A DNA stretch of 64,000 nt from Sulfurimonas sp. HSL-3221 (GCF_021044585.1 NZ_CP087998.1:1302001-1366000), one strand, 5' to 3'; numbered from the stretch's first letter, positions 1 to 64,000 are shown. Program-made: numbers and translations. The notes: a model not told the origin generated them from the sequence alone.

Positions 1-200
1 GTGACCGTGCATGCCTCTTCATAGAGCACGGCATAGGCACCGTTGGCCACGGCCTGGGGAATATCCGCCTTGTCAAAGGCGATGAAGAGGTCCCCCCGTC
101 TCACTTTGTGTGCTTCGAGGACAACGGCGTCGACAAGCGTCACGGCCGGATCGGACATCATCTCCGCCCCGGTCAATGAGAGGAGGTTCTGCAGCCTCAT
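1..200 (-). CDS. Mur-ligase-like protein, N-terminal fragment (runs off window)
   Basis: The first 66 residues of a leftward gene are visible; the rest lies beyond base 1. The ATG at 198-200 overlaps the metG stop codon (ATGA), so translation is probably coupled to metG. The segment reads MRLQNLLSLTGAEMM at the start, followed by a pattern of 'RRGDLFIAF' and 'AVANGAYAVLYEE'. That pattern resembles the N-terminal UDP-substrate domain of MurE/MurF ligases (GDLFvA...GA.aVl.e). The ATP-binding and catalytic domains are outside the window, so whether it is a full ligase cannot be judged. In Campylobacterota an uncharacterised gene often follows metG, from memory. The function is inferred only. Confidence 0.6.
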   Translation of the reverse strand, partial: MRLQNLLSLTGAEMMSDPAVTLVDAVVLEAHKVRRGDLFIAFDKADIPQAVANGAYAVLYEEACTV

Positions 201-2137
201 CCGACGGAACTGCCTGCCTTTCTCGGCGCTTCGGGACGCATCAGCGAGAGCCCCTCGTCATCTTTGGCCGCCAGCAGCATCCCCTCGGAGACCATGCCCA
301 TCAGCTTGGCCGGTTTCAGGTTCGCGACGACGCAGACCTGGGTGCCGACGAGGCTCTGTGCTTCGTAATATTCGCGGATGCCGGCGACGACCTGGCGCGG
401 CTTCTCCTCGCCGACGTCAACCTGCAGCTTGAGCAGCTTCTTGCTCTTGGGTACCTCTTCGGCTTCGACGATGGTGCCGATCTTGAGCTGAGTCTGGAAG
501 AACTGGTCGATGGTGATCAGGTTGTCGGCCTCGACCGGTTCCGCCGCTTTCGCTTTTTTCGGCGCCTCTTCTTCTTTCGCGTTGGGCTGGGCCGCCGGGG
601 CCTGGTCCATCAGCGGGGCCTCGATGCGCGGGAAGAGGGGTGGGACCTTCTTGATCGTAAAGGTCGGCAGCAGTTTACCGCCCTTGACCAAATCGTTATA
701 CGCGTTGGTGTCGATAGCAAAACCGAGCGCGTCCGCGATCGTCGACGTCGTTTTCGGCATGAAAGGGTGCAGCAGGACAGAGGCCTTGGCGAGAATGTTG
801 GCCACGAGTGCCACCAATGCCAGCGCCTCTTCCTTTTTCCCCTCTTTCATCTTGACCCACGGTGCATGCGCTTCGATCGCCTTGTTCCCGATCGTAAAGA
901 GTTTCCAAAGCTCTTCGAGGAAACGGTGTGTCTGAACTTCGTCTAGGAAGCGCTCGACGCTGCCGAGCACGGCATTGACCTCTTCCATCTCTGCTTTGTG
1001 GTAGGTCATGACATCGCTGCTGTCGATGACGAAATCGGAATACTTTCCGCTCATCCCGATAATGCGGTTGAGCAGGTTCCCCAGGTCGTTGCTGAGATCG
1101 GAGTTGATCCGGTCGATCAGGGCGCGCTGGGAGAAATCGCCGTCCTGCCCGAAGGGGACTTCGCGCATCATGAAGTAGCGCAGGTTCTCCAGGCCGTAGA
1201 CGTCGGCGACCTCTTTGGGGCTGACGACGTTGCCCTTGGACTTGCTCATCTTCTCGCCGTCGCGGGTCCACCAGCCGTGGGCACCGATATGCTTCGGCAG
1301 CGGCAGGTCCAGGCTCATCAGGAACGCCGGCCAGTAGATGGCGTGGAAGCGAAGGATATCCTTGCCCACCAGTTGCATCTGTGCCGGCCAGAAGTCCATT
1401 TTCGCCTCGTCGCGGCCGTAGCCGAGCGCCGTGATATAGTTGAGCAGGGCATCGAGCCAGACGTACATAACATGCTTGCTGTCCCCGACAGATTCGGGCA
1501 GCGGCACGCCCCAGGTGAAGCTCGTACGGGTCACGGAGAGGTCATTCAGACCGCCCTTGACGAAGTTGATGACCTCGTTGCGGCGGGATTTCGGCAGGAT
1601 AAAATCCTGGTGCGCTTCGTAATAATCAAGCAGTTTCTGCTCATACGCCGAGAGCTTGAAGAAGTAGCTCTCCTCCTTGACGATGCTTGTCGAGCGGCCG
1701 CAGTCCGGGCAGAACTCGCCGTCGATGAGCTGGGTTTCGGGGAAGAAGGTCTCGCAGCTAACGCAGTAGTGCCCCTCGTAGTTCCCCTTGTAGATGTCCC
1801 CCTTGGCGTACATCTTCTCGAATGCCTTCTGGACACCGGTCATATGGTCCTTGTCCGTCGTACGGATGAACTGGTCGTAACTGATGCCGAATTCGTCCCA
1901 GAGGTTGCGGAAGCTGGCGCTGATCTCGTCGGCGAACTGCTGGGTCGGTTTCTCGAACTTTTTCGCCGATTCCTCGATCTTCTGCCCGTGTTCGTCGGTC
2001 CCGGTGAGGAAGTAGACATCCTCGCCGATCAAACGGTGGTAGCGGGCCAGCGCATCCGCGATGAAGGTCGTATACGCGTGGCCGATATGCGCCTCGCCGT
2101 TGACGTAGTAGATTGGGGTGGTGACGTAATAGCTCAT
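197..2137 (-). CDS. metG: Methionyl-tRNA synthetase
   Basis: A 646-residue class I aminoacyl-tRNA synthetase that charges tRNA-Met in the cytoplasm. The N-terminus (YYVTTPIYYVNGEAHIGHAY) carries the HIGH signature. A zinc knuckle with paired CxxC motifs (CVSC...CPDC) follows near residues 125-150, and the KMSKS loop appears as GEKMSKSKGNVV. The last ~110 residues form a Trbp111/EMAP-like tRNA-binding domain (ITIDQFF...GTIVEAEEVPKSKKLL), separated by a charged Ala/Glu/Lys linker. The frame is open 35 codons further upstream, but that extension is basic and non-conserved. The start at MSYYVTTP was chosen because it fits the family and has a weak GA-rich site upstream. It lies in a leftward operon with fbp and mobB, and its stop overlaps the next start. 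Confidence 0.97.
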   Translation of the reverse strand: MSYYVTTPIYYVNGEAHIGHAYTTFIADALARYHRLIGEDVYFLTGTDEHGQKIEESAKKFEKPTQQFADEISASFRNLWDEFGISYDQFIRTTDKDHMTGVQKAFEKMYAKGDIYKGNYEGHYCVSCETFFPETQLIDGEFCPDCGRSTSIVKEESYFFKLSAYEQKLLDYYEAHQDFILPKSRRNEVINFVKGGLNDLSVTRTSFTWGVPLPESVGDSKHVMYVWLDALLNYITALGYGRDEAKMDFWPAQMQLVGKDILRFHAIYWPAFLMSLDLPLPKHIGAHGWWTRDGEKMSKSKGNVVSPKEVADVYGLENLRYFMMREVPFGQDGDFSQRALIDRINSDLSNDLGNLLNRIIGMSGKYSDFVIDSSDVMTYHKAEMEEVNAVLGSVERFLDEVQTHRFLEELWKLFTIGNKAIEAHAPWVKMKEGKKEEALALVALVANILAKASVLLHPFMPKTTSTIADALGFAIDTNAYNDLVKGGKLLPTFTIKKVPPLFPRIEAPLMDQAPAAQPNAKEEEAPKKAKAAEPVEADNLITIDQFFQTQLKIGTIVEAEEVPKSKKLLKLQVDVGEEKPRQVVAGIREYYEAQSLVGTQVCVVANLKPAKLMGMVSEGMLLAAKDDEGLSLMRPEAPRKAGSSVG

Positions 2138-2154
2138 ACTCTCTAATATCCTTG

Positions 2155-2358
2155 TTAAAATTCGAATCCGCCGGTCTCGCCCTTGGACATGCTGTCGTAA
2201 ACAGCGGCGACGTAGCTTTTGCGCACGTCGCATCCCAGGCAATGCTCGCAGGCGCTGCAGCTCTTGACGCCGTGTTCGGCCTGGCAGGCCTGCAATTTCT
2301 CGATCATGACATCGAGCTGCAGTTCGAAACGGTCTTTTTCCGGGTCACTCTGCGCCAT
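2155..2358 (-). CDS. Small cysteine-rich conserved protein
   Basis: A 67-residue acidic protein with four cysteines as C-x2-C-x2-C-x2-C ([10 protein letters not shown]), flanked by two charged helical stretches, and ending in [12 protein letters not shown]. The cysteine array suggests a metal site or disulfide switch; nothing visible shows an enzyme. It starts inside the 3' end of fbp (14-nt overlap) and ends 17 nt before metG, so it belongs to that operon. Proteins with this ending recur in Campylobacterota as uncharacterised proteins beside fbp/metG, from memory. Neighbouring genes suggest housekeeping expression but do not give a function. Confidence 0.75.
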
Positions 2359-3199
2359 AGGCCGCTTTCACCTTGCCGATTTCATAGGTGGAGCCGAAGA
2401 AGCAGGGCGTCGTCTCATGCGGGTCGCTGCACGGCAGCTCCAGGAGGCGGTTGCCCTTTTCATCCACCGCCGCGCCGCCGGCCATCTCGTAGACGAAGGC
2501 GAAGGGGAAAACCTCGAAGAGCTTGCGCAGCTTGCCGTCGGGTTTGTCTGTCGTACCCGGGTAGCTGAAGAGTCCGCCCCCTTTGAGCAGGATCTGGTGC
2601 AGGTCCGGGACCATGCCACCGGAGTAGCGCAGGCGGTACCCCTCCGCAAAGAGGCCGTCGATGAGCTGTTTGTGGTGTACAGGCCAGTGCTGCTGGGTGC
2701 CGCCCGGGGCGTTGAGCTTGCCCTTTTCGCCGATCTTGATCTGCTCGAGCTCTTTGAAACGGCCGTGGCGCCACGTGTAGTGGCGGACGTTGTTCTTGTA
2801 GGCCGTCACCATCTCGGTACGCGGGCCGTAGACGACGTAGACGGAAGCGATCATCTTCTGCGCGCTCCATTCGCCGTCGTAGATGCCGAAAATGGAGCCG
2901 ACGCTCAGGTCGACGTCGATCAGGCTGGAACCGTCGAGGGGGTCGTAGGCGATGCAGAGCTGCCCGCCTTCGTGCAGGATCTCCTCCTCCTCTTTCTCCT
3001 CGCTGGCGATCGCCTTGACGAGGGGAATGCGGGAGAACTCCTCGGCGATGATCAAGTCGCTCTGGATGTCGAGCTTGAGCTGAACGTCGCCGGACTGGTT
3101 GGAGTGGGCCGAATAGTCGGTATCTTCGTTGGTGATCGCTTCGTGAATACGGTGCGCGGCGCGTTCGATGGCTTCAAAGACGGGGGCGAGGGTCTGCAT
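2345..3199 (-). CDS. fbp: Fructose-1,6-bisphosphatase, class I
   Basis: A 284-residue enzyme that dephosphorylates fructose-1,6-bisphosphate to fructose-6-phosphate. This is the gluconeogenic step feeding hexose synthesis, including the glycogen genes at the other end of the window. The metal-binding signature [16 protein letters not shown] lies near residue 90-105, and the substrate-binding segment [21 protein letters not shown] lies toward the C-terminus. These identify class I rather than GlpX-type (class II). The ATG at 3199 follows an AAGGAG site; a longer frame adds 11 residues without support. mobB ends two bases upstream. An autotroph on the reductive TCA cycle needs this enzyme to build sugars. 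Confidence 0.96.
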
Positions 3200-3201
3200 G
3201 G

Positions 3202-3705
3202 TTATATCTCCTTGGCATGGGTGAGGATCCACTCGACGACGGCGTCGGGGTCGTTGAGGTCGAGGACGGCGACCTTGTCGGGAAGGTCGTAATCGTCAAG
3301 TGTGACGCTCTCGTCGACGGCGAGGGCGTTCATATAGGGAAAATAGGCTTCGTCGATGCGGTCGCGAAAGATGCTGATCCGCGGCAGCGGCAGGGTTTTG
3401 AGTCCTTCGACGAGCAGGATGTCAAAATGGCCGAAGAGCGCGATCAGTTCGTCCAGCTCGTGGTGGCGGTGGGAGAAGAGGGTGGTTCGGCTGGGCGATG
3501 TGACGATCACCTCGGCACCGGTATCGGTGAACTTGTAGCTGTCCTTGCCGGGAATGTCGAAACGCGCCTTGTCCTTGGGGTCGTTCTTGATAATGGCAAC
3601 CTCTTTGCCGTGTTCGTGCATCAGGCGGGCGGCCACTTTGACGATCAGTGTCGTTTTTCCGCTGTTCGAAGGGCCGGTAAAAGCGACGGCAAGACGTTTC
3701 TTCAT
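3202..3705 (-). CDS. mobB: Molybdopterin-guanine dinucleotide biosynthesis protein B
   Basis: A 167-residue P-loop GTPase of the MobB family, an accessory for attaching GMP to molybdopterin in Mo/W enzymes such as formate dehydrogenase, nitrate or polysulfide reductases. The Walker A motif GPSNSGKTT is at residues 10-18, and the family segment '[20 protein letters not shown]' follows. It is first in a leftward operon (mobB-fbp-small Cys protein-metG). A TATAAT hexamer lies about 42 nt upstream of the ATG. The link to fbp and metG looks like simple co-transcription rather than shared function. No target molybdoenzyme is in the window. Confidence 0.93.
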
Positions 3706-3746
3706 GGTAACTGCATCCCCGGGGACTCTCCCTTAAAATATGGGGG

Positions 3747-3819
3747 ATTATAGTCCACAATGGTTGAAAATCTCTTAAGATGGGCGCAAATGGGCTGCGG
3801 AGCGACATTCCGCTATAAT
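3747..3819. promoter_or_regulatory. Divergent promoter region between mobB and a lipoprotein gene
   Basis: Two perfect TATAAT boxes face outward: one on the minus strand (complement of 3747-3752) for the mobB operon, and one on the plus strand at 3814-3819, 28 nt before the lipoprotein ATG. No confident -35 hexamers were identified for either. Confidence 0.55.
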
Positions 3820-3846
3820 GCTGCAAACCATGCTTTCCGGAGTCCC

Positions 3847-4320
3847 ATGCGCTTTTGGCCCATATTGTTGATCACCGCCGTGCTCTTTTCCGCGTGCAGC
3901 AAAGAGAGCGCCTTCACCCACTTTACAAAACTCGACAGCCGGCACGAACGGGCGGTCGCGAACCTCAAACGCGTCACCCTGACCGACGAGGCCAACCGTA
4001 CGACCGCCCTGATCAGCATCCTGCATCTCAACCCCGTCGATCCGCAACTCTACGGCGAGCGCCCCTCCTTCTTTGTCGCCCTTTTCGACCGCGGCGGGCG
4101 GACCCTGGAGGAGTATAACGTCACCCTCAACGGCAAAGCCCCCGTCGGGATGGCACCGCTTGATGACAACTGCTCCCTACGGGGGTTGATGCCGCTGAAC
4201 AACCCGTGGAACCGCTACTACCAGCTCCTCTTCCGACCGACGAAGGAGGCGAACCTTACTTTGTTTTTCGGAACCGGTCCGTCTTTGAAGGGTGAAGTAA
4301 CGTTTCACACAGATCAATAA
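3847..4320 (+). CDS. Putative lipoprotein, unknown function
   Basis: A 157-residue secreted protein. It begins with a lipoprotein signal (MRFWPILLITAVLFSACSK, lipobox LFSAC, lipidated Cys near residue 17). A soluble domain follows, rich in beta-strand-like alternation: 'ALISILHLNPV', 'FFVALFDRGGR', 'LTLFFGTGP'. It resembles no family I can name. The start was moved from an upstream in-frame codon to the ATG giving the signal peptide, 28 nt after a TATAAT box. Its last 65 nt overlap the 3' end of the convergent lytic transglycosylase gene, so the two mRNAs are complementary at their tails. Confidence 0.75.
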   Translation: MRFWPILLITAVLFSACSKESAFTHFTKLDSRHERAVANLKRVTLTDEANRTTALISILHLNPVDPQLYGERPSFFVALFDRGGRTLEEYNVTLNGKAPVGMAPLDDNCSLRGLMPLNNPWNRYYQLLFRPTKEANLTLFFGTGPSLKGEVTFHTDQ

Positions 4321-5890
4321 GCGAGACCGGCTCGCCCAGGATCTTCTTGTAGACCACGTAGTTGGTCAAGACCTTCTTCCCGTACTCCCGCGTCTCCGTC
4401 GTCCGCATCAGCTCCATGCTTAAGAAAGGCTCGTAGGGGCCGGCATTGAACTTGTCGTCAAGCAGGTAGCGTTTGGTGAACCCGATGCCGCCGTTATAGG
4501 CGTAGGCGATGAAGAGGGGGTGATAAACGCGGTACTGCAGCCACGCGATATGGGGCTTGGCGTAGAGCAGATTGATATGCGGATCGAACATGTCAAAAAG
4601 GGTATCGCGCCCGCAATCCACCTTGCCGTCCATCGCACGACACAGAAAGGGCATCATCTGCATCAGCCCCAGGGCATAGGAGTGCGACAGGGCCGCCGGG
4701 ATAAACCGGCTCTCCTGGCGCATCAGCGCGTAGATGATCGCCTTGGTATCCGTATCGACGTCGTTTAGCTCTGCGTCGTAGGGCATGACATACCCCTGCA
4801 GGCGGTAGCGGGAAGCCTTTTCGATAATGAAGGACTGGAGCGGCACGAGGTTTTTCGCATCGTAGCGTTTGGCCAGGGCGTAGAGCTCGTCTTTCGGTGT
4901 CCGGTTGATCGTATCAAGCAGATCGTTCCAGACGAAGGGGTCGGAGAGGTTCAGATCCGAAACGGTGTCGGATGTCTGCAGCTGCGAGTAGTAGTTTTCC
5001 GGGAAAATGCCCGTTTTCTCCATCGCGTAGAGGGAGTAGAAGTTGATGTCCCAGCTCTGCGCCAGCAGTTTCCACATCAGGTCGTTCTTCTCCGAAGCCA
5101 GGGCCTGCCAGAAGAGCGCCTTGTCCTTGTCGCTCTGATAATAGGCTTTGTCGCCGGAGAGCTGGAAGAGTTCGATCGCCCGGGATTTTTTGCCGCGCTG
5201 CAGCTGGTTCAGTCCCAGGTAAAAGAGCCCGCGCGGGTCAAGGCTTTCAACGGCATCAACCTTGGTCAGTGCCCAGCCGAACTTCGAGAGTTTGTCGTCA
5301 TTGATCGTACTCATGACCGCGGAGGTAAAGCCCGGTGCCTTCGCCAGCAGTTGCATGTAGTCGTAATCGGGGATGAAATTAAACTGCTTCCGTCGGGAAT
5401 TGCCGTAGCTGCCGTTGAAAACGCGCAGAAACAAGGCGGGCGGGTAGCGCTTGTAGTGCTGCTGGAGGTCAGGATCATTCAGCACTTCCGCTGCGGCTTT
5501 GAGGGAGGCATCGCCCACAAGCCCGACAACGCGGTCGCGCGCCTTTTGATGCATCGCAGAGAGTTTGCCAACGGAGAGCGCCAGTTTCATACAGCCGGCA
5601 TCCTCGCTCTTGATCAGGTCATTGACACCCATTTTCATACATTTGACGGTATAGGCGACTTCGGGGCGGGCACTCTTCTCGGCATAGGCGAAAAACATCC
5701 GTCTGCCAACATTGCGGATCAGGTAGAACGCCTCGTCGGCCTGTGCAGAGGTGATGTTCTGGTCGAAATACTGCCAGATCATAAAGTTGCGGGCATTGGA
5801 AGGGGGCTTGGAGCGGATCTGCTCCAGGGTGATGTCGGCGCTGAGCAGCGTACCGAGCAAGAGCGTTGCGAGGGCGGCCCGCAGACGCAT
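4256..5890 (-). CDS. slt: Soluble lytic murein transglycosylase
   Basis: A 544-residue periplasmic enzyme that cleaves the MurNAc-GlcNAc bond of peptidoglycan to give 1,6-anhydromuropeptides. The N-terminus (MRLRAALATLLLGTLLSA) is a signal peptide. A long alpha-helical superhelix follows, and the C-terminal SLT domain has the catalytic glutamate in MRQESRFIP and the GLMQMMP motif about residues 440-470. The longest frame extends into yggT and gltX; this start was chosen because it gives the signal peptide and sits two bases after the yggT stop. It is last in gltX-yggT-slt. The 3' end overlaps the convergent lipoprotein gene by 65 nt. Confidence 0.93.
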   Translation of the reverse strand: MRLRAALATLLLGTLLSADITLEQIRSKPPSNARNFMIWQYFDQNITSAQADEAFYLIRNVGRRMFFAYAEKSARPEVAYTVKCMKMGVNDLIKSEDAGCMKLALSVGKLSAMHQKARDRVVGLVGDASLKAAAEVLNDPDLQQHYKRYPPALFLRVFNGSYGNSRRKQFNFIPDYDYMQLLAKAPGFTSAVMSTINDDKLSKFGWALTKVDAVESLDPRGLFYLGLNQLQRGKKSRAIELFQLSGDKAYYQSDKDKALFWQALASEKNDLMWKLLAQSWDINFYSLYAMEKTGIFPENYYSQLQTSDTVSDLNLSDPFVWNDLLDTINRTPKDELYALAKRYDAKNLVPLQSFIIEKASRYRLQGYVMPYDAELNDVDTDTKAIIYALMRQESRFIPAALSHSYALGLMQMMPFLCRAMDGKVDCGRDTLFDMFDPHINLLYAKPHIAWLQYRVYHPLFIAYAYNGGIGFTKRYLLDDKFNAGPYEPFLSMELMRTTETREYGKKVLTNYVVYKKILGEPVSLIDLCETLLHPSKTDRFRKTK

Positions 5891-5892
5891 TG

Positions 5893-6189
5893 TTAGAGCG
5901 CACCTGCCAACGCGTAGACCAGGCGGACGAAGATGACATCGATCACCTGAAGGCCGATAATGATGATGAGCGGGGCGAGGTCGATACCGTTGAAGATGGT
6001 CGGCACGTAGCGGCGCAGCAGGCTGTAGGCCGGTTCGGTCAGGCGGTACAGCACCTGTACGATGGGGTTGGTCGGATCGGGGCGCACCCAGGTGAGCAGG
6101 GCGGCGATAATGACGACCCAGATATAGACGTTGATCAGTGTATGGACGATACCGCCGAGGCCTGCGATGATGCTGCCGAAGGTGCTCAT
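5893..6189 (-). CDS. yggT: YggT family membrane protein
   Basis: A 98-residue inner-membrane protein with two hydrophobic segments (about residues 5-35 and 68-92) separated by a basic loop containing the YggT-family core: [20 protein letters not shown] followed by LLRRYVP. Family members occur in cell-division/cell-wall neighbourhoods and have been linked to ion homeostasis and, in plastids, to division; the exact role here is unknown. Its ATG overlaps the gltX stop (ATGA), so the two are translationally coupled, and slt follows two bases later. Confidence 0.9.
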
Positions 6190-7484
6190 TTGACGATCTC
6201 CCCGAGGTAGGATTTGATCTGTACATAGACGTCGGCCAGTTCCGGGCCGTGTTCGGCGCCGGTGAGCAGCAGGCGCAGGGATTTAAAGAGCTGTTTGCCC
6301 TTGATGCCCGTGGCGTCGACGACATGCTGCTTGAGATCGTCGAAAGCTTCGAAGTAGGGCGCCGCTTTGATGGCGGCGCGGATCGCTTCGGCGCTCTCGG
6401 CGAACTCCTCCGGGATCTCCTTCGGCGCAAACACCGCCGCTACCTTTGCCTTGAGCTCCTTGGTCGTACTGGCCTCTTCCAGGTAGAGTTTGGCCAGTCT
6501 GCCGATGGAATCGTCGGCAAACCCGACGTAGCGCGAAAGCTCTTTATCCTCCATGCGGCGGAGGTGCTCACGGTTGATATGGCGCAGCTTGTCAATGCTG
6601 AAACGCGCCGGCGCGCGGGAGATATTTTTAAGGTCGAACCAGGCGACCGCCTCGGCCATCGTAAAGACCTCTTCTGGGGTCTTGTTGCCGATGAGAATGA
6701 GGTAGTTGGCGATCGCTTCGGGCAGGAACCCCTCTTCAAGCATCCACTTGACGCTCGACGCATTGTCGCGCTTACTCATCTTCTTGCCCTCGTCGTTGAG
6801 GATGATGGGCAGGTGGGCGTATTCGACCTTCTTGTCGTAGCCCAGGGCGTTGCGGATCGCGATCTGCTTGGAGGTGTTGGAGAAGTGGTCCTCGCCACGG
6901 ATGACCAGGGAGATGTCGCCGAGCATATCGTCGATGGCACAGGCGAAGTTGTAGGTCGGGTACTTTTCCGCGCGCAGGATAATAAAGCTGTCGATATCCA
7001 TCGGGTCGAACGTCGCTGCACCCTTGATGATGTCCTCAACCGTGATGGGTGCATCGGGGCGCTTCAGACGGACCGTGAACGGGTTCTCGTTGTCGATCGT
7101 CGCTTCCGGAGGAAGGTGCGTACAGGCGTCGTCGTAGCGGAAGGGCTTTTTCTGCTCCTTCGCCAGCTCACGTTTGCGGTCGAGCTCTTCGGGGGTACAG
7201 AAACAGTTGAACGCTTTTTTCTCCTGCAGCAGCTGGATCGCCATGGCACGGTGAAAACGCAGGTTGTTGCTCTGGTAGATGACGTCGCCGTATTCGATAC
7301 CGAAGAGCGCAAGGATCTGCAGGATCTCCTTGTCCTTGCCTTCAATATTGCGCTCTTTGTCCGTATCTTCGATCCGGATGATGAGCGGCTCATTGCGCTG
7401 GCGGGAGAGGAGGGCGTTGAAGAGGGCAACGCGCAGGTTCCCGATGTGCATATCTCCTGTCGGGCTTGGGGCAAAACGCAGCAT
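6186..7484 (-). CDS. gltX2: Glutamyl-tRNA synthetase, GluRS2 type (likely glutamylates tRNA-Gln)
   Basis: A 432-residue class Ib synthetase with [13 protein letters not shown] (HIGH motif) at the extreme N-terminus and [12 protein letters not shown] (KMSKS). The exact wording around both motifs, the [14 protein letters not shown] segment and the short length match Helicobacter pylori GltX2 rather than GltX1. In H. pylori GluRS2 preferentially attaches glutamate to tRNA-Gln. The mischarged product is then converted to Gln-tRNA-Gln by GatCAB, replacing glutaminyl-tRNA synthetase. This organism should therefore carry a second gltX plus gatCAB elsewhere. It starts with ATG directly at the HIGH-containing N-terminus. 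It is first in the gltX2-yggT-slt operon. Confidence 0.93.
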
Positions 7485-7626
7485 GAAACGTTCCTGATTT
7501 TTTTGTGAAATATTAACGAAACAAGCTTAATAGCGGAGTCTCACATCACATTTAGTTCGCGACAACGCCCCTTCGCATACCCGGCGGATTAGCCAGCCGC
7601 TATGTAAAATGGGGTAGACTGTCGCC

Positions 7627-8160
7627 ATGAAAGCATTTTTGATTGATCCCGACACCCAAACTGTTTCCGTCCAGGATTACGACGGACAGCCCCACAGCCT
7701 TTACACCCTGTTCGGTTCCCTGCTCGTTGACAGCAACGCCCTGCTGAATGCGCATATGGTCTACAGCGGCGGCGAAGCGTTCGAAAAAGGCCAAAAGGGC
7801 TTTTTCCTCGGCGAGAAACTGCTCTTCGGCAAAACGCTGGTCGTCGGCATGACCGACATTGAAGAGGTGGATGCGACCATCGAGGCGGAGACGCTTCAGC
7901 AACTCCTCCGGTACGAACTGCCGGCGTTCTACCGCCAAGCGATCGCCCTGCTGCCCCCGGACTTTGCCTTTGACCAAAGCTGCACGCTCGAAGGGATGGA
8001 GGGCGCCACGGTCGAGTGGGTCTTTTACGCCTTCAGCCTCGCCGACGATGCGACACAGTCCTATTTTCTTGACGAACTGAAAAAGACGGTATCGGGGGGA
8101 GGGGAAGTGCATCCCTACCTGGAGAAGATGGGCAATCTCGCTATCCGCTCAATGCAGTAG
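7627..8160 (+). CDS. Conserved hypothetical protein
   Basis: A 177-residue soluble protein without signal peptide or membrane segment. The N-terminus (MKAFLIDPDTQTV) and the segment 'SGGEAFEKGQKGFFLGEKLLFGKTLVVG' suggest a small beta-rich domain, loosely reminiscent of DUF3846-like proteins; this is a guess. The C-terminal half is acidic and helical. It stands alone, rightward, between the leftward gltX2 operon and a miniprotein gene. No function is proposed. Confidence 0.7.
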   Translation: MKAFLIDPDTQTVSVQDYDGQPHSLYTLFGSLLVDSNALLNAHMVYSGGEAFEKGQKGFFLGEKLLFGKTLVVGMTDIEEVDATIEAETLQQLLRYELPAFYRQAIALLPPDFAFDQSCTLEGMEGATVEWVFYAFSLADDATQSYFLDELKKTVSGGGEVHPYLEKMGNLAIRSMQ

Positions 8161-8219
8161 ACAAGCAATCGCCGCCTCGCAGCGGGACGGCACTTCAAAA
8201 AAGCGTACACAATGAGCTG

Positions 8220-8339
8220 CTACTGCTCTCCGCGTTGACGCTCTTCCTTTTCATACAACCGGTTATACTGGAGAACGCCTACTCCCAAAAAGACGGCAAA
8301 GAGTGCGATGATGCCAAGAATAATCTCTCCCGGTGTCAT
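8220..8339 (-). CDS. Single-span membrane miniprotein (39 aa)
   Basis: A short frame on the minus strand encodes a 39-residue protein starting MTPGEIILG. It has one hydrophobic helix (about residues 4-23, rich in Ile/Leu/Val/Gly/Ala) followed by a strongly charged tail (YEKEERQRGEQ). A near-perfect ribosome-binding site (GGAGGAAAG) lies 5 nt before the ATG, the main reason to call it real. The composition resembles small subunits of respiratory complexes (CcoQ/CydX-like size), but the sequence matches none I recognise. It lies downstream of tRNA-Glu on the same strand, separated by a possible terminator. Confidence 0.7.
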   Translation of the reverse strand: MTPGEIILGIIALFAVFLGVGVLQYNRLYEKEERQRGEQ

Positions 8340-8396
8340 AATTCTTTCCTCCGGATTCATGTTTATTTGTGCTTAGACAAATCTACTCCACCCGAA

Positions 8397-8427
8397 ATAA
8401 AAACCAGCTTCCTTTGCAAACGGAAGG
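8397..8427 (-). terminator. Possible terminator after tRNA-Glu
   Basis: On the minus strand a CTTCC/GGAAG stem with a 9-nt loop is followed, four bases on, by a run of five T. It lies about 115 nt downstream of the tRNA. The stem is short, so the call is tentative. Confidence 0.4.
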
Positions 8428-8542
8428 CCCGGACATAACCATGCACAAAGAATCGTTTGGCCGATGCCAATGAAGCATGGTGGCTAACGTGTCAAAGGTG
8501 ATTGGAAAAGATGTTGAAAGTTTTGAAATAAGGGAGAAGAAG

Positions 8543-8617
8543 TGGTGACCCCACGGAGACTCGAACTCCGGTAACCAGAATGAAAATCTGGGATCCTAAC
8601 CGCTAGACGATGGGGCC
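8543..8617 (-). tRNA. tRNA-Glu (UUC)
   Basis: A 75-nt tRNA on the minus strand. The acceptor stem GGCCCCA pairs with TGGGGTC, followed by discriminator A and an encoded CCA. The anticodon arm CCAGA-TTTTCAT-TCTGG places anticodon TTC (UUC). The T arm carries GGAGTTCGAGTCTCC and the D arm TCTAGCGGTTAGGA. This is the canonical glutamate isoacceptor. The non-canonical GluRS2 1 kb away is expected to act mainly on tRNA-Gln, not this tRNA. Confidence 0.97.
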
Positions 8618-8676
8618 ACGCTGTTGCAACATTTTTGTTGAGCCGAAATTATATTTCCGTATCGCTTAACAATCTC

Positions 8677-8704
8677 TTAAATGCCGCAGTATTGCGGCAT
8701 TTAA
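8677..8704 (-). terminator. Terminator of the REC-RHH regulator gene
   Basis: A perfect 12-bp inverted repeat (TTAAATGCCGCA / TGCGGCATTTAA) with a 4-nt loop sits 6 nt past the stop codon. The T-run is weak, so it may act in either direction. Confidence 0.65.
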
Positions 8705-8710
8705 ATGAAA

Positions 8711-9256
8711 TTACATATAGAATTCGCGGAGGGCGCGGATAATGACCGCATTCTTGGAGATGCTCTCGGCTTTGGCGTTGTCGTTGACCAGGTCATACAG
8801 ATCAAGGGGCAGGGAGATAGAGAAGGTTTTCGTTTCAACCTTTTTCTTGCGTTTGACCATGTTGGTAACGTTCTGAAGAAGCTCGATGATCTTTTTCGTA
8901 TCAATCGGCTTCTGGATAAAGCTGTTGACTCCGATTTCGATCGTTTCTGAGATCTTCTGGATGTCGTTGCTTGCAGAGATGACAACGACCATCTGCTGCG
9001 GGTTCATCTCACGGATCTTGCGTGCGAGCTCGATCCCGTCCATCTCCGGCATAATGATGTCGACAAAGACGATGTCCGGTTTTTTCTCTTTAAAAAGTTC
9101 CAGAGCCTCTTTCCCGTTGAATGCGGATGTGACATCTTTAAAAAAGTTTTTGAACGTTGAACTGAGCAGTTCATTCGCAACGGCCTCGTCTTCAACGACC
9201 ATTGCACTCATTTTTTTCGTCTCTTCGGTCAGCTGAACCAGGTCAACATTTTTCAT
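8711..9256 (-). CDS. Response regulator with ribbon-helix-helix output domain
   Basis: A 181-residue protein. Residues 15-130 form a receiver domain: acidic pair in VVEDEA, phosphoacceptor Asp66 in VFVDIIMPEMDG, and conserved Lys116 in FIQKPID. After a basic linker (KRKKK), residues 141-181 (TKTFSISLPLDLYDLV then SISKNAVIIRALREFY) look like an Arc/CopG ribbon-helix-helix unit: one beta strand followed by two helices. Receivers usually carry winged-helix, Fis or LuxR outputs, so this fusion is uncommon. Phosphorylation could control dimer pairing on DNA. The start has a GAGGAAA site. No sensor kinase is adjacent. Direct repeats upstream may be its own operators. Confidence 0.85.
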   Translation of the reverse strand: MKNVDLVQLTEETKKMSAMVVEDEAVANELLSSTFKNFFKDVTSAFNGKEALELFKEKKPDIVFVDIIMPEMDGIELARKIREMNPQQMVVVISASNDIQKISETIEIGVNSFIQKPIDTKKIIELLQNVTNMVKRKKKVETKTFSISLPLDLYDLVNDNAKAESISKNAVIIRALREFYM

Positions 9257-9344
9257 TTCTGTTTCCTCATGATGATTTCTGTCTGTATTTTACACTGTTA
9301 TCAGCAAACAACGTTAACAGGATTAAAATTGTTTGCCCGTGATA

Positions 9345-9379
9345 TTACGTTGCAAAATTATAGTAACAATTACGTTACA
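9345..9379 (-). promoter_or_regulatory. Promoter of the REC-RHH gene with flanking direct repeats
   Basis: A TATAAT box on the minus strand (complement of 9357-9362) is flanked by two 10-bp direct repeats, TTACGTTGCA (9345-9354) and TTACGTTACA (9370-9379), 25 bp apart. RHH proteins commonly bind short tandem repeats, so autoregulation is plausible. A long (~100 nt) leader precedes the ATG at 9256. Confidence 0.45.
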
Positions 9380-9402
9380 CAAACTTAAATTTATGGGAAA
9401 AA

Positions 9403-9600
9403 TCAATATTTTTTAAATTGTTCAAGCCATTCGAGGTTGGATTCGACCGTTTTTTCCTTCTGTTCCAGGAGAGAAACGATGATCGATTTGAGGGTCTGTT
9501 CATCCATGAAAGCAAGCATTTCCGGGTTGATATGGGTATTACCGCCGTAACCGTTAAGCAGTTTTTCGATGTCGTTTATTAATTCTTGTTTTGTACTCAC
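9403..9600 (-). CDS. Small protein translationally coupled to citrate synthase
   Basis: A 65-residue helical, acidic protein with a GTG start at 9600 (VSTKQELINDIEKLLNGYGG...). The GTG shares one base with the gltA TAG stop, and an AAGGAG site lies 9 nt upstream inside gltA. Coupled synthesis with citrate synthase is therefore expected. Two helical segments flank a 'GGNTHINPEML' turn; there are no cysteines, signal peptide or membrane segment. I do not recognise the family. The tight coupling suggests, but does not show, a partner or regulator of citrate synthase. A longer frame starting inside gltA was rejected because it lacks a ribosome-binding site. Confidence 0.75.
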   Translation of the reverse strand: MSTKQELINDIEKLLNGYGGNTHINPEMLAFMDEQTLKSIIVSLLEQKEKTVESNLEWLEQFKKY

Positions 9601-10871
9601 TAAATTAAGCTCCTTGTTTCCGGTCCGATGTAGCGTTGACGCGGCCGGGCGATCTTTTTTTCCGAATCGGCGTGAAATTCTAACCACTGCGCAAGCCATC
9701 CGACGGTGCGTCCTATCACAAAGATAATAGTAAACATCTCTTTGGGGATTTTGAGCGCCGTCAGGATCAGCCCCGAATAGAAATCGATATTGGGGTAGAG
9801 CTTCCGTGAAATAAAATAGTCGTCGCTGAGAGCGACCGCCTCGATCTTCTCGGCGATCTGAAGCAGTTCGCTGTCAACATCGAGCTCGTCTTTCATCTCG
9901 TCAAGCAGTTGCTTCAGGATCTTAGCACGGGGGTCGAAGTTTTTATAGACACGGTGACCAAACCCCATCAGCCTGAAATCGTCATTGGGGTCCTTCGTCC
10001 GGGCGATGAATTCGTCGACACGGTCAGCGGAACCGATGTATTCGAGCTGCGCGATGACCGACTCGTTCGCCCCGCCGTGGGCACGACCCCACAGGGCATT
10101 GATGCCCGCCGTGATCGCCGCATAGGGGTGCGCTCCCGTCGATGCTACGGAGCGGACCACCGTCGTCGAGGCGTTCTGCTCATGATCGGCATGGAGCGTA
10201 AAGATCGTATCGAGCGCCCGTACCTGCACTTCCGGAATCTTCAGGTCCTGTCCGGGGTAGGCATGGATCATATAGAGAAAGTTTTCGGTAAAAGAGCGTT
10301 CAAGGTCGGGATAGATAAAAGGAATGCCCAGGGAGCGCCGGTAAGCGAACGCGGCCAGGGTAGGGACCTTGGCCAGCAGCCGGCGGCGCATCACCTGCAG
10401 GTCTTCGTCGTTACGCATCATGATGTGTTCCGAGTAGAAGGTGGAGAGCGCCGAAACGGCGGAGGAGAGCATCGCCATGGGGTGGGCATTGTCTGGGAAG
10501 GAGTAAAAGAGGTTTTTCAATCCTTCATGCACATACGCCCGCTTGCGGAATTCGTAATCGTACGCCGCCAGCTCCTCCGGGGAGGGGAGCTCGCCGTTAA
10601 GCAGAAGGTAGCACACCTCGAGATAGCTCTTTTTCATTGCCAGCTCTTCAATCGGATAGCCGCGGTATCGCAGTTCGCCCTTTGCGCCGTCTATATAGGT
10701 AATGGTGGAGCTGCAGCTGGCCGTCGACGTAAAGCCGGGGTCGTAGGTAAACATGCCCGTCTGCTTGAAAAGGTCGCGGATATCGATCACGTCCTGGCCC
10801 ATGGTAGGGTGCATGATACTAAATTCGTAGGTATTGCCGTTTCGATTGTCCGTCAAAGTCACCGTAGCCAT
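9600..10871 (-). CDS. gltA: Citrate synthase
   Basis: A 423-residue type II (hexameric) citrate synthase condensing oxaloacetate and acetyl-CoA. The catalytic histidines are in LHADHEQNAST and GFGHRVYKNFDPRA, with the usual N-terminal beta domain (VTLTDNRNGNTYEF). The ATG at 10871 follows AAGGAG and was preferred over an upstream codon. Autotrophs with a reductive TCA cycle often keep citrate synthase for oxidative or branched use; it lies outside the oor-suc-fum-mdh operon, so its regulation can be separate. The 65-residue protein follows with overlapping stop/start. Confidence 0.96.
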   Translation of the reverse strand: MATVTLTDNRNGNTYEFSIMHPTMGQDVIDIRDLFKQTGMFTYDPGFTSTASCSSTITYIDGAKGELRYRGYPIEELAMKKSYLEVCYLLLNGELPSPEELAAYDYEFRKRAYVHEGLKNLFYSFPDNAHPMAMLSSAVSALSTFYSEHIMMRNDEDLQVMRRRLLAKVPTLAAFAYRRSLGIPFIYPDLERSFTENFLYMIHAYPGQDLKIPEVQVRALDTIFTLHADHEQNASTTVVRSVASTGAHPYAAITAGINALWGRAHGGANESVIAQLEYIGSADRVDEFIARTKDPNDDFRLMGFGHRVYKNFDPRAKILKQLLDEMKDELDVDSELLQIAEKIEAVALSDDYFISRKLYPNIDFYSGLILTALKIPKEMFTIIFVIGRTVGWLAQWLEFHADSEKKIARPRQRYIGPETRSLI

Positions 10872-11115
10872 CGCATACTCCTTTGCGATATATTCTTCCA
10901 AAGGATACCTGAAAACAAGGGCAATGCGCCAAATGTCCGCCTAACATTAACCCTGATCCAAGGGATTGTATTTTAGTTAACATAATGTATATTCTCTTGA
11001 AAGAAATTTTCCGCGTTTCCTGCCCCATTCCCAACGCCACCTGTAGTGCAGTGTAGACATTATTTAATATGAGAGCTATTATTAAATAATATAACCATTG
11101 TGCGCGAACATTGCA

Positions 11116-11748
11116 CTATTTTGGTGGGTACGGTTTTGGTACTGACGGCACTGCAGGACGCGTAATCAGAGTATCCAGGATGAGCAGCTTTGGCACCCAG
11201 CGGCTTTTAAACGCAGATGTGTCGCCGTGTAGCACCATAATCGCTTTAAAGGCCTCCAGGGCATCAGTATGCTTGCTGTCGGCCTTTCTGAGCGCCTGCG
11301 CCATCTGATCCGCCCTGAGGCCGTAGATCATCTTAATACCGCCTTTATGCAGGTTCTGCGCGATAGCCAGCAGTACAGTACCCTCATTCCAGTCGATGGC
11401 ATAGAAGCCGAGATTGCCGACACGGTCGATCTGGGTGACCTTTCTCGCTGCAAAAATAAGCGATAGCGAGCGTTTCACGTCATAGTGGTAACGATAAGGG
11501 GGCTGTGTGACGGCCAGTTCGTATACGACATGCTGTCCCCCCTGCACTGCATACAACGAGCGCTTGATTGTCAGGTTCTGCATTCCTATGCGATCTTCAG
11601 CCACCTTCTCCGTGCGGATCTCCAGGCTCTCCTGGCCGATTTCCAGCCCCAGAAGCAGATCGTTTTGTTCAATAATGAAAGGTGAGCTGCAACCGACGGA
11701 TAATGCGGCAATTAGGCTGCTAAAAAGCGGTCTTATCCCCTTCTTCAT
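11116..11748 (-). CDS. Putative lipoprotein, unknown function
   Basis: A 210-residue protein with a lipoprotein signal (MKKGIRPLFSSLIAALSVGCSS; lipobox LSVGC). The mature part has a beta-rich first half ('EQNDLLLGLEIGQESLEIRTEKV') and a helical segment with 'ALEAFKAIMVLHGD', ending in a proline-rich tail (PAVPSVPKPYPPK). No recognised domain. The longest frame starts 13 codons earlier; the lipoprotein start is preferred. It is divergent from the tetR gene across a 206-nt region holding four operator-like palindromes, making it a likely target of that regulator. A minus-strand TATAAT is at 11795-11800. Confidence 0.75.
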   Translation of the reverse strand: MKKGIRPLFSSLIAALSVGCSSPFIIEQNDLLLGLEIGQESLEIRTEKVAEDRIGMQNLTIKRSLYAVQGGQHVVYELAVTQPPYRYHYDVKRSLSLIFAARKVTQIDRVGNLGFYAIDWNEGTVLLAIAQNLHKGGIKMIYGLRADQMAQALRKADSKHTDALEAFKAIMVLHGDTSAFKSRWVPKLLILDTLITRPAVPSVPKPYPPK

Positions 11749-11831
11749 ATATAAATATATCACCACGTCTCTCCTGCTGCTATTCATGCTGATGATTATA
11801 GCGAATCGGGAAGAGACTGCGTCCTATTAAA

Positions 11832-11941
11832 TGAACGTATGTTAATTTGATAGCCCTACAAAAAGAACATCTGTTCACTTTAGATTAAGGATAAATTAAC
11901 GGATGTTCATATACACTTTCCAAAACATGAACGATTGTTAA
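11832..11941. promoter_or_regulatory. Array of four operator-like palindromes, 32-bp period
   Basis: Four copies of an imperfect palindrome of form T(G/T)AAC-N4-GTT(C/A)A lie at 11832-11845, 11864-11877, 11896-11909 and 11928-11941. Their centres are exactly 32 bp apart (about three helical turns), so all sites face the same side of the DNA. They fill the space upstream of the TetR-family gene and the divergent lipoprotein gene, and are probably its operators. Confidence 0.7.
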
Positions 11942-11954
11942 CAAGGAGTCTGTA

Positions 11955-12578
11955 ATGCCCGAAAACAGGGAGTTTAAAAAGGGTGGAGATACAAAGAAGC
12001 TGATTGAGGAAGCGGCGATGGATCTCTTTGCGGAGTATGGCTATAAAGGTGCTTCCGTACGTAAAATTGCCGCGAAAGTCGGCATCAGGGAGAGTGCTCT
12101 CTATAACCATTATGCCAATAAAGAGGCGATCTTTCTTGCGGTGGCCGGCAGGGTTTTCGCCTCCCCTTTTGCCCATCAGAAAACGGATGATTTTGTGCAG
12201 CAGAACGCCAAAAAAGGCAAGTCGTTTTTACATAAATTCATGACCGAATTCAAGCTCATGACCTTTGACAAGAAGTACGAAAAACTCTTCCGTTTCATGC
12301 TCATAGAACTGATGCAGAACGATGTGCTTCGCAGCGGTTTCAGACAGGAGTTTCATGATGCAAATATCAAGCTTCTCTCTTCTGGTTTCTTTATCATGAT
12401 GCAGGAGGGTCTGATCCGTTCCAATGACCCTATGACGCTCGCCAATGCCTTTTTGGGGCAGCTCTTCTATCTGCGCCTGCAGGTCAGTCTCTTGAAGGCG
12501 GACGGTGTAGCCACGACCGCCCTCTCGACGGCATTTGAAAAACAGCTCGATCTCTTTTGGACCTCGATCAGTGAATAA
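11955..12578 (+). CDS. TetR/AcrR family transcriptional regulator
   Basis: A 207-residue one-component regulator. The N-terminal helix-turn-helix domain spans about residues 14-60 (LIEEAAMDLFAEYGYKGASV then IAAKVGIRESALYNHYANK), a textbook TetR DNA-binding unit. The C-terminal ~140 residues are an all-helical ligand-binding/dimerisation domain with no assignable ligand. The start has a good AAGGAG site 8 nt upstream. Four 32-bp-spaced palindromes immediately upstream suggest cooperative autorepression and control of the divergent lipoprotein. No efflux pump or fatty-acid gene is adjacent. The coding sequence ends just before the tail of rnpB on the other strand. Confidence 0.93.
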   Translation: MPENREFKKGGDTKKLIEEAAMDLFAEYGYKGASVRKIAAKVGIRESALYNHYANKEAIFLAVAGRVFASPFAHQKTDDFVQQNAKKGKSFLHKFMTEFKLMTFDKKYEKLFRFMLIELMQNDVLRSGFRQEFHDANIKLLSSGFFIMMQEGLIRSNDPMTLANAFLGQLFYLRLQVSLLKADGVATTALSTAFEKQLDLFWTSISE

Positions 12579-12612
12579 ACGGTTTGTGGGAAAATGAAAA
12601 GCGGTAGAAAAA

Positions 12613-13153
12613 GAGGTACAACGGTAAGCCGGGTTCTGTTGATACGATAATTTATCTACTGCATCCGTTACCGGATGCCTCCAGCGAAACAAAAGCATTG
12701 TAAGACGCTTACCATCTGTTTCTTGCTGCCAGGCTGGGTTTACATAGCTTCCGCCATTACTGGCGGAACTGGTGGGCTCTTACCCCACCGTTTCACCCTT
12801 ACCACCTCATTTGCACGGGAGCAGGAGCAAAACAAGGGTACCGCTCGCAAAGCGATGTTTCCTTGAAAGCCCCTGCTCCCTACGCTGGCCGCTGTGGCAC
12901 TAAAGCACACCAATGCTTTCGGCATTGTCGAAGGGATTTTCCCTTTCTTTCTCGCCGTAAGGCGAAGCTTTAGTGCCACAGCGGCTGAGCGTAGGCGTTT
13001 GGGATTTTATTCCAAATGCCGTTCAATCCAAAGTGGCGGTCTACTCTCTGTTGCACTGTCCCTCGGCTTGCGCCGGCCATCCGTTAGATGGAGCCCTGTC
13101 TTACGGCAGCCCGGACTTTCCTCTTGAAAATCAAGCTATCGCACGTTGTACCG
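12613..13153 (-). ncRNA. rnpB: RNase P RNA (with enlarged P12 region)
   Basis: Catalytic RNA of ribonuclease P, which removes tRNA 5' leaders. On the minus strand the conserved elements appear in order: GAGGAAAGTCCGGGCT, ACAGTGCAACAGAGAG, GGTAAGGGTGAAAC, GTAAGAGCCCACC, and the terminal ACAGAACCCGGCTTAC. P1 is closed by GGTACAACG pairing with CGTTGTACC (13144-13152 and 12615-12623 in plus coordinates), and a T-run follows the 3' strand. Total length is about 540 nt, well above the usual 350-420 nt. The excess lies between the AGACCGCC and GGTAAGGGTG elements, where P12 sits in type A RNAs. A TATAAT box lies just upstream. Confidence 0.96.
12807..13034 (-). repeat. P12-region expansion of RNase P RNA built of nested hairpins
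   Basis: About 228 nt replace the usual short P12 helix. The inner part is a long inverted repeat: 12879-12906 pairs with 12967-12995 with only one asymmetric mismatch. A second one pairs GGGAGCAGG (12817-12825) with CCTGCTCCC (12872-12880). The arms look recent or under selection because they are nearly perfect. Confidence 0.75.
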
Positions 13154-13158
13154 CTGAT

Positions 13159-13164
13159 ATTATA
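13159..13164 (-). promoter_or_regulatory. rnpB -10 box
   Basis: A perfect TATAAT on the minus strand ends about 6 nt before the first base of the predicted RNase P RNA, the right distance for a sigma70-type start. Confidence 0.7.
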
Positions 13165-13189
13165 GCATATGGGAGAAGTGCTGAGTATT

Positions 13190-13287
13190 TAACATATTAT
13201 ATAATATTTCCTTGAGGTGCAAAATGGCGTCGTCGCCCTCTTCTATTTGCAACACAAGATTGACTATATAACATATTATATAATATT
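13190..13287. repeat. Two 19-bp AT-rich direct repeats with palindromic core
   Basis: TAACATATTATATAATATT occurs at 13190-13208 and again at 13269-13287, 79 bp apart. The inner 14 bp (ATATTATATAATAT) is a perfect palindrome and contains a TATAAT on each strand. They lie between the oorC terminator and the rnpB promoter and may be extra promoters or operators for rnpB. Confidence 0.6.
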
Positions 13288-13300
13288 AGAAAGGAGTTCA

Positions 13301-13328
13301 AAAAAAAGCGGCACTGTGCCGCCTTTTT
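13301..13328 (-). terminator. Intrinsic terminator of the oor operon
   Basis: On the minus strand a GCGGCAC / GTGCCGC stem with a 1-nt loop is flanked by an A-run and followed by eight T. It sits directly after the oorC stop codon. Confidence 0.9.
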
Positions 13329-13330
13329 CC

Positions 13331-13894
13331 TTACGCCGCCAGAGTGACGCCGGATTCGATAGCGTACTTGACGCCGAGTTCCCAGGCTTTGAGGTTTGCT
13401 TCGTGTACTTTTTTCGGTACCTTGGAAAGCATGACCTCTTTGAGGGCTTCCGGTTCGAGAACGCTTGTGATCTGGTTCGCAATCGCCATCGCTACGACAG
13501 ATTGCGTAATGACGTTACCGACCTCTTCCTTTGCGATCGTGATAATGGGGATCTCAACGATCTTCCATGTTTGACGGTCTTCGTCTGTCGGGTGCACCAG
13601 GTTCGGGTCGACAACGATGACGCCGCCCGGCTTTACACCCTTTTTGAAAGACTGGTAGCTGACGTCCGCAACAGAGAGCATGAAGTCAATCTCGCCTTCG
13701 TTCGCGTACGGATAGCGGATTTCATCGTCGTCAAGCGTAATGTCAACAACGGTCGGGCCGCCACGGACCTGGGATGTATAGGTCGCCGTTTTCAGACCGA
13801 AACCGCCAAGTTTGATCTTACAGGCCGCCATGATCTCGCCGGCAAGGAGAACCCCCTGCCCGCCTACACCGGTAAAACGTAATGTATTTCTCAT
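13331..13894 (-). CDS. oorC: 2-oxoglutarate:acceptor oxidoreductase, gamma subunit
   Basis: A 187-residue gamma subunit of the CoA-dependent 2-oxoglutarate synthase/oxidoreductase. It opens with FTGVGGQGVLLAGEI, the glycine-rich signature of the POR/OOR gamma family, and has 'TYTSQVRGGPTVVDI' typical of OOR-type subunits. With OorABD it interconverts succinyl-CoA + CO2 and 2-oxoglutarate using ferredoxin/flavodoxin, a key carboxylation of the reductive TCA cycle. It is the last gene of oorDABC, 11 nt after oorB, and is followed by a strong terminator. Confidence 0.95.
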   Translation of the reverse strand: MRNTLRFTGVGGQGVLLAGEIMAACKIKLGGFGLKTATYTSQVRGGPTVVDITLDDDEIRYPYANEGEIDFMLSVADVSYQSFKKGVKPGGVIVVDPNLVHPTDEDRQTWKIVEIPIITIAKEEVGNVITQSVVAMAIANQITSVLEPEALKEVMLSKVPKKVHEANLKAWELGVKYAIESGVTLAA

Positions 13895-13905
13895 TTTATG
13901 CCTCC

Positions 13906-14760
13906 TTAGATCTTTTTCTCGAAGTCGTCTTGCGTCAGTTTCGCGCGTTTGCCCTGTGCTGCCGCTTTGATCTGGTCGTAAGATTCACAGTACTCAGGGT
14001 CATTAACCTCTTTGAGGACACCCGTCGGGAAAACGTTTTTCTTCTCTTCGTCGGAGAGGGCTTCCCATTTGCGCAGCGGCATTGTGATGCTGTCGATCCA
14101 CTCAAGGTTCTGCATTGCATTCGCCATTTTGTTCTTACGGCCAAGGTTGATATGGCAGTTGGACATAATGTCGAAGAAAGAGAAACCTTTGTGGCTGAAG
14201 CCTTTGACAAGGATCTTCTCGAGTTTCTTCGGGTCAAGCATCGTTTCACGCGCAACAAAAGAGGCACCGGCACCGATCGCGAGCGCACAGGCGTCGAAGG
14301 TCGGGTCGATGTTACCGTTCTTCTGGCTGACCGTCCACATCCCCTGCGGTGTCGTCGGGGATGTCTGGGAGTTGGTCAGACCGTAGATGAAGTTGTTGAT
14401 CAGGATGAAATTCAGGTCGATGTTACGGCGGCAACCGTGGATCGTGTGGTTACCACCGATCGCCAGGCCGTCACCGTCACCGGCAACAACGATCACGTTT
14501 GCTTCCGGTTTCGCAAGCTTCACGCCGGTAGCGTACGCAACGGTACGGCCGTGTGTCGTGTGAATCGTATTACAGTTAATGTAAGAGCTGAAACGTCCGG
14601 AACAACCGATACCGGAAACAACACAGACTTTGTCCATGTCCCAGCCCATCTTCTCGATCGCACGGATCGTCGCTTTGAGGATGACACCGTCACCGCAGCC
14701 CCAACACCAGAGTGTCGGCATCTTGTCTACACGAAGGTATTTGTCGTAGTTAAAAGCCAT
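13906..14760 (-). CDS. oorB: 2-oxoglutarate:acceptor oxidoreductase, beta subunit
   Basis: A 284-residue thiamine-pyrophosphate-binding subunit. The TPP/Mg motif is VAGDGDGLAIGGNH followed downstream by asparagines (FILINNFIYGLTNSQ). Cysteines in LWCWGCGDG and SGIGCSGR match those that ligate the proximal 4Fe-4S cluster in this family. It forms the catalytic core with OorA. The ATG overlaps the oorA TAA stop by one base (TAATG), so translation is coupled. The order D-A-B-C is the one known from Helicobacter and Campylobacter. Confidence 0.96.
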   Translation of the reverse strand: MAFNYDKYLRVDKMPTLWCWGCGDGVILKATIRAIEKMGWDMDKVCVVSGIGCSGRFSSYINCNTIHTTHGRTVAYATGVKLAKPEANVIVVAGDGDGLAIGGNHTIHGCRRNIDLNFILINNFIYGLTNSQTSPTTPQGMWTVSQKNGNIDPTFDACALAIGAGASFVARETMLDPKKLEKILVKGFSHKGFSFFDIMSNCHINLGRKNKMANAMQNLEWIDSITMPLRKWEALSDEEKKNVFPTGVLKEVNDPEYCESYDQIKAAAQGKRAKLTQDDFEKKI

Positions 14761-15914
14761 TACATCATCTCCTTAACTTTTGCGACCATCTCAGCCGGCG
14801 CGATAGGACGGCCGTTTGCTTTGAGCAGGCGGGTGAAGTCGTTGCGGCGAACAATACGTTCAATCTCCGTAGAATACTGACCCATGTTCAGCTCGGTTAC
14901 CATGATCTTGTCACCGAAGCGTTCACCGATCTTGCGGATTTCCGCTTCCGGGCTCGGCCACATCATGATCGGGCGGAAGAGACCGGCTTTGATACCTTCT
15001 GCGCGCAGTTTCTGAACCGCTTCGAAGGCACCCAGCGCGATGGAACCGTATGCGATGATACAGACTTCCGCGTCGTCCATCAGGACCTCTTCGTAATCCG
15101 GAAGATCATCAAGACCGTCGTTTTGCGCAGCAACCGTGTTGATCTTTCCGGTAAGGCGTTCAATGTTAAATTCGCACTGTTCCGCGTCTTCCGTCGGGAA
15201 GCCCGTCGGACCGTGGTGCAGACCCGTGACGTGGTAGCGGTACCCTTCGAACATCGGGTTCAGGACCGCCGGCTCGTTCATCGGAACGTCATACGGACGA
15301 TAGTCTTCCGGCGCACCGTCGAATTTCGCGCGGTCGACGATGCTCGCCTGGATCTCTTCGAGGTCCGGAAGCTCCGCTTTACCGTGCATGTGACCGATCG
15401 TCTCATCCAGGAGCATGAAGACCGGCGTCATATATTTTTCCGCGAGGTTGAAGGCGCGGACCGTCTGCGTATAACACTCTGTCAGGGAACCTGCACAAAG
15501 CGTAATGGAGGCATAGTCACCGTGTGTCGGGTACTTAGCCTGGCCGATATCCGCCTGGGAAACACGTGTCGGAAGACCCGTAGACGGACCGCCGCGCATG
15601 ACGTTGATGATAACAAGCGGGATCTCGGCGATGAAACCGAGACCGATCTGCTCTGCTTTGAGGGAGATCCCCGGGCCGGAAGTCGCCGTAAACGACTTCG
15701 TACCTGTCATGGATGCACCGAGGGCAGCGGAGATACCGCCGATCTCGTCTTCCATCTGGATTGCCACACCGCCGACAGCCGGCAGCAGGTCAGATGACTC
15801 ATGCATAACTTCCGACGACGGTGTAATCGGATAACCGCCGAAGAAACGCGCGCCGGCATCAACGGCCGCTTTGGCAGCCAGTTCGTTACCTGTTGAAATT
15901 ACAATTCTTGACAT
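14760..15914 (-). CDS. oorA: 2-oxoglutarate:acceptor oxidoreductase, alpha subunit
   Basis: A 384-residue alpha subunit with the pyruvate-ferredoxin-oxidoreductase domain I signature (FFGGYPITPSSEVMHE) and TSGPGISLKAEQIG. The C-terminal part contains the domain II fold (VCIIAYGSIALGAFEAVQKL). It binds the 2-oxoacid together with OorB. It is separated by 9 nt from oorD upstream and overlaps oorB by one base. Length and motifs are typical, with no sign of damage. Confidence 0.96.
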   Translation of the reverse strand: MSRIVISTGNELAAKAAVDAGARFFGGYPITPSSEVMHESSDLLPAVGGVAIQMEDEIGGISAALGASMTGTKSFTATSGPGISLKAEQIGLGFIAEIPLVIINVMRGGPSTGLPTRVSQADIGQAKYPTHGDYASITLCAGSLTECYTQTVRAFNLAEKYMTPVFMLLDETIGHMHGKAELPDLEEIQASIVDRAKFDGAPEDYRPYDVPMNEPAVLNPMFEGYRYHVTGLHHGPTGFPTEDAEQCEFNIERLTGKINTVAAQNDGLDDLPDYEEVLMDDAEVCIIAYGSIALGAFEAVQKLRAEGIKAGLFRPIMMWPSPEAEIRKIGERFGDKIMVTELNMGQYSTEIERIVRRNDFTRLLKANGRPIAPAEMVAKVKEMM

Positions 15915-15923
15915 TCCTGCTCC

Positions 15924-16241
15924 TTACTGCTCAAGTGACATATAGTTGTTAGCAACGATCGCCGCCTGGCGAGCTTTTGCTTCGTCTGTCAGCTTCGCAA
16001 ATTTGTACTCTTTCTTATCTGCAACATAAATCGCAAAGTCCGGACATGTGAGTTCGCACTCGTTACAGCCGATACATGACTCCGGGTGGTCGATGGAGAT
16101 CATCGCACCCAGTGTAGATGTCGGTTCATAACGCATCCCCAGAACGCCCGAAGGGCAGACGGAAACACAGATATCACATGCTTTACAGTTGTTGGTGTTG
16201 ACCCAGACAGGGGCATCACCCGGATTTTCAGTCTGAAACAT
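15924..16241 (-). CDS. oorD: 2-oxoglutarate:acceptor oxidoreductase, delta (ferredoxin) subunit
   Basis: A 105-residue ferredoxin-like subunit with two complete 4Fe-4S motifs, CKACDICVSVCP and CIGCNECELTCP, which carry electrons between the TPP site and the external ferredoxin/flavodoxin. The ATG at 16241 follows a strong GGAGGAG site; the frame's 13-codon upstream extension was rejected. It is the first oor gene. A hairpin separates it from the HMA gene, so oor may have its own promoter or be a partly attenuated part of the longer operon. Confidence 0.95.
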   Translation of the reverse strand: MFQTENPGDAPVWVNTNNCKACDICVSVCPSGVLGMRYEPTSTLGAMISIDHPESCIGCNECELTCPDFAIYVADKKEYKFAKLTDEAKARQAAIVANNYMSLEQ

Positions 16242-16275
16242 TAATACTCCTCCATTTATTTGCGAGATAAGGGAT

Positions 16276-16307
16276 CTCATAAAAGGCTCCGAAAAACCCT
16301 TTATGAG
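16276..16307 (-). terminator. Hairpin between the HMA gene and oorD (attenuator?)
   Basis: Minus-strand inverted repeat CTCATAAAGGG / CCTTTTATGAG with a ~10-nt loop lies just after the HMA-gene stop. There is no clean T-run, so it may stabilise mRNA ends or partially terminate rather than stop transcription. Confidence 0.45.
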
Positions 16308-16312
16308 AATCC

Positions 16313-16609
16313 CTACTCTTCACTTTTGGTTGAAAACTTTCCGATGGCACAGGAGACGAAGCTTTTTGCTTTCAGTCCCGCCGCGTCCAGACCGCTGACC
16401 TGCTCTTCTGCAAGAGGATAGCCCAGCCTTCGTAAAATCGTTTTGAATAGTGCTGATCGCGCGTCGTCCGCAACATCTACTGTTACGATACGAGGCTCAC
16501 ACGTCAAATCGACCTCTACGGATGTAAACCCTTCGGCTTCGAGTGCCTGCGTGATCGTCGCTGCGCAGCCGCTGCAGCGGACATTGGCGACGGCGACACT
16601 CTCTTTCAT
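16313..16609 (-). CDS. Heavy-metal-associated (HMA) domain protein
   Basis: A 98-residue soluble protein. Residues 1-70 form a heavy-metal-associated domain with the metal-binding loop VRCSGCAATIT (CxxC) and the beta-alpha-beta pattern of CopZ/MerP proteins ('TSVEVDLTCEPRIVTVDV'). The C-terminal 25 residues add one cysteine (SFVSCAIGKF) and a Lys/Ser/Glu tail not seen in simple CopZ chaperones. It starts on the A of the sucD TAA stop (TAATG) and so is made together with succinyl-CoA synthetase. A copper/zinc chaperone inside a carbon-fixation operon is unexpected. Iron-sulfur or metal delivery to the oor products is possible but not shown. Confidence 0.88.
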   Translation of the reverse strand: MKESVAVANVRCSGCAATITQALEAEGFTSVEVDLTCEPRIVTVDVADDARSALFKTILRRLGYPLAEEQVSGLDAAGLKAKSFVSCAIGKFSTKSEE

Positions 16610-17481
16610 TATTTGGAAAGAACCTCTGCGACCGCTTTGCCGATCTCTGCCGGCGAAACGACGACTTTGACGCCTGCCGCTTCGAGTGCCGCCATCTTCT
16701 CGGCCGCCGTACCGGCAGCGCCGGAGACGATCGCACCGGCATGACCCATACGTTTGCCTTTCGGCGCCGTCTGGCCCGCGATAAAAGCTACAACCGGTTT
16801 GGTGATATTTTCCTTAATAAATGCGGCTGCCTGGATTTCCAAGTCTCCGCCGATCTCACCGATCATGACGATCGCTTCCGTTTCCGGGTCCGCTTCGAAG
16901 AGCGGGAGCAGCTGCTTGTAGGAAAGACCGATGATCGGGTCACCGCCGATACCGACGGCTGTCGTGATACCGAAGCCCTCTCTGACGACCTGGTTTGCAC
17001 CTTCGTACGTCAGCGTACCGGACTTGGAGATCAGACCGACGTTGCCTTTTTTGAAGATCATGCCCGGCATGATCCCGATCTTGCACTCTTCAGCAGTGAT
17101 GATACCCGGACAGTTCGGCCCGATGGTCTTCATGCCTTTTTTCGATGCGTACATTTTGGCATACATCATGTCGCGGACCGGTGCGCCTTCGGTAATAATA
17201 ACCGCAAGCTCGATGCCGGCATCCGCCGCTTCCATCACCGCGTCACCGACGAATGCCGGCGGAACGAAGATCATGGAGACGGTCGCGGCCGTTGCATCGA
17301 CCGCTTCTTTGACCGTGTTGAAAACCGGTTTGCCCAGATGCTCCTGACCGCCTTTGTTCGGTGTCACGCCGCCGACGATCTGCGTGCCGTAGGCGATGCA
17401 CTGCTCAGCATGGAAAGTACCCTCTTTCCCTGTGAAACCCTGAACGATAACTTTGGTATCTTTGTTTACAAGAATTGACAT
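16609..17481 (-). CDS. sucD: Succinyl-CoA synthetase, alpha subunit
   Basis: A 290-residue alpha subunit of succinate-CoA ligase. The N-terminal CoA-binding Rossmann fold ([17 protein letters not shown]) and the phosphohistidine loop ([13 protein letters not shown]) are intact. In the reductive TCA cycle it activates succinate to succinyl-CoA, the substrate for OOR just downstream. It is 3 nt after sucC and overlaps the HMA gene start by one base. Confidence 0.97.
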
Positions 17482-17484
17482 TAA

Positions 17485-18654
17485 TTACTCTCCTTTCGCT
17501 GCTGCGACGGCTTTGGCTGCACCGTCTGCAAGGTCTTCCGCCGCGATGACGTTCGCAATGTTGGCGTTTCTGAGGATCTCCGCCGCTTCAGGGGCGTTCG
17601 TACCGTCGAGACGGACGATGACCGGAACGTGGACGTCGACCAGTTTCGTCGCTTCGAGGATCCCGTTGGCGATACGGTCACAGCGGACGATACCGCCGAA
17701 GATGTTGACGAAGATCGCTTTGACACTGGGGTTTTTGAGGATGATCTCAAATCCCTTTGCCACCGTTTCAGCGTTCGCTTTACCGCCGACGTCGAGGAAG
17801 TTCGCCGGGGTACCGCCCATGTAGTTGATGGTGTCCATCGTCCCCATCGCGAGGCCCGCGCCATTGACCATACAGCCGATCTCGCCGTCGAGGGAGACAT
17901 AAGAGAGGCCGAAGCGGCTTGCTTCGCGCTCGTCCGCATCCTCTTCGGAGATGTCGCGCATGTCTTCGATGTCCGGGTGGCGGCCCAGTGCGGAGTCGTC
18001 AAAGCCCATCTTGCCGTCGAGTGCGAGGAAGTCGCCCGCACCCGTCTTGATCAGCGGGTTGATCTCGATCATCTCCGCGTCGTTTTCCATATAGACGTTG
18101 TAGAGGGCTGCAGCAAATTTGATGAATTTGCCCTGCTCCTCTTTCGGCAGTCCGAGGCCGAAAGCGAGTTCGCGGCCGTGGAAGCCCTGGAAACCGATGG
18201 TCGGGTCGATCGCAACTTTGACGATCTTCTCCGGCGTTTCTTCAGCGACCTTTTCGATCTCCATGCCGCCTTCGGTGGAGGCCATGATGACAGGCATCTC
18301 TTTCGCACGGTCCAGGACCACGCCGAGGTAGAGCTCATCCTTGATGTCCGCGCCCTCTTCGATGTAGACCTTCTGGACCAGTTTTCCTTCCGGACCCGTC
18401 TGGTGTGTGACCAGCGTCATGCCGAGGATCTGACCCGCAAGCTCGCGGACCTCGTCCAGGGAGCGTGCCAGTTTGACACCGCCGCCGAGGCCGCGGCCCC
18501 CTGCATGGATCTGTGCTTTGACGACCCAGACGTCTCCGCCCAGCTCTTCAGCGTTTGCGACCGCCTGGTCAGGTGTGTTCGCGACGATACCGCGCGGGGT
18601 CGGTACGCCGTATTTGGCAAAAATCTGCTTCGCCTGATATTCATGGATATTCAT
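17485..18654 (-). CDS. sucC: Succinyl-CoA synthetase, beta subunit
   Basis: A 389-residue ATP-grasp beta subunit beginning MNIHEYQAKQIFAKYGVPTP, the family's usual N-terminus, with HAGGRGLGGGVKLA for nucleotide binding and 'VNIFGGIVRCDRIA' near the C-terminus for the power helix/CoA-ligase domain. It pairs with SucD. It lies 24 nt after fumC with a GGAGGAGAA ribosome-binding site. No irregularities were seen. Confidence 0.97.
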   Translation of the reverse strand: MNIHEYQAKQIFAKYGVPTPRGIVANTPDQAVANAEELGGDVWVVKAQIHAGGRGLGGGVKLARSLDEVRELAGQILGMTLVTHQTGPEGKLVQKVYIEEGADIKDELYLGVVLDRAKEMPVIMASTEGGMEIEKVAEETPEKIVKVAIDPTIGFQGFHGRELAFGLGLPKEEQGKFIKFAAALYNVYMENDAEMIEINPLIKTGAGDFLALDGKMGFDDSALGRHPDIEDMRDISEEDADEREASRFGLSYVSLDGEIGCMVNGAGLAMGTMDTINYMGGTPANFLDVGGKANAETVAKGFEIILKNPSVKAIFVNIFGGIVRCDRIANGILEATKLVDVHVPVIVRLDGTNAPEAAEILRNANIANVIAAEDLADGAAKAVAAAKGE

Positions 18655-18678
18655 ATTTTCTTCTCCTCCTTTATTGGG

Positions 18679-20070
18679 TTACGCTTTGGGGGCAATCATA
18701 TCACCCGGTACCACGTATTTATCGAACTCTTCGGCACTCAGCAGGCCGAGCTTGACCGCCTCTTCCTTGAGGGTCGTGCCGTTCTTGTGCGCCGTCTTCG
18801 CGATCTTGGCCGCATTCTCGTAGCCGATATGCGGGTTGAGCGCCGTGACGAGCATCAGCGAATCGTTGAGGAAGTGCTCGATGTTCTCCTCGTTTGCCTT
18901 GATGCCGACGGCGGCATTGTCATTGAAAGAGACGATGCTGTCGGCGAGCAGGCGGACGGACTGCAGGAAGTTGTAGGCGATCACCGGCTTGAAGACGTTC
19001 AGCTCGAAGTTCCCCTGGGATGCCGCGAAACCGATCGTTGCGTCGTTCCCCATCACCTGGCAGGCGACCATCGTGACCGCTTCGCTCTGCGTCGGGTTGA
19101 CCTTGCCCGGCATGATCGAGGAACCCGGCTCGTTTTCCGGGATGGAGATCTCGCCGATGCCGCAGCGCGGGCCGGAGGCCAGCCAGCGGACGTCGTTGGC
19201 GATTTTCATCATATCCGCCGCGAGGGCTTTGAGCGCACCGTGGGCAAAGACGAGCGCATCGTGGGACGTCAGCGCATGGAACTTGTTCGGCGCCGTCACG
19301 AAATCGTGCCCCGTCAGTTCCGTCAGTTTCGCCGCGACGCGTGCCCCCAGTTCCGGGTGGGCGTTGAGGCCCGTACCGACCGCCGTACCGCCAAGGGCAA
19401 GCTCGCGGACAGCGTCAAGGGAATCCTTGGCCATCTTTTCGGACTTGGCGAGCATCTCGACCCAGCCGCTGATCTCCTGACCCAAGGTAAGCGGTGTCGC
19501 ATCCTGAAGGTGCGTACGGCCGATCTTGACGAGATGGGCAAACTCTTCGCTTTTCGCCTGGAGCGTCGCTTTGAGCTTGGCGATCGCTGGGAGCAGGCGC
19601 TCTTCGACGGCGATGACAGATGCGACATGCAGGGCCGTCGGGTAGGTGTCGTTGGAACTCTGAGACTTGTTGACGTCATCGTTCGGGTGGACAAGTTTCT
19701 CCGTACGGAAGTCGCCGCCGAGGATCTCCGTCGCGCGGTTGGCGAGGACCTCGTTGTTGTTCATGTTCGACTGCGTACCCGAACCGGTCTGCCATACGAC
19801 GAGCGGGTAGTTGCCGTCGAGTTTGCCCGCGAGCATCTCGTCCGCCGCCTGGGCGATCGCATCCGCTTTTTTCGCATCAAGCTTGCCGAGGTCCTTGTTG
19901 ACCAGAGCAACCGCTTTTTTCAAATAGGAAAACGCACGGGTGATCTCGTAGGGCATCGTCTCTTCGCCGATGCGGAAATTCTGGATAGAGCGCTGCGTCT
20001 GGGCTGCCCAGTACGCATCTTTGGGGACCTGCATCTCCCCCATCGTATCCTTTTCGATTCTGTAGTCCAA
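18679..20070 (-). CDS. fumC: Fumarate hydratase, class II
   Basis: A 463-residue oxygen-stable fumarase interconverting fumarate and malate. The family signature [13 protein letters not shown] and the [13 protein letters not shown] active-site segment are present. I place the start at a TTG (residues [16 protein letters not shown]), one base after the mdh stop, because an AGGAGG site lies 6 nt upstream and the N-terminus then matches the family. An earlier TTG is also possible. Finding class II fumarase is mildly notable, as many anaerobic relatives use the class I iron-sulfur enzyme. It sits between mdh and sucC in the carbon-fixation operon. Confidence 0.95.
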
Positions 20071-20071
20071 A

Positions 20072-21028
20072 TTAGGCCTCCTCAAAGAATTTGTTTTCGT
20101 TCAGGGTGTCGATCAGGGTCTGAACAGAGTTGCACGAGCGGGCGAACATCTCTTTCTCTTTCTCGTTGAGCGTCACTTCGATGATCTTTTCCGCGCCGTT
20201 GGCACCGATCATGACCGGGACGCCGGATACGACGTCGTCGTAGCCGTACTCGCCCTCGAGGTAAACGGCGCACGGGTGGATCTGTTTCGTATCTTTCAGG
20301 ATCGCCTCGACCATGATGGCCGTGGATTTCGCCGGGGCATAGTACGCGGAACCGGTCTTGAGGTAGCCGACGATCTCGGCGCCGCCGTGGCGGGTACGGT
20401 CGACGATCTCATCGATTTCGTCCTCGGTAAGGAGGTCGAAGAGCGGGACGCCCGCGACGGTGGAGTAGCGCGGAAGCGGTACCATATCGTCACCATGTCC
20501 GCCCATGACGGAAGCACGGATCTGCCCACCGCCGTAGCCCAATTTTTCCTGGATGAATGCCGCCATGCGGGAGCTGTCGAGGATGCCGGCCATCCCCAGG
20601 ACGCGGCTGCGGTCGAAGCCGCTCTCTTTGAGCGCGACATAGGTCATCGCGTCCAGCGGGTTGGAGACCATGATGATAATCGCGTTCGGAGAGTATTTTG
20701 CGATGCCGCGCACGACCTCTTTGGTGATTTTGGCGTTGATCATCAGCAGATCGTCGCGGCTCATGCCCGGCAGACGCGGGCTTCCGGCAGTGACAACGAC
20801 GACGTCGCAGTCCGTGAGCTCTTCCATGCTCTCGGCGACGCTGACAACCGTATGGCTGCGGACCGCTGCCGCCGCCTGTGACATATCGAGGGCCTTGCCC
20901 TTTGCGACTTCGATCTTGTTGTCGCGGAGAATGATCTCATGGCATGATCCGAGCATTGCCAGTGAATACGCGACAGTCGCACCTACGTTTCCGGCGCCGA
21001 CGATTCCAACACGTTTACCCTGATTCAT
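20072..21028 (-). CDS. mdh: Malate dehydrogenase
   Basis: A 318-residue NAD-dependent dehydrogenase of the LDH-like MDH group. The Rossmann motif is [19 protein letters not shown], the substrate arginine lies in [12 protein letters not shown], and the catalytic histidine in [13 protein letters not shown]. It reduces oxaloacetate to malate in the reductive direction. The ATG at 21028 follows an AAAGGA site; the longer frame adds 23 unconvincing residues. It is the first gene of mdh-fumC-sucCD-HMA-oorDABC. About 150 nt of AT-rich DNA and two hairpins separate it from icd. Confidence 0.95.
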
Positions 21029-21177
21029 TGTTGAAGTCCTTTTCGATTTTAGTGGCTCTTCTGCACCGATATACACATAAGCAATATGTGCGAACACACA
21101 CCATTATGCATACATGGCAGAAGATTGTACATTATAAGTAAAATAAGGTTAAGTCCACTTCGTGAACCCAATAGAAT

Positions 21178-21225
21178 GGTAGAAAGGTAACACTCACCTT
21201 TCTACCGTGTTCCGAAACGGAACAC
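21178..21225 (-). terminator. Tandem hairpins downstream of icd
   Basis: Two perfect hairpins follow the icd stop on the minus strand: GTGTTCCG/CGGAACAC with a 3-nt loop (21207-21225), then an 11-bp stem GGTAGAAAGGT/ACCTTTCTACC with a 7-nt loop (21178-21206). No long T-run follows, but they separate icd from the mdh operon. Confidence 0.7.
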
Positions 21226-21236
21226 AAAATGTCGAC

Positions 21237-23411
21237 TTAGAGCGCGTCGATAATCGCGTTGAGTGTGGCAGACGGGCGCATTGCCGCTTCTGCTTTCGCA
21301 TCGTCCGGGTGGTAGTACCCGCCGATGTCCTGTGCTTTGCCTTCGACAGCCATCAGCTCTTCCATGATCTTCGCTTCGTTCTCTTTGAGCGCTTTCGCGA
21401 CCGGCGTAAATTTCGCCTGCAGATCTTTGTCTGCAGAATCCGCCAGCGCCGTCGCCCAATACTGTGCGACATAGAAGTGGGATGCTTTGTTGTCCGGCTC
21501 GCCCGCTTTACGGCCCGGAGCCTTGTTATTGTCAAGGTACTCCTGGTTCGCAACGTCAAGGGCAGCAGTTACTTCAGCCAGTTTGGCATTCGGGTACTTC
21601 TGCTCGATCATGCGCAGAGACTCGGCCAGGGCGAGGAATTCACCCAGGGAGTCCCAACGGAGGTGACCCTCTGCCAGGAACTGGTCGACGTGCTTCGGCG
21701 CAGAACCGCCCGCACCGGTTTCGAACAGGCCGCCGCCCGCGAGCAGCGGAACGATGGAGAGCATTTTCGCCGACGTACCGAGCTCGAGGATCGGGTACAT
21801 GTCGGTGAGGTGGTCGCGCAGAACGTTACCGGTAACGGCGATCGTATCTTTGCCCGCACGGATACGCTCGTTCGTGAAGCGTGTCGCAGCGGTGATGTCC
21901 ATAAAGTGGATCTCCAGACCGTCCGTATTGAACTCCGGCATGTATTTTTTGACTTTGGCGATCATCTGCGCATCGTGGGCGCGGTTTTCGTCCAGCCAGA
22001 AAACGACCGGGATCTGTTCGATCTGGCCGCGTTCGAATGCGAGGCGGATCCAGTCTTTGATCGGGATGTCTTTCGCACGGGACATACGCCAGATGTCACC
22101 CGCTTCACACTCAAAGCTCATCAGAACCGTGCCGTCTTCGGCTGTAACGGTAACCGTACCCGCTTCGTCGAGGACGAACGTTGTCGGATGGGAGCCGTAC
22201 TCTTCCGCCTTCTGTGCCATCAGTCCGACGTTCTGCATCGTCCCCATTGTTGTGACGTCGTACTGTCCGTTTTTGACACAGTCAGCGACCATCTCTTCGT
22301 GGAACATACCGTACGTGGAGTCCGGAATGACAGCGACACACTCGAGCGCATCACCGTTGCGATCCCACTGTTTACCGCCTTCACGGACGACAACCGGCAT
22401 GGATGCATCGATAATGATGTCGTTCGGCGCGTTGAAGTTCGTCGTACCCTTGTCAGAGTCGACCATCGCGATTTTCGGGCTGTCCGCTTCGACAACCGCC
22501 TGGAATGCCGCTTTGATCTCCGCCTCTTTCGCGTGACCCTTGATCTTCTTTTCAAGGTCGGACATACCGAGGTTCGGGTTGACGCCGACTTCCGCGAATG
22601 TATCCGCATACTTGCTGAAGACACCTTCGAAGAAACATTCAAATCCGTGGCCGAACATAACCGGGTCGGAGATCTTCATCATCGTCGCTTTGAGGTGGAC
22701 CGACCAGATGACGCCTTTCGCTTTCGCGTCCTCGATCGTCTGCTTGTAGAATGCGCGGAGTGCTTTGACGGACATGAAGGTACCGTCGAGCACTTCGCCG
22801 TCAAGTGCATCGATTGTTTTGAGTTCGTTGCCGTTGAGAGCGATCGTGACTTTCTGGCCTTTTTCCATTGTGATGGACTTCTCGTTGCCGTAGAAGTCAC
22901 CGTTGCCGTTCATGTGCGCGACATAGGATTTGGAGTTTTCAGAGTATGCTTTGAGGCGGTGCGGGTTCTTCTGTGCATAGTTCTTGACCGCTTTCGCCGC
23001 ACGGCGGTCGGAGTTGCCTTCGCGAAGAACCGGGTTTACCGCGGAACCGAGGCAGGTGCTGTACGTCGCCTGGAGCGCTTTCTCTTCGTCATTCGCCGGA
23101 TTTTCAGGATAGTTCGGGATATCGTAACCCTGCTCCTGGAGTTCGGCGATACAGTCTTTGAGCTGACCGACGGATGCAGAGATGTTCGGCAGCTTAATAA
23201 TGTTGCCTTCAGGCTTCAGGACAAGCTCGCCCAGTTTTGAGAGTTCATCTTCACCTTTACCCATCGCGGCAAGGACACGACCGGCAAGTGAGATATCGCT
23301 TTGTTCCAGTTCGACGCCGCCCTCAGCGCAGAATTTGGAAGCAATCGGAAAGAACGAGTATGTAGCCAAAGCCGGAGCTTCGTCAATTTTCGACCAGATG
23401 ATTTTAGACAT
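21237..23411 (-). CDS. icd: Isocitrate dehydrogenase, monomeric NADP type
   Basis: A 724-residue monomeric isocitrate dehydrogenase (IDH-II family), about twice the size of the common dimeric enzyme. The N-terminus SKIIWSKIDEAPALATYSFF and internal segments 'NGNGDFYGNEKSIT', 'RAHDAQMIAKVKKYMPEFNT' and 'GSAPKHVDQFL' are typical. In a reductive TCA cycle it carboxylates 2-oxoglutarate, the step after OOR. The ATG at 23411 is preferred to an upstream codon. It is transcribed leftward on its own, bounded by mltG upstream and tandem hairpins downstream. Confidence 0.96.
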   Translation of the reverse strand: MSKIIWSKIDEAPALATYSFFPIASKFCAEGGVELEQSDISLAGRVLAAMGKGEDELSKLGELVLKPEGNIIKLPNISASVGQLKDCIAELQEQGYDIPNYPENPANDEEKALQATYSTCLGSAVNPVLREGNSDRRAAKAVKNYAQKNPHRLKAYSENSKSYVAHMNGNGDFYGNEKSITMEKGQKVTIALNGNELKTIDALDGEVLDGTFMSVKALRAFYKQTIEDAKAKGVIWSVHLKATMMKISDPVMFGHGFECFFEGVFSKYADTFAEVGVNPNLGMSDLEKKIKGHAKEAEIKAAFQAVVEADSPKIAMVDSDKGTTNFNAPNDIIIDASMPVVVREGGKQWDRNGDALECVAVIPDSTYGMFHEEMVADCVKNGQYDVTTMGTMQNVGLMAQKAEEYGSHPTTFVLDEAGTVTVTAEDGTVLMSFECEAGDIWRMSRAKDIPIKDWIRLAFERGQIEQIPVVFWLDENRAHDAQMIAKVKKYMPEFNTDGLEIHFMDITAATRFTNERIRAGKDTIAVTGNVLRDHLTDMYPILELGTSAKMLSIVPLLAGGGLFETGAGGSAPKHVDQFLAEGHLRWDSLGEFLALAESLRMIEQKYPNAKLAEVTAALDVANQEYLDNNKAPGRKAGEPDNKASHFYVAQYWATALADSADKDLQAKFTPVAKALKENEAKIMEELMAVEGKAQDIGGYYHPDDAKAEAAMRPSATLNAIIDAL

Positions 23412-23556
23412 TCTATATCCTCGAAGTGTGAAGTTGATCGGCATTACTAAATATAATTTAGAACCGCCGACTGAAAATTACAGGGTCATCATATCACTTC
23501 AATCGTGTTTCATGCCAAATCAAGAATAAACAGGGGAGAATATTTGGATTACTGTA

Positions 23557-24513
23557 TCATTTAGTAACATGGTTAATATTGCGTAAGTGTGTAGAATAGT
23601 AACGTGTGAAGCGGTGCTTTCCGTCGGCGCCTTTCGTAAAATAGAGGTACTCCGTTTTGGCCGGAAAGATCGCCGCACGGATCGCATCGAAGCCGACGTT
23701 GCAGACCGGGGCGGCCGGCAGACCGCTGTGCAGATAGGTGTTATAGCCGCTCTTGTCCGATCGGATGCGCGCGGCGGTGATCTTTTCATGGGAGTACGGA
23801 CCGTAGTTGAGTGTGCCGTCCATCTGCAGCTTCATCCCCTTGGCGAGCCGGTTGGCAATGACGGAGGAGACCAGCGGCATTTCCGCATTGTCCGCCGCCT
23901 CTTTCTGGATCACCGAGGCGATGATTATATAGTGGTACCATTTGCGCTCGTTGTAAAGGCCGAAGATCTTCTCCGACCAGGCGCGCTGTTTCGCCTCGGC
24001 GTAGCGCAGCAGCAGCTGCACGGCGTCGGGTTCGGTAATGCCTATGGGAAGCTGATAGGTATCAGGGACGATCGCCCCTTCCTCATAGGGGCTCTGCTCC
24101 CGGAACGCCTCCATCAGCCGTACCGGGTCGAGCCCGTGGCTCTCGGCAAGCTGTGTGAAGAAGACCTGGGTCGTCTCCCCGGGGACCAGGGTGACCGGTT
24201 TCATCGCCGCTTTGGAGGTCGTAATCCGGTAGAGGAAATCGCCGTGGGTCATGGCCGTGCTTCCCAGGTCGATCCAGCCGTGCTGCGGCCGGCCGACAAA
24301 GCGCAGCAAAAAGGCGTCCAGGCGGTTAAGCTGCGGGTTGGCGGTTTCTAGGTGTGTTATAATCTTGCGAATTGATCCCTGGGGAATATAGAGCACCTTC
24401 GATGTCGTGAGCCCCATATTCAGGTAATAGATGAACGACAACGCCATCAACAGAGCGATTGCACATACCCATTTTACGATCGTCGCGGTCATTGCTTTCT
24501 GTCTGGCCCTCAT
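23557..24513 (-). CDS. mltG: Endolytic transglycosylase MltG (YceG)
   Basis: A 318-residue inner-membrane peptidoglycan transglycosylase thought to cut nascent glycan strands and end their elongation. A short basic N-terminus (MRARQKAMTATIVKW) leads into one transmembrane helix. The LysM-like region and the YceG core follow, with the catalytic glutamate in ASVIQKEAADNAEMP and the conserved MDGTLNYGPYSHE and GYNTYLHSGLPAAPVCN segments. The 5' end overlaps the divergent AsmA-like gene by 83 nt whichever nearby start is used, so each promoter lies in the other's coding sequence. Both ends look intact. Confidence 0.93.
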   Translation of the reverse strand: MRARQKAMTATIVKWVCAIALLMALSFIYYLNMGLTTSKVLYIPQGSIRKIITHLETANPQLNRLDAFLLRFVGRPQHGWIDLGSTAMTHGDFLYRITTSKAAMKPVTLVPGETTQVFFTQLAESHGLDPVRLMEAFREQSPYEEGAIVPDTYQLPIGITEPDAVQLLLRYAEAKQRAWSEKIFGLYNERKWYHYIIIASVIQKEAADNAEMPLVSSVIANRLAKGMKLQMDGTLNYGPYSHEKITAARIRSDKSGYNTYLHSGLPAAPVCNVGFDAIRAAIFPAKTEYLYFTKGADGKHRFTRYYSTHLRNINHVTK

Positions 24514-27500
24514 CACTGTTCTCTACCTTACCCTCTCAAGCGGTGTCCATCTGGGCAAGCTCAAACTCGGCCGCCTTTATGCGGAGAAATTATACCTGAA
24601 GTGGGACGATGCACTTCAGGTCGAGATCGGCACGATCGCCCTCGCCCCTTCCGACGCGCCCGAGGAACCCACCGACCTCCTCAGCCTCCAGCGGCGTGTC
24701 TCCGCGGCGCTGAAGCACTTGGACGACCGCTGGATCGGCAGCCTCCGCATCGACCGCATCCGGCTCGGAAACGATCTTAGCGCCTCGCTCTTCTTCGACC
24801 CACGCCGCCGTAGCGACCTGCATGTCGCCTCCCGCGCCCAGGGGCACATCTCCATGACCCTTCTGCCTGTGCGAAACGCGGACGCCTACAAAATGGAACT
24901 ATACGGTGACAGCAGCAAGTTTGGCGGCACCTTCCGTTTCGAGGGCGTTCTGCAGCCCAAGCAGAGCGAACTCTACCTGGGCGGCAGCATCGACGTCGCC
25001 GAGGATATCCATCTGCGCCTGGGCGTGCACGCCACCCGCGACGCCGTCACCCTGAACACCTTCTCGACCGAACCGTTTGCGAGCGTCGCGCCGATCGTGA
25101 AACCCCTGCACCTCTCCGACCACGTCGAGCCGTGGATCGTCGCACGGGCCCAGGGCGGGCCGGTCATGCTGCACACCCTGCAGACGACCCTCCCCTTTGC
25201 CTCCCCGGCAAAAGCCTTCGACAATCTCTTCGGCCAGCTCACCTTTCATAATGCACGCTACCGTTTTGCCAATGACCCCGAGGCGTTTGAGCCTGCTCTC
25301 GCGGAGAAGGTCACCGTCCTCTTTGAGCATAAGGTCCTGAAGATCCTGCCGCACAATGCCACCTTTTACGGCGAACCGGGGGGAGAGACCAGCGTCGCGA
25401 TCGATTTTGGCGGCAAGGAACCGCTGCTGCAATTGGCCATTGTGACGACCGCACGGTTCACGCCGGCGCTGCAGCGTCTGACCGCTTCATACGGCATTGA
25501 CCTCCCCTTCACCCAGACCCGCGGGGTCACCGATACCAACCTGAGCCTGACCGTCAACCTCGGCCATGCGCAGACGACCGCCCAGGGATCCTTCAAGACG
25601 GAAAAGAGCCGCATCGATCTCGCCGGTCTCCCCATCACCGTCTCCCGGGCCGCCGTCGATCTGAAAGGTTCGGATGTCACCCTCCGCTCCGTCGATGCTT
25701 CGCTCTTTGATGGCAACGTGACCGGCAGCGTCACCGGGGCATTCAATCCGGCCAAACATCGTGGGACGATCCGCTTCAATCTCGGCGACGTTCGCTACCC
25801 TGTCGGCAATGCACCCATCGTCCTCTCTCCGCAAAGCGTTCCGATGCATTTTGAGTACCGCCTTCATCCCAAAGGCGACACCCTCCGCTTTGACGCCTCG
25901 CGGTGGCACTATATGGAGCACAATCTCACATGCGATGCCTTTACGGCCCCCTTTGACCTCAAGCAGGTGCGCTTTAACGTCCCCAAAACCGCCGTCACTC
26001 TGGACCGGACGGCACGGGCCAACGTGGAGGGTGAGATCTCCCTGTCCCCTCCCGCCGCCACCCTGCTGCTGGACCTAACATCGCTTCACGCCGGTACCTT
26101 TTCCACTGCGCAGGCGCACACCCTCTTCCATATCCGGGCCGACGAGAACCTCTCCGTCGTCAGCAATGCCACCACCCACTGGTCCATGGACAAGACGCCC
26201 CTCTCCGTCTCGCCTTTTACCGTTTCGAAACACAACGGCATTTTCCGCCTCTCCCCGGCCGTCGTTTCGATCGAACACCAGTTGACCGGCTCCGTCGAAG
26301 GTGTCTTTGAACCGGCGACGATGGCCACCGAGCTCAACGTCTCCAAATTCCGCCTCGAGGACGAGGGGCTCGGCAGGCTGTTCCAGAATATGGAGCGCTT
26401 CAGCGTCTATATCGTCCCCATCGACGACGAATACGACATCGTCATCCCCTCGATCAATATGGTCTATTCCACCCTGGGCAGGGGCTGGCGGCTGCACTTC
26501 TTCTCCCTGGATGCCCTGACGAAACATTCCCCGCTGCTGCGCGACTACAACCTCACCGAAAGCACCATCTCCGTCTGGTCGGAAAACGGGAACTATCCCG
26601 TCGCCTTCAACGGGATCGTCGATTACCCCTATGCCCTGACCGCCGTCAACGGGACGCCGGTCAACACCTACCGTTTTCAGGGGAGTATCGAACAAAACGG
26701 CACCCTGGAGTGTTCGATCAACGACCGTATCAAGGTCCGCAGCGGCGACACGATCCGCATCCGCTCCAACGGGGTTGACTTCAGCCAGCCCGAACTGACC
26801 CGTTTCTACCGCGACCACCATTTCAATACCGAAGACAATGCGAGCGAATCGAACACCTCGGTCTTTATCGATGCGAACGATACCGCCATTCTTTTCCCGG
26901 GCAAGCGTCAGGCCAAAGCCGACCGCATCACCATCGACTACAGCCCCAACCGCATTCTCGCGCAGCTCTATAAAGGGGGCGGCGGTGCCAAGCTCGACGT
27001 CAAAGGAGAGACCTTCTACCTCTTCGGATACCGCCTCGACGACGACTTCATGAACCATTTCTTCAACCTCTCAAAAGTCAAAGGCGGGACGCTGGACTTT
27101 TACATGATTGGAGAAAAGGACGACTTTAAGGGGCTGGCAAAGATCAACAACACGACCGTCTACGACTATGTGCTCTTCAACAACCTGTTCGCGTTTATCA
27201 ATACCGTCCCCGCCCTGGTCACCTTTTCACTGCCCTCCTATGAGACCAAAGGGATCAAAGTGCAATCCGCCTATGCCGAACTCGCTTATCACAAGGGGGT
27301 TCTGACGGCATCAAACATCAAAATAGACAGCAAAGAGCTTGATTTCGCCGGCCAGGGAACCATCGACTACAACAAAGACCGCATCAAGATGCAGCTCAGC
27401 GTCAAGACACGGGCCGCAGAGAACATTCGCAAGATTCCTCTGGTCGGTTATATTCTTGTCGGTGACGACAAATCCGTCCTGACGACACTGAGCATCAACG

Positions 27501-27691
27501 GCCCGCTGAACGATCCCAAGGTGGAGAACACGATCGCCAAAGACATCATCGTCAGTCCCTTCAATATCCTCAAACGCACCCTCGACTTTCCGCTGCACTA
27601 TCTGAAAAAACTCGACAGCGGCGCCGACGACGATGCCGATAAAGGAAAGGAGCCCCAGGAGGTCACCTCCGGCATCCCGCCCGCTAATTGA
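24431..27691 (+). CDS. AsmA-like (DUF3971/YhdP-type) giant envelope protein
   Basis: A 1086-residue protein with one N-terminal transmembrane helix (about residues 17-37). A long periplasmic region of repeating beta strands follows, ending in an AsmA-like C-terminal domain ('VQSAYAELAYHKGVLTASNI', 'IDYNKDRIKMQLSVKT', 'PLVGYILVGDD'). YhdP/TamB/AsmA proteins form hydrophobic grooves bridging inner and outer membranes and carry phospholipids. Its presence with an mlaA-mlaC-RND set 5 kb away suggests a lipid-transport role in this envelope, as inference. The start is an ATG after a weak AGG site and lies inside mltG on the other strand. A C-terminal Asp/Lys/Glu-rich tail ends it. Confidence 0.85.
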   Translation: MNDNAINRAIAHTHFTIVAVIAFCLALITVLYLTLSSGVHLGKLKLGRLYAEKLYLKWDDALQVEIGTIALAPSDAPEEPTDLLSLQRRVSAALKHLDDRWIGSLRIDRIRLGNDLSASLFFDPRRRSDLHVASRAQGHISMTLLPVRNADAYKMELYGDSSKFGGTFRFEGVLQPKQSELYLGGSIDVAEDIHLRLGVHATRDAVTLNTFSTEPFASVAPIVKPLHLSDHVEPWIVARAQGGPVMLHTLQTTLPFASPAKAFDNLFGQLTFHNARYRFANDPEAFEPALAEKVTVLFEHKVLKILPHNATFYGEPGGETSVAIDFGGKEPLLQLAIVTTARFTPALQRLTASYGIDLPFTQTRGVTDTNLSLTVNLGHAQTTAQGSFKTEKSRIDLAGLPITVSRAAVDLKGSDVTLRSVDASLFDGNVTGSVTGAFNPAKHRGTIRFNLGDVRYPVGNAPIVLSPQSVPMHFEYRLHPKGDTLRFDASRWHYMEHNLTCDAFTAPFDLKQVRFNVPKTAVTLDRTARANVEGEISLSPPAATLLLDLTSLHAGTFSTAQAHTLFHIRADENLSVVSNATTHWSMDKTPLSVSPFTVSKHNGIFRLSPAVVSIEHQLTGSVEGVFEPATMATELNVSKFRLEDEGLGRLFQNMERFSVYIVPIDDEYDIVIPSINMVYSTLGRGWRLHFFSLDALTKHSPLLRDYNLTESTISVWSENGNYPVAFNGIVDYPYALTAVNGTPVNTYRFQGSIEQNGTLECSINDRIKVRSGDTIRIRSNGVDFSQPELTRFYRDHHFNTEDNASESNTSVFIDANDTAILFPGKRQAKADRITIDYSPNRILAQLYKGGGGAKLDVKGETFYLFGYRLDDDFMNHFFNLSKVKGGTLDFYMIGEKDDFKGLAKINNTTVYDYVLFNNLFAFINTVPALVTFSLPSYETKGIKVQSAYAELAYHKGVLTASNIKIDSKELDFAGQGTIDYNKDRIKMQLSVKTRAAENIRKIPLVGYILVGDDKSVLTTLSINGPLNDPKVENTIAKDIIVSPFNILKRTLDFPLHYLKKLDSGADDDADKGKEPQEVTSGIPPAN

Positions 27692-27748
27692 TACCAACTC
27701 TCAAAAAGTTACCATACGTGACAAAAATGTCTTTTCTCCTTCATTTTT

Positions 27749-27798
27749 GATAATGATTGTCATATCTATTGACTTTTTCGGCTCATATCACCTATACT
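27749..27798 (+). promoter_or_regulatory. Fur-box-like site and sigma70-type promoter of the porin gene
   Basis: GATAATGATTGTCAT (27749-27763) matches 13 of the first 15 positions of the classical Fur consensus. It lies 5 nt upstream of TTGACT (27769-27774), with TATACT (27793-27798) after an 18-nt spacer. Ferric-uptake-regulator control of the porin, and perhaps of the genes after it, is a reasonable hypothesis. Confidence 0.6.
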
Positions 27799-27864
27799 TC
27801 ACCCATTATTTTGGGAATGATTCTTGAAATCGTAAAAATAGAAAACATAACAAAAGGATAGGTG

Positions 27865-29109
27865 ATGAAGCACATTGCACTTTCACTGGGAGCCGCCCTG
27901 CTGGCCGGTACGACACTCTGCGCGGACGAACTGAGCGAACTGAAAGCCCAGATCGCCGAACTGCAGGAAAAAACGGATGCCCTCATCGACGAAACGTCGG
28001 ACCTGAAAACGGGATTCAACTATACGACGGTCGATGCGAACGCCTCTGTCAACGGCATGGGGCCTGCAGCCTCAAAGGTCTACTACTCCAAGTCCCCGCT
28101 CTCCATCGGCGGCTACGGTGAAATGTACTGGTCCTCTCCGGACAGCGACGGTGCCGCCGGGGACGCCTATACAGACGTCTACCGCTTCGTTCCCTATATC
28201 GGGTACAAGTTCAGCGACAACATCGTCCTCAATACCGAACTGGAGTTCGAACACGGTGGCGAAGAGGTCGCCATCGAATTCATGTACATCGACTTCCTGC
28301 TGCATGAGGCCTTCAACCTCCAGGTCGGAAACCTCCTGGTGCCGATGGGTCTGATCAACAAGCGCCACGAACCGACGCTCTTCAACACGGTGCAGCGCCC
28401 GGACGTTGAGAAATACCTGATCCCTTCGACCTGGCATGAGACCGGGATTCTCGCCTACGGCAGTTTCAGCGATATCGGTCTTAGCTACACGGCAGGGATC
28501 ATCAACGCCCTGGCGCTCAACAACGACAATAATATGCCCGGTTCCGTCAACAAGAAATGGATCCGCAGCGGCCGTATCGGTTCGGAAGAGAACGGCCCGA
28601 TGCAGCGCGTCGGCTTTGTCGGGCGCCTTGATTACCGCGGTATCAGCGGTCTGCTCCTGGGAACATCGGCCTACTACGGCGCCGCGACACAGGGGCGCCC
28701 GAGCGGTGTAGACGCCTTTATGTACGACTTCTACGGCCAGTACGAAAAAGCGGGCTTCAAGCTCAAAGGCCTCTACACGGCCATCACCGTCTCGAATGCC
28801 GAGAAGATCTTCGCCGAAGCGGCGGACGGCGCGGAAGGGTACTACGTCAACGCGGAGTATGACCTGCTGGCGACACTGCCGACGCGCTACCGCCTGCCGA
28901 TCTTCGCACAGTATGAGAGCTATGATCCCGTCTCCTCCGTCGCCGGCGGTACCCGTCCCGACCTCGAGCAGACCAACACGACCGTGGGCATGAACTTCTT
29001 CCCTCACGAACAGGTCGTCCTGAAGGCGGACTACGTCATGACCGACTTCCATGACAGCGCGCTTGAAGACTACAACGTCTTCAGCATCGGGATGGGCTTC
29101 GTCTTTTAA
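27865..29109 (+). CDS. Outer-membrane porin-like protein
   Basis: A 414-residue protein with a signal peptide (MKHIALSLGAALLAGTTLCA). A short coiled coil (ELSELKAQIAELQEKTDALI) follows, then a beta-barrel region of aromatic-ended strands ('GGYGEMYWSSPD', 'DNIVLNTELEFEHGG', 'LGTSAYYGAATQ'). It ends in phenylalanine (GMGFVF) as expected for BAM substrates. This layout matches Campylobacterota porin-like/FmdC-type proteins, often used for anions or small metabolites. The GTG two codons earlier was rejected for the ATG after AAAGGAT. A Fur-box-like promoter precedes it. The downstream FMN-binding gene has its own extended -10 box. Confidence 0.85.
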   Translation: MKHIALSLGAALLAGTTLCADELSELKAQIAELQEKTDALIDETSDLKTGFNYTTVDANASVNGMGPAASKVYYSKSPLSIGGYGEMYWSSPDSDGAAGDAYTDVYRFVPYIGYKFSDNIVLNTELEFEHGGEEVAIEFMYIDFLLHEAFNLQVGNLLVPMGLINKRHEPTLFNTVQRPDVEKYLIPSTWHETGILAYGSFSDIGLSYTAGIINALALNNDNNMPGSVNKKWIRSGRIGSEENGPMQRVGFVGRLDYRGISGLLLGTSAYYGAATQGRPSGVDAFMYDFYGQYEKAGFKLKGLYTAITVSNAEKIFAEAADGAEGYYVNAEYDLLATLPTRYRLPIFAQYESYDPVSSVAGGTRPDLEQTNTTVGMNFFPHEQVVLKADYVMTDFHDSALEDYNVFSIGMGFVF

Positions 29110-29166
29110 GACGCCTCCCGCGCGCGCCCGGCGGGCGTTCCTTCTCCTTCCCGCTCCGCCGCCGTG

Positions 29167-29175
29167 TGTTATAAT
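29167..29175 (+). promoter_or_regulatory. Extended -10 promoter of the FMN-binding protein gene
   Basis: TGTTATAAT (TGn plus perfect TATAAT) lies 71 nt before the ATG at 29246. There is no clear -35 hexamer, which an extended -10 does not require. Confidence 0.6.
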
Positions 29176-29245
29176 TTTTATACAAAACCGATCCTCAAGT
29201 ACCCGCAGCGGCGGGGATTTGATAATCCGTTTTGAAGAGAGATCC

Positions 29246-29773
29246 ATGCTGAAAAAGTTGATAGTGACCCTGGTTTTACTGAGTGTCGGCGCGGCAGCCG
29301 CCCCGCTGATCTCGCCGATCGATGCGATGCAGCACGCCTTCGGGGCGCAGAGCGAAGTGACGAAGAAAAACACCCTGCTGAGCAGCAAGCAGGCTGCGGC
29401 CGTCACCAAACGCGCCAAGCTCAAACTGGAGACGAAAATCTACCGCTTCTACACCGCCGACATTGACGGCAAAGCCGTCGGATACGGTGTGCTGGTGACG
29501 CGCCAGGTCCGCCAAAAAGATGCCACGGTGCTCTACATGATCACGCCGGAGGGCACGATCCGGGCCATCGAGATCGTCGCCTTCAATGAACCGCCGGAGT
29601 ATATGCCCCAGCACACCTACCTCGAACAGTTCAAGGGCAAGGACGCGAACGCGACCCTGCGCGTCGGCAAAGACATCCCCACCGTCAGCGGGGCGACGCT
29701 CAGCGCGCGCAACGTCACCGACGGTGCCCGCCTCGCCCTGGCACTCTTCGAGACCGTGATCAGGAAACACTGA
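29246..29773 (+). CDS. Periplasmic FMN-binding (covalently flavinylated) protein
   Basis: A 175-residue protein with a signal peptide (MLKKLIVTLVLLSVGAAAA). A single FMN-bind domain of the NqrC/RnfG type follows. The modification motif SGATLS at residues 148-153 places Thr151 as the residue to which ApbE attaches FMN through a phosphoester bond. The apbE gene needed for this lies 1.4 kb away facing it. Such proteins relay electrons in the periplasm between a membrane quinol oxidase and soluble or extracellular acceptors. It overlaps the next gene by one base (TGATG). It lacks other cofactor motifs. Confidence 0.88.
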   Translation: MLKKLIVTLVLLSVGAAAAPLISPIDAMQHAFGAQSEVTKKNTLLSSKQAAAVTKRAKLKLETKIYRFYTADIDGKAVGYGVLVTRQVRQKDATVLYMITPEGTIRAIEIVAFNEPPEYMPQHTYLEQFKGKDANATLRVGKDIPTVSGATLSARNVTDGARLALALFETVIRKH

Positions 29774-30255
29774 TGCGCTTCACCCTCGTCAAAGACCTGC
29801 GCAGCGACGCGCTGATGCGTCCGCTGCTCAACGGACTACTCCTGTTTGCAGGCACCTTTCTCGTTGCCGACGCCTTTCTCAAACGCGACCATATCGGGCT
29901 CGACCGTGCCACCCTCTCTGCGACCCTTTACGGCAACGAAGCGGAGTTCATCGACCCCGTCAGCGAACATTTCGTGCTTGAACTCCTACACAGCGATATC
30001 TTCTTTATGATGATGACCCTGCTGACCCTCTCTGCCGTCTATGCGCGCCTCTGCCCGTTCAAACGCGTCGCCGCGGTCGTGATCAATATCGCCATGATCG
30101 CCGCCGCCGCCGACGTCGTCCTCTTTGCCCTTGCCTATTACAAAGGCGAAGCCTATCTCCTGCCGTGGCTGGGCGCCTTCTGGCTCTGGCACGGCACGGC
30201 CCTTTTCATGGCCTTCGCCTCGCTGCTCTACCTGAACGTCCTCAAGAAGCCCTGA
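29773..30255 (+). CDS. Four-helix membrane protein, candidate electron-transfer subunit
   Basis: A 160-residue protein with four predicted membrane helices (about 17-36, 75-92, 98-122 and 128-156). Histidines sit at the start of helix 2 (His73, in LELLHSDIFF) and in helix 4 (His140, in WLWHGTALF); these could bind heme b. A ~35-residue external loop follows helix 1. I do not recognise the family. It is coupled by TGATG junctions to the FMN-binding protein upstream and to another four-helix protein downstream, so the three very likely make one complex. Heme binding and quinol oxidation are inferences. Confidence 0.7.
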   Translation: MRFTLVKDLRSDALMRPLLNGLLLFAGTFLVADAFLKRDHIGLDRATLSATLYGNEAEFIDPVSEHFVLELLHSDIFFMMMTLLTLSAVYARLCPFKRVAAVVINIAMIAAAADVVLFALAYYKGEAYLLPWLGAFWLWHGTALFMAFASLLYLNVLKKP

Positions 30256-30722
30256 TGCAGCGCGCCTACCGTTTCGCCGTCGTCTATTTCGCCCTCTTCG
30301 GGCTGCTGCTGCTCGCATCGGCCGCCGCCCTCTTCGCGAGCAAGATCGGCTTCTCCGTGCAGGGCATCGAGCTCTACTATCTGGGCAGCGACACCGTCCC
30401 GGGCAAAAGTGCTTACGGACTGCTGGAGACCGCTGTGCCGCACCTGGGAGCCATGGGGCTTTTTATCATGGTGGGGGCGCATTTCCTGCTTTTCGCGACC
30501 GATACCGCCAAACGGCGTGCGATCCGGCTCGCGCTCACGCTCTTTGCCGCGGCGCTCCTCGACATCGTCAGCGGCTACTTCATCGCCTCCGGGAGCACCC
30601 TCTGGGTCTGGATCAAACTGGCGTCATACCTGCTGCTGAGCCTGCTGGGGACGCTGCTCATGCTTCAGTTGATCTACTACGCTTTTTGGCATAGCTTGTC
30701 GCGGCAACGACATCCCCGATGA
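30255..30722 (+). CDS. Four-helix membrane protein with paired helix histidines
   Basis: A 155-residue protein with four predicted helices (about 6-28, 62-82, 87-110 and 116-143). Helix 2 carries His63 and His76, 13 residues apart (TAVPHLGAMGLFIMVGAHF), a spacing that resembles histidines on one helix of a di-heme cytochrome b. A TYR-rich external loop (ELYYLGSD) follows helix 1. The start at 30255 shares a base with the stop of the preceding gene; longer frames were rejected. The last 65 nt overlap the convergent PH-domain gene. The combined evidence suggests a membrane electron-transfer partner of the flavinylated protein, not proven. Confidence 0.7.
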   Translation: MQRAYRFAVVYFALFGLLLLASAAALFASKIGFSVQGIELYYLGSDTVPGKSAYGLLETAVPHLGAMGLFIMVGAHFLLFATDTAKRRAIRLALTLFAAALLDIVSGYFIASGSTLWVWIKLASYLLLSLLGTLLMLQLIYYAFWHSLSRQRHPR

Positions 30723-31158
30723 TGGCACGGTGATATGCGAAGGGGGCTTTGATATGGCTGATGACATAGCGCCCCCCGGAGATCGTCAGGACCTCCAGCG
30801 TTCCGACGTCGATGTGGTTCTTGAACCGTTCACTGTAGGGCTTGATATAGATCGTCCGGATCTCCTCGAGGTTGATCGGTATGATCTCCCGGTTTTTGAA
30901 CCCCTTGTGGATGATGAGGCGTTCGGGCGTCAGCACGCAGTGGTAATGCTTCTTCTCCCGGATCTCCTGCAGATGCATGTAAAAGGTGCGGATGATGAGC
31001 ACCAGACCGATCACCCCGATCTCGTACTCGTAGCCGATAAACAGCAGCAGGGCACCCAGTCCGTAGAGGGAGAGGATGCCGTTATAGAATGTCTTTGATA
31101 TCTCGGCGGCAACAAGGATCGTCTCCTCCGGGTGCAGCATCTTCTCAATCATCTTCAT
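30658..31158 (-). CDS. Bacterial PH-domain membrane protein
   Basis: A 166-residue protein. The N-terminus (MKMIEKMLHPEETILVAA) leads into two closely spaced membrane helices (about residues 25-70). A bacterial PH-like domain follows (YHCVLTPERLIIHKGFKNREIIPINLEEI), of the bPH_2/YdbS type. The function of these proteins is mostly unknown; some are linked to membrane stress or lipid sensing. It overlaps the apbE stop by 14 nt, so it is in the HAD-apbE-PH transcript. Its tail overlaps the convergent membrane-protein gene by 65 nt. Confidence 0.8.
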   Translation of the reverse strand: MKMIEKMLHPEETILVAAEISKTFYNGILSLYGLGALLLFIGYEYEIGVIGLVLIIRTFYMHLQEIREKKHYHCVLTPERLIIHKGFKNREIIPINLEEIRTIYIKPYSERFKNHIDVGTLEVLTISGGRYVISHIKAPFAYHRAIIGDVVAATSYAKKRSRSTEA

Positions 31159-32080
31159 GGTTCCCCTCCAATACTTCAAGGTAGTGCGACAGGTTCGCGC
31201 TTTTGACGACGGTACCGTCACTGTAGATCAGCACATAGCCTACCGGCAGGGTCCGCAGAAACGCAACGGCTTTGGGGGGCGGCATCACGGCCGCCGCCGT
31301 CGTCCAGGCGTCGAGATCGCCGCTGCGTACCGTACCGACGAGGGTGATCGAAGCAAACGCGCGCTCCGATGCCCGCGTTTTCGGATCGATCAGGTGGTTA
31401 TGGGTTTTGTCCCCGACAAACCGCCGGTAGTCGCCGCTCGTACTCATTCCCGTTTGCGGGGCCAGACTTTTGAAGGTCATGAGGGTCCCTTCCGAAAAGG
31501 GGTCCTGGATCGCCAGGAGGCAGCGGCCGAGGCAGCGAATGTCGCCGCTGAGTGCCACGGTGCCCTCCGTAACCCCGCAGTGACGGAGCACGGCGGCGGC
31601 AGCGTCGAGACCCACCCCTTTGCCGAAGCCGCCGAAGTCGAGCATCGCGCCGGGTGCGAGCCGCGCGGCTGTCGCATTGAATTCCAGCAGGTTCAGGCCG
31701 ATCGGGAGGCCGGCGATTTCCGCCCTGCCCGGCACTCTTTCCGCTTCGCCGAAATGGTAGGCCCCGCGGCTGAGGGCACCGATGGTGATGTCGAAGTAGC
31801 CGTCGCTCTGCACGTAGTACCGCACCGCGCTCTGCAGGGCGTCATAGAGCGTCGGCGAGATCGCCAGCGCCCCCGCATGATTGAGGCGGTAGACCTCCGC
31901 GGCGGGGTCGTACGACGAAAGCGCCTTCTCGACCGAGGTCATGGCGGCGAAGGCCCCGTCGATGCAGCCTGCGGCGGTGTCCGGGACCGACACGGTGGCG
32001 AAGGTCCCCATCATCACACGGGTCCGTTCCGTCGCCTGCAACGACGCAAGCAGACACAGCAGGGAGAGCAGAAGCTTCAT
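31145..32080 (-). CDS. apbE: FAD:protein FMN transferase
   Basis: A 311-residue secreted flavin transferase that splits FAD and attaches FMN to a Thr/Ser of target proteins. A signal peptide (MKLLLSLLCLLASLQA) precedes the family's RTRVMMGTFATVSV. Further motifs are LDFGGFGKG, HNHLIDPKTR and the metal-binding LDAWTTAAAVM. The usual SGGD motif reads LSGDIRCLG, a small variation. The obvious substrate is the FMN-binding protein encoded at 29246-29773. I chose the ATG at 32080, 1 nt after the HAD stop; a TTG three codons earlier is possible. Confidence 0.93.
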   Translation of the reverse strand: MKLLLSLLCLLASLQATERTRVMMGTFATVSVPDTAAGCIDGAFAAMTSVEKALSSYDPAAEVYRLNHAGALAISPTLYDALQSAVRYYVQSDGYFDITIGALSRGAYHFGEAERVPGRAEIAGLPIGLNLLEFNATAARLAPGAMLDFGGFGKGVGLDAAAAVLRHCGVTEGTVALSGDIRCLGRCLLAIQDPFSEGTLMTFKSLAPQTGMSTSGDYRRFVGDKTHNHLIDPKTRASERAFASITLVGTVRSGDLDAWTTAAAVMPPPKAVAFLRTLPVGYVLIYSDGTVVKSANLSHYLEVLEGNHEDD

Positions 32081-32081
32081 T

Positions 32082-32708
32082 TCAGACAATGTCCAGCAGT
32101 GCGGCAGGGTGCCCGATGACGATATCGCCCTCCCCCTCGGCGCTGAAGCCCCAGGTGGAGAAGATGCCCGTAATGCCGGCCAGGCGCGCGGCGTCGATAT
32201 CTTTGCTGTTGTCGCCCACCATCCAGGCCCGGTGCTCCTGCGGCCGAAACCCCAGGGCGTCGAGGATCAGGCGGAGCATCGCCGGATCCGGCTTTGACGC
32301 CCCGGCGATGTCGGGGCCGATGATATGGTCGAAATAGTCCGCGATGCCGAGATGCCTGATCATCCTTGCGGCAAAGGTGCTCGGGGCATTCGTCGCAACG
32401 GCAAGCCTGACGCCCGCAGCGTGAAGCGTCTCGACCGTCTCGCGGATACCCGGGTAGAGTACGGGATTCTGGATGCACTGCTCATGGTAGTGCGATTCGA
32501 AGAGCTCGCGGTCGCGCGTCTCGTAATGCTCCGTCCCGTAAAAAAGTTTGGGCAGATTGCGCACGGGCCTGTTGATCCATGCGACGACGGTGCCGCTGTC
32601 GATGGGCGGCAGGGCATGATTCGCCGCCCTGACGTGGTTGATCGAGCAGGTGATGTCGTGCTGCGAATCGATCAGCGTTCCGTCCATGTCAAAGATCACA
32701 ATACGCAT
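32082..32708 (-). CDS. HAD family hydrolase (phosphoglycolate phosphatase-like)
   Basis: A 208-residue haloacid-dehalogenase phosphatase. Motif I is FDMDGTLIDS, motif II VATNAPS, the lysine of motif III is in GASKPDP, and motif IV is VGDNSKDIDAARLAG. The helical cap between residues 15 and 80 places it with Gph/PGMB-type enzymes. Substrate is unknown; the family covers phosphoglycolate, sugar phosphates and FMN-like phosphoesters. It begins the leftward HAD-apbE-PH operon behind a TGCTATAAT extended -10 box. A role in flavin nucleotide turnover is conceivable given apbE but is not supported by sequence alone. Confidence 0.88.
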   Translation of the reverse strand: MRIVIFDMDGTLIDSQHDITCSINHVRAANHALPPIDSGTVVAWINRPVRNLPKLFYGTEHYETRDRELFESHYHEQCIQNPVLYPGIRETVETLHAAGVRLAVATNAPSTFAARMIRHLGIADYFDHIIGPDIAGASKPDPAMLRLILDALGFRPQEHRAWMVGDNSKDIDAARLAGITGIFSTWGFSAEGEGDIVIGHPAALLDIV

Positions 32709-32738
32709 GGTTTTCTTCCCCGCAGGCAGTTTCGCGCT

Positions 32739-32744
32739 ATTATA
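32739..32744 (-). promoter_or_regulatory. -10 box of the HAD-apbE-PH operon
   Basis: Perfect TATAAT on the minus strand preceded by TGC (extended -10), 30 nt before the HAD gene start. Confidence 0.6.
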
Positions 32745-32834
32745 GCAAAGCGCCATGAGATGCGTCATATTGTGATTTTCCTGTGACAATTTGCAGTGAA
32801 ATATTTAAACATTTTTGGTACAATCCTGACATTC

Positions 32835-33650
32835 ATGAAGAGACTCATTCTGACAATCGCATTCGGGTTTACGCTGCTTCACGCCCAGTCGGGAGACGTG
32901 CCCGCACCCTCTGAAACGGAAAAAGTCGGTCCGCTCGCCCACCTCTCCGGTCCCGAAGACGAGATTTTTGACGACAGCGGCTTCGACGATGCCGGTTTCG
33001 AGGAGGAGTTTACGGACGACGCCAAACCGGCCTATGACCCTTTTGAAGGGTATAACCGCTGGATGACCGGTTTTAACAATACCCTCTTCGATTACATCCT
33101 CAACCCCGTGTTCAGCGCCTATGACTTTATCCTGCCCGAACCGATCCGGGTCTCGATCAACAATATTTTCAACAACCTCTACTACCCCGTCAGCCTTGTC
33201 AACAACCTGCTCCAGCTCAAATTCGACCACGCGCTGACCGAGACGGGGCGCTTTATTATCAACTCCACTTTCGGGTTCGCCGGGATGTTCGACACCGCCA
33301 TGCAAATAGGGGTGGAGCCCCATGTGGAGGATTTCGGGCAGACCCTGGGGCACTACGGCGTCGGGAACGGTTTCCCGATCGTCCTGCCCTTTTTCGGCCC
33401 CAGCAACCTGCGCGACATCACGGGGGATCTGATCGATTTCTATGTCAACCCAATCTATTATGTTGACCCAAGAAAGTATAATATCCCCCGCGATACGTAT
33501 GAAGGGTGGGGATTGGTAGGCTACAAGCGCTTCAACAAGTTCTCCCTCTACCGGAAGGAGTACCTGCAGATCCGCGAGGAGGCCCTGGACTTCTACCCAT
33601 TTATGCGCGATGCCTACGAGCAAAACCGCAACAAACTGATATCGGAGTAA
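32835..33650 (+). CDS. mlaA: MlaA (VacJ) outer-membrane lipid-asymmetry lipoprotein family
   Basis: A 271-residue protein of the MlaA/VacJ family, which removes phospholipids from the outer leaflet of the outer membrane. The core has YDPFEGYNRWMTGFNNTLFD, NNLYYPVSLVNNLLQ and 'EDFGQTLGHYGVGNGFPIVLPFFGPSNLRD', all typical. The N-terminal signal (MKRLILTIAFGFTLLHAQS) lacks a lipobox cysteine, so it may be a soluble or non-lipidated form. An acidic Asp/Glu/Phe segment precedes the core. The ATG at 32835 is used rather than an upstream codon. It starts the mlaA-mlaC-RND operon. Confidence 0.94.
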   Translation: MKRLILTIAFGFTLLHAQSGDVPAPSETEKVGPLAHLSGPEDEIFDDSGFDDAGFEEEFTDDAKPAYDPFEGYNRWMTGFNNTLFDYILNPVFSAYDFILPEPIRVSINNIFNNLYYPVSLVNNLLQLKFDHALTETGRFIINSTFGFAGMFDTAMQIGVEPHVEDFGQTLGHYGVGNGFPIVLPFFGPSNLRDITGDLIDFYVNPIYYVDPRKYNIPRDTYEGWGLVGYKRFNKFSLYRKEYLQIREEALDFYPFMRDAYEQNRNKLISE

Positions 33651-33654
33651 TGTC

Positions 33655-34239
33655 ATGAAAAAACTGTTCTATCTTGCCCTGCTTTCCCTGCTGCTGCCCC
33701 TCTCGGCCGCGGCGCTCGAAGCGAACGAGATCGGCAGCGTGATGCGCCAGAAGGTCGATGCGGTCCTGGAGATCCTCAACGATCACAACAAAAGCAAAAC
33801 GGACCGCAATGCGGCCATCGAGCAGGAGATGGACCCCTATTTCGATTTTGTGCTGATGGCGAAGCTCAGTCTCGGCAAAACCGGCTGGCAGGAGGCGACC
33901 CCTCCCCAGCGCAAAGAGTATGTCGTTTTGTTCGAGCGCCGGATCAAGGACTTCTATATGAGCAAACTCGACCTCTACAAGGACGAAGCCATCACCCTTG
34001 AAGCGCCGCGGCAGGTCAAGAACCGTATCTATCTCAACAGCTACATCGTCGAAAAGGGCGAGAAGAAAGAGGTGCTCTACAAGTTCTACCATGCCAAAGA
34101 GGGGTGGCTGATCTACGACGTCGACGTGCTGGGCGTGAGCATCATCCAGTCCTACCGCAGCCAGTTCGCCGGCGAGCTCGAAAAGGGCTCGATAGAACAG
34201 CTTCTCATCAAACTGCGTCAACCACAGCCTGATGCTTAA
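33655..34239 (+). CDS. mlaC: MlaC periplasmic phospholipid-binding protein
   Basis: A 194-residue periplasmic carrier with a signal peptide (MKKLFYLALLSLLLPLSAAALEA). The MlaC/Ttg2D domain includes YFDFVLMAKLSLGKTGWQEA, 'YVVLFERRIKDFY' and VSIIQSYRSQF near the C-terminus. It shuttles phospholipids between MlaA and an inner-membrane transporter. It lies 4 nt after mlaA and overlaps the RND gene by 8 nt. No mlaFEDB ABC transporter is nearby, so the RND protein is the likely inner-membrane partner, as in Campylobacter Cj1371-1373. Confidence 0.93.
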   Translation: MKKLFYLALLSLLLPLSAAALEANEIGSVMRQKVDAVLEILNDHNKSKTDRNAAIEQEMDPYFDFVLMAKLSLGKTGWQEATPPQRKEYVVLFERRIKDFYMSKLDLYKDEAITLEAPRQVKNRIYLNSYIVEKGEKKEVLYKFYHAKEGWLIYDVDVLGVSIIQSYRSQFAGELEKGSIEQLLIKLRQPQPDA

Positions 34240-36742
34240 ACGCTTCTATACCGGCTTCGTTTTCCGGTACCCCCGCACGGTCATCGCCCTAGTGCTGCTC
34301 ACAGCGGCGCTGCTGGGCACCCAGGCGGTGAAGCTCAGCGTCGACGCCTCCGCCGAGACCCTGCTGCTTGAAAATGACAAGGACCTCGCCTACACCCGCC
34401 TCGTCGCCAAACGCTACCGCGGCCAGGACTTCCTCGTCGTCACCTACACCCCCGACGCCGACCTCCTCGCCCCGCAGACCCTCGACAATATCCGGACCCT
34501 CAGCGCGGCGCTGCTGAAGATCGACGGGATCGACTCCGTCAACTCCATTCTCAACGTCCCGCTCCTGGAGAGTCCTCCGAAACCCGTCAAGGAGCTGCTG
34601 GAGAAGATCCCCTCCATCGAAGCGGGCGACGCGAACCTGACCCTGGCCCGCGAAGAGTTCAAACACAATCCCCTCTACGTCTCCAACCTTGTCAGTCCGG
34701 ACCTCAAAACGACGGCTCTGCAGGTCAACCTCGTCCGCGACGACCACTACTACGAGCTGCTTGACCGCCTCAACGCCCTGCGCGCGGCCGACGACAACGG
34801 CACGCTCACCGCAGAGGGCAGGACCGAGCTTGCCGACGCGACGGCCGTCTTCAAAGCGTACCGCGACGTTGCCCGCGAACGCGACCACCGCATGATCCTC
34901 GCTGTACGCGATACGCTGCGCACCCATCAGGCGGCGGGGCAGCTCTTCCTCGGCGGCGTGACGATGATCGCCGACGACATGGTCACCTTCGTCAAACGCG
35001 ACCTCAAAACCTACGGCGTGGCCGTCCTGGCCCTGCTGATCCTCGTGCTTTGGACGGTCTTCCGCCAGAAGCGCTGGGTCGCCCTGCCGGTGCTGATCTC
35101 CGCCCTTTCCATCGGCATTACGGTCGGGCTGCTGGGGATGCTTGGTTTCGAGATCACCGTCATCTCGTCCAATTTCATCTCCTTGCAGCTGATCATCACG
35201 ATCTCCATCATCATCCACCTGATCGTGCGCTACCGCGAACTCGCGCTGACCAACCCCGCAGCCTCCGAAAAAGAGCTGGTACTGGAGAGCACCCTCTCCA
35301 TGTCCAAACCGACCTTCTTCGCCATCATCACGACGATCGCGGGCTTCGCGTCGCTGATGCTCTCGGGGATCAAGCCGGTCATCGCCCTGGGCTGGATGAT
35401 GAGTATCGGCATCAGCGTCTCCCTGATTGTCACCTACTTGCTCTTTCCGGCCGTCAACGTGCTGCTCAAGCGCAAACAGCCGAAAACGACCTTCGACAAA
35501 GAGTTCTCCGTCACCAAGATCCTGGCGACCTTCACCGAACGTCACGGCGCATGGACGCTTATGGCCACCGTCTTGCTGATCGCCTTCTCCGTCACCGGCG
35601 CGCAGCGGCTCGTCGTCGAGAACAGTTTTATCAACTATTTCAAGCCCACGACGGAGATCTACCAGGGAATGTCCGTCATCGACCGCCAGCTCGGCGGGAC
35701 GACGCCGCTGGACATCACCATCGACCTCCCCCAGCCCCCTACAGCCGAAAGCCCGTCCGAACCCGCTGCCGACAGTGCGGCCGGTTTCGACGAATTCGAC
35801 GAATTCGCCGAGGAGTTCAATGCCGAGGCGAAAGGGGCCCAGTACTGGTTTACGGAGAACCGGATGGAGGTTGTGCGCCGTGTCCACGAGTGGCTGGAAA
35901 GCGTCCCTCATGTCGGAAAGGTCCTCTCGCTCGGGACGATGCTCGAAGTGGGCCGCACCCTCAACCACGGCCGTGAACTCGACAACTTCGAGCTCGCGCT
36001 GCTCTATAACGAGATGCCCGCGAAATTCGCCGATATCATTCTCAAACCCTACGTCAGCATCGAGCACGACCAGGCCCGTTTCGCCCTGCGCATCATCGAC
36101 TCCGATGCCGATCTGCGCCGTGCCGACCTTCTCAAAGAGCTGCATGACGGGCTGATCAACGTGGTCGGCATCCCCCCGGAACATCTGCACATCTCCGGCC
36201 TGATGGTGCTGTACAATAATATGCTCCAGAGCCTCTTCGAGTCGCAGATCGCCACCCTCGGCGTCATGGCCGTTCTGCTCTTCTTGATGTTCTGGGCCCT
36301 CTTCCGCTCCTTCCTCACAGCCGTCGTCGCCATTATCGCGAACCTCGTTCCCGTCGGGACGGTCTTTGGCGTCATGGGATGGTCCAATATCCCCCTGGAC
36401 ATGATGACCATCACCATCGCCGCCATCAGCATCGGGATCGCGGTCGACGACACCATCCACTACATCCACCGTTTCCGGATCGAACTTGCGCGCGACGGCG
36501 ACTATGTCGCGGCAATGCACCGTTCCCACGAGAGTATCGGTTACGCCATGAGCTACACCTCTGCGGCCATCATGATCGGTTTCGTCATCCTCGTGCTTTC
36601 GGTCTTTATCCCGACCATCTACTTCGGCCTTCTGACCGTGCTCGTCATGTTTATGGCGATCGTCGCGGACCTCATGCTGCTACCGAAGCTCATCCTGCTG
36701 CTGCGTCCTTTCGGACAGGTGACGAAAAAAGTTGTCAATTAA
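34232..36742 (+). CDS. RND/MMPL superfamily lipid exporter-like protein
   Basis: An 836-residue transporter with twelve predicted helices arranged as 1+5 and 1+5 around two large periplasmic loops. The N-terminus (FVFRYPRTVIALVLLTAALL) and the helix 4-6 block with GLLGMLGFEITVISSNFISL and 'IDDTIHYIHRFR'-like text (AVDDTIHYIHRFRIE) match the HpnN/MmpL-type RND family. These move hopanoids, lipids or sterols using proton energy. Coupling to mlaC suggests it moves phospholipids across the periplasm, as inference. The second loop contains an Asp/Glu/Phe-rich insert (about residues 505-535). Confidence 0.9.
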   Translation: MLKRFYTGFVFRYPRTVIALVLLTAALLGTQAVKLSVDASAETLLLENDKDLAYTRLVAKRYRGQDFLVVTYTPDADLLAPQTLDNIRTLSAALLKIDGIDSVNSILNVPLLESPPKPVKELLEKIPSIEAGDANLTLAREEFKHNPLYVSNLVSPDLKTTALQVNLVRDDHYYELLDRLNALRAADDNGTLTAEGRTELADATAVFKAYRDVARERDHRMILAVRDTLRTHQAAGQLFLGGVTMIADDMVTFVKRDLKTYGVAVLALLILVLWTVFRQKRWVALPVLISALSIGITVGLLGMLGFEITVISSNFISLQLIITISIIIHLIVRYRELALTNPAASEKELVLESTLSMSKPTFFAIITTIAGFASLMLSGIKPVIALGWMMSIGISVSLIVTYLLFPAVNVLLKRKQPKTTFDKEFSVTKILATFTERHGAWTLMATVLLIAFSVTGAQRLVVENSFINYFKPTTEIYQGMSVIDRQLGGTTPLDITIDLPQPPTAESPSEPAADSAAGFDEFDEFAEEFNAEAKGAQYWFTENRMEVVRRVHEWLESVPHVGKVLSLGTMLEVGRTLNHGRELDNFELALLYNEMPAKFADIILKPYVSIEHDQARFALRIIDSDADLRRADLLKELHDGLINVVGIPPEHLHISGLMVLYNNMLQSLFESQIATLGVMAVLLFLMFWALFRSFLTAVVAIIANLVPVGTVFGVMGWSNIPLDMMTITIAAISIGIAVDDTIHYIHRFRIELARDGDYVAAMHRSHESIGYAMSYTSAAIMIGFVILVLSVFIPTIYFGLLTVLVMFMAIVADLMLLPKLILLLRPFGQVTKKVVN

Positions 36743-36759
36743 AATTAACACGCTACAAT
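36732..36759 (+). promoter_or_regulatory. Promoter of the SPOR-REC-HPt gene
   Basis: TTGTCA (36732-36737) and TACAAT (36754-36759) with a 16-nt spacer overlap the end of the RND gene. The ATG follows about 50 nt later, after a small GGGG/CCCC hairpin. Confidence 0.5.
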
Positions 36760-36811
36760 AGTAACAATATCTACCGGGGGGCTCACGTCCCCTGTGCCAT
36801 TAGGATGGATC

Positions 36812-38641
36812 ATGATTAAGTTACGTCGTCTTCTTCTTGCCGCTATGTTCCTGGCCGCCGGAGCATTTGCCGCACTCAACCAGGCTATTTCCATCGGTGC
36901 CTTCAGCAACGCCGATGCCGCCCAGTCACGCATTGCAGAGGTCAAGAAGCATCTCATGCAGGATGAGGCCGTCGCTGCGCTCATTGCCGCAGAGCGCTTC
37001 AGCTTCACCGTCGAACAGGTGAAAGGGCTCTACCGTTCCGAACTGACAGGGTTCGCGGATGCCGGCGATCTCCCCGTCGTCATGGAGCGCGTCAAAGGTA
37101 TCGTCCCCGACGCCTATTATGTCAGCCGTACTACTGCCGCAAGCGACACAGCGGCGGCACCGGTACCGGTCCAGGAGGAAGACGGTGTCTTCGTCGTCGA
37201 TGAAACGGACGCTGTCGTCGAGGAAGCCCCCCTTGCCGCAGCGCCGGAAGCGGCCGAAGTTCCCGCGCCCGTTTCTGCGCCCGAAAAGGTCACCCCGGAA
37301 ACCGCAGCCGTGGACGAGCTCCCTGCCCCCGCCGCTTCCACCGAAGTCACCGCCAGCAACGACCTGCCTGAACCGCCTCTGGACGGTACCTCTTCGATGC
37401 TGCTGTACAGCATCCTCCTCGCAGCCGTCGCCCTGCTGATCCTGCTCTACGTCGCCCGCAGGAAACGGACTTCCAGCGATTTCTTCCCCCAACATGAAAA
37501 GGAAGACTTTGAAGAGCTTGCCGAAAAATTCGCCGCCTCTTCAACCACGGCACATGCCCCTGAAGCGGAAACGGCTCCTGAGGAGCCCGAAGCAGTAGAA
37601 AGTGTGCCCTCTGAAGAGCACTTCGAACCCGAACCGACGGTCGAGATAGAGGAGACGCCGTTCTTTGAGGAGCCGGCCGCCGAACCGGAACCGGTCGTCT
37701 TCGAAACCCCGGAAGAGACACCGGCCGAGACGATCCCGGAAACGGCAGAGGAACTTCCCGAAACGCCGGCGGCACCTGCCGCTGCTCCGGCGGAGGCCGT
37801 TTCACGCAAAAAACGCGGCCTGCCGGCGGACCTGGGCTCCGTCACCAAGGAGCGGCTGGCCGAATTCGCCGGTAACCGCCTGCTTATCGCCGAGGACAAT
37901 CTGATCAACCAGAAGGTAATCTCCCGCCTGCTCGAAGGGAGCGGGATGGAGATCGTCATCGCCAACAACGGCCAGGAAGCCCTCGATATGCTCAACGCGG
38001 ACCCCGGCTACAACATGGTACTGATGGACGCGCACATGCCGGTCATGGATGGTTTTGAAGCGACACGGGCCATTCGTCAGGATCCCCGTTTTGACGCCGT
38101 GCCGGTTGTCGCATTGAGCGGGGACGTCGGGGCGGACGATATCCGCAACATGCGCGAAGCCGGCATGGAGGAGCAGCTGGCCAAACCGCTGCGGGTCGAT
38201 GCCCTGTACGAAGTGATGTACCAGTACCTCAACCTCGCTTCGGAAGCGGCCGAAACAGCGGAGGATGAAACGCTTCCGGAACTGAAGACCCACGAATACG
38301 ATGGGGTCTTCAATGCCTCCGTCGGACTGGACATCTGCGCCGGTGACAAGGTGATGTATGCGGAGATCCTGGATGAGTTCGTCGCATCCTACAACGAGGC
38401 GGACAACCTGGTCCGAACCTATATCAGAGCCAATGACGACGCAAGGCTCGTCGCCTTTATGCTCGACGTCAAAGGCGTCGCATCCAACATCGGCGCCGAC
38501 GCCCTCGCCGAAGCCGCGGAGACCCTGCGCGAAGCGGTACTCATCAACCGTGTCGAAGAGTATACTAAGCTCGCCGACGCCTTTGCCTCTACCCTGCACA
38601 AAACGATGGCAGCCATCGACAGCTTCAAAACGACTCTCTAA
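36812..38641 (+). CDS. Membrane SPOR-like / receiver / histidine-less HPt fusion
   Basis: A 609-residue protein with four parts. Residues 1-20 are a signal or first helix. Residues 25-103 look like a periplasmic SPOR domain (SIGAFSNADAAQSRIAEVKK ... PDAYYV). A helix lies at about 196-216. A long Glu/Pro/Ala linker follows, then a complete receiver at about 356-475 (acidic EDN, phosphoacceptor Asp406 in VLMDAHMPVMDG, Lys in LAKPL). Residues about 505-609 resemble an HPt domain. There the catalytic histidine position is leucine (Leu551, in FMLDVKGVASNIGA), so phosphotransfer through it is unlikely. No kinase is adjacent. SPOR domains bind denuded glycan at division sites, suggesting a septal signalling role. 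Confidence 0.8.
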   Translation: MIKLRRLLLAAMFLAAGAFAALNQAISIGAFSNADAAQSRIAEVKKHLMQDEAVAALIAAERFSFTVEQVKGLYRSELTGFADAGDLPVVMERVKGIVPDAYYVSRTTAASDTAAAPVPVQEEDGVFVVDETDAVVEEAPLAAAPEAAEVPAPVSAPEKVTPETAAVDELPAPAASTEVTASNDLPEPPLDGTSSMLLYSILLAAVALLILLYVARRKRTSSDFFPQHEKEDFEELAEKFAASSTTAHAPEAETAPEEPEAVESVPSEEHFEPEPTVEIEETPFFEEPAAEPEPVVFETPEETPAETIPETAEELPETPAAPAAAPAEAVSRKKRGLPADLGSVTKERLAEFAGNRLLIAEDNLINQKVISRLLEGSGMEIVIANNGQEALDMLNADPGYNMVLMDAHMPVMDGFEATRAIRQDPRFDAVPVVALSGDVGADDIRNMREAGMEEQLAKPLRVDALYEVMYQYLNLASEAAETAEDETLPELKTHEYDGVFNASVGLDICAGDKVMYAEILDEFVASYNEADNLVRTYIRANDDARLVAFMLDVKGVASNIGADALAEAAETLREAVLINRVEEYTKLADAFASTLHKTMAAIDSFKTTL

Positions 38642-38652
38642 GCGGTCACCCC

Positions 38653-38668
38653 AGGCGCCCGGGCGCCT
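38653..38668. terminator. GC palindrome between convergent genes
   Basis: AGGCGCCCGGGCGCCT is a perfect 16-bp palindrome between the SPOR-REC-HPt and hemH stops. It has no T-run and no loop, so its terminator role is uncertain. Confidence 0.3.
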
Positions 38669-38700
38669 TCCCCACTATCGCATTCGCTCTTTTCCAACGT

Positions 38701-39654
38701 TCAGGTACGCATCTTCCCGTAGAGCGATGCCAGCGCCTCCACAAAGAGCGGGTGGTCATTCGGACAGGCCGCCACACGGTAATCTTCGAATCCAAGCTCC
38801 TCCGCCACTTCGCGGTACTCCATATCGAGTTCGTAGAGGGTCTCGGAGTTGTCGATCGTAAAGGCGATCGGGAAGACGAGCACTTTCTTGCGCTCCAGGC
38901 TTTCAAGCTTCTGCTCCAGGGAGGGCTCCAGCCACTTCATCGGGCCCACTTTTGACTGGTAGGCGATATGGATGTTGGCAAAGGAGAGCCCCGCAGCTTC
39001 GAGCATCGGCTTCAGCAGCGCGACGTGTTCGATGACATGGTGCTCGTAGGGGTCGCCTTTGTCGACGATCTTCTGCGGCAGCCCGTGCGCGGAGAATATC
39101 AGCTCAAACGCCCCCGCGTCCGCGCCGGCCATCGCTTCGCGGATACGGTCGATGATGACCGCGTTGTACGCCGCGTTGGCGTAAAAGTGCTTGATCTCCG
39201 TCACGAGGGCCTTCAATCCCAGCGCATGCATCCGCGCTTCATAATCCTCCAGGGAGGACTTTGTCGTCGTCGTCGAGTACTGCGGGTAGAGCGGGATCAG
39301 GTAGACATGCGTCACCCCCGCCGCTTTCAGTCGGGCGATGGAAACGTCCGCGAAGGGCGGCGTATAGCGCATGGCGAAATCGACGATAACCTCTTCGCCC
39401 AGCTTCGCCTGCAGTGCCGCGACGAGCTTCTTGGTGATGCCGGCGATCGGAGACCTACCGCCGAGTTTCTGGTAGACCTCCTGCGCGCTCTTCGTGCGGT
39501 TGGAGGTAATGACGCTGGCAATGAAGCGCCGGAGCAGGCCGCTCTTCATCGTCAGGATATTGGGGTCGTTGAACATGTTATGCAGGAAGGTCTGGACCTC
39601 ATAGAGGTCGTTCGGGCCTCCCATATTAAGCAATATGACTGCATTTTTGGCCAT
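38701..39654 (-). CDS. hemH: Ferrochelatase
   Basis: A 317-residue enzyme inserting Fe2+ into protoporphyrin IX to make heme. The motifs LLNMGGPNDLYEVQTFLHNM, IPLYPQYSTTTT and FSAHGLPQKIVDKGDPYEHH (catalytic histidine) are intact, as is the C-terminal PIAFTIDNSETLYELDMEY. The ATG shares bases with the TGA of the upstream hydrolase gene (TGATG), indicating coupling. Heme supply fits a respiratory chemolithotroph rich in cytochromes. Confidence 0.95.
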   Translation of the reverse strand: MAKNAVILLNMGGPNDLYEVQTFLHNMFNDPNILTMKSGLLRRFIASVITSNRTKSAQEVYQKLGGRSPIAGITKKLVAALQAKLGEEVIVDFAMRYTPPFADVSIARLKAAGVTHVYLIPLYPQYSTTTTKSSLEDYEARMHALGLKALVTEIKHFYANAAYNAVIIDRIREAMAGADAGAFELIFSAHGLPQKIVDKGDPYEHHVIEHVALLKPMLEAAGLSFANIHIAYQSKVGPMKWLEPSLEQKLESLERKKVLVFPIAFTIDNSETLYELDMEYREVAEELGFEDYRVAACPNDHPLFVEALASLYGKMRT

Positions 39655-40424
39655 CAGCACACCTTTGAGACGTCGGCGATGAAACGATCGCTGCCGAGTA
39701 TTTCTGCATGATTGTACCCGCTGTATTCTTTATAGACAGCTAACCGCGGCGCTTTCGCCTTGAGTGCATGGCTCTGCTCGATCGGCACGATCTCGTCGTC
39801 GCGGCTGGCAAAGATGCTCACCGGTGCCGAAACGCCGCCGAGGTAACGGGCCGTCTCGAATCGGCAGCGCATCAGCCAGGCGGGCAGATAGGGAATCCTG
39901 AGGCGTGCCAGGGAGGGAACGTCGTAAAACGGCGCGACGAGGATCAGCTGTGTCACGCTGGTGCGCGAGGCGGCATAGGCGGCCACGCTGCTGCCGAGAC
40001 TGTAGCCCATCAGCATCAGCGGACCAAAACGTTCCCGGGCGTATGTCACCAGGGCAACGGCGTCTTCAAGCAGGAGGCGCTCGCCGGGTCTGCCGCCGCT
40101 GCGCCCGTAGCCGCGGTAGTTGAAGGCGATGATGCGCCAGTCGGGGAAACGCTCGCTGAGCTTGCCGACCAGCGCTACGCTGTCCTGCTCCTTGCCGCCG
40201 AAATAGAAGACGGTGCAGCGGGGCGACTCCGGCTCATAAACGACGCCTTCGAGCACGACGTTGCCGCCGCGCACCCGTTCAACCCCCCGGAACCGCTCCG
40301 GATGCAGGTGAAAAGCGTCACGGTTCGGGTAGTAGACGGGGGCGAAGACCAGCCGGGGCCACACAAGCAAAAGAATACCCCAGAGCAGGAGGATCGCACC
40401 GAGTACCGTCAGGACAACCGCCAT
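39654..40424 (-). CDS. Membrane-anchored alpha/beta hydrolase
   Basis: A 256-residue protein with an N-terminal hydrophobic helix (MAVVLTVLGAILLLWGILLL). An alpha/beta-hydrolase domain follows: oxyanion region NYRGYGRSGG, nucleophile elbow GYSLGSSVAA (Ser), acid DDEIVP and catalytic His in GYNHAEIL. This pattern matches the bacterial BEM46/ABHD13-like group, with peptidase or esterase activity mostly undetermined. The ATG giving the anchor was chosen over a longer frame. It is coupled to hemH but a functional link is not evident. Confidence 0.85.
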   Translation of the reverse strand: MAVVLTVLGAILLLWGILLLVWPRLVFAPVYYPNRDAFHLHPERFRGVERVRGGNVVLEGVVYEPESPRCTVFYFGGKEQDSVALVGKLSERFPDWRIIAFNYRGYGRSGGRPGERLLLEDAVALVTYARERFGPLMLMGYSLGSSVAAYAASRTSVTQLILVAPFYDVPSLARLRIPYLPAWLMRCRFETARYLGGVSAPVSIFASRDDEIVPIEQSHALKAKAPRLAVYKEYSGYNHAEILGSDRFIADVSKVC

Positions 40425-40434
40425 CGCACCCTCA

Positions 40435-41469
40435 CTAAAGCCCCTCGAAACTGCCCGTCTCGAAACAGGCGCGCTGCCGCAGCGTCGCGAAAGCGGGATC
40501 GTCGACCGCCGCCTCGTGCGCGCCGATCGCACTGCCTTCGGCATCGTGGTACGTCGCGGCATAGAAGGATTTCCATTGCACCCCCTCTGTCAGGCCGATT
40601 TGAGCGTAGGCGTAAACGAAATCGCTGTAGGAGGGGTCGTCCGTCGCCGTCACGGCGCGGATGCGCGCGGGGTCGGGTACGGGTGGGGTATCGGTGATCC
40701 AGTCGGCGACGGTCCCCGTGACGGGCACGTCATCGGGCACGTCGTAGATGCCCGCGAGCATGCAGACGTGGCCGGCGCCGAAATACTTGGAGAGGTAGAG
40801 CGCCTGACCCGCTCCCTGCGAGTGGCCGCCGGCGTAAAGGTTCCCCCATGCCACGCCGCCCGTGCCGACGACCTTCACCGGGAAGTGAAAGCCGTTGGCT
40901 TCAAAATATGCGACGAGCTGCTGCAGCCGCGGGATAACGGCATCGGCCGCGGGCACGTCAACGACGGAGGAGAGCTCTTCGCCCGTCAGCTTCTCCGCTC
41001 TCACCTTCCCGGCGCAGTTGTCCACCTCGGGGTGGCCGCCGCACTCGGTCGTGCCGTTGACGAGGTAGCGGTTGTGGTAGGCGACGTTCAGCACGACGAA
41101 ACCGTTCTGCGCGGCTTCATGCATAAAGGTCTCGGAGGAGAACTGTCCATTCTCCTGGTTGTAGGGACGGCCGAAGGTCCCGACCATATGCACGTAGACC
41201 CCTTTGACGCTGCTCCCCTCCGGCGGGAAAACGACACTGTGGTATCCGAACCCAAGCCGCTGGTCCAGAAGCGTCGCCGTGCCGAACTGATCGCGGGCGG
41301 CGGGATCGAGACGGGAGGGACGCACGGCACAGAGCAGCGTCCCGTCATCGAGGGTCTTGCTGGCGTCGCAGAGCGCGGCAGAGGGCTGATGAAAGGCGTC
41401 GGCGGAGCTGCTGCTCCCGCACCCCTGCATCAGCATCGCCGCCGCGACGAACGGAAGGAGCGTTTTCAT
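40435..41469 (-). CDS. Lipoprotein with alpha/beta-hydrolase fold
   Basis: A 344-residue lipoprotein (MKTLLPFVAAAMLMQGCGSS, lipobox LMQGC). It contains an esterase-like core with nucleophile elbow YAGGHSQGAGQAL, an aspartate in ATDDPSYSDF and a late histidine in ATYHDAEGSAIG. Paired cysteines (TECGG...DNCAG) suggest a disulfide. It resembles the BPSS1187-like hydrolases, from memory only. The substrate is unknown. The start was set at the signal peptide rather than the longer frame. Ten nt separate it from the next hydrolase gene. Confidence 0.8.
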   Translation of the reverse strand: MKTLLPFVAAAMLMQGCGSSSSADAFHQPSAALCDASKTLDDGTLLCAVRPSRLDPAARDQFGTATLLDQRLGFGYHSVVFPPEGSSVKGVYVHMVGTFGRPYNQENGQFSSETFMHEAAQNGFVVLNVAYHNRYLVNGTTECGGHPEVDNCAGKVRAEKLTGEELSSVVDVPAADAVIPRLQQLVAYFEANGFHFPVKVVGTGGVAWGNLYAGGHSQGAGQALYLSKYFGAGHVCMLAGIYDVPDDVPVTGTVADWITDTPPVPDPARIRAVTATDDPSYSDFVYAYAQIGLTEGVQWKSFYAATYHDAEGSAIGAHEAAVDDPAFATLRQRACFETGSFEGL

Positions 41470-41486
41470 ACGACTATTGTAGCAGA

Positions 41487-42611
41487 TCACTTCCCGGCGC
41501 GTTTCGCCCAACGGTAGAGGAAACGGGTCGGATCGAGCGCCTCGGGGAGGGGCTTGCCTTCCAGCAGCGATTCGGCAAGGGTGCGTGCGAGCAGCGGGCC
41601 CATGACGAAACCGTAGCCGCCCGTGCCGTTGATCATGTAGAGCCCGGGATGATAGACAAGCGATGCGGCGTCGCTTTTGACGCCCTTTGTGAGCCCCGGA
41701 AACGCCCGCAGCGACGCCTCGGCGTCGGCGACCCTGCCCACCAGCGGATAGTAGTCGTTGGAACCCGAACGCAGACCCGTATAGTCTTTCACGACTTCGA
41801 CATGCTCCAGCCTGACGGTCCGCGCCGCCTTCTCCAGCAGTTCCGCCCGCCCCTGCGCGACATCATAGGGCTCCGTCGCCGTCAGCGGATCGTAATGCAC
41901 GTCGTGCGTCGCCCCGATGGCACCCTCCCCGTTCTCGCCGGTCGCGGCGATGGAGACGTACTGGTGCAGGTGGCACGGCAGCGGTGTCGTCGTCTTGATA
42001 TCGACACGGTGCCCCCAGACGGCCCGCAGTGTAATATGCGGCATCGCAACGACGGGCCTATAAGCCCCCGTTGCCAGGATGACCCGTTTTGCACGGATCG
42101 CGCCGACCGTCCAGAAGCCAGATTCATATTTTATAATATTAATATCATCCAATATAAAGTCGGAGCCTTCCGCCAAACGTGTACATACTGCCTGGGCGTT
42201 AACCAGCCCGCTCCGGGCCAATACGACACGCTCGAAGGCTTCCGTCTCCCTCATAAGCGGCGCCTCGGGCATCGCTGAGAGCATCGGCAGCGCCGTCGTT
42301 TCCCTGAACGCCCTTACCTTTTCGTTCTCGTCCTCGTACTTGGCAAAGTGGATCAGGGATGCGACGCGGATCAGGTCTGGGAAATGGCGCTCGTAAAAAT
42401 CGAGGGAGAAGAGATAGCTCTCCTCCATCAGCGCCTTGAGGGGGCCGCCCTTGGAGAACTTGGGTGAGACGAAGGCCCCCGCCGCCCCGCTGCCGCCCGC
42501 GGCGATCCCTTCGCGGTCGATCAGGGCGACTTTCTCGCCCCCCTGCGTCAAAAAATACGCCGTGGCGCAGCCGTTGATTCCGGCGCCGATAATGGCCGTG
42601 TCGTAGGTCAA
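41487..42611 (-). CDS. FAD-dependent oxidoreductase (DAO family)
   Basis: A 374-residue flavoenzyme with the N-terminal dinucleotide motif TAIIGAGINGCATAYFL and a second FAD segment (KVALIDREGIAAGGSGAAGA). The 'KRVILATGAY' and C-terminal GTGGYGFVMGPLLA segments are typical of D-amino-acid-oxidase/glycine-oxidase-like proteins. The N-terminal wording also resembles the oxidase half of MnmC, which makes mnm5 in tRNA; a stand-alone MnmC(o)-like role is an alternative. There is no methyltransferase half. It starts a leftward run ending with hemH. Confidence 0.85.
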   Translation of the reverse strand: MTYDTAIIGAGINGCATAYFLTQGGEKVALIDREGIAAGGSGAAGAFVSPKFSKGGPLKALMEESYLFSLDFYERHFPDLIRVASLIHFAKYEDENEKVRAFRETTALPMLSAMPEAPLMRETEAFERVVLARSGLVNAQAVCTRLAEGSDFILDDINIIKYESGFWTVGAIRAKRVILATGAYRPVVAMPHITLRAVWGHRVDIKTTTPLPCHLHQYVSIAATGENGEGAIGATHDVHYDPLTATEPYDVAQGRAELLEKAARTVRLEHVEVVKDYTGLRSGSNDYYPLVGRVADAEASLRAFPGLTKGVKSDAASLVYHPGLYMINGTGGYGFVMGPLLARTLAESLLEGKPLPEALDPTRFLYRWAKRAGK

Positions 42612-42764
42612 AAGACTCCTTTTTCGTTTGGCTTAGTGTAACGCAACTCCGGTTCAAAACTCGTACACTCCCCCCGCCGGAGCAGGATCAATGTTGGTCT
42701 TTGAGTGTTATACTGCCGCCAAGAGCATACCCGCTGTCACAAACCGCGCAGCATGAGGAATCCG

Positions 42765-43433
42765 ATGAAAACACTTGACGCACTCCTGGAACGAAAATCA
42801 GTCAGGGCCTACCTCGACAAAACGGTGGACCACGCGACCGTCATGGCGATCCTCGAACATGCAAAGCATGCACCCTCCGGCGTCAACATGCAACCGTGGC
42901 GCGTCTGCATCGTCAGCGGCAGCATGAAAAGGCGGATCGAAACGAAGGTTATCCAGGCCTTCGAAGCGGGCGAAAAAGCCCGCATGGATTACCGCTACTA
43001 CCCGCCGCACTGGGAGGAACCTTACCGGAGCCGGCGCAAAGAGACGGGCCTGCAGATGTACAGAGCCCTGGGGATAGGCAGAGAGGACAAAGCGGCCCAG
43101 GCCGAACAGTGGAAAGCCAACTACAGGGCCTTCGATGCCCCGGTCGTCCTCTACTTTTTTATCGATGCCGCGCTGGAAAAGGGTTCCTGGCTCGATTACG
43201 GCATGTTCCTGCAGTCCGTGATGATCGCGGCAACGTCCCTGGGGCTTGGGAGCTGCCCGCAGGCCGCCCTGGCCGAATACCCGTACATCGTACGCGATGT
43301 GCTGGGCATCGGCAGCGACAAGACCCTGCTGTGCGGCATGGCTCTGGGCTATGAGGACAAGACGGCCCCGATCAACGGCTATCGGACGGCGCGCGTCCCC
43401 TTGGAATCATTCGCCGCCTTCTACGATGCCTGA
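42765..43433 (+). CDS. Nitroreductase family protein
   Basis: A 222-residue FMN-dependent oxidoreductase. RKSVRAYLDKTVD and 'APSGVNMQPWRVCIV' form the FMN-binding N-terminal part, and 'MIAATSLGLGSCPQAALAEY' plus GMALGYEDKTAPIN the C-terminal part, as in NfnB/RdxA-like enzymes. It likely reduces nitro or quinone compounds using NAD(P)H. I use the ATG at 42765 after a GAGGA site; an ATG 12 nt earlier is in frame. It is divergent from the FAD oxidoreductase. Confidence 0.92.
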   Translation: MKTLDALLERKSVRAYLDKTVDHATVMAILEHAKHAPSGVNMQPWRVCIVSGSMKRRIETKVIQAFEAGEKARMDYRYYPPHWEEPYRSRRKETGLQMYRALGIGREDKAAQAEQWKANYRAFDAPVVLYFFIDAALEKGSWLDYGMFLQSVMIAATSLGLGSCPQAALAEYPYIVRDVLGIGSDKTLLCGMALGYEDKTAPINGYRTARVPLESFAAFYDA

Positions 43434-43500
43434 AGCTGAAAGCGTTCCCCCGTTGCCCCACACCGGCCGATCCTGAAGCCGATCCGTGCTAAAAAGGTTT

Positions 43501-44733
43501 ATGATGAAACCGCAGACACACCAACCATCCTTTAAAGAGTTCGTCCTGTTGATGAGCCTGATGACCGCCGCGGCGGCCCTGGCCATCGACGCCGTCATGC
43601 CCGCGCTCAGCACCATCGGCACGGCCCTGCAGGTGCAGACGGACAACGACCGCCAGCTGATCATCTCCCTGCTGTTTGCCGGGATGGCCTTGGGGCAGCT
43701 GCTCTACGGCCCGCTGAGCGATAGCTTCGGCCGGAAGCGCGCCATCTACGTCGGGTTCGGCCTCTACATCACGGGTTCCGCCATCGCCCTGCTCAGTCCG
43801 AACCTGACCGTCATGCTCTTCGGCCGCTTTCTGCAGGGCCTCGGTGCCGCCGGACCGCGCATTGTCTCCGTGGCGCTGATCCGTGACCTCTACGAAGGGC
43901 GCATGATGGCACGGGTGATGTCCTTTGTCATGAGCATCTTCATCTTCGTTCCCGCCGTCGCCCCGGCGCTGGGCGAAGGGCTCCTCTACCTCTGGGGGTG
44001 GCAGGCGATCTTCGGACTCTTTATCGCCGTCGCCGCGGTGACGCTGGTCTGGTTCAGCCTGCGCCAGCCGGAGACCCTGCCGAAGGAGCGGCGCATCCCG
44101 CTCTCGCCCGCGCACATTCTCACCGGCGTCGTCGAAACCTGCAAGAACCGCACCGCGCTGGGGTATACCGTCGCCATGGGTTTTGTCTTCAGCGTCTTTA
44201 TGGGCTATCTCAGCTCCGCCGAGCAGATCTTCCGCGACACCTACGACGCCGGGGAGCTCTTCGCCCTCTACTTTGGCATTTTTGCTCTCTCTATCGGCCT
44301 CGCCTCCTACCTCAATGCACGGCTGGTGATGCGCTATGGGATGCGTCCGCTCAGTGCCTCGGCGCTCGCGGCCCTCACCCTCCTCTCGCTCCTCTTTTTC
44401 GCCTATGCTTACGCCCATAACGGCGTGCCGCCGTTTTGGAGCTTTATGATTTACGGCCTGCTCACCTTCTTCTGCTTCGGCCTGCTCTTCGGTAACCTCA
44501 ATGCCATGGCGATGGAGCCGCTGGGACACATTGCCGGTATCGGCGCCGCGGTTGTCGGTTCGCTCTCGACCTTCATCGCCCTGCCCATCGGCGTGACGAT
44601 AGGCCGCCTCTACGACGGCGGTATCCTCGCCCTCGTCGGGGGCTTCGCCCTGCTCGGCGCCGCCGGGCTTGCCGTCGTGCGCCGCACCGGCCGCGAAACG
44701 ATGCAGCGCGTCCCCGTTCCTGCGGACGACTGA
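43501..44733 (+). CDS. Bcr/CflA family multidrug exporter
   Basis: A 410-residue major facilitator with twelve predicted helices. The signature loop after helix 2 (GQLLYGPLSDSFGRKRAIYV) and the helix 1 sequence TAAAALAIDAVMPALSTIG are diagnostic of the Bcr/CflA drug:H+ antiporter group (bicyclomycin, chloramphenicol, sulfathiazole exporters). ATG at 43501 follows AAAAAGG; a GTG start slightly upstream is possible. It sits 67 nt after the nitroreductase and may be co-transcribed, a common pairing for detoxification. No regulator is adjacent. Confidence 0.92.
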   Translation: MMKPQTHQPSFKEFVLLMSLMTAAAALAIDAVMPALSTIGTALQVQTDNDRQLIISLLFAGMALGQLLYGPLSDSFGRKRAIYVGFGLYITGSAIALLSPNLTVMLFGRFLQGLGAAGPRIVSVALIRDLYEGRMMARVMSFVMSIFIFVPAVAPALGEGLLYLWGWQAIFGLFIAVAAVTLVWFSLRQPETLPKERRIPLSPAHILTGVVETCKNRTALGYTVAMGFVFSVFMGYLSSAEQIFRDTYDAGELFALYFGIFALSIGLASYLNARLVMRYGMRPLSASALAALTLLSLLFFAYAYAHNGVPPFWSFMIYGLLTFFCFGLLFGNLNAMAMEPLGHIAGIGAAVVGSLSTFIALPIGVTIGRLYDGGILALVGGFALLGAAGLAVVRRTGRETMQRVPVPADD

Positions 44734-44831
44734 ATCCACCAGGTTACATATTAATTAATATACTATATAGTCATCGCCATTCCGGGAGCTTTTTTTGCAT
44801 TGATGCGGCACAATACGGCAAAAGGAGTCCC

Positions 44832-45293
44832 ATGGAAACGCACAAGGACAGAGTCTTCCTGAGAGGCCGCGGGGGAAGCGACGCGGCGCACCAGGCCGAC
44901 GAGGCGCTCTACCACGAGCTGCTCGTCCGCCACGACGAACTCGAACGCACGACACAGAGAACCGATGAGGGGATCGAAACGGTCACCCGCGTCACCTCCG
45001 GGGACGCCAAGCTCGTTACCATTCTGCACGAGCACGTCGTCGGGATGAAGAAGCGCTACGACGGCGGCCGCGCCGTGCGCTCCTGGGACCCGCTCTTTGT
45101 CGAGCTCTTCGACAACCGCGACGCCATGACGCTGGCATGGGAGATGCTCGAAGACGGCATCAAGGTTACCCTTACCTCCGACGATCCCGCTGTCGTCGGC
45201 ATTATCCACCGCCACGACGACACCCTGCAGATGTTCGTCCGTTACGGCCTGCAGGCGTCGCGCCACGAAAGCCCTTACCAGCCGGAGGCGTAA
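44832..45293 (+). CDS. Conserved hypothetical protein, His-rich
   Basis: A 153-residue soluble protein with a good AAAGGAG ribosome-binding site. Conserved-looking blocks are 'LHEHVVGMKKRYDGG', 'AVRSWDPLFVELFDNRD' and TSDDPAVVGIIHRHDD. From memory this resembles a widespread family of unknown function with the TSDDP..V..I..H pattern, sometimes found near periplasmic copper or cytochrome genes. There is no signal peptide. Clustered His/Asp residues could bind metal. No function can be assigned from the neighbours. Confidence 0.7.
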   Translation: METHKDRVFLRGRGGSDAAHQADEALYHELLVRHDELERTTQRTDEGIETVTRVTSGDAKLVTILHEHVVGMKKRYDGGRAVRSWDPLFVELFDNRDAMTLAWEMLEDGIKVTLTSDDPAVVGIIHRHDDTLQMFVRYGLQASRHESPYQPEA

Positions 45294-45393
45294 CGCGACA
45301 CAACGTCCGCATTCGGACGACAATTACCTGGCATCTTTTTTGCAGATTCCCGACCATGATAACGACAACTACCAATATTCAGGAAAAAAACTG

Positions 45394-45861
45394 ATGCGAT
45401 GGCAATGGTCACTGTTTGAAACACTCTCCCCCTGGGAAATTCTGGAGATTATGAAACTCCGGCAGGCCGTCTTTGTCGTGGAGCAGGCATGCGCCTACCA
45501 GGATGCAGACGATCTTGATCCGTTTTCGTGGCACCTTACGGGGTGGGAAGAGGATTCGAAGGGAAAGCGGCTCGTCGCCTATCTGCGCGTCGTCTTCCCG
45601 GGCAGGAAGTTTGAAGAACCCTCCATTGGGCGCGTCATCACCCCATTGGCGCTGCGCGGCAGAGGCCTGGGCAGCGCGCTCATCCATGAAGCGATAGAAC
45701 GTATCCCTTCTCTTTTCCAGAAGGAGTCCATTCGCATCTCCGCGCAGCAGCGTTTAGAGCCCTTTTATGCCGCTTTCGGCTTTGAAACGGTCTCCACCCC
45801 CTACGATGAGGACGGCATCCCCCACGTCGAAATGCTCAGAATGCCCCAGAACGACAACTGA
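45394..45861 (+). CDS. elaA: GNAT family N-acetyltransferase (ElaA-like)
   Basis: A 155-residue acetyltransferase. The N-terminus (LSPWEILEIMKLRQAVFVVEQ ... AYQDADDLD) is typical of ElaA, and the acetyl-CoA loop appears as 'LRGRGLGSALIHEAI'. The C-terminal AFGFETVSTPYDEDGIPHVEM is characteristic too. ElaA proteins acetylate small molecules or protein N-termini; the true substrate is unknown. The ATG at 45394 after AGGAA was preferred over an 18-codon extension. Confidence 0.93.
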   Translation: MRWQWSLFETLSPWEILEIMKLRQAVFVVEQACAYQDADDLDPFSWHLTGWEEDSKGKRLVAYLRVVFPGRKFEEPSIGRVITPLALRGRGLGSALIHEAIERIPSLFQKESIRISAQQRLEPFYAAFGFETVSTPYDEDGIPHVEMLRMPQNDN

Positions 45862-45918
45862 TCGGCTCCCAGTAGTACGTATATTGCATCTCCTGCCGAA
45901 CACGCAAGGAGACAGGTC

Positions 45919-46449
45919 ATGCAAGAGCGTTCGTGGGAAGAGGAGCAATTCATCATCTGGAACAGCGCGCTCGGTCTGCGCGACTTTGTCATGATCGACC
46001 GGGTCGAAGGCGACGAAGGAAGCCGGGTCGCCTGGCTGGAAGAGCCCTACGAGATGGTCGGCCCCTTCGACTTCGACGAGTTCGTCTCCACCGGCTGCAT
46101 CAGTTTCGCCGCCTGTGTCGTCATGTCCCGCCAGAAGTGGAACACGGACCGCACCCAGCTGCTGCAGGAGTCCATGGAGCGGCGCCGCAAAAACCAGGAG
46201 AAGATTTTCGAGGACCTGGCACGGCGCAACCGGCACAAGCGGCGCCACGGCTCACCTTTCCAGCAGTTCAACGAGCGGGAGATGCGCGAGCTCCTGGAAC
46301 TGCCCGTCGACGGCGAGCTCGAAGCGGCACAGATCAAAGCCGCCTACCGCCGCCGTGCCAAAGAGGCGCACCCCGACGTCGGCGGCAGCCACGAGCTCTT
46401 TGTCCAGATCACGGAAGCGCGCAACCTCCTGCTCGAGTTCATCTCCTAA
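45919..46449 (+). CDS. J-domain protein (C-terminal J domain)
   Basis: A 176-residue protein. The last ~60 residues form a J domain with the essential HPD tripeptide (RRRAKEAHPDVGGSHELF), which stimulates DnaK ATPase. The N-terminal part contains 'RVAWLEEPYEMVGPFDFDEF' and a basic helical region (ESMERRRKNQEKIFEDLARR) with no recognised domain. It lacks the G/F and zinc regions of DnaJ, so it is a specialised class C co-chaperone. Its client is unknown. It may share a transcript with elaA 57 nt upstream. Confidence 0.88.
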   Translation: MQERSWEEEQFIIWNSALGLRDFVMIDRVEGDEGSRVAWLEEPYEMVGPFDFDEFVSTGCISFAACVVMSRQKWNTDRTQLLQESMERRRKNQEKIFEDLARRNRHKRRHGSPFQQFNEREMRELLELPVDGELEAAQIKAAYRRRAKEAHPDVGGSHELFVQITEARNLLLEFIS

Positions 46450-46739
46450 GGCAATACCGATCCGTCCACCAACACAGTGGATGATACCGATTAAATTACA
46501 TGTTTCACTCAAATAAATATCAATAAATTATGTTATATTGTTATCTCTTACTAATTTTTTTCGAATGGAAAAAATACAATGAGAGTAGATAATCTATCAA
46601 TCAAATGCCGTTGAGCAAAGTATCACAGGTTCCATGTTGCGTTCCCTGCGCCATGGCATCTGGTCTATACGACGCAGAGCACAGTAGCGCGGGAGATGAC
46701 TATCATGAATCAACGAACTGACGACGCGGCGGGATCGGA
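46450..46739 (+). other. Intergenic leader before the diguanylate cyclase
   Basis: About 290 nt without a confident gene. The first half is AT-rich. Two short overlapping frames occur: 46605-46721 (38 codons, four Cys) and one ending at 46743 that starts at ATG 46696 or 46705 and overlaps the cyclase ATG (ATGA). The latter could be a leader peptide; neither has a strong ribosome-binding site. Confidence 0.35.
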
Positions 46740-48260
46740 ATGAAACGGCAGGTACCGGCCTCTCGAACAAGCGATTATCGGTCTGACACGTTGGCGATGG
46801 AACAGATGCGGGTGCTCTACTCCCATCTCCCCTCATCGCTTGCCGTCAGTGCCATGCTCGCATTGATCCTTGTCATGCTGCAGGCGCCCGTCATTGCACC
46901 CGGTGTACGGTATGGCTGGCTGGCGCTCCTGTGCGCTGTTCTGCTGAGCCGGGTGGGCCTGCTGTTCGCCTGGAGACGCGCGGGAGGCACCATTTCCCCG
47001 GCTGACGCCGATCGCTGGCTGCTGCGGTTTCGGTTCACGCTCATTGTCACCGGCATCGTCTGGGGGATCGGCGGCGTGCTGCTGGTCCCTGCCGACAGTA
47101 TCTCCCATCAGGTCTATGTTGCATTCACCCTTGCCGGACTGAGTGCCGGCAGCGCCACAGTACTGGCCATTGACCGCAAATCCGTGGTCGGCTTTATCCT
47201 CCCCGTTCTCTTATCGCTGATTGTGCCGCTTGTAGCCGCGGATGATACTGATTCTCTGGGGATGGGTGTGATGCTCTCCTTGTTCCTGCTCTTTTTGGTC
47301 ATCAGCGCCCGCCAAACCGGGCTTAGGCTCGAAGAAAATTTCCATCTGCGCGTCAAGGCCGTTCAAAATGAGGCCAGGCTGCTGCGAATGTTGGAGAGCA
47401 GCCCCATTGCGACGCGCATCGCGGATCTGGTCAGTAACAGCGTGGTGTTCGCCAACAGTCGTTACAACGCCCTGCTCGAACTGCCTGCGGAAGAGGTCAT
47501 CGGTATACAACCCTCCCGCTACTACGCCCATCCGGAAGAGCTTTCCGATATTGATGCCATTGTCACCAAGGGGGAAAAAGTTGTCGACAGATTGATAGAA
47601 CTCCGCTCACCCGGGTCGTCTCCGTGGACCAAATGGGTCCTGGCTTCCTACTTCCCGATGGAATATCACGGCAAACCGGCAGTGCTTGGATGGTTTTACG
47701 ATATCACCGATCGCAAACTGGAGGAAGATGAAGTCGAGCACGAGGCCTTCCACGATATGTTGACCGGCCTGCCGAACCGTCTGCACTTCCACAACCAGAT
47801 TCATAAAGCGATTGCTGGTGCCGAGCGCAAGGGTACCGACCTCGCCCTGATGTTTATCGATCTGGATAAGTTCAAACCCGTCAACGATCGATTCGGTCAC
47901 GACATCGGCGATATGCTGCTCAAGGCGGTTGCCGGTCGCCTTGTCGACTGTCTGCGTCAAACCGATATCGCCGCGCGTATCGGCGGTGACGAATTTGTGG
48001 TGCTGCTTTCCGACGTCGGTGGCGAACACAACGCCGTTGCGATCGGAGAGAAGATCAGACATGCGCTGGCGATGCCGTTCAAGATCGTGGGGCAGATGAT
48101 CAACATATCCTCAAGCATCGGGGTGGCCATCTATCCCAAGGATGCCGCACAGGAGGACGAGCTTATCAAGCGCGCGGACATCGCCATGTACAACGCCAAA
48201 GCCAAAGGGCGAAACAGTGTGGTAACCTATAAGCCGGGAATGCAGGGGGAAGGCGACTAA
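46740..48260 (+). CDS. Membrane diguanylate cyclase with PAS and GGDEF domains
   Basis: A 506-residue enzyme making cyclic di-GMP. About six membrane helices (residues 30-200) form an N-terminal sensor. A PAS domain lies at roughly 215-325 ('PIATRIADLVSNSVVFANSR'). The GGDEF domain is complete: HDMLTGLPNR, then the inhibitory I-site RxxD (RQTD) five residues before RIGGDEFVVLL. Active synthesis with product inhibition is predicted. The style resembles gammaproteobacterial cyclases more than those of Campylobacterota, suggesting transfer. It borders an AT-rich island. A small upstream frame overlaps its ATG. Confidence 0.92.
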   Translation: MKRQVPASRTSDYRSDTLAMEQMRVLYSHLPSSLAVSAMLALILVMLQAPVIAPGVRYGWLALLCAVLLSRVGLLFAWRRAGGTISPADADRWLLRFRFTLIVTGIVWGIGGVLLVPADSISHQVYVAFTLAGLSAGSATVLAIDRKSVVGFILPVLLSLIVPLVAADDTDSLGMGVMLSLFLLFLVISARQTGLRLEENFHLRVKAVQNEARLLRMLESSPIATRIADLVSNSVVFANSRYNALLELPAEEVIGIQPSRYYAHPEELSDIDAIVTKGEKVVDRLIELRSPGSSPWTKWVLASYFPMEYHGKPAVLGWFYDITDRKLEEDEVEHEAFHDMLTGLPNRLHFHNQIHKAIAGAERKGTDLALMFIDLDKFKPVNDRFGHDIGDMLLKAVAGRLVDCLRQTDIAARIGGDEFVVLLSDVGGEHNAVAIGEKIRHALAMPFKIVGQMINISSSIGVAIYPKDAAQEDELIKRADIAMYNAKAKGRNSVVTYKPGMQGEGD

Positions 48261-48774
48261 TCTCTGTTAGGAGACTGATGGCTACCTGCACACGCATTTG
48301 AAGGGAAATTGCTCCATCTATGTACGAGCTTCGATAAAATCGAGTACGGCGGTTCCATCTCGATTCGCTGCGACAAGTGAGATATTGTAAGAGTGCTTGA
48401 CTAAAAAAAGCGCGCGAACTCCCACTAAAACTCGTTCCATAACCACTTTTTCTACGAAGATATTCTGCATTATTGACCGAAAATGCTTATATCCACTCGA
48501 TAACCATCATAGCATTTTCAGATTCCAATCTTTTCCACCTACATAGCAAAGAGAGATTGTAATACGAGAAATATAAAACGTTTAACTCTGTTTAATATAA
48601 TATAAATACTGACAATACTCTGCTAGAATGTATACCAATAAGTAGTTAGGCCATACGGAAAACACTTTACGTAGGGCACACGAAAGTTTTTTATTACATG
48701 CACGATATTCTTACTTTGATCGACTTCAACTGATCAATGTAAGTTATTCTTTTGATCTTAAGGAGGTGGATATT
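48261..48774. other. AT-rich non-coding stretch with a possible gene remnant
   Basis: About 510 nt without a convincing intact gene. The base composition drops sharply from its neighbours. A minus-strand frame at 48318-48470 encodes 50 residues ending NRDGTAVLDFIEART, reminiscent of the start of RelE/HigB-type toxins, but without a ribosome-binding site and cut by a stop. The last ~100 nt form the upstream region of the next gene, with an AAGGAGG site. Confidence 0.4.
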
Positions 48775-49554
48775 ATGATTGATCTATTCTCAAAGTTGAG
48801 TGATACACCTATACCAAATGTATTAGTTATATCCGGCATCATATTTTTATTGTTGGCTGTAGCTGGAAAAGTAGGGGCTAATCTTTCTATACCGCCTAAT
48901 AGGCAAAAAACGGCGGCATTAATTGGTTCGATTCTACTTACTGGTGGTATCGCGATGTTTGTGGTACCAAGTTCGAGCACACTGAATGGTGATCAACAAA
49001 AATCTATAGTAAAAGAAAAAATAAACTCTAATCAGCACCAAAAAGATACAACCTCTAATGAATTCTCTGTACAAGATCAGAAGAACCAAAATCTTCAGCA
49101 GTATAGATCTGAAGATAATATTAGACAGGCAATCAAATATGCCAGTACATGGGAAATTAGTGCAAAGCGTCATCTCGATATATCTATATTAGAAGGTTAT
49201 TATGTTGGAGAAGCCCTGAAAAACCAGAAATTTATTATAGGAGAATTTAAAAGACAAGGATTATTTCCGGTATGCGAAGTAAATAATAGAAAGTTCCATA
49301 ATGTCAACTTTCTTGAAGATAAGGATTTAGCATATGTAGATGTCACTGAGGTATGGAACTGTGCATATTATTCAATAGACAGTGGGAATTGTGCAAATCA
49401 ATATGAACAAGCCGATACCATTAGGCAAACAATCATTTTGAGATTAAAGGAATCTGGATGGATGATTAGTGCAGTAAACTTCAATCCATCAAATGTGGAA
49501 TCTTCCATGGTTCCGTGTAAAAACATTTGGCCATCTAATATCAAGTTTAAGTGA
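48775..49554 (+). CDS. AT-rich membrane protein of unknown function, likely acquired
   Basis: A 259-residue protein with two membrane helices (about 15-37 and 48-66), an Asn/Gln/Lys/Ser-rich linker and a C-terminal globular domain. The latter has five cysteines (PVCEV, VWNCAYYS, SGNCANQY, VPCKN plus others). No family is recognised. Codon use is strongly AT-biased compared with all other genes here, suggesting recent horizontal acquisition. An AAGGAGG site lies 8 nt before the ATG; the GTG three codons upstream was rejected. A perfect hairpin 40 nt downstream ends the unit, which therefore looks self-contained and transcribed. Confidence 0.75.
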   Translation: MIDLFSKLSDTPIPNVLVISGIIFLLLAVAGKVGANLSIPPNRQKTAALIGSILLTGGIAMFVVPSSSTLNGDQQKSIVKEKINSNQHQKDTTSNEFSVQDQKNQNLQQYRSEDNIRQAIKYASTWEISAKRHLDISILEGYYVGEALKNQKFIIGEFKRQGLFPVCEVNNRKFHNVNFLEDKDLAYVDVTEVWNCAYYSIDSGNCANQYEQADTIRQTIILRLKESGWMISAVNFNPSNVESSMVPCKNIWPSNIKFK

Positions 49555-49593
49555 TGAACTGACAGTACTAAGCCTAACAGACCAAAGGAGACC

Positions 49594-49623
49594 AATCAAA
49601 AACCTATCCATAGGTTTTTGATT
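49594..49623. terminator. Perfect hairpin after the AT-rich gene
   Basis: AATCAAAAACCTAT and ATAGGTTTTTGATT pair perfectly with a 2-nt loop, flanked by A- and T-rich sequence, suitable as a bidirectional terminator. Confidence 0.8.
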
Positions 49624-49678
49624 GATCATTTTATACGTAATCAATTATTATAAGAAAGAAATTCAAAGTAGGAAATCC

Positions 49679-50155
49679 ATGCCAACAATCCACGAAAAGC
49701 GAATGACTGCCAGACCCGAAGAGGAGTTCGTCGTCTTCCTGATCGGGATGCGCATCAACAAACCGTGGAAAGTCCACAAGTGGCTGCCCGTCGCGCTGGC
49801 GATGCCGCGGATGCTCAAAGAGCTGCAGGCGGACCCGGAGCTGGGACTGCTGCATTACGAGCAGTGGTTTGGGCGCACAATCATCCTGGTACAGTACTGG
49901 AAGTCTTTCGAACACCTGGAGCAGTTCGCGGGGCTCAAAGACGGGGAGCACCCGCCCGCATGGGCGCAGTTCAACAAGCGCGTGGGTTCAAGCGGCGACG
50001 TGGGCATCTGGCACGAGACCTATGTCGTTCGGCCGGGACAGTATGAAAACATTTATCACAATATGCCGCAGTTCGGGCTGGCGAAGGCGTTCGGTTTTGT
50101 CGAAGCGGAGGGCCGCCATACGACGGCCAGGGGGCGCCTGGAGGGCGAGAAGTAG
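49679..50155 (+). CDS. DUF4188 domain-containing protein
   Basis: A 158-residue soluble protein matching the DUF4188 family: [20 protein letters not shown], then '[19 protein letters not shown]' and [20 protein letters not shown]. Such proteins belong to the dimeric alpha/beta-barrel fold, with distant members that are fatty-aldehyde dehydratase or heme-related; the function here is unknown. The ATG at 49679 follows AAAGTAGGAAA. It is convergent with glyS, whose stop lies directly after its own. Confidence 0.88.
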
Positions 50156-52204
50156 TTAGATCGAGATCTCTTTGATGTCCGCGATGCCCAGCAGCGTCTT
50201 GTAGACGGAGGCGACGAGGGCTTTGCGGTTGTAGCGGACGGCTTCGTCCTCGGCATTGACCATAACGTTGTCAAAGAAAGCGTCGAGCTGCGGTTTCAGG
50301 CCGAAGAGCGCGTCAAGCTCCGCTTCGTAACTGTCGTACTCGGCGTCGACGACGGCTTTGAAGGCTTTGTAGAGCGCACCCTCTTCCACCGCCTCGAAAC
50401 GGCTGAGGTCGATATTGAGCGGTCCGTTGACATCGAAGTCCTTGGTGATGTTCGCGACGCGCTTGAAGGTCGAGAACATCGTGGAGAAGCTGTCGGACTC
50501 CACGAAGCTAGCGACGGCCTTGATCTTCGCGTCGAGGGAGAGGATCTCCCGTTCGCCGGAGGCGAGAACCGCCGCGACGATGGAGGGGTTGACCTTGTAG
50601 TACTGGTTGACCCGCTCGATAAAGAAGGATTCGAGCTTTTCGAAGTCGATCCCCTCGTATTTGGCGCCGAGTTCGCGCAGGGTCGCTGCGATGTCGAAAG
50701 GCAGGTCGTGTGCCAGGGCGATGCGGACGATCCCGTTGACGGCGCGGCGCAGACCGAAGGGGTCGCGGGAGCCGGTCGGAATCTGGTCGACGCTGAAGAG
50801 TCCCAGAAGCGTGTCGAGCTTGATCGCGAGGGCCACGAGGGCGCTGAAGCGTGTCGAAGGTACCGGGGAGTCCTCGCCTTCGGGGAGGTACTGCTCTTTG
50901 ATGGCGAGGGCGACTTCGTCCGCTTCGCCCAGGGCCTGCGCGTAGTAGTAGCCCATCAGACCCTGCAGCTCGGTAAACTCGTAGACCATTTCGCTCATCA
51001 GGTCGGCCTTGGCCAGTTCGACGGCGCGCTGCAGCAGCTCCTGGTTCATCTCGTAGGAGAGGCTGTTCTCCGCCGTCACGAGGTCGCCGTAGCGCTCAAA
51101 GAGGGCGTCGGCGATGTCATGCTCGCGGTTGATCTTGTCGCGCAGCGTTCCCAGACCGTCCATAAAGACGACCTTCTCGAGCCCCTCGGTGCTGAGCCCC
51201 TTGTTGAGGTCGTTGTCGTAAAAGAAGAGCGCATCGGCCAGGCGCGGGCGCAGGACCCGCTCGTTGCCTTCGACGACTTTGCTGAAGTCTTCTGTCAGGG
51301 CGTTGGAGACGACGACGAACTGGTTGACGAGCTTACCGTCCTTGAAAACGGGGAAGTAGCGCTGGTGCTCCTTCATGGAGGTGATGATGACCTCCGGCGG
51401 CAGGCGCAGGAAGGTATCGTCGAAGCTGCCCAGCAGCGGCGTCGGGTGCTCCGTGATGGCGATAACCTCGTCGAGCAGGTCGGCATCTACCTCGATGGCA
51501 ATGCCGTGCTCTTTTTCAAGGGCTTCAAAAGCGTCGAGAATCGTCTTGCGGCGGTCGTCGGCGAAGAGCGTGACCGCGCCCGATTCGAGCAGCTCGAAAT
51601 ACTGCTTCTCGTCCGCGACCATCTGCGGCTCGAAGCTGTGCATGCGGTGCACGTAGGTGACCGGGGCGCTCTTGACGTTGAAAAGCGTCATGTCGACGTT
51701 CTCGCCCTCCATCATGACGTTGACCCAGCGGATCGGGCGGATGAAGCTCTCTTCGAGCGCGCCCCAGCGCATGGATTTGCCGAAGCTGAGGCTTTTCAGC
51801 CACTGGGAGAGCATTCCCTCGAGCAGCGCCTGGGACGGTTGCCCCTTGATCTCTTTTTTATAGTAGAGGACCTCTTTGCCGCCCTTTTCCGCGCGGCCGA
51901 CCTCGTCCAGCGAGACGCCGCATTTGCGGGCAAACCCCTCCGCCGCCGGCGTCGCTTTGCCCTCTTTGTATGCGATGGCTACCGGCGCTCCGAAAAGCTC
52001 CTCGGTTGTGTCGTCCTGGGCGGTCTTGAACTCGCGGTGCCACAGCACGAGGCGGCGCGGCGTGTAGTAGAACTCGAACTCGCACATCAGCGCATTGTCC
52101 TCGAGCACTTTCGCCCACTTCTTCTCGATGTTTGCAAGCTCGCCCAGCAGCGGTACCGCCGGCAGCTCCTCTACCCCGATCTCGATCAATAGTGTCTTCA
52201 GCAT
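50156..52204 (-). CDS. glyS: Glycyl-tRNA synthetase, beta subunit
   Basis: A 682-residue beta subunit of the alpha2beta2 bacterial glycyl-tRNA synthetase. The N-terminus (LLIEIGVEELPAVPL), 'YTPRRLVLWHREF' and 'ITEHPTPLLGSFD' are typical. The C-terminal HD-like and anticodon-binding region includes DPFGLRRAVNGIVRI. The beta subunit binds tRNA; the catalytic alpha subunit (glyQ) is not in the window, so the subunits are unlinked here, as is common in Campylobacterota. The ATG at 52204 is chosen; the frame continues further upstream without support. Confidence 0.96.
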   Translation of the reverse strand: MLKTLLIEIGVEELPAVPLLGELANIEKKWAKVLEDNALMCEFEFYYTPRRLVLWHREFKTAQDDTTEELFGAPVAIAYKEGKATPAAEGFARKCGVSLDEVGRAEKGGKEVLYYKKEIKGQPSQALLEGMLSQWLKSLSFGKSMRWGALEESFIRPIRWVNVMMEGENVDMTLFNVKSAPVTYVHRMHSFEPQMVADEKQYFELLESGAVTLFADDRRKTILDAFEALEKEHGIAIEVDADLLDEVIAITEHPTPLLGSFDDTFLRLPPEVIITSMKEHQRYFPVFKDGKLVNQFVVVSNALTEDFSKVVEGNERVLRPRLADALFFYDNDLNKGLSTEGLEKVVFMDGLGTLRDKINREHDIADALFERYGDLVTAENSLSYEMNQELLQRAVELAKADLMSEMVYEFTELQGLMGYYYAQALGEADEVALAIKEQYLPEGEDSPVPSTRFSALVALAIKLDTLLGLFSVDQIPTGSRDPFGLRRAVNGIVRIALAHDLPFDIAATLRELGAKYEGIDFEKLESFFIERVNQYYKVNPSIVAAVLASGEREILSLDAKIKAVASFVESDSFSTMFSTFKRVANITKDFDVNGPLNIDLSRFEAVEEGALYKAFKAVVDAEYDSYEAELDALFGLKPQLDAFFDNVMVNAEDEAVRYNRKALVASVYKTLLGIADIKEISI

Positions 52205-52335
52205 ATCTATCCCGTCGAATAAAAAGTATCGCGATTTTAGCGCGTGGCAGGTTAAAAGCGGATGATAGATGCCCCGCCCGGGGGCCATTGCCCGTTAAAA
52301 CGGCACGCTCCCACCGTTTTTTTACGCAGGTACCC

Positions 52336-52341
52336 TATAAT
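52336..52341 (+). promoter_or_regulatory. -10 box of the HugZ-like gene
   Basis: Perfect TATAAT 36 nt before the ATG at 52377, in the divergent region with glyS; no clear -35 box. Confidence 0.5.
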
Positions 52342-52376
52342 AGGGACACATTTCGCCATTGAAAAGGCCTAAACCT

Positions 52377-52853
52377 ATGCTCGATTTTCTCTCCGCCTTC
52401 CGAAGCACCGTTATCGGGACCGTCGACGCCGACGGTTTCCCCTTCTCCTCCTACGCCCCCTTTATCCGGGACGATCACCGCTGCTACGTCTTTATCAGCG
52501 ACATCGCCCGCCATGCGGCCAACCTCCGCCGGGAGGGACGCGCTTCGCTCTTTTTTATCGAGGACGAATGTAATGCCGCGAACCTCTTTGCCCGCAAGCG
52601 GGTCTCGCTGCAGTGCGAAACGCGCATCATCCCCCGCGCCACCGAGCGCTTCGACGCCGTCATGTCCCGTTTCAAGGAGACTTTCAACCCCGAGCTGATC
52701 TCAGGCCTGATGCAGATGCAGGACTTCAACCTTTACGAATTCATCCCTGTCGCCGGGGAAGCCGTTTTCGGTTTCGGCGAGGCATATACCCTCGGCGGGG
52801 AGCATATGGAGACCCTCCTCCCCCGCCGCGGCGGCGGGCACAAAAAGGGGTGA
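52377..52853 (+). CDS. HugZ-like / pyridoxamine-phosphate-oxidase-fold protein
   Basis: A 158-residue split-barrel protein. The N-terminus (FLSAFRSTVIGTVDADGFPFSSYAPFI) has the flavin-fold pattern and 'ARHAANLRREGRASLFFIED' the second strand pair. The end has GFGEAYTLGGEH, resembling the heme-binding C-terminal loop of HugZ heme oxygenases in Helicobacter/Campylobacter, which free iron from heme. It is shorter than HugZ (~250 residues), missing the extra N-terminal domain, so heme degradation is uncertain. The ATG at 52377 follows AAAAGG; a TTG six codons earlier is possible. Confidence 0.82.
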   Translation: MLDFLSAFRSTVIGTVDADGFPFSSYAPFIRDDHRCYVFISDIARHAANLRREGRASLFFIEDECNAANLFARKRVSLQCETRIIPRATERFDAVMSRFKETFNPELISGLMQMQDFNLYEFIPVAGEAVFGFGEAYTLGGEHMETLLPRRGGGHKKG

Positions 52854-52889
52854 ATCACGCTATGCTGTCGGTAAACGCAAAGGGGTGAT

Positions 52890-54278
52890 ATGAATTTCGA
52901 CTGGCTGCACCTGCTGCTCTTTCACACCTTTGTCATCCTCGGCGAACTGATGGTCATCGCCTCGCTGCTGCATATGGTCTACCAGCGGCGCACCCCGGCA
53001 AGCATGATGGCCTGGATGCTCGCCATCGTGCTGCTGCCCTATGCAGCCGTTCCCCTCTACTTCGTCCTGGGGTCGCGCAAACGCCGATCGCGCTACCTCA
53101 AGACGGCCTTCGACATGCGCGAGACCGAGGCCGCCGTTACCCAGGCCAACCCCATCGACGGCATCCTGCGCAGTAACGGCATCCCCGGGGCGACTTCCGG
53201 TAACCGTTTGACCATGCTCTTCGAGGGGACGGAGGCCTACAGCGCCCTCCTGGAGCAGATCCGTGCGGCGCGGGAGAGCATCTGGCTGAGCACCTACGTT
53301 CTCAAGCATGACGCGGTGACGGCGACGCTTTTCGAAGCGCTCATCGCCAAACGGCGCGAGGGCATCGAGGTGAAGCTCCTCATCGACGCCCTGGGCTCCT
53401 GGCCGCTCTACTTTTGGCAGTTTCCCCTTCGTGCCCTGCGCAGCGCCGGGGTGGAGGTCTGCTTCTTCATGCCGATCCTGCGGATGCCGTTTCGCAACTA
53501 CATCAACCTCCGCAACCACCGCAAGATCTATCTTTTCGACCGCACCACGGTGCTGACCGGCGGCATGAACCTCTCCGCCGAATACATAGGCCCCGATGTC
53601 GAACCGAAACGGTGGGAGGACCTGCTCTTTCGCATCGAAGGGCCGGCGGCCTACCACTACGCGGAGATCTTCGCCGCCGACTGGGCCTACGCCTCGGAAG
53701 CGGCGCCCCCCGCGCCGGGCACCCCCGTCCATACCGACGGCGATGCCTACGTGCAGGTCGTTCCCTCCGGCCCCGATGTGGCGGGCGACGCCCTCTTCGA
53801 GGCGCTTCTGAGCGCCGTCTACGCCGCCCGCGAACGCATCTGGATCGTCACGCCTTATTTCGTCCCCGACGCTTCGCTGATGCAGGCGCTCACCATCGCC
53901 AACACCAAGGGCGTCGACGTCAAGCTCATCACCCCGCGGGACTCCAATCACCTTCTCGCCGATCTCGCCCGCAGCAGCTACATGCGCGAGCTCGAAGAGG
54001 CCGGCATCCACGTCGCCCTTTACGAGGGGCCGATGCTCCATGCGAAGGCGATCCTTTTCGACAATCTCGGCGCCATGCTGGGATCGGTCAATATCGACAA
54101 CCGCAGCCTGCTGCTCAACTACGAAGTCGTCAGTTTCGCCTACTCCGAACGCATCATCAGCGAGACCGAATCATGGATGGAAAAACTGCTCTCCCGCTCG
54201 ACGACAGTGGTGCACCCGGCGGGGCGTCTGCGGCGGCTCGGGGAGAACCTGATGCGCCTTATCGCACCGCAGCTGTAG
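52890..54278 (+). CDS. cls: Cardiolipin synthase
   Basis: A 462-residue phospholipase-D superfamily enzyme joining two phosphatidylglycerols to make cardiolipin. Two N-terminal helices (residues 5-55) anchor it. Both HKD catalytic motifs are intact: NHRKIYLFD with GGMNLSAEY, and HAKAILFD with GSVNIDNRS. Length fits bacterial ClsA. It follows the HugZ-like gene by 36 nt with an AAAGGGGTGAT site. The 3' end is followed by a 120-nt AT-rich region before the superoxide reductase gene. Confidence 0.95.
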   Translation: MNFDWLHLLLFHTFVILGELMVIASLLHMVYQRRTPASMMAWMLAIVLLPYAAVPLYFVLGSRKRRSRYLKTAFDMRETEAAVTQANPIDGILRSNGIPGATSGNRLTMLFEGTEAYSALLEQIRAARESIWLSTYVLKHDAVTATLFEALIAKRREGIEVKLLIDALGSWPLYFWQFPLRALRSAGVEVCFFMPILRMPFRNYINLRNHRKIYLFDRTTVLTGGMNLSAEYIGPDVEPKRWEDLLFRIEGPAAYHYAEIFAADWAYASEAAPPAPGTPVHTDGDAYVQVVPSGPDVAGDALFEALLSAVYAARERIWIVTPYFVPDASLMQALTIANTKGVDVKLITPRDSNHLLADLARSSYMRELEEAGIHVALYEGPMLHAKAILFDNLGAMLGSVNIDNRSLLLNYEVVSFAYSERIISETESWMEKLLSRSTTVVHPAGRLRRLGENLMRLIAPQL

Positions 54279-54303
54279 CCCCGCTTTCCCGGGCCCTTAG
54301 GGA

Positions 54304-54349
54304 TTTATTAAATCAGATATAATTTCTCTTATTTATGTTTTATTAAATC
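54304..54349 (+). promoter_or_regulatory. Superoxide reductase promoter flanked by direct repeats
   Basis: TTTATTAAATC occurs at 54304-54314 and 54339-54349. Between them lies a perfect TATAAT (54318-54323). The repeats straddle the -10 box and the likely start point, as expected for an operator pair of a stress regulator; the regulator is not identified. Confidence 0.45.
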
Positions 54350-54397
54350 TTTGCAGGTGTACAATGCACGCGTAAATCAAAAACAGAAGGAAATGCC

Positions 54398-54787
54398 ATG
54401 CCAACTATCAACCGCTATGTCGACATCGACACTGTCGAGCGCGAAGCAAAAAAAGACTACATCGACCGCCACTCTCCGTTCATCCACTGTGACGCAACGG
54501 CGAAAAAAGGTGAAAAATTCCCGGTAACGGTCAAAATGGGTAACGAGTACACTCACCCGGACGATCCGGACCACTTCATCGAGAGCATCCGCCTCTTCAA
54601 CGGCGAAACACTCCTCGGTGAAGCTTCTTTCACTTCCGGCATGCTCGGCGGACAGGATATGAAAGGTCACGCAGAAGTGACTTTCAACATCATCCCGAGC
54701 AAAAAGATGAAGCTGGTTGCGCAGGCTTACTGTACGAAACACGGTCTCTGGGAAAACGAGCCCGTCGACGTCGCAGTCGAAGACTGA
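54398..54787 (+). CDS. Superoxide reductase (neelaredoxin type)
   Basis: A 129-residue non-heme iron protein reducing superoxide to hydrogen peroxide without making oxygen. The iron ligands are visible: His25 in DRHSPFI, His53 and His59 in THPDDPDHF, and Cys112/His115 in CTKHGLWE. There is no N-terminal desulforedoxin domain, so it is the class II, one-iron form. The usual Glu next to the first His is Asp23 or a nearby acid. A cytosolic role is likely (no signal peptide). A GAAGGAA site precedes the ATG and a strong terminator follows. Confidence 0.93.
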   Translation: MPTINRYVDIDTVEREAKKDYIDRHSPFIHCDATAKKGEKFPVTVKMGNEYTHPDDPDHFIESIRLFNGETLLGEASFTSGMLGGQDMKGHAEVTFNIIPSKKMKLVAQAYCTKHGLWENEPVDVAVED

Positions 54788-54797
54788 TTTCCCTCTT

Positions 54798-54824
54798 CCG
54801 CCGCGCCTTTGCGGCGGTTTTTTT
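54798..54824 (+). terminator. Terminator of the superoxide reductase gene
   Basis: CCGCCGC/GCGGCGG stem with 6-nt loop followed by seven T; a classical intrinsic terminator. Confidence 0.92.
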
Positions 54825-54864
54825 ATAATCCCCTTTTAACACCGCATTCACTATACTCTGATTC

Positions 54865-55527
54865 ATGAAATCGTACCAGAACGCTGCGCTACTGCAGAAC
54901 CTTTACCGGCTCAAAGCCCTGGGTTTCGACTACTGCGACCCGGTCATCGTCAACCCGCGCAACGTTGAAGGGGAGCTCCCCGACGATCTTGCCTCCCTGC
55001 AGCGCATCGTCGCGAACTGCCACCTCTGCGACCTGGCCAAGATCCGCCGCCAGAGCATGGTCGGTACGGGCAGCGGCGGCGCGGACCTCATGATCATCGA
55101 CGCCTACGTCTCCATGGCCCAGGACGAGAGCGGAGACTACTTCGCCGGCCGCTCCGGGGCCTCGCTGGAGAGCATGATCACCAACGTCCTCGGACGCCCT
55201 ACGGCGTCGGTCTACCTGACCCATGCCGTCAAGTGCAAAGGGGCCGGGACCCAGAAGCCGACGCCATCGGAGTGCAGCAGCTGCAAGCCCTACTGGCGCA
55301 AAGAGATCGAACTGCTCCGCCCGAAGGTCATCGTCACCCTCGGGCCCGACGCCTACCGCATCGTCACCGACGACAGCACCCCTTTCGAACAGGTGCGCGG
55401 GCACAAGATCGACTATGACAAAGGCACGCTTCTCGTGCCGCTGTACCACCCGCAGTACCTGCTGCGCAACCCGTCGCTCAAAAAGGTGACGTTCTTTGAC
55501 CTTCAAAATATCAAGGCTGCCCTGTGA
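54865..55527 (+). CDS. Uracil-DNA glycosylase, iron-sulfur type (family 4/5)
   Basis: A 220-residue glycosylase that removes uracil from DNA. Four cysteines arranged CHLC near residue 52 and CKGAGTQKPTPSEC further on match the 4Fe-4S cluster of family 4 UDGs. The motif region 'MVGTGSGGADLMIIDAYVS' and the C-terminal LVPLYHPQYLLRNP (catalytic-site HP) are present. An unusual feature is the ~35-residue N-terminal extension before CHLC. It overlaps the next gene by four bases (GTGA). A TATAAT (54823-54828) in the SOR terminator could serve as promoter. Confidence 0.92.
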   Translation: MKSYQNAALLQNLYRLKALGFDYCDPVIVNPRNVEGELPDDLASLQRIVANCHLCDLAKIRRQSMVGTGSGGADLMIIDAYVSMAQDESGDYFAGRSGASLESMITNVLGRPTASVYLTHAVKCKGAGTQKPTPSECSSCKPYWRKEIELLRPKVIVTLGPDAYRIVTDDSTPFEQVRGHKIDYDKGTLLVPLYHPQYLLRNPSLKKVTFFDLQNIKAAL

Positions 55528-56801
55528 AAACCCTTCTGCTTACCCTGTTACTGCTCCCCGTGCTGCTCTTTGCCCGCAGCGGCATCGTCTCCGGCGTTCC
55601 CCTGCCCAAGACCTACGTGCTCAACCTCGACCCCTACGAATGCGACACCGACTGCCTCGAGGATCTCGTCGATCACGAGCAGTTCTTCTCCCTGCTCGCG
55701 CAGATGCCCGAACCGATCGAGGATGAGGAGCTGAACGAACAGCGCCTCATCTACGTCGCGCTGTTCAATATCGACGGGGCCGTCATCGGCACCGGGGTAC
55801 GTTTCGCACTGCTCCTGCCCGAACGCGTCATCGGGCGCTACGCCGCATCCACGACGAACAGCGTCCTGGCCTACCTGCTGGGCAAAAACCGCGACTTCGA
55901 GCTCAAAACCTTCAATATCGGGACCGAAAGCCCCGATGACATCCGTGCCGGTCTCAGCGCCGTCAGCCAGGAGCACTTCCACTACGTCATCGCCCCCTTC
56001 ACCAAAAAGGGCGCCGAAACCCTCGTACAGCTCCGCCCGCGCTGCAACGTCTACCTTCCCACCGTCAACATTGCCGACGTCAACGCCACCGAGCTCGAGG
56101 AGGACGACGGACACTTCTACTTCGGCGGGATCGACTACCGGGCGCAGATCGGAAAGCTTGTGGAGAACGCCACGCCGCCGCTGGTGATCTTCTACGACCA
56201 ATCCGCCCTGGGCGAAGAGCTGAAAAACGCGGCGGAGTCCGCCTACATGGAGCGCTTCTCGGACGACGACCCCCTCAGTTACGAGGCGGCGGGCCGTGCC
56301 GTTTACGCCTACCCCATCGACAAGCGGACCACGAACCTGAAACACATTCTCGACCAGAATGAACGGCTCCAGCACGGTACCTTCCTGCTCAACACCCCGC
56401 TCATCAAAAGCGCGATGATCATGTCGCAACTGACCCTCTACGATGCCAACGCCACCCAGGTACTTGCAACGCAGATCGGCTACAACTCCATGCTCTTCGA
56501 CATCACCCAGCCCCAGGACCGCGAGCACATGCTCGTCGCCAACTCCATCGGCAAGCAGAACGGGGTCCTCGTCGAAAGCAACAAGCTGCTGCAGAACGAC
56601 ATTGAATACGACTGGATCAACTACGCCACGACGCTGGGCGTCGACTACTTCTACTCCCTCGCTGCCGGAACGCCGCGCGAATATACGATTCCCATCGAAG
56701 ATCATCAGGTGGCCTACCCCGTCACGCTCTACCGCGCCGGGATATCAAAGTTTGCGTTGCTGGATGAAGAGGAGGAAGACGAGGGATCACTCTTCGAGTA
56801 G
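55524..56801 (+). CDS. Periplasmic protein, ligand-binding-fold-like
   Basis: A 425-residue secreted protein with GTG start overlapping the uracil-DNA glycosylase stop. A signal peptide (MKTLLLTLLLLPVLLFARS) precedes a Cys pair (YECDTDCLED) and a domain with 'HYVIAPFTKKGAETLVQL' and 'TPPLVIFYDQSALGEELKNA'. These resemble type 1 periplasmic binding/LpoA-like folds, although the similarity is weak. The acidic C-terminus (LDEEEEDEGSLFE) is a distinct feature. Conserved in Campylobacterota from memory; a role in envelope growth is only a guess. The last 15 nt overlap the convergent ybgC gene. Confidence 0.7.
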   Translation: MKTLLLTLLLLPVLLFARSGIVSGVPLPKTYVLNLDPYECDTDCLEDLVDHEQFFSLLAQMPEPIEDEELNEQRLIYVALFNIDGAVIGTGVRFALLLPERVIGRYAASTTNSVLAYLLGKNRDFELKTFNIGTESPDDIRAGLSAVSQEHFHYVIAPFTKKGAETLVQLRPRCNVYLPTVNIADVNATELEEDDGHFYFGGIDYRAQIGKLVENATPPLVIFYDQSALGEELKNAAESAYMERFSDDDPLSYEAAGRAVYAYPIDKRTTNLKHILDQNERLQHGTFLLNTPLIKSAMIMSQLTLYDANATQVLATQIGYNSMLFDITQPQDREHMLVANSIGKQNGVLVESNKLLQNDIEYDWINYATTLGVDYFYSLAAGTPREYTIPIEDHQVAYPVTLYRAGISKFALLDEEEEDEGSLFE

Positions 56802-57167
56802 GGCTTTGAGCTTCTCCCGCTTGGCGGCATCGAGCCGCCCGACCCGCCCGTCGGTCATGAGGTAGACCAGCCGGACATCGAGGGTAAAGAGCAGTTCGTT
56901 TCCGCGCCGTACGCTCTGATGCATCTGCAACCCCGTACCCCTTACAGACACGACCTCCGCGGAGACCTCCAACAGATCCCCTAGCACCGCCGAACCAAGG
57001 TAATCCGCTTCGATGTGCCGCACGACGAAATGGCCCCCTTCAAAGAGGGGCGACTCCCCCTTCGAGAAGAAGAGCTCGCTGCGGGCGCGCTCGCAGAACT
57101 TCAGGTAGTTCGCGTAGTAGACGACCCCGCCCACGTCCGTATCTTCATAATAGACGCGTAACGTCAT
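56787..57167 (-). CDS. ybgC: YbgC family acyl-CoA thioesterase
   Basis: A 126-residue hotdog-fold thioesterase with VYYEDTDVGGVVYYANYLKF, the catalytic Asp/Tyr segment, and 'ADYLGSAVLGDLLEVS'. YbgC in proteobacteria is linked to the Tol-Pal division system and acts on short acyl-CoAs, though tolQRAB are not in the window. It ends the leftward glycogen cluster, 4 nt after glgP, so it is probably co-transcribed. Confidence 0.94.
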   Translation of the reverse strand: MTLRVYYEDTDVGGVVYYANYLKFCERARSELFFSKGESPLFEGGHFVVRHIEADYLGSAVLGDLLEVSAEVVSVRGTGLQMHQSVRRGNELLFTLDVRLVYLMTDGRVGRLDAAKREKLKALLEE

Positions 57168-57171
57168 CGTG

Positions 57172-58809
57172 TTACTTGTACATCAGTTCGTAGTACTCGT
57201 GGGCCATGCGGCCCGAATCGAACTTCGGAATAACATCGGACATCGCCCGCTTCATCATGTGCGTCCACTGATCGGGATGCTCATAATAGAGGGGAATGAT
57301 ATGCTCTTCAAGCATATCCATGAGGTTTTTGTTGTCCTCACGGTCCTGTACCTCCGTCGGGGTGCTGTGATCGATCGGCGGGATGGTAAAGGCGTTCATA
57401 CCGTTGATGGCGAACTCGGGGTGCCACCCGTCATCGGTGGAGAGGTGCAGCGTGCCGTTCATGCTCGCACTCATCCCGCTCGTCCCGCTCGCTTCCCGGG
57501 AGACCCGCGGCGTATTGAGCCAGATGTCGCTCCCTTTTTTAAGCACCGCGGAGAGTTCCAGTTCGTATCCCGTCAGTACGGCCATGCGCTTGAACTGGTG
57601 GCTGATATGGATCAGCTCGTTGAAGAGGTTGACCGCGCTGGTATCGAAGGGATAAGGCTTCCCGGCCCAGATCACCTGGATGGGCTGTTCCGTCCGCTCG
57701 ATGAGCGCCTTAAAACGTTCGAAATCGAGCTTGAGCAGTCCGGGACGCTTGTACTCGGCGAAACGGCGCCCCCAGACGATGGTGAGCACGTCCGGGTCGA
57801 ACATTTTTCCGGTCTGGTCGGCAACGATATTGAAAAGCTGCCGCTTAAGGTGCTTTTTGCGGGCAAGCAGTTCGTAATCCTCGTGGCTGTCCAGAGCGGA
57901 CTGCATCCCCTTGTCCGTCCAGAAACGGCGGTTCTGGGCATTCGTGATGGAGATGATCTCCGAGCGCCCTTTGCAGTTCGCCCACATGCGGTTTGCCACC
58001 TCTTCATGGAACTTGGAGACGGCGTTGGTCATCTTTGACGCCCGCAGGGCGCCGACGGTGAGGTTGAAGTTTTCGCCGTACTCGCCCGTGATGTTGCGCA
58101 CTTCGTCCATCTCCAGGCCGTTAAAGAAGCCGAATCGATGCAGCAGGTGGATGTTGTGTTCCTCATTGCCGGCAGCTTCGGGGGTATGCGTCGTGAAGGC
58201 GACGTGCTGCTTCAGCTCTTCAAGCGAACCGTAGCGTTTGTAGAGTTCGTAAGCCAGTGGCAGCGAGTGTCCCTCATTGAGGTGGTAGACATCCACATGG
58301 TGCTTGAGCGACTCCAGCACCTTGACGCCTCCGATGCCCAGGACGATCTCCTGGGAGATACGCGTCTCCTCGTTGGCATCGTAAAGCTTGTGGGTGATGG
58401 TGCGCGCGAGGAAGTCGTTTTCGGGGATGTCCGTCGAGAGCAGGATCACCGGGGCCGAGGAGAAGATGTCCGGCGGCAGGTAGTAGGCCTTGATATAGAC
58501 CTCCTCCCCGTGGATCTTCACCGTCGCGCAGATGCCGAGGTCTTTGAGGAAATAGTAGTGTTTGCGGATAAAGTTGATCTTGAGGCTGCGGTCCTCGTGC
58601 CGTCCCTGGTCGTAATAGCCGTAGCTCCACATAATACCCACACCGACCATGTTCTGCCGCAGGTCGTAGGCACTGCGCATGTGCGAACCTGCCAGGAACC
58701 CGAGGCCGCCCGAATAGACCTTCAGGGCCTGGTGAATGGCGAACTCCATGGAGAAGTAGGCGACGGGTTTGGCGTACTTGGGATCAAAATCGTAATCATG
58801 CAGGATCAT
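57172..58809 (-). CDS. glgP: Alpha-glucan (glycogen) phosphorylase
   Basis: A 545-residue GT35 phosphorylase releasing glucose-1-phosphate from glycogen. VAYFSMEFAIHQALKVYSGGLG is the N-terminal signature; the PLP-binding region EASGTSGMSASMNG and the active-site segment 'WGRRFAEYKRPGLL' are present. It is shorter than the 800-residue animal/E. coli type and fits the compact bacterial group. The substrate comes from glgA/glgB upstream. The ATG is 5 nt after pgi's stop. Confidence 0.95.
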   Translation of the reverse strand: MILHDYDFDPKYAKPVAYFSMEFAIHQALKVYSGGLGFLAGSHMRSAYDLRQNMVGVGIMWSYGYYDQGRHEDRSLKINFIRKHYYFLKDLGICATVKIHGEEVYIKAYYLPPDIFSSAPVILLSTDIPENDFLARTITHKLYDANEETRISQEIVLGIGGVKVLESLKHHVDVYHLNEGHSLPLAYELYKRYGSLEELKQHVAFTTHTPEAAGNEEHNIHLLHRFGFFNGLEMDEVRNITGEYGENFNLTVGALRASKMTNAVSKFHEEVANRMWANCKGRSEIISITNAQNRRFWTDKGMQSALDSHEDYELLARKKHLKRQLFNIVADQTGKMFDPDVLTIVWGRRFAEYKRPGLLKLDFERFKALIERTEQPIQVIWAGKPYPFDTSAVNLFNELIHISHQFKRMAVLTGYELELSAVLKKGSDIWLNTPRVSREASGTSGMSASMNGTLHLSTDDGWHPEFAINGMNAFTIPPIDHSTPTEVQDREDNKNLMDMLEEHIIPLYYEHPDQWTHMMKRAMSDVIPKFDSGRMAHEYYELMYK

Positions 58810-58814
58810 TGCGA

Positions 58815-60080
58815 TCAGCCTTTGTCTGTAAATGTTTCGTAAAGGATCACCTTGCCGAGCTCGACGCCCGGCTGGTCATAGGTATTGACCAGCAGCATCG
58901 CGCCGACGAGGGACGTCAGCAGTTCGTAGTAGATGATCATGGTACCGACGCTCGCGGCATCGATCTGTTCAATGACGATGCCGTCCGTCGGCACGCCGCT
59001 GCGCACGAGGCTTTCGCGGGTGGCGGCGCACTGGGCGTTGATGAGGGTATTGAAGCTCTTGCCGTTGATGAAATCGGTCTTTTCGATGTGCTTGAGCGAG
59101 ATCTCGGGGATGACGAGCGGTGCGCCGAAATCCTCGATGCTGATAAAGGTGACCGTCTTGTCCTTCGGTCCTTCGATCAGCAGCTGCAAAAAGGAGTGCT
59201 GGTCCACTGAACCGATGAGCCCCACCGGCGTCATGCCGACGTGCGATCCCATTGCATCCACCTTGCCCAGCGATTCGCCCCAGAGCTGGACGTACCACTT
59301 GGTAAAGTTCTCCAGGTCGTTGGCGTAGGAGAAGAGGACGTTGACGGTATGTTGTCTGTCATGTTCGTAGATGAAACACGCCTTCTCCAGCAGGTGCTGC
59401 TCTTTGCCCTCGAAGAAGGAGCCAAGGAAGCTTCCCGCTCCCGCCAGCAGCGCCGCCGTGTCGTAACCCGCCAGCGTCAGCGGAATGATGCCCACGGCGC
59501 TGAGCACGGAGAAGCGGCCGCCGACGTTATCGGGGATGTTGAACTGCCCAAGGCCGTAGGCGTCGCCGAACTGCGACAGGCTTGACCCTTCGTCCGTGAT
59601 GACGAAAACCCGCTCCCGATCCGCGCCGTCGAGCTCCAGACCGAAATGCGCGATCAGCGTCTTGAAAATGGAGGTCGTTTCGATCGTACCGCCGGACTTG
59701 GAGATGACGACGAAGAGCGTCTTCTCCTTCGTCAGCTTCGCCATCGTGCGAGTGATGTCGATGGGGTCGGAGTTCTCAAAAAAGTGCAGTACGCGGGTTT
59801 TGTCGCCCCGGGAATCCAGCAGCGAATCCACCGCCTTGATCCCCAGCGAAGAGCCGCCGATGCCGATGACGGCGATGTCCGTGATCGCGCCCGATGCCAG
59901 CAGGCTGTTCTGCGTCTCCAGCGCTTTGGCCGCTTCCACCAGTGTCTGGGAGCCCTCCGGAAGGTCGTAGTAGCCGATCCGCCCCTTGTGCTCTTCGGTG
60001 ACGACGGCAAACGCCTCCTCCATCACCCGGTGCTGTGCCTCTGAACCCTCAAACGTAAAATCGCGATCAAAACGTAACAT
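58815..60080 (-). CDS. pgi: Glucose-6-phosphate isomerase
   Basis: A 421-residue isomerase interconverting glucose-6-phosphate and fructose-6-phosphate. It has the SIS fold with 'IGIGGSSLGIKAVDSLLDSR' and the signature 'FVVISKSGGTIETTSIFKTL'. The catalytic residues are in 'GRFSVLSAVGIIPL' and the C-terminal 'HIEKTDFINGK'. Shorter than E. coli (549), as in other Campylobacterota. It connects gluconeogenesis (fbp at 2.3-3.2 kb) with glycogen. It is in the glgA-glgB-pgi-glgP operon, 74 nt after glgB. Confidence 0.95.
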   Translation of the reverse strand: MLRFDRDFTFEGSEAQHRVMEEAFAVVTEEHKGRIGYYDLPEGSQTLVEAAKALETQNSLLASGAITDIAVIGIGGSSLGIKAVDSLLDSRGDKTRVLHFFENSDPIDITRTMAKLTKEKTLFVVISKSGGTIETTSIFKTLIAHFGLELDGADRERVFVITDEGSSLSQFGDAYGLGQFNIPDNVGGRFSVLSAVGIIPLTLAGYDTAALLAGAGSFLGSFFEGKEQHLLEKACFIYEHDRQHTVNVLFSYANDLENFTKWYVQLWGESLGKVDAMGSHVGMTPVGLIGSVDQHSFLQLLIEGPKDKTVTFISIEDFGAPLVIPEISLKHIEKTDFINGKSFNTLINAQCAATRESLVRSGVPTDGIVIEQIDAASVGTMIIYYELLTSLVGAMLLVNTYDQPGVELGKVILYETFTDKG

Positions 60081-60154
60081 TATTCATTCCCCTCATTCTT
60101 ATTCATATTAGTATAGCCCCATTCTGGCCGAAAAATCACCACCTGACTGCGCGA

Positions 60155-62077
60155 CTATTGTGCAATCAGCTTTTTAAAGTAGACGACGCCCATCGGGGGC
60201 AGCGTTATCGCGAGCGAGAAGGGACGGCCGTACAGCGGCGTCTCTTCGGCATAGAGCACACCCTCACTTCCGATCTCCCACCCCTCGTAGGCCTTGGCCT
60301 GGGAATTGAAGATCTCCACGTATTCTCCTCCCTCGGGCAGCGCCAGCCGGTACCCCTCGCGCGTCTCGTCGGCAAAGTTGCAGACGACGTAGACGGTCTC
60401 GTCGGGGTTCTCGCTCTTGCGCATAAAGCTGATGCAGTTGTGGCTGTAGTCGGCGTCGTCGATCCACTCGAACCCCTTGCGCTCCACGTCGTGCAGGTAG
60501 AGCGCCGGTTCGCTGCGGTAGAGACGGTTGAGCTCCGCCATCATCTTCTGCAGCCCCTGGTGCAGCGGGAACTCCAGCAGGTGCCACTCGAGGCTGTGCC
60601 TGTAGGCCCACTCGGCATACTGGGCGAACTCCCCGCCCATGAAGAGCAGTTTCTTGCCCGGGTGGGCCATCATATAGCCGTAAAGCGCGCGCAGGTTGGC
60701 GAACTTCTGGTTCGTATCGCCGGGCATCTTGTTGATGAGGGAGCCTTTCATGTGGACCACTTCGTCGTGGCTCAGCGGCAGCATGAAGTTCTCGTCAAAG
60801 GCGTACCACATGCTGAAGGTGAGCTGGTCGTGGTGGTGCTGGCGGTAGACCGGGTCGCGGTGCATGTAGGCAAGCGTATCATGCATCCATCCCATGTTCC
60901 ATTTGAACCCGAACCCGAGCCCGCCGACCTCGATCGGGCGCGTCACCATCGGCCAGGCCGTCGACTCCTCGGCGATCATCATGATATCCGGGTGCGCGCC
61001 GTAGGCCGCCGTGTTGAGCTGGCGCAGGAAGGCGACCGCTTCGAGGTTCTCGTTGCCGCCGTGCTCGTTCGGGACCCATTCGCCCTCTTCGCGGGCGTAG
61101 TTGAGGTAGAGCATCGAGGCGACGGCGTCGACGCGGATCCCGTCGATGTGGTACTTCTCCAGCCAGAAGAGCGCCGAACTGATCAGGAAGGCGCGTACTT
61201 CGTTGCGGCCGTAGTTGAAGATGATGCTGCCCCACTCCGGGTGATACCCCTGCCGCGGATCGGCGTGCTCGTACAAAGCGGTGCCGTCGAAGTTGATCAG
61301 CCCGTGCATGTCGACGGCGAAGTGCGACGGCACCCAGTCCATGATGACGCCGATGCCGTTTTGGTGCAGGGCGTCGATCAGGTGCATCAGATCCGCCGGC
61401 TCCCCGTAGCGCGCCGTCGCGCTGTAGTAGCCCGTCACCTGGTAGCCCCACGAGCCGTAATAGGGGTACTCGGTCAGCGGCATGAACTCGACGTGGGTGT
61501 AGTTCATCTCCTTGAGGTAGGCCACCAGCTCGTCGGCCAGCTCGCGGTAGGTCAGGTAGCGGTCGCTCTCCTCGACCTTCCGGCGCCAGGAGCCCAGGTG
61601 CATCTCGTAGACGCTGACGGGAGCGTCGTGGCGGTTGTGCAGCGCGCGCGTTTGCATCCATCCCCCGTCGTTCCAGCCGTAGCCGTCCAACTCCCAGATG
61701 CGCGACGCGGAGTTGGAGGGCACCTCCGCGTAAAAGGCGAAGGGGTCCGCCTTGTCGTGTACGATGTTATGGAACTTCGAGACGATATGGTACTTGTAGG
61801 TCAGGCCCGCTTCGACCCCCTCGATGAATCCTTCCCAGATCCCCGAGCCGTCTTCGCGCAGCCGGAGCGGGTGGCGCTGGGTGTCGTAATCGTTGAAGTC
61901 CCCCCGGACGCTGACGCGCTCCGCGTTGGGCGCCCAGACGGCGAAATAGACGCCGCGCGCGCCGTCGCGCTCCATAAAGTGCGCCCCCATCTTCTCATAA
62001 AGCTTGGTATGGGTCCCCTCTTTGAAGAGGTAGATGTCCATGTCACTGAACCGGGAGATATCGTAGTGGATCGTCAT
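60155..62077 (-). CDS. glgB: 1,4-alpha-glucan branching enzyme
   Basis: A 640-residue GH13 enzyme creating alpha-1,6 branches in glycogen. The N-terminal CBM48 module (GVYFAVWAPNAERVSVRGDF) precedes the catalytic barrel with GYYSATARYGEP, the nucleophile in 'GIRVDAVASMLYL' and the general acid in 'MMIAEESTAWP'. 'FMLPLSHDEVVHMKGS' is another conserved region. The C-terminal beta domain is complete. The start ATG at 62077 was chosen; a 56-codon upstream extension lies inside glgA and lacks support. It is 11 nt after glgA. Confidence 0.96.
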   Translation of the reverse strand: MTIHYDISRFSDMDIYLFKEGTHTKLYEKMGAHFMERDGARGVYFAVWAPNAERVSVRGDFNDYDTQRHPLRLREDGSGIWEGFIEGVEAGLTYKYHIVSKFHNIVHDKADPFAFYAEVPSNSASRIWELDGYGWNDGGWMQTRALHNRHDAPVSVYEMHLGSWRRKVEESDRYLTYRELADELVAYLKEMNYTHVEFMPLTEYPYYGSWGYQVTGYYSATARYGEPADLMHLIDALHQNGIGVIMDWVPSHFAVDMHGLINFDGTALYEHADPRQGYHPEWGSIIFNYGRNEVRAFLISSALFWLEKYHIDGIRVDAVASMLYLNYAREEGEWVPNEHGGNENLEAVAFLRQLNTAAYGAHPDIMMIAEESTAWPMVTRPIEVGGLGFGFKWNMGWMHDTLAYMHRDPVYRQHHHDQLTFSMWYAFDENFMLPLSHDEVVHMKGSLINKMPGDTNQKFANLRALYGYMMAHPGKKLLFMGGEFAQYAEWAYRHSLEWHLLEFPLHQGLQKMMAELNRLYRSEPALYLHDVERKGFEWIDDADYSHNCISFMRKSENPDETVYVVCNFADETREGYRLALPEGGEYVEIFNSQAKAYEGWEIGSEGVLYAEETPLYGRPFSLAITLPPMGVVYFKKLIAQ

Positions 62078-62088
62078 GTTGGCTCCGT

Positions 62089-63576
62089 TTATTGGTGGCG
62101 GCTGCTGCGCCGCCCGCCGATAATGCGGCAGTAGAGGTCGCCGTAGGCTTCGGCGGCGACTTCCCAGTCGAAACGCTGCTGCATCGCATTGAGACGCATC
62201 TGGTCGATGGCGTCCGGGTCCCCGTACCAGATCTCCGCCGCCCATTTGACGGTATTGCTCAGCGCATCGGGCGTCGCGAAGTCGAACTTGAACCCGGTAC
62301 CGCTTTGATGGTCGTTTCCGTAATTCCGGATCGTATCGTCCAGTCCGCCCGTCGCACGAACGATAGGCAGGGTGCCGTAGCGGAGGCTGTAGATCTGGTT
62401 CAGCCCGCAGGGTTCGAACAGGGAGGGCATCAGGAAGAGGTCGCTGCCCGCCTCGATGCGGTGGGCCAGGTCGTTGCGGTAGCCGATGTAGCAGCCGAAT
62501 TTGTCCGGGTACTTGGCGGCCACGTCACTGAAAAAGTATTCCGCCCACGTCTCGCCCGTGCCCAGCATCACGATCTGGATGTCCAGCTCCATCAGGTTCC
62601 AGATGGCCCCGGCCAGCAGGCCGATGCCCTTCTGCTCCGCGAGCCGTCCGACCAGGCCGATCAGCGGCACGTCCTCGCGTTCGGGGAGGTTGAATTCGCG
62701 CTGCAGCTCCTGTTTGCAGAGCGCTTTTCCGGCAAGGTCGTCAACGTCGTAGGTCTTCGGGATCAGCGTGTCGACCGCCGGGCTCCACTCGTCGTAATCG
62801 ACGCCGTTGAGGATGCCGTAGAGCTTATGGGCGTTGGTGTCGATGAGCCCCTCCAGCCCCCAGCCGAACTCCGCTGTGCGGATCTCGTTGGCGTACTTGC
62901 GGCTGACGGCGTTGACGGCATCGGCGTGCACGATGCCCGCTTTGAGCAGGTTCACCCCGCCGAACTCTTCGAGTTCGTCGGCGTTGTAGTGTTCCCAGCC
63001 GACGCCGAGCACATCCATCGCCCCCTTGTAGAACTTGCCCTGGTGCTGGAGGTTGTGGATCGTCAGCAGTGTCCCGGTGTTCTCGAAGTCGGGATCGAAG
63101 GCGTAGGTCGTGTTGAGCAGCAGCGGGATCGCCGCCGTGTGCCAGTCGTTCGCGTGGATGACGTCGGGTTTGAAGCGCAGCATTTTGGCCAGCTGGAACA
63201 CCGCCTTGGAGAAGAAAATGAAGCGGTTGTCGTTATCGCCGTAGGCCTGGCCGCCCTCGTCATAGAGCCCCTTGCGGCCGAAAAAGCCCTCATGATCGAT
63301 AAAGTAGACGGGGACGTCGCTGCCGGGCAGCACCCCTTCGTACACGGCCGCCCACGCTTCGCCCATGCTTCCCATCGGCACGCCGAGGGAACCGTTGAGC
63401 TTTTTCAGCCCATACTTCTCGATATCAACGATGTAGTAGCGCGGCATGACAACGCGTACATCGTGTCCCAACGCGCGCAGCGCCTTCGGAAGCGCGCCCG
63501 CAACATCGGCGAGACCGCCGCTTTTGGCAAAAGGAACGGCTTCGGAGGCCGCCAGAAGAATATTGAAGGATGTCAT
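62089..63576 (-). CDS. glgA: Glycogen synthase
   Basis: A 495-residue GT5 glucosyltransferase elongating alpha-1,4-glucan from ADP-glucose (or UDP-glucose). The N-terminal KSGGLADVAGALPKALRALG is the donor-binding KxGGL motif. 'VIHANDWHTAAIPLLLN', 'GLVGRLAEQKGIGLLAG' and 'LMPSLFEPCGLNQIYSLRYG' mark the two Rossmann lobes. It is flanked by a second synthase gene upstream. No glgC (ADP-glucose pyrophosphorylase) lies in the window, though it may lie beyond the right edge. Confidence 0.96.
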   Translation of the reverse strand: MTSFNILLAASEAVPFAKSGGLADVAGALPKALRALGHDVRVVMPRYYIVDIEKYGLKKLNGSLGVPMGSMGEAWAAVYEGVLPGSDVPVYFIDHEGFFGRKGLYDEGGQAYGDNDNRFIFFSKAVFQLAKMLRFKPDVIHANDWHTAAIPLLLNTTYAFDPDFENTGTLLTIHNLQHQGKFYKGAMDVLGVGWEHYNADELEEFGGVNLLKAGIVHADAVNAVSRKYANEIRTAEFGWGLEGLIDTNAHKLYGILNGVDYDEWSPAVDTLIPKTYDVDDLAGKALCKQELQREFNLPEREDVPLIGLVGRLAEQKGIGLLAGAIWNLMELDIQIVMLGTGETWAEYFFSDVAAKYPDKFGCYIGYRNDLAHRIEAGSDLFLMPSLFEPCGLNQIYSLRYGTLPIVRATGGLDDTIRNYGNDHQSGTGFKFDFATPDALSNTVKWAAEIWYGDPDAIDQMRLNAMQQRFDWEVAAEAYGDLYCRIIGGRRSSRHQ

Positions 63577-63625
63577 ACATTGCCTCTTGTTGGAATACGA
63601 AATGCCCCGAACACGATAAAGGAGC

Positions 63626-64000
63626 TCATTTTAACGCGCTCCCGCTGATTTTCCGGTACAGCGCGGTGTAGGATGCTGCGCTCCGGCGCCAGGAGACGTC
63701 CGCTTTCATATTGTGCGCCGCGACCCGGCCCCACCCTTTCGCGTCATTGAAGAGCCGGAGGGCCGCCGCAAAGGCGTCCAGGAGCGCCTCGGGGGTTGCG
63801 GCGTCAAAAGCGATCCCGCAGGGGCTCTGCGCTTCGGGGACGTAGGCAACCGGTGCCACCGTATCGGCAAGCCCGCCGACACGGTGCACGACCGGCACGG
63901 CGCCGTAGTGGGCCGCGATAAGCTGGTTCAGCCCGCAGGGTTCGAACAGGGAGGGCATCAGCAGGAAATCCGCCGCGGCGTACATGCGGTGGGCCAGCGC
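63626..64000 (-). CDS. Second glycogen synthase-like protein, C-terminal fragment (runs off window)
   Basis: The last 124 residues of a GT5-type glucosyltransferase; its beginning lies beyond base 64000. It carries 'ALAHRMYAAADFLLMPSLFE' and PCGLNQLIAAHYGAVPVVHR, the same active-site block as the neighbouring GlgA but clearly diverged ('SPCGIAFDAATPEALLDAF'). Two adjacent synthase genes suggest distinct roles (for example priming versus elongation, or different sugar donors). The stop lies 49 nt before glgA's ATG. Confidence 0.9.
   Translation of the reverse strand, partial: ALAHRMYAAADFLLMPSLFEPCGLNQLIAAHYGAVPVVHRVGGLADTVAPVAYVPEAQSPCGIAFDAATPEALLDAFAAALRLFNDAKGWGRVAAHNMKADVSWRRSAASYTALYRKISGSALK

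Follow-up and report, generated by a model that had tools for sequence, protein, structure and literature searches.

The attachment of FMN by ApbE to motifs of the [S/T]GA[S/T] type is established, and the flavinylation-associated membrane systems described by Meheust et al. in 2021 are NapH-, MsrQ-, PepSY-, DsbD- and NQR/RNF-like (PMC8238504). In PepSY, MsrQ and DUF4405 donors the most conserved residues are heme-binding helix histidines, and FezC has been modelled to form the same type of heme site through homodimerisation (PMC11334425). According to surveys, about half of the genomes with ApbE flavinylation are without a previously characterised electron-transfer system (PMC11334425).

The locus analysed here lies in a 64-kb stretch of DNA from Sulfurimonas sp. 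HSL-3221, hereafter the window, whose first letter is the origin of all coordinates. It codes for an outer-membrane porin, a periplasmic FMN_bind protein and two small membrane proteins, here called MP1 and MP2, with an ApbE gene facing them, and this cassette represents a concrete, conserved and Fur-linked electron-transfer candidate for one bacterial lineage.

Gene content of the locus

All the genes named in the original prediction were recovered by gene calls and domain scans at the positions where it had placed them (Table 1), with one change of reading: the gene taken to code for a PH-domain protein does exist and codes for a small membrane protein, but its PH match is weak. The genes for the FMN_bind protein, MP1 and MP2 overlap one another by the stop/start TGATG, and the minus-strand genes, coding for the PH-match protein, ApbE and the HAD_2 phosphatase, face the porin-FMN_bind-MP1-MP2 genes. 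A search of PHROGs gave no useful match.

Table 1 Features of the locus, with the evidence for each
Feature	Position	Strand	Evidence
Putative Fur box TGATAATGATTGTCA, 13/14 to the 7-1-7 consensus TGATAATnATTATCA	27748..27762	+	Consensus match; equivalent site in 50/55 porin promoters
Sigma70-like promoter TTGACT-18-TATACT, closely following the Fur box	27769..27798	+	Pattern match only
Outer-membrane porin, Porin_O_P-like, signal peptide and N-terminal coiled coil	27865..29109	+	PF07396 E 3.4e-05, passing the cut-off narrowly
Periplasmic FMN_bind protein, 175 aa, ends DIPTVSGATLSARN...	29246..29773	+	PF04205 E 9e-08
MP1, 4-TM membrane protein, H73 and H140	29773..30255	+	Gene call, AF2 model, alignment
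MP2, 4-TM membrane protein, MP1 paralogue, H63 and H76, K121	30255..30722	+	hhalign, AF2 model, alignment
Small membrane protein, weak bacterial PH-domain match	30658..31161	-	bPH_2 E 0.013, under the cut-off
ApbE FAD:protein FMN transferase, signal peptide	31145..32080	-	PF02424 E 4e-53
HAD_2 phosphatase, phosphoglycolate-phosphatase-like	32082..32708	-	Pfam/NCBIfam scans

Conservation of the gene unit

MP1 was searched for in relatives, across the order and the phylum, and the surroundings of the matches were read with per-gene profiles, which resulted in 68 homologous loci from 67 genomes, one locus being split across two contigs. Of these loci, 66 contain FMN_bind, 65 MP1, 64 MP2, 59 the porin and 55 ApbE; contig ends or losses of sensitivity account for several of the absences. 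The order porin-FMN-MP1-MP2, mostly with the facing ApbE, is kept down to about 21% MP1 identity and recurs in seven of the order's families (f1, f3, f4, f6, f7, f15 and f18, where f1 is the window's own family, with Sulfurimonadaceae MAGs among its named members). The distribution is patchy: a sample of 399 genomes from across the order included 50 with MP1. The four proteins have correlated pairwise divergences (r 0.68–0.85), to which the kinship of the genomes contributes. When MP2 was used as a single-sequence query against the genome contigs only five close relatives matched, and a plasmid search gave no match.

The porin, FMN_bind, MP1 and MP2 genes and the facing ApbE gene are thus a conserved unit, in keeping with the expected coupling of the FMN protein to both membrane proteins and with the regular company that MP1/MP2 homologues keep with FMN_bind and ApbE. 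The PH-match and HAD genes, which had been counted as parts of the module, are found in only four loci, all from the window's genus, and six loci, from the window's genus and one other, respectively; they are therefore local neighbours and were rejected as members of the unit for lack of synteny. The literature search, confined to papers outside subscription, yielded no description of a porin-FMN_bind-MP1-MP2-ApbE cassette.

Predicted regulation by Fur and flavinylation by ApbE

Fur represses its targets when iron is sufficient. The site TGATAATGATTGTCA is the sole one with a single mismatch to TGATAATnATTATCA in the whole window, and none of 200 order-1 Markov shuffles of the sequence ahead of the porin reached its score. 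Sigma70-like patterns in the region number four versus 2.0 expected in shuffles. A box matching TGATAATnATTATCA at 12 or more of the 14 positions is located ahead of the porin in 50 of 55 loci versus 16 of 297 control genes from the same loci (Fisher p 1e-40, a value that overstates independence because closely related genomes have sites in common). The sites vary in sequence and position from genus to genus, and in three of the five loci that fall below 12/14 (L086, L093 and L094) the porin sits within an imelysin operon. The excess over the control genes makes the predicted Fur control of the porin-FMN_bind-MP1-MP2 operon, proposed originally from one Fur-box-like site, well supported.

The FMN_bind protein carries the motif SGATLS with Thr151 as the putative acceptor and fits the substrate motif [S/T]GA[S/T] with its acceptor Thr or Ser. 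Residues were counted over 68–69 aligned sequences at positions bearing a letter, and within SGATLS the Thr is conserved in 68/68, the Gly in 67/68 and the Ala in 66/68. The window's genome has one ApbE match and one FMN_bind match, both of them within the cassette. Out of 60 relatives, all 28 possessing MP1 have ApbE versus 4 of the 32 without MP1 (Fisher p 4e-13); these four include a draft genome from the same genus that is 76% complete. FMN_bind adjoins MP1 in 24 of the 25 relatives having an FMN_bind match, and 16 of the 68 loci, almost all from genus g2, have the riboflavin synthesis gene RibBA next to ApbE. The cassette, encoding ApbE together with an extracytosolic substrate as ApbE-dependent flavinylated electron-transfer systems require, is predicted from these sequence data to depend on ApbE flavinylation, and the FMN protein to bear covalent FMN, as had been proposed.

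The membrane proteins MP1 and MP2

Neither MP1 nor MP2 matches any family in Pfam (up to E 1) or NCBIfam, and the PDB sequence search with both profiles gave no match up to E 5. The two profiles are nevertheless related to each other, reaching 98.4% in hhalign, and in over a dozen genomes the MP1 profile also detects the adjoining MP2, with E down to 8e-13, so judging from the profiles MP1 and MP2 are paralogues from one duplicated unannotated family. AlphaFold2 predicts confident models of four long helices for both (pLDDT 91), for which Foldseek and VIA-align returned only generic four-helix bundles or MAPEG-type folds, and matches this weak (best Foldseek E 0.5) do not prove a new fold.

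MP1 H73, MP2 H63 and MP2 H76 are each conserved in 68/68, and H140 of MP1 is His in 64/68 and Asn in four divergent members, which bears out the expected conservation of the four histidines; all four are located within predicted helices. MP2 K121 is near-invariant in the alignment, and MP1 has a conserved Gly-Asn/Asp-Glu-rich loop, GNEEEFIDP, with residue 61 being D or E in 68/68. The alignment contains no invariant carboxylate or Cys within the MP1 and MP2 helices, and CXXCH is absent from both proteins.

Conserved candidate axial histidines in transmembrane helices, as looked for in membrane b-type cytochromes, are thus present in MP1 and MP2, and the two proteins may well bind heme, which makes them candidates for a new class of membrane cytochrome or electron-transfer protein associated with flavinylation. 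The known cytochrome families tested have no detectable relation to MP1/MP2, which counts against the heme reading. PepSY-, MsrQ- and NapH-like donors (PF03929/PF16357, PF01794, PF12801) gave no match to MP1/MP2 in Pfam up to E 1. Relationship to DUF4405, b561 or MntP was rejected by profile comparisons, all of which stayed below 1%, with MP1 versus MP2 as the positive control; for DUF4405 (PF14358, 20 family members) the values were 0.4% and 0.6%. An attractive scheme would place one heme on MP1 H73 and MP2 H63 and another on MP1 H140 and MP2 H76, but since four members have Asn in place of H140 and keep both H63 and H76 of MP2, a fixed scheme of two hemes and four histidines is not universal.

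Iron context and proposed function

Five loci from several lineages adjoin operons coding for imelysin, a di-haem oxidoreductase (DHOR), a second imelysin-type protein, FA_hydroxylase and a homologous porin, and in three of them the porin of the imelysin operon runs directly into a MauG-like gene, FMN, MP1 and MP2. A CCP_MauG gene is located between the porin and the FMN gene in six loci altogether. Imelysin-like proteins have been linked to the uptake of iron (PMC3143127). Of the 60 relatives, 7/28 with the cassette and 1/32 others have imelysin (p 0.02), whose absence from the window's genome counts against the iron reading. As FeoB is encoded by the window's genome and by 25 of the 28 genomes with the cassette, Fe(II) import is already provided for, and this role need not fall to MP1/MP2. 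A search of the window's genome for a PepSY-type reductase or donor gave no match. Iron is the best-supported target of the cassette because imelysin operons adjoin it in five relatives and FeoB is present in most cassette genomes. Since most of the 68 loci have no iron transporter adjoining the cassette, the case for Fe(III) as the acceptor depends on Fur control and on the neighbours seen in a minority of loci.

It is slightly more probable than the contrary that the cassette is an envelope module, repressed by Fur and induced by iron starvation, which passes electrons from quinol through FMN to reduce ferric iron. Under iron shortage Fur would come off its site at 27748, allowing expression of the porin-FMN-MP1-MP2 operon, and ApbE would link FMN covalently to the periplasmic protein at Thr151. 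MP1 and MP2, presumably derived from an ancient tandem duplication, would pair as an inner-membrane heterodimer holding one or more b-type hemes by MP1 H73, usually H140, and MP2 H63 and H76. Electrons from menaquinol, the putative donor, would then flow through the heme or hemes to the bound FMN, and the FMNH2 protein would reduce ferric iron, or ferric complexes for which the porin may be the entry, to Fe(II) in the periplasm, from where Fe(II) would be taken up via FeoB.

A bolder proposal, which stands a little short of an even chance, is that MP1/MP2 constitute a new family of b-type transmembrane cytochromes, a heterodimer born of tandem duplication with two histidines per subunit, serving as an unlisted quinol-to-flavin apparatus for ferric reduction during iron starvation in Campylobacterota. 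If true, this would add a new class of membrane cytochrome and a route of ferric reduction in widespread environmental sulfur-cycle bacteria. Where the original prediction was open to refutation in silico, namely in synteny, Fur boxes, ApbE and the histidines, every result supported it. As a whole it stands with regard to Fur, flavinylation, coupling and histidine conservation, and does not stand with regard to the PH and HAD genes as parts; its heme, quinol and Fe(III) steps we still infer.

Alternative explanations

Fur control of the cassette would also be expected if the FMN protein were an iron-sparing carrier, induced through Fur when iron is short to replace periplasmic cytochromes c and to feed a respiratory or peroxidase partner with no reduction of iron. 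Substitution between flavin and cytochrome has been described for respiratory systems (PMC8238504), and the di-haem MauG-like gene found between the porin and the FMN gene in six loci would suit such a partner. This explanation leaves both the co-transcribed porin and the adjoining imelysin operons unaccounted for, however, and the likely partners are themselves heme proteins, so we consider it unlikely, if the most credible of the three alternatives. Somewhat behind it comes the possibility that MP1/MP2 are not cytochromes but an Fe(II) permease, in which the helix histidines and the acidic periplasmic loop would guide iron through and Fe(II) would come from the FMN protein, itself reduced by a different donor. 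Fur control would be expected here too, the acidic loop of MP1 and the helix histidines are conserved, and most cassettes contain no dedicated transporter gene. Against this, FeoB is already encoded in 25/28 cassette genomes, the helices contain no invariant carboxylate or Cys, and the cassette codes for no other candidate membrane electron donor, a component that belongs to the minimal definition of characterised flavinylated systems (PMC8238504).

Ferric reduction could also be replaced by reduction of another metal or substrate, such as copper, a ferric siderophore or an organic acceptor, which needs handling only under iron limitation. CCP_MauG-type genes can occur in copper systems (MbnH/MbnP), and the porin may admit a substrate other than ferric complexes. 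The conserved regulator site is nonetheless that of Fur and not of a copper regulator, and the imelysin/DHOR neighbours suggest iron (PMC3143127), which makes this explanation the least probable of the three.

Comparison with described systems

The cassette and the systems of Meheust et al. are alike in having ApbE, an extracytosolic FMN_bind substrate and a linked membrane protein, and the PepSY-like systems are likewise Fur-linked and tied to iron reduction (PMC8238504). The difference is that MP1/MP2 fall outside all those families according to Pfam and NCBIfam scans and are two paralogues with four TM helices each, encoded together with a porin. The imelysin/DHOR iron operons are also iron-linked envelope operons, which adjoin the cassette in five relatives and have a homologous porin there, but they consist of separate protein families, and imelysin is missing from the window's genome.

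Also comparable are the apbE-linked DUF4405 proteins and FezC of iron organelles described by Huang et al. in 2024, which are small membrane proteins whose most conserved residues are helix histidines that bind heme b (PMC11334425). The DUF4405 proteins, however, span the membrane six times, and their profile fails to align with those of MP1/MP2 (<1%), and FezC, compared here by description only, is a modelled homodimer, whereas MP1/MP2 are diverged paralogues. As MP1/MP2 lie outside PepSY, MsrQ and DUF4405 by sequence, a resemblance in working is claimed and not membership: by analogy, MP1 and MP2 look like a heterodimeric counterpart of these proteins, with four histidines spread over a duplicated pair.

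Gene neighbourhood of the cassette

In the window, the cassette (porin, FMN_bind, and the paralogous membrane proteins MP1 and MP2) adjoins a divergent pair of genes with overlapping 5′ ends, coding for MltG-like and large YhdP-family proteins, and the pair stays beside the cassette within the window's genus. Directly downstream there is an operon of MlaA, MlaC and RND-type exporter genes; the ABC transporter MlaFEDB is absent from the part of the sequence that was read.

Coordinates of neighbouring and inserted genes (L-numbers, homologous loci in relatives)
Feature	Location	Remark
MltG-like and YhdP-family genes	window 23557-27691	MltG-like from reading of sequence
MlaA, MlaC, RND-type exporter genes	window 32796-36742	exporter MMPL-like from reading of sequence
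CCP_MauG-type di-haem gene	L026:5180-6391	
CCP_MauG-type di-haem gene	L086:6984-8150	
Imelysin operon adjoining cassette	L034:360-5032	
Imelysin operon adjoining cassette	L038:1544-6278	
Imelysin operon adjoining cassette	L086:9497-12468	
Multihaem cytochrome c gene	L032:7935-9035	C554/C7-like
Cytochrome b561 gene	L036:7904-8485	PF01292
Cytochrome b561 gene	L039:5960-6541	homologue of L036 copy

Six loci from several genera (L026, L027, L028, L086, L093, L094) carry the CCP_MauG-type gene between porin and FMN_bind. The imelysin operons share the order imelysin, di-haem oxidoreductase, imelysin and fatty-acid hydroxylase, so that a membrane fatty-acid hydroxylase gene is included in an iron operon. 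In several genomes of one genus, g2, MP2 is followed directly by the multihaem cytochrome c gene, with homologues of the L032 copy in L035, L070 and L073. In two related genomes MP2 and ApbE are separated by the inserted cytochrome b561 gene, which hints at a link between the module and membrane b-type cytochromes.
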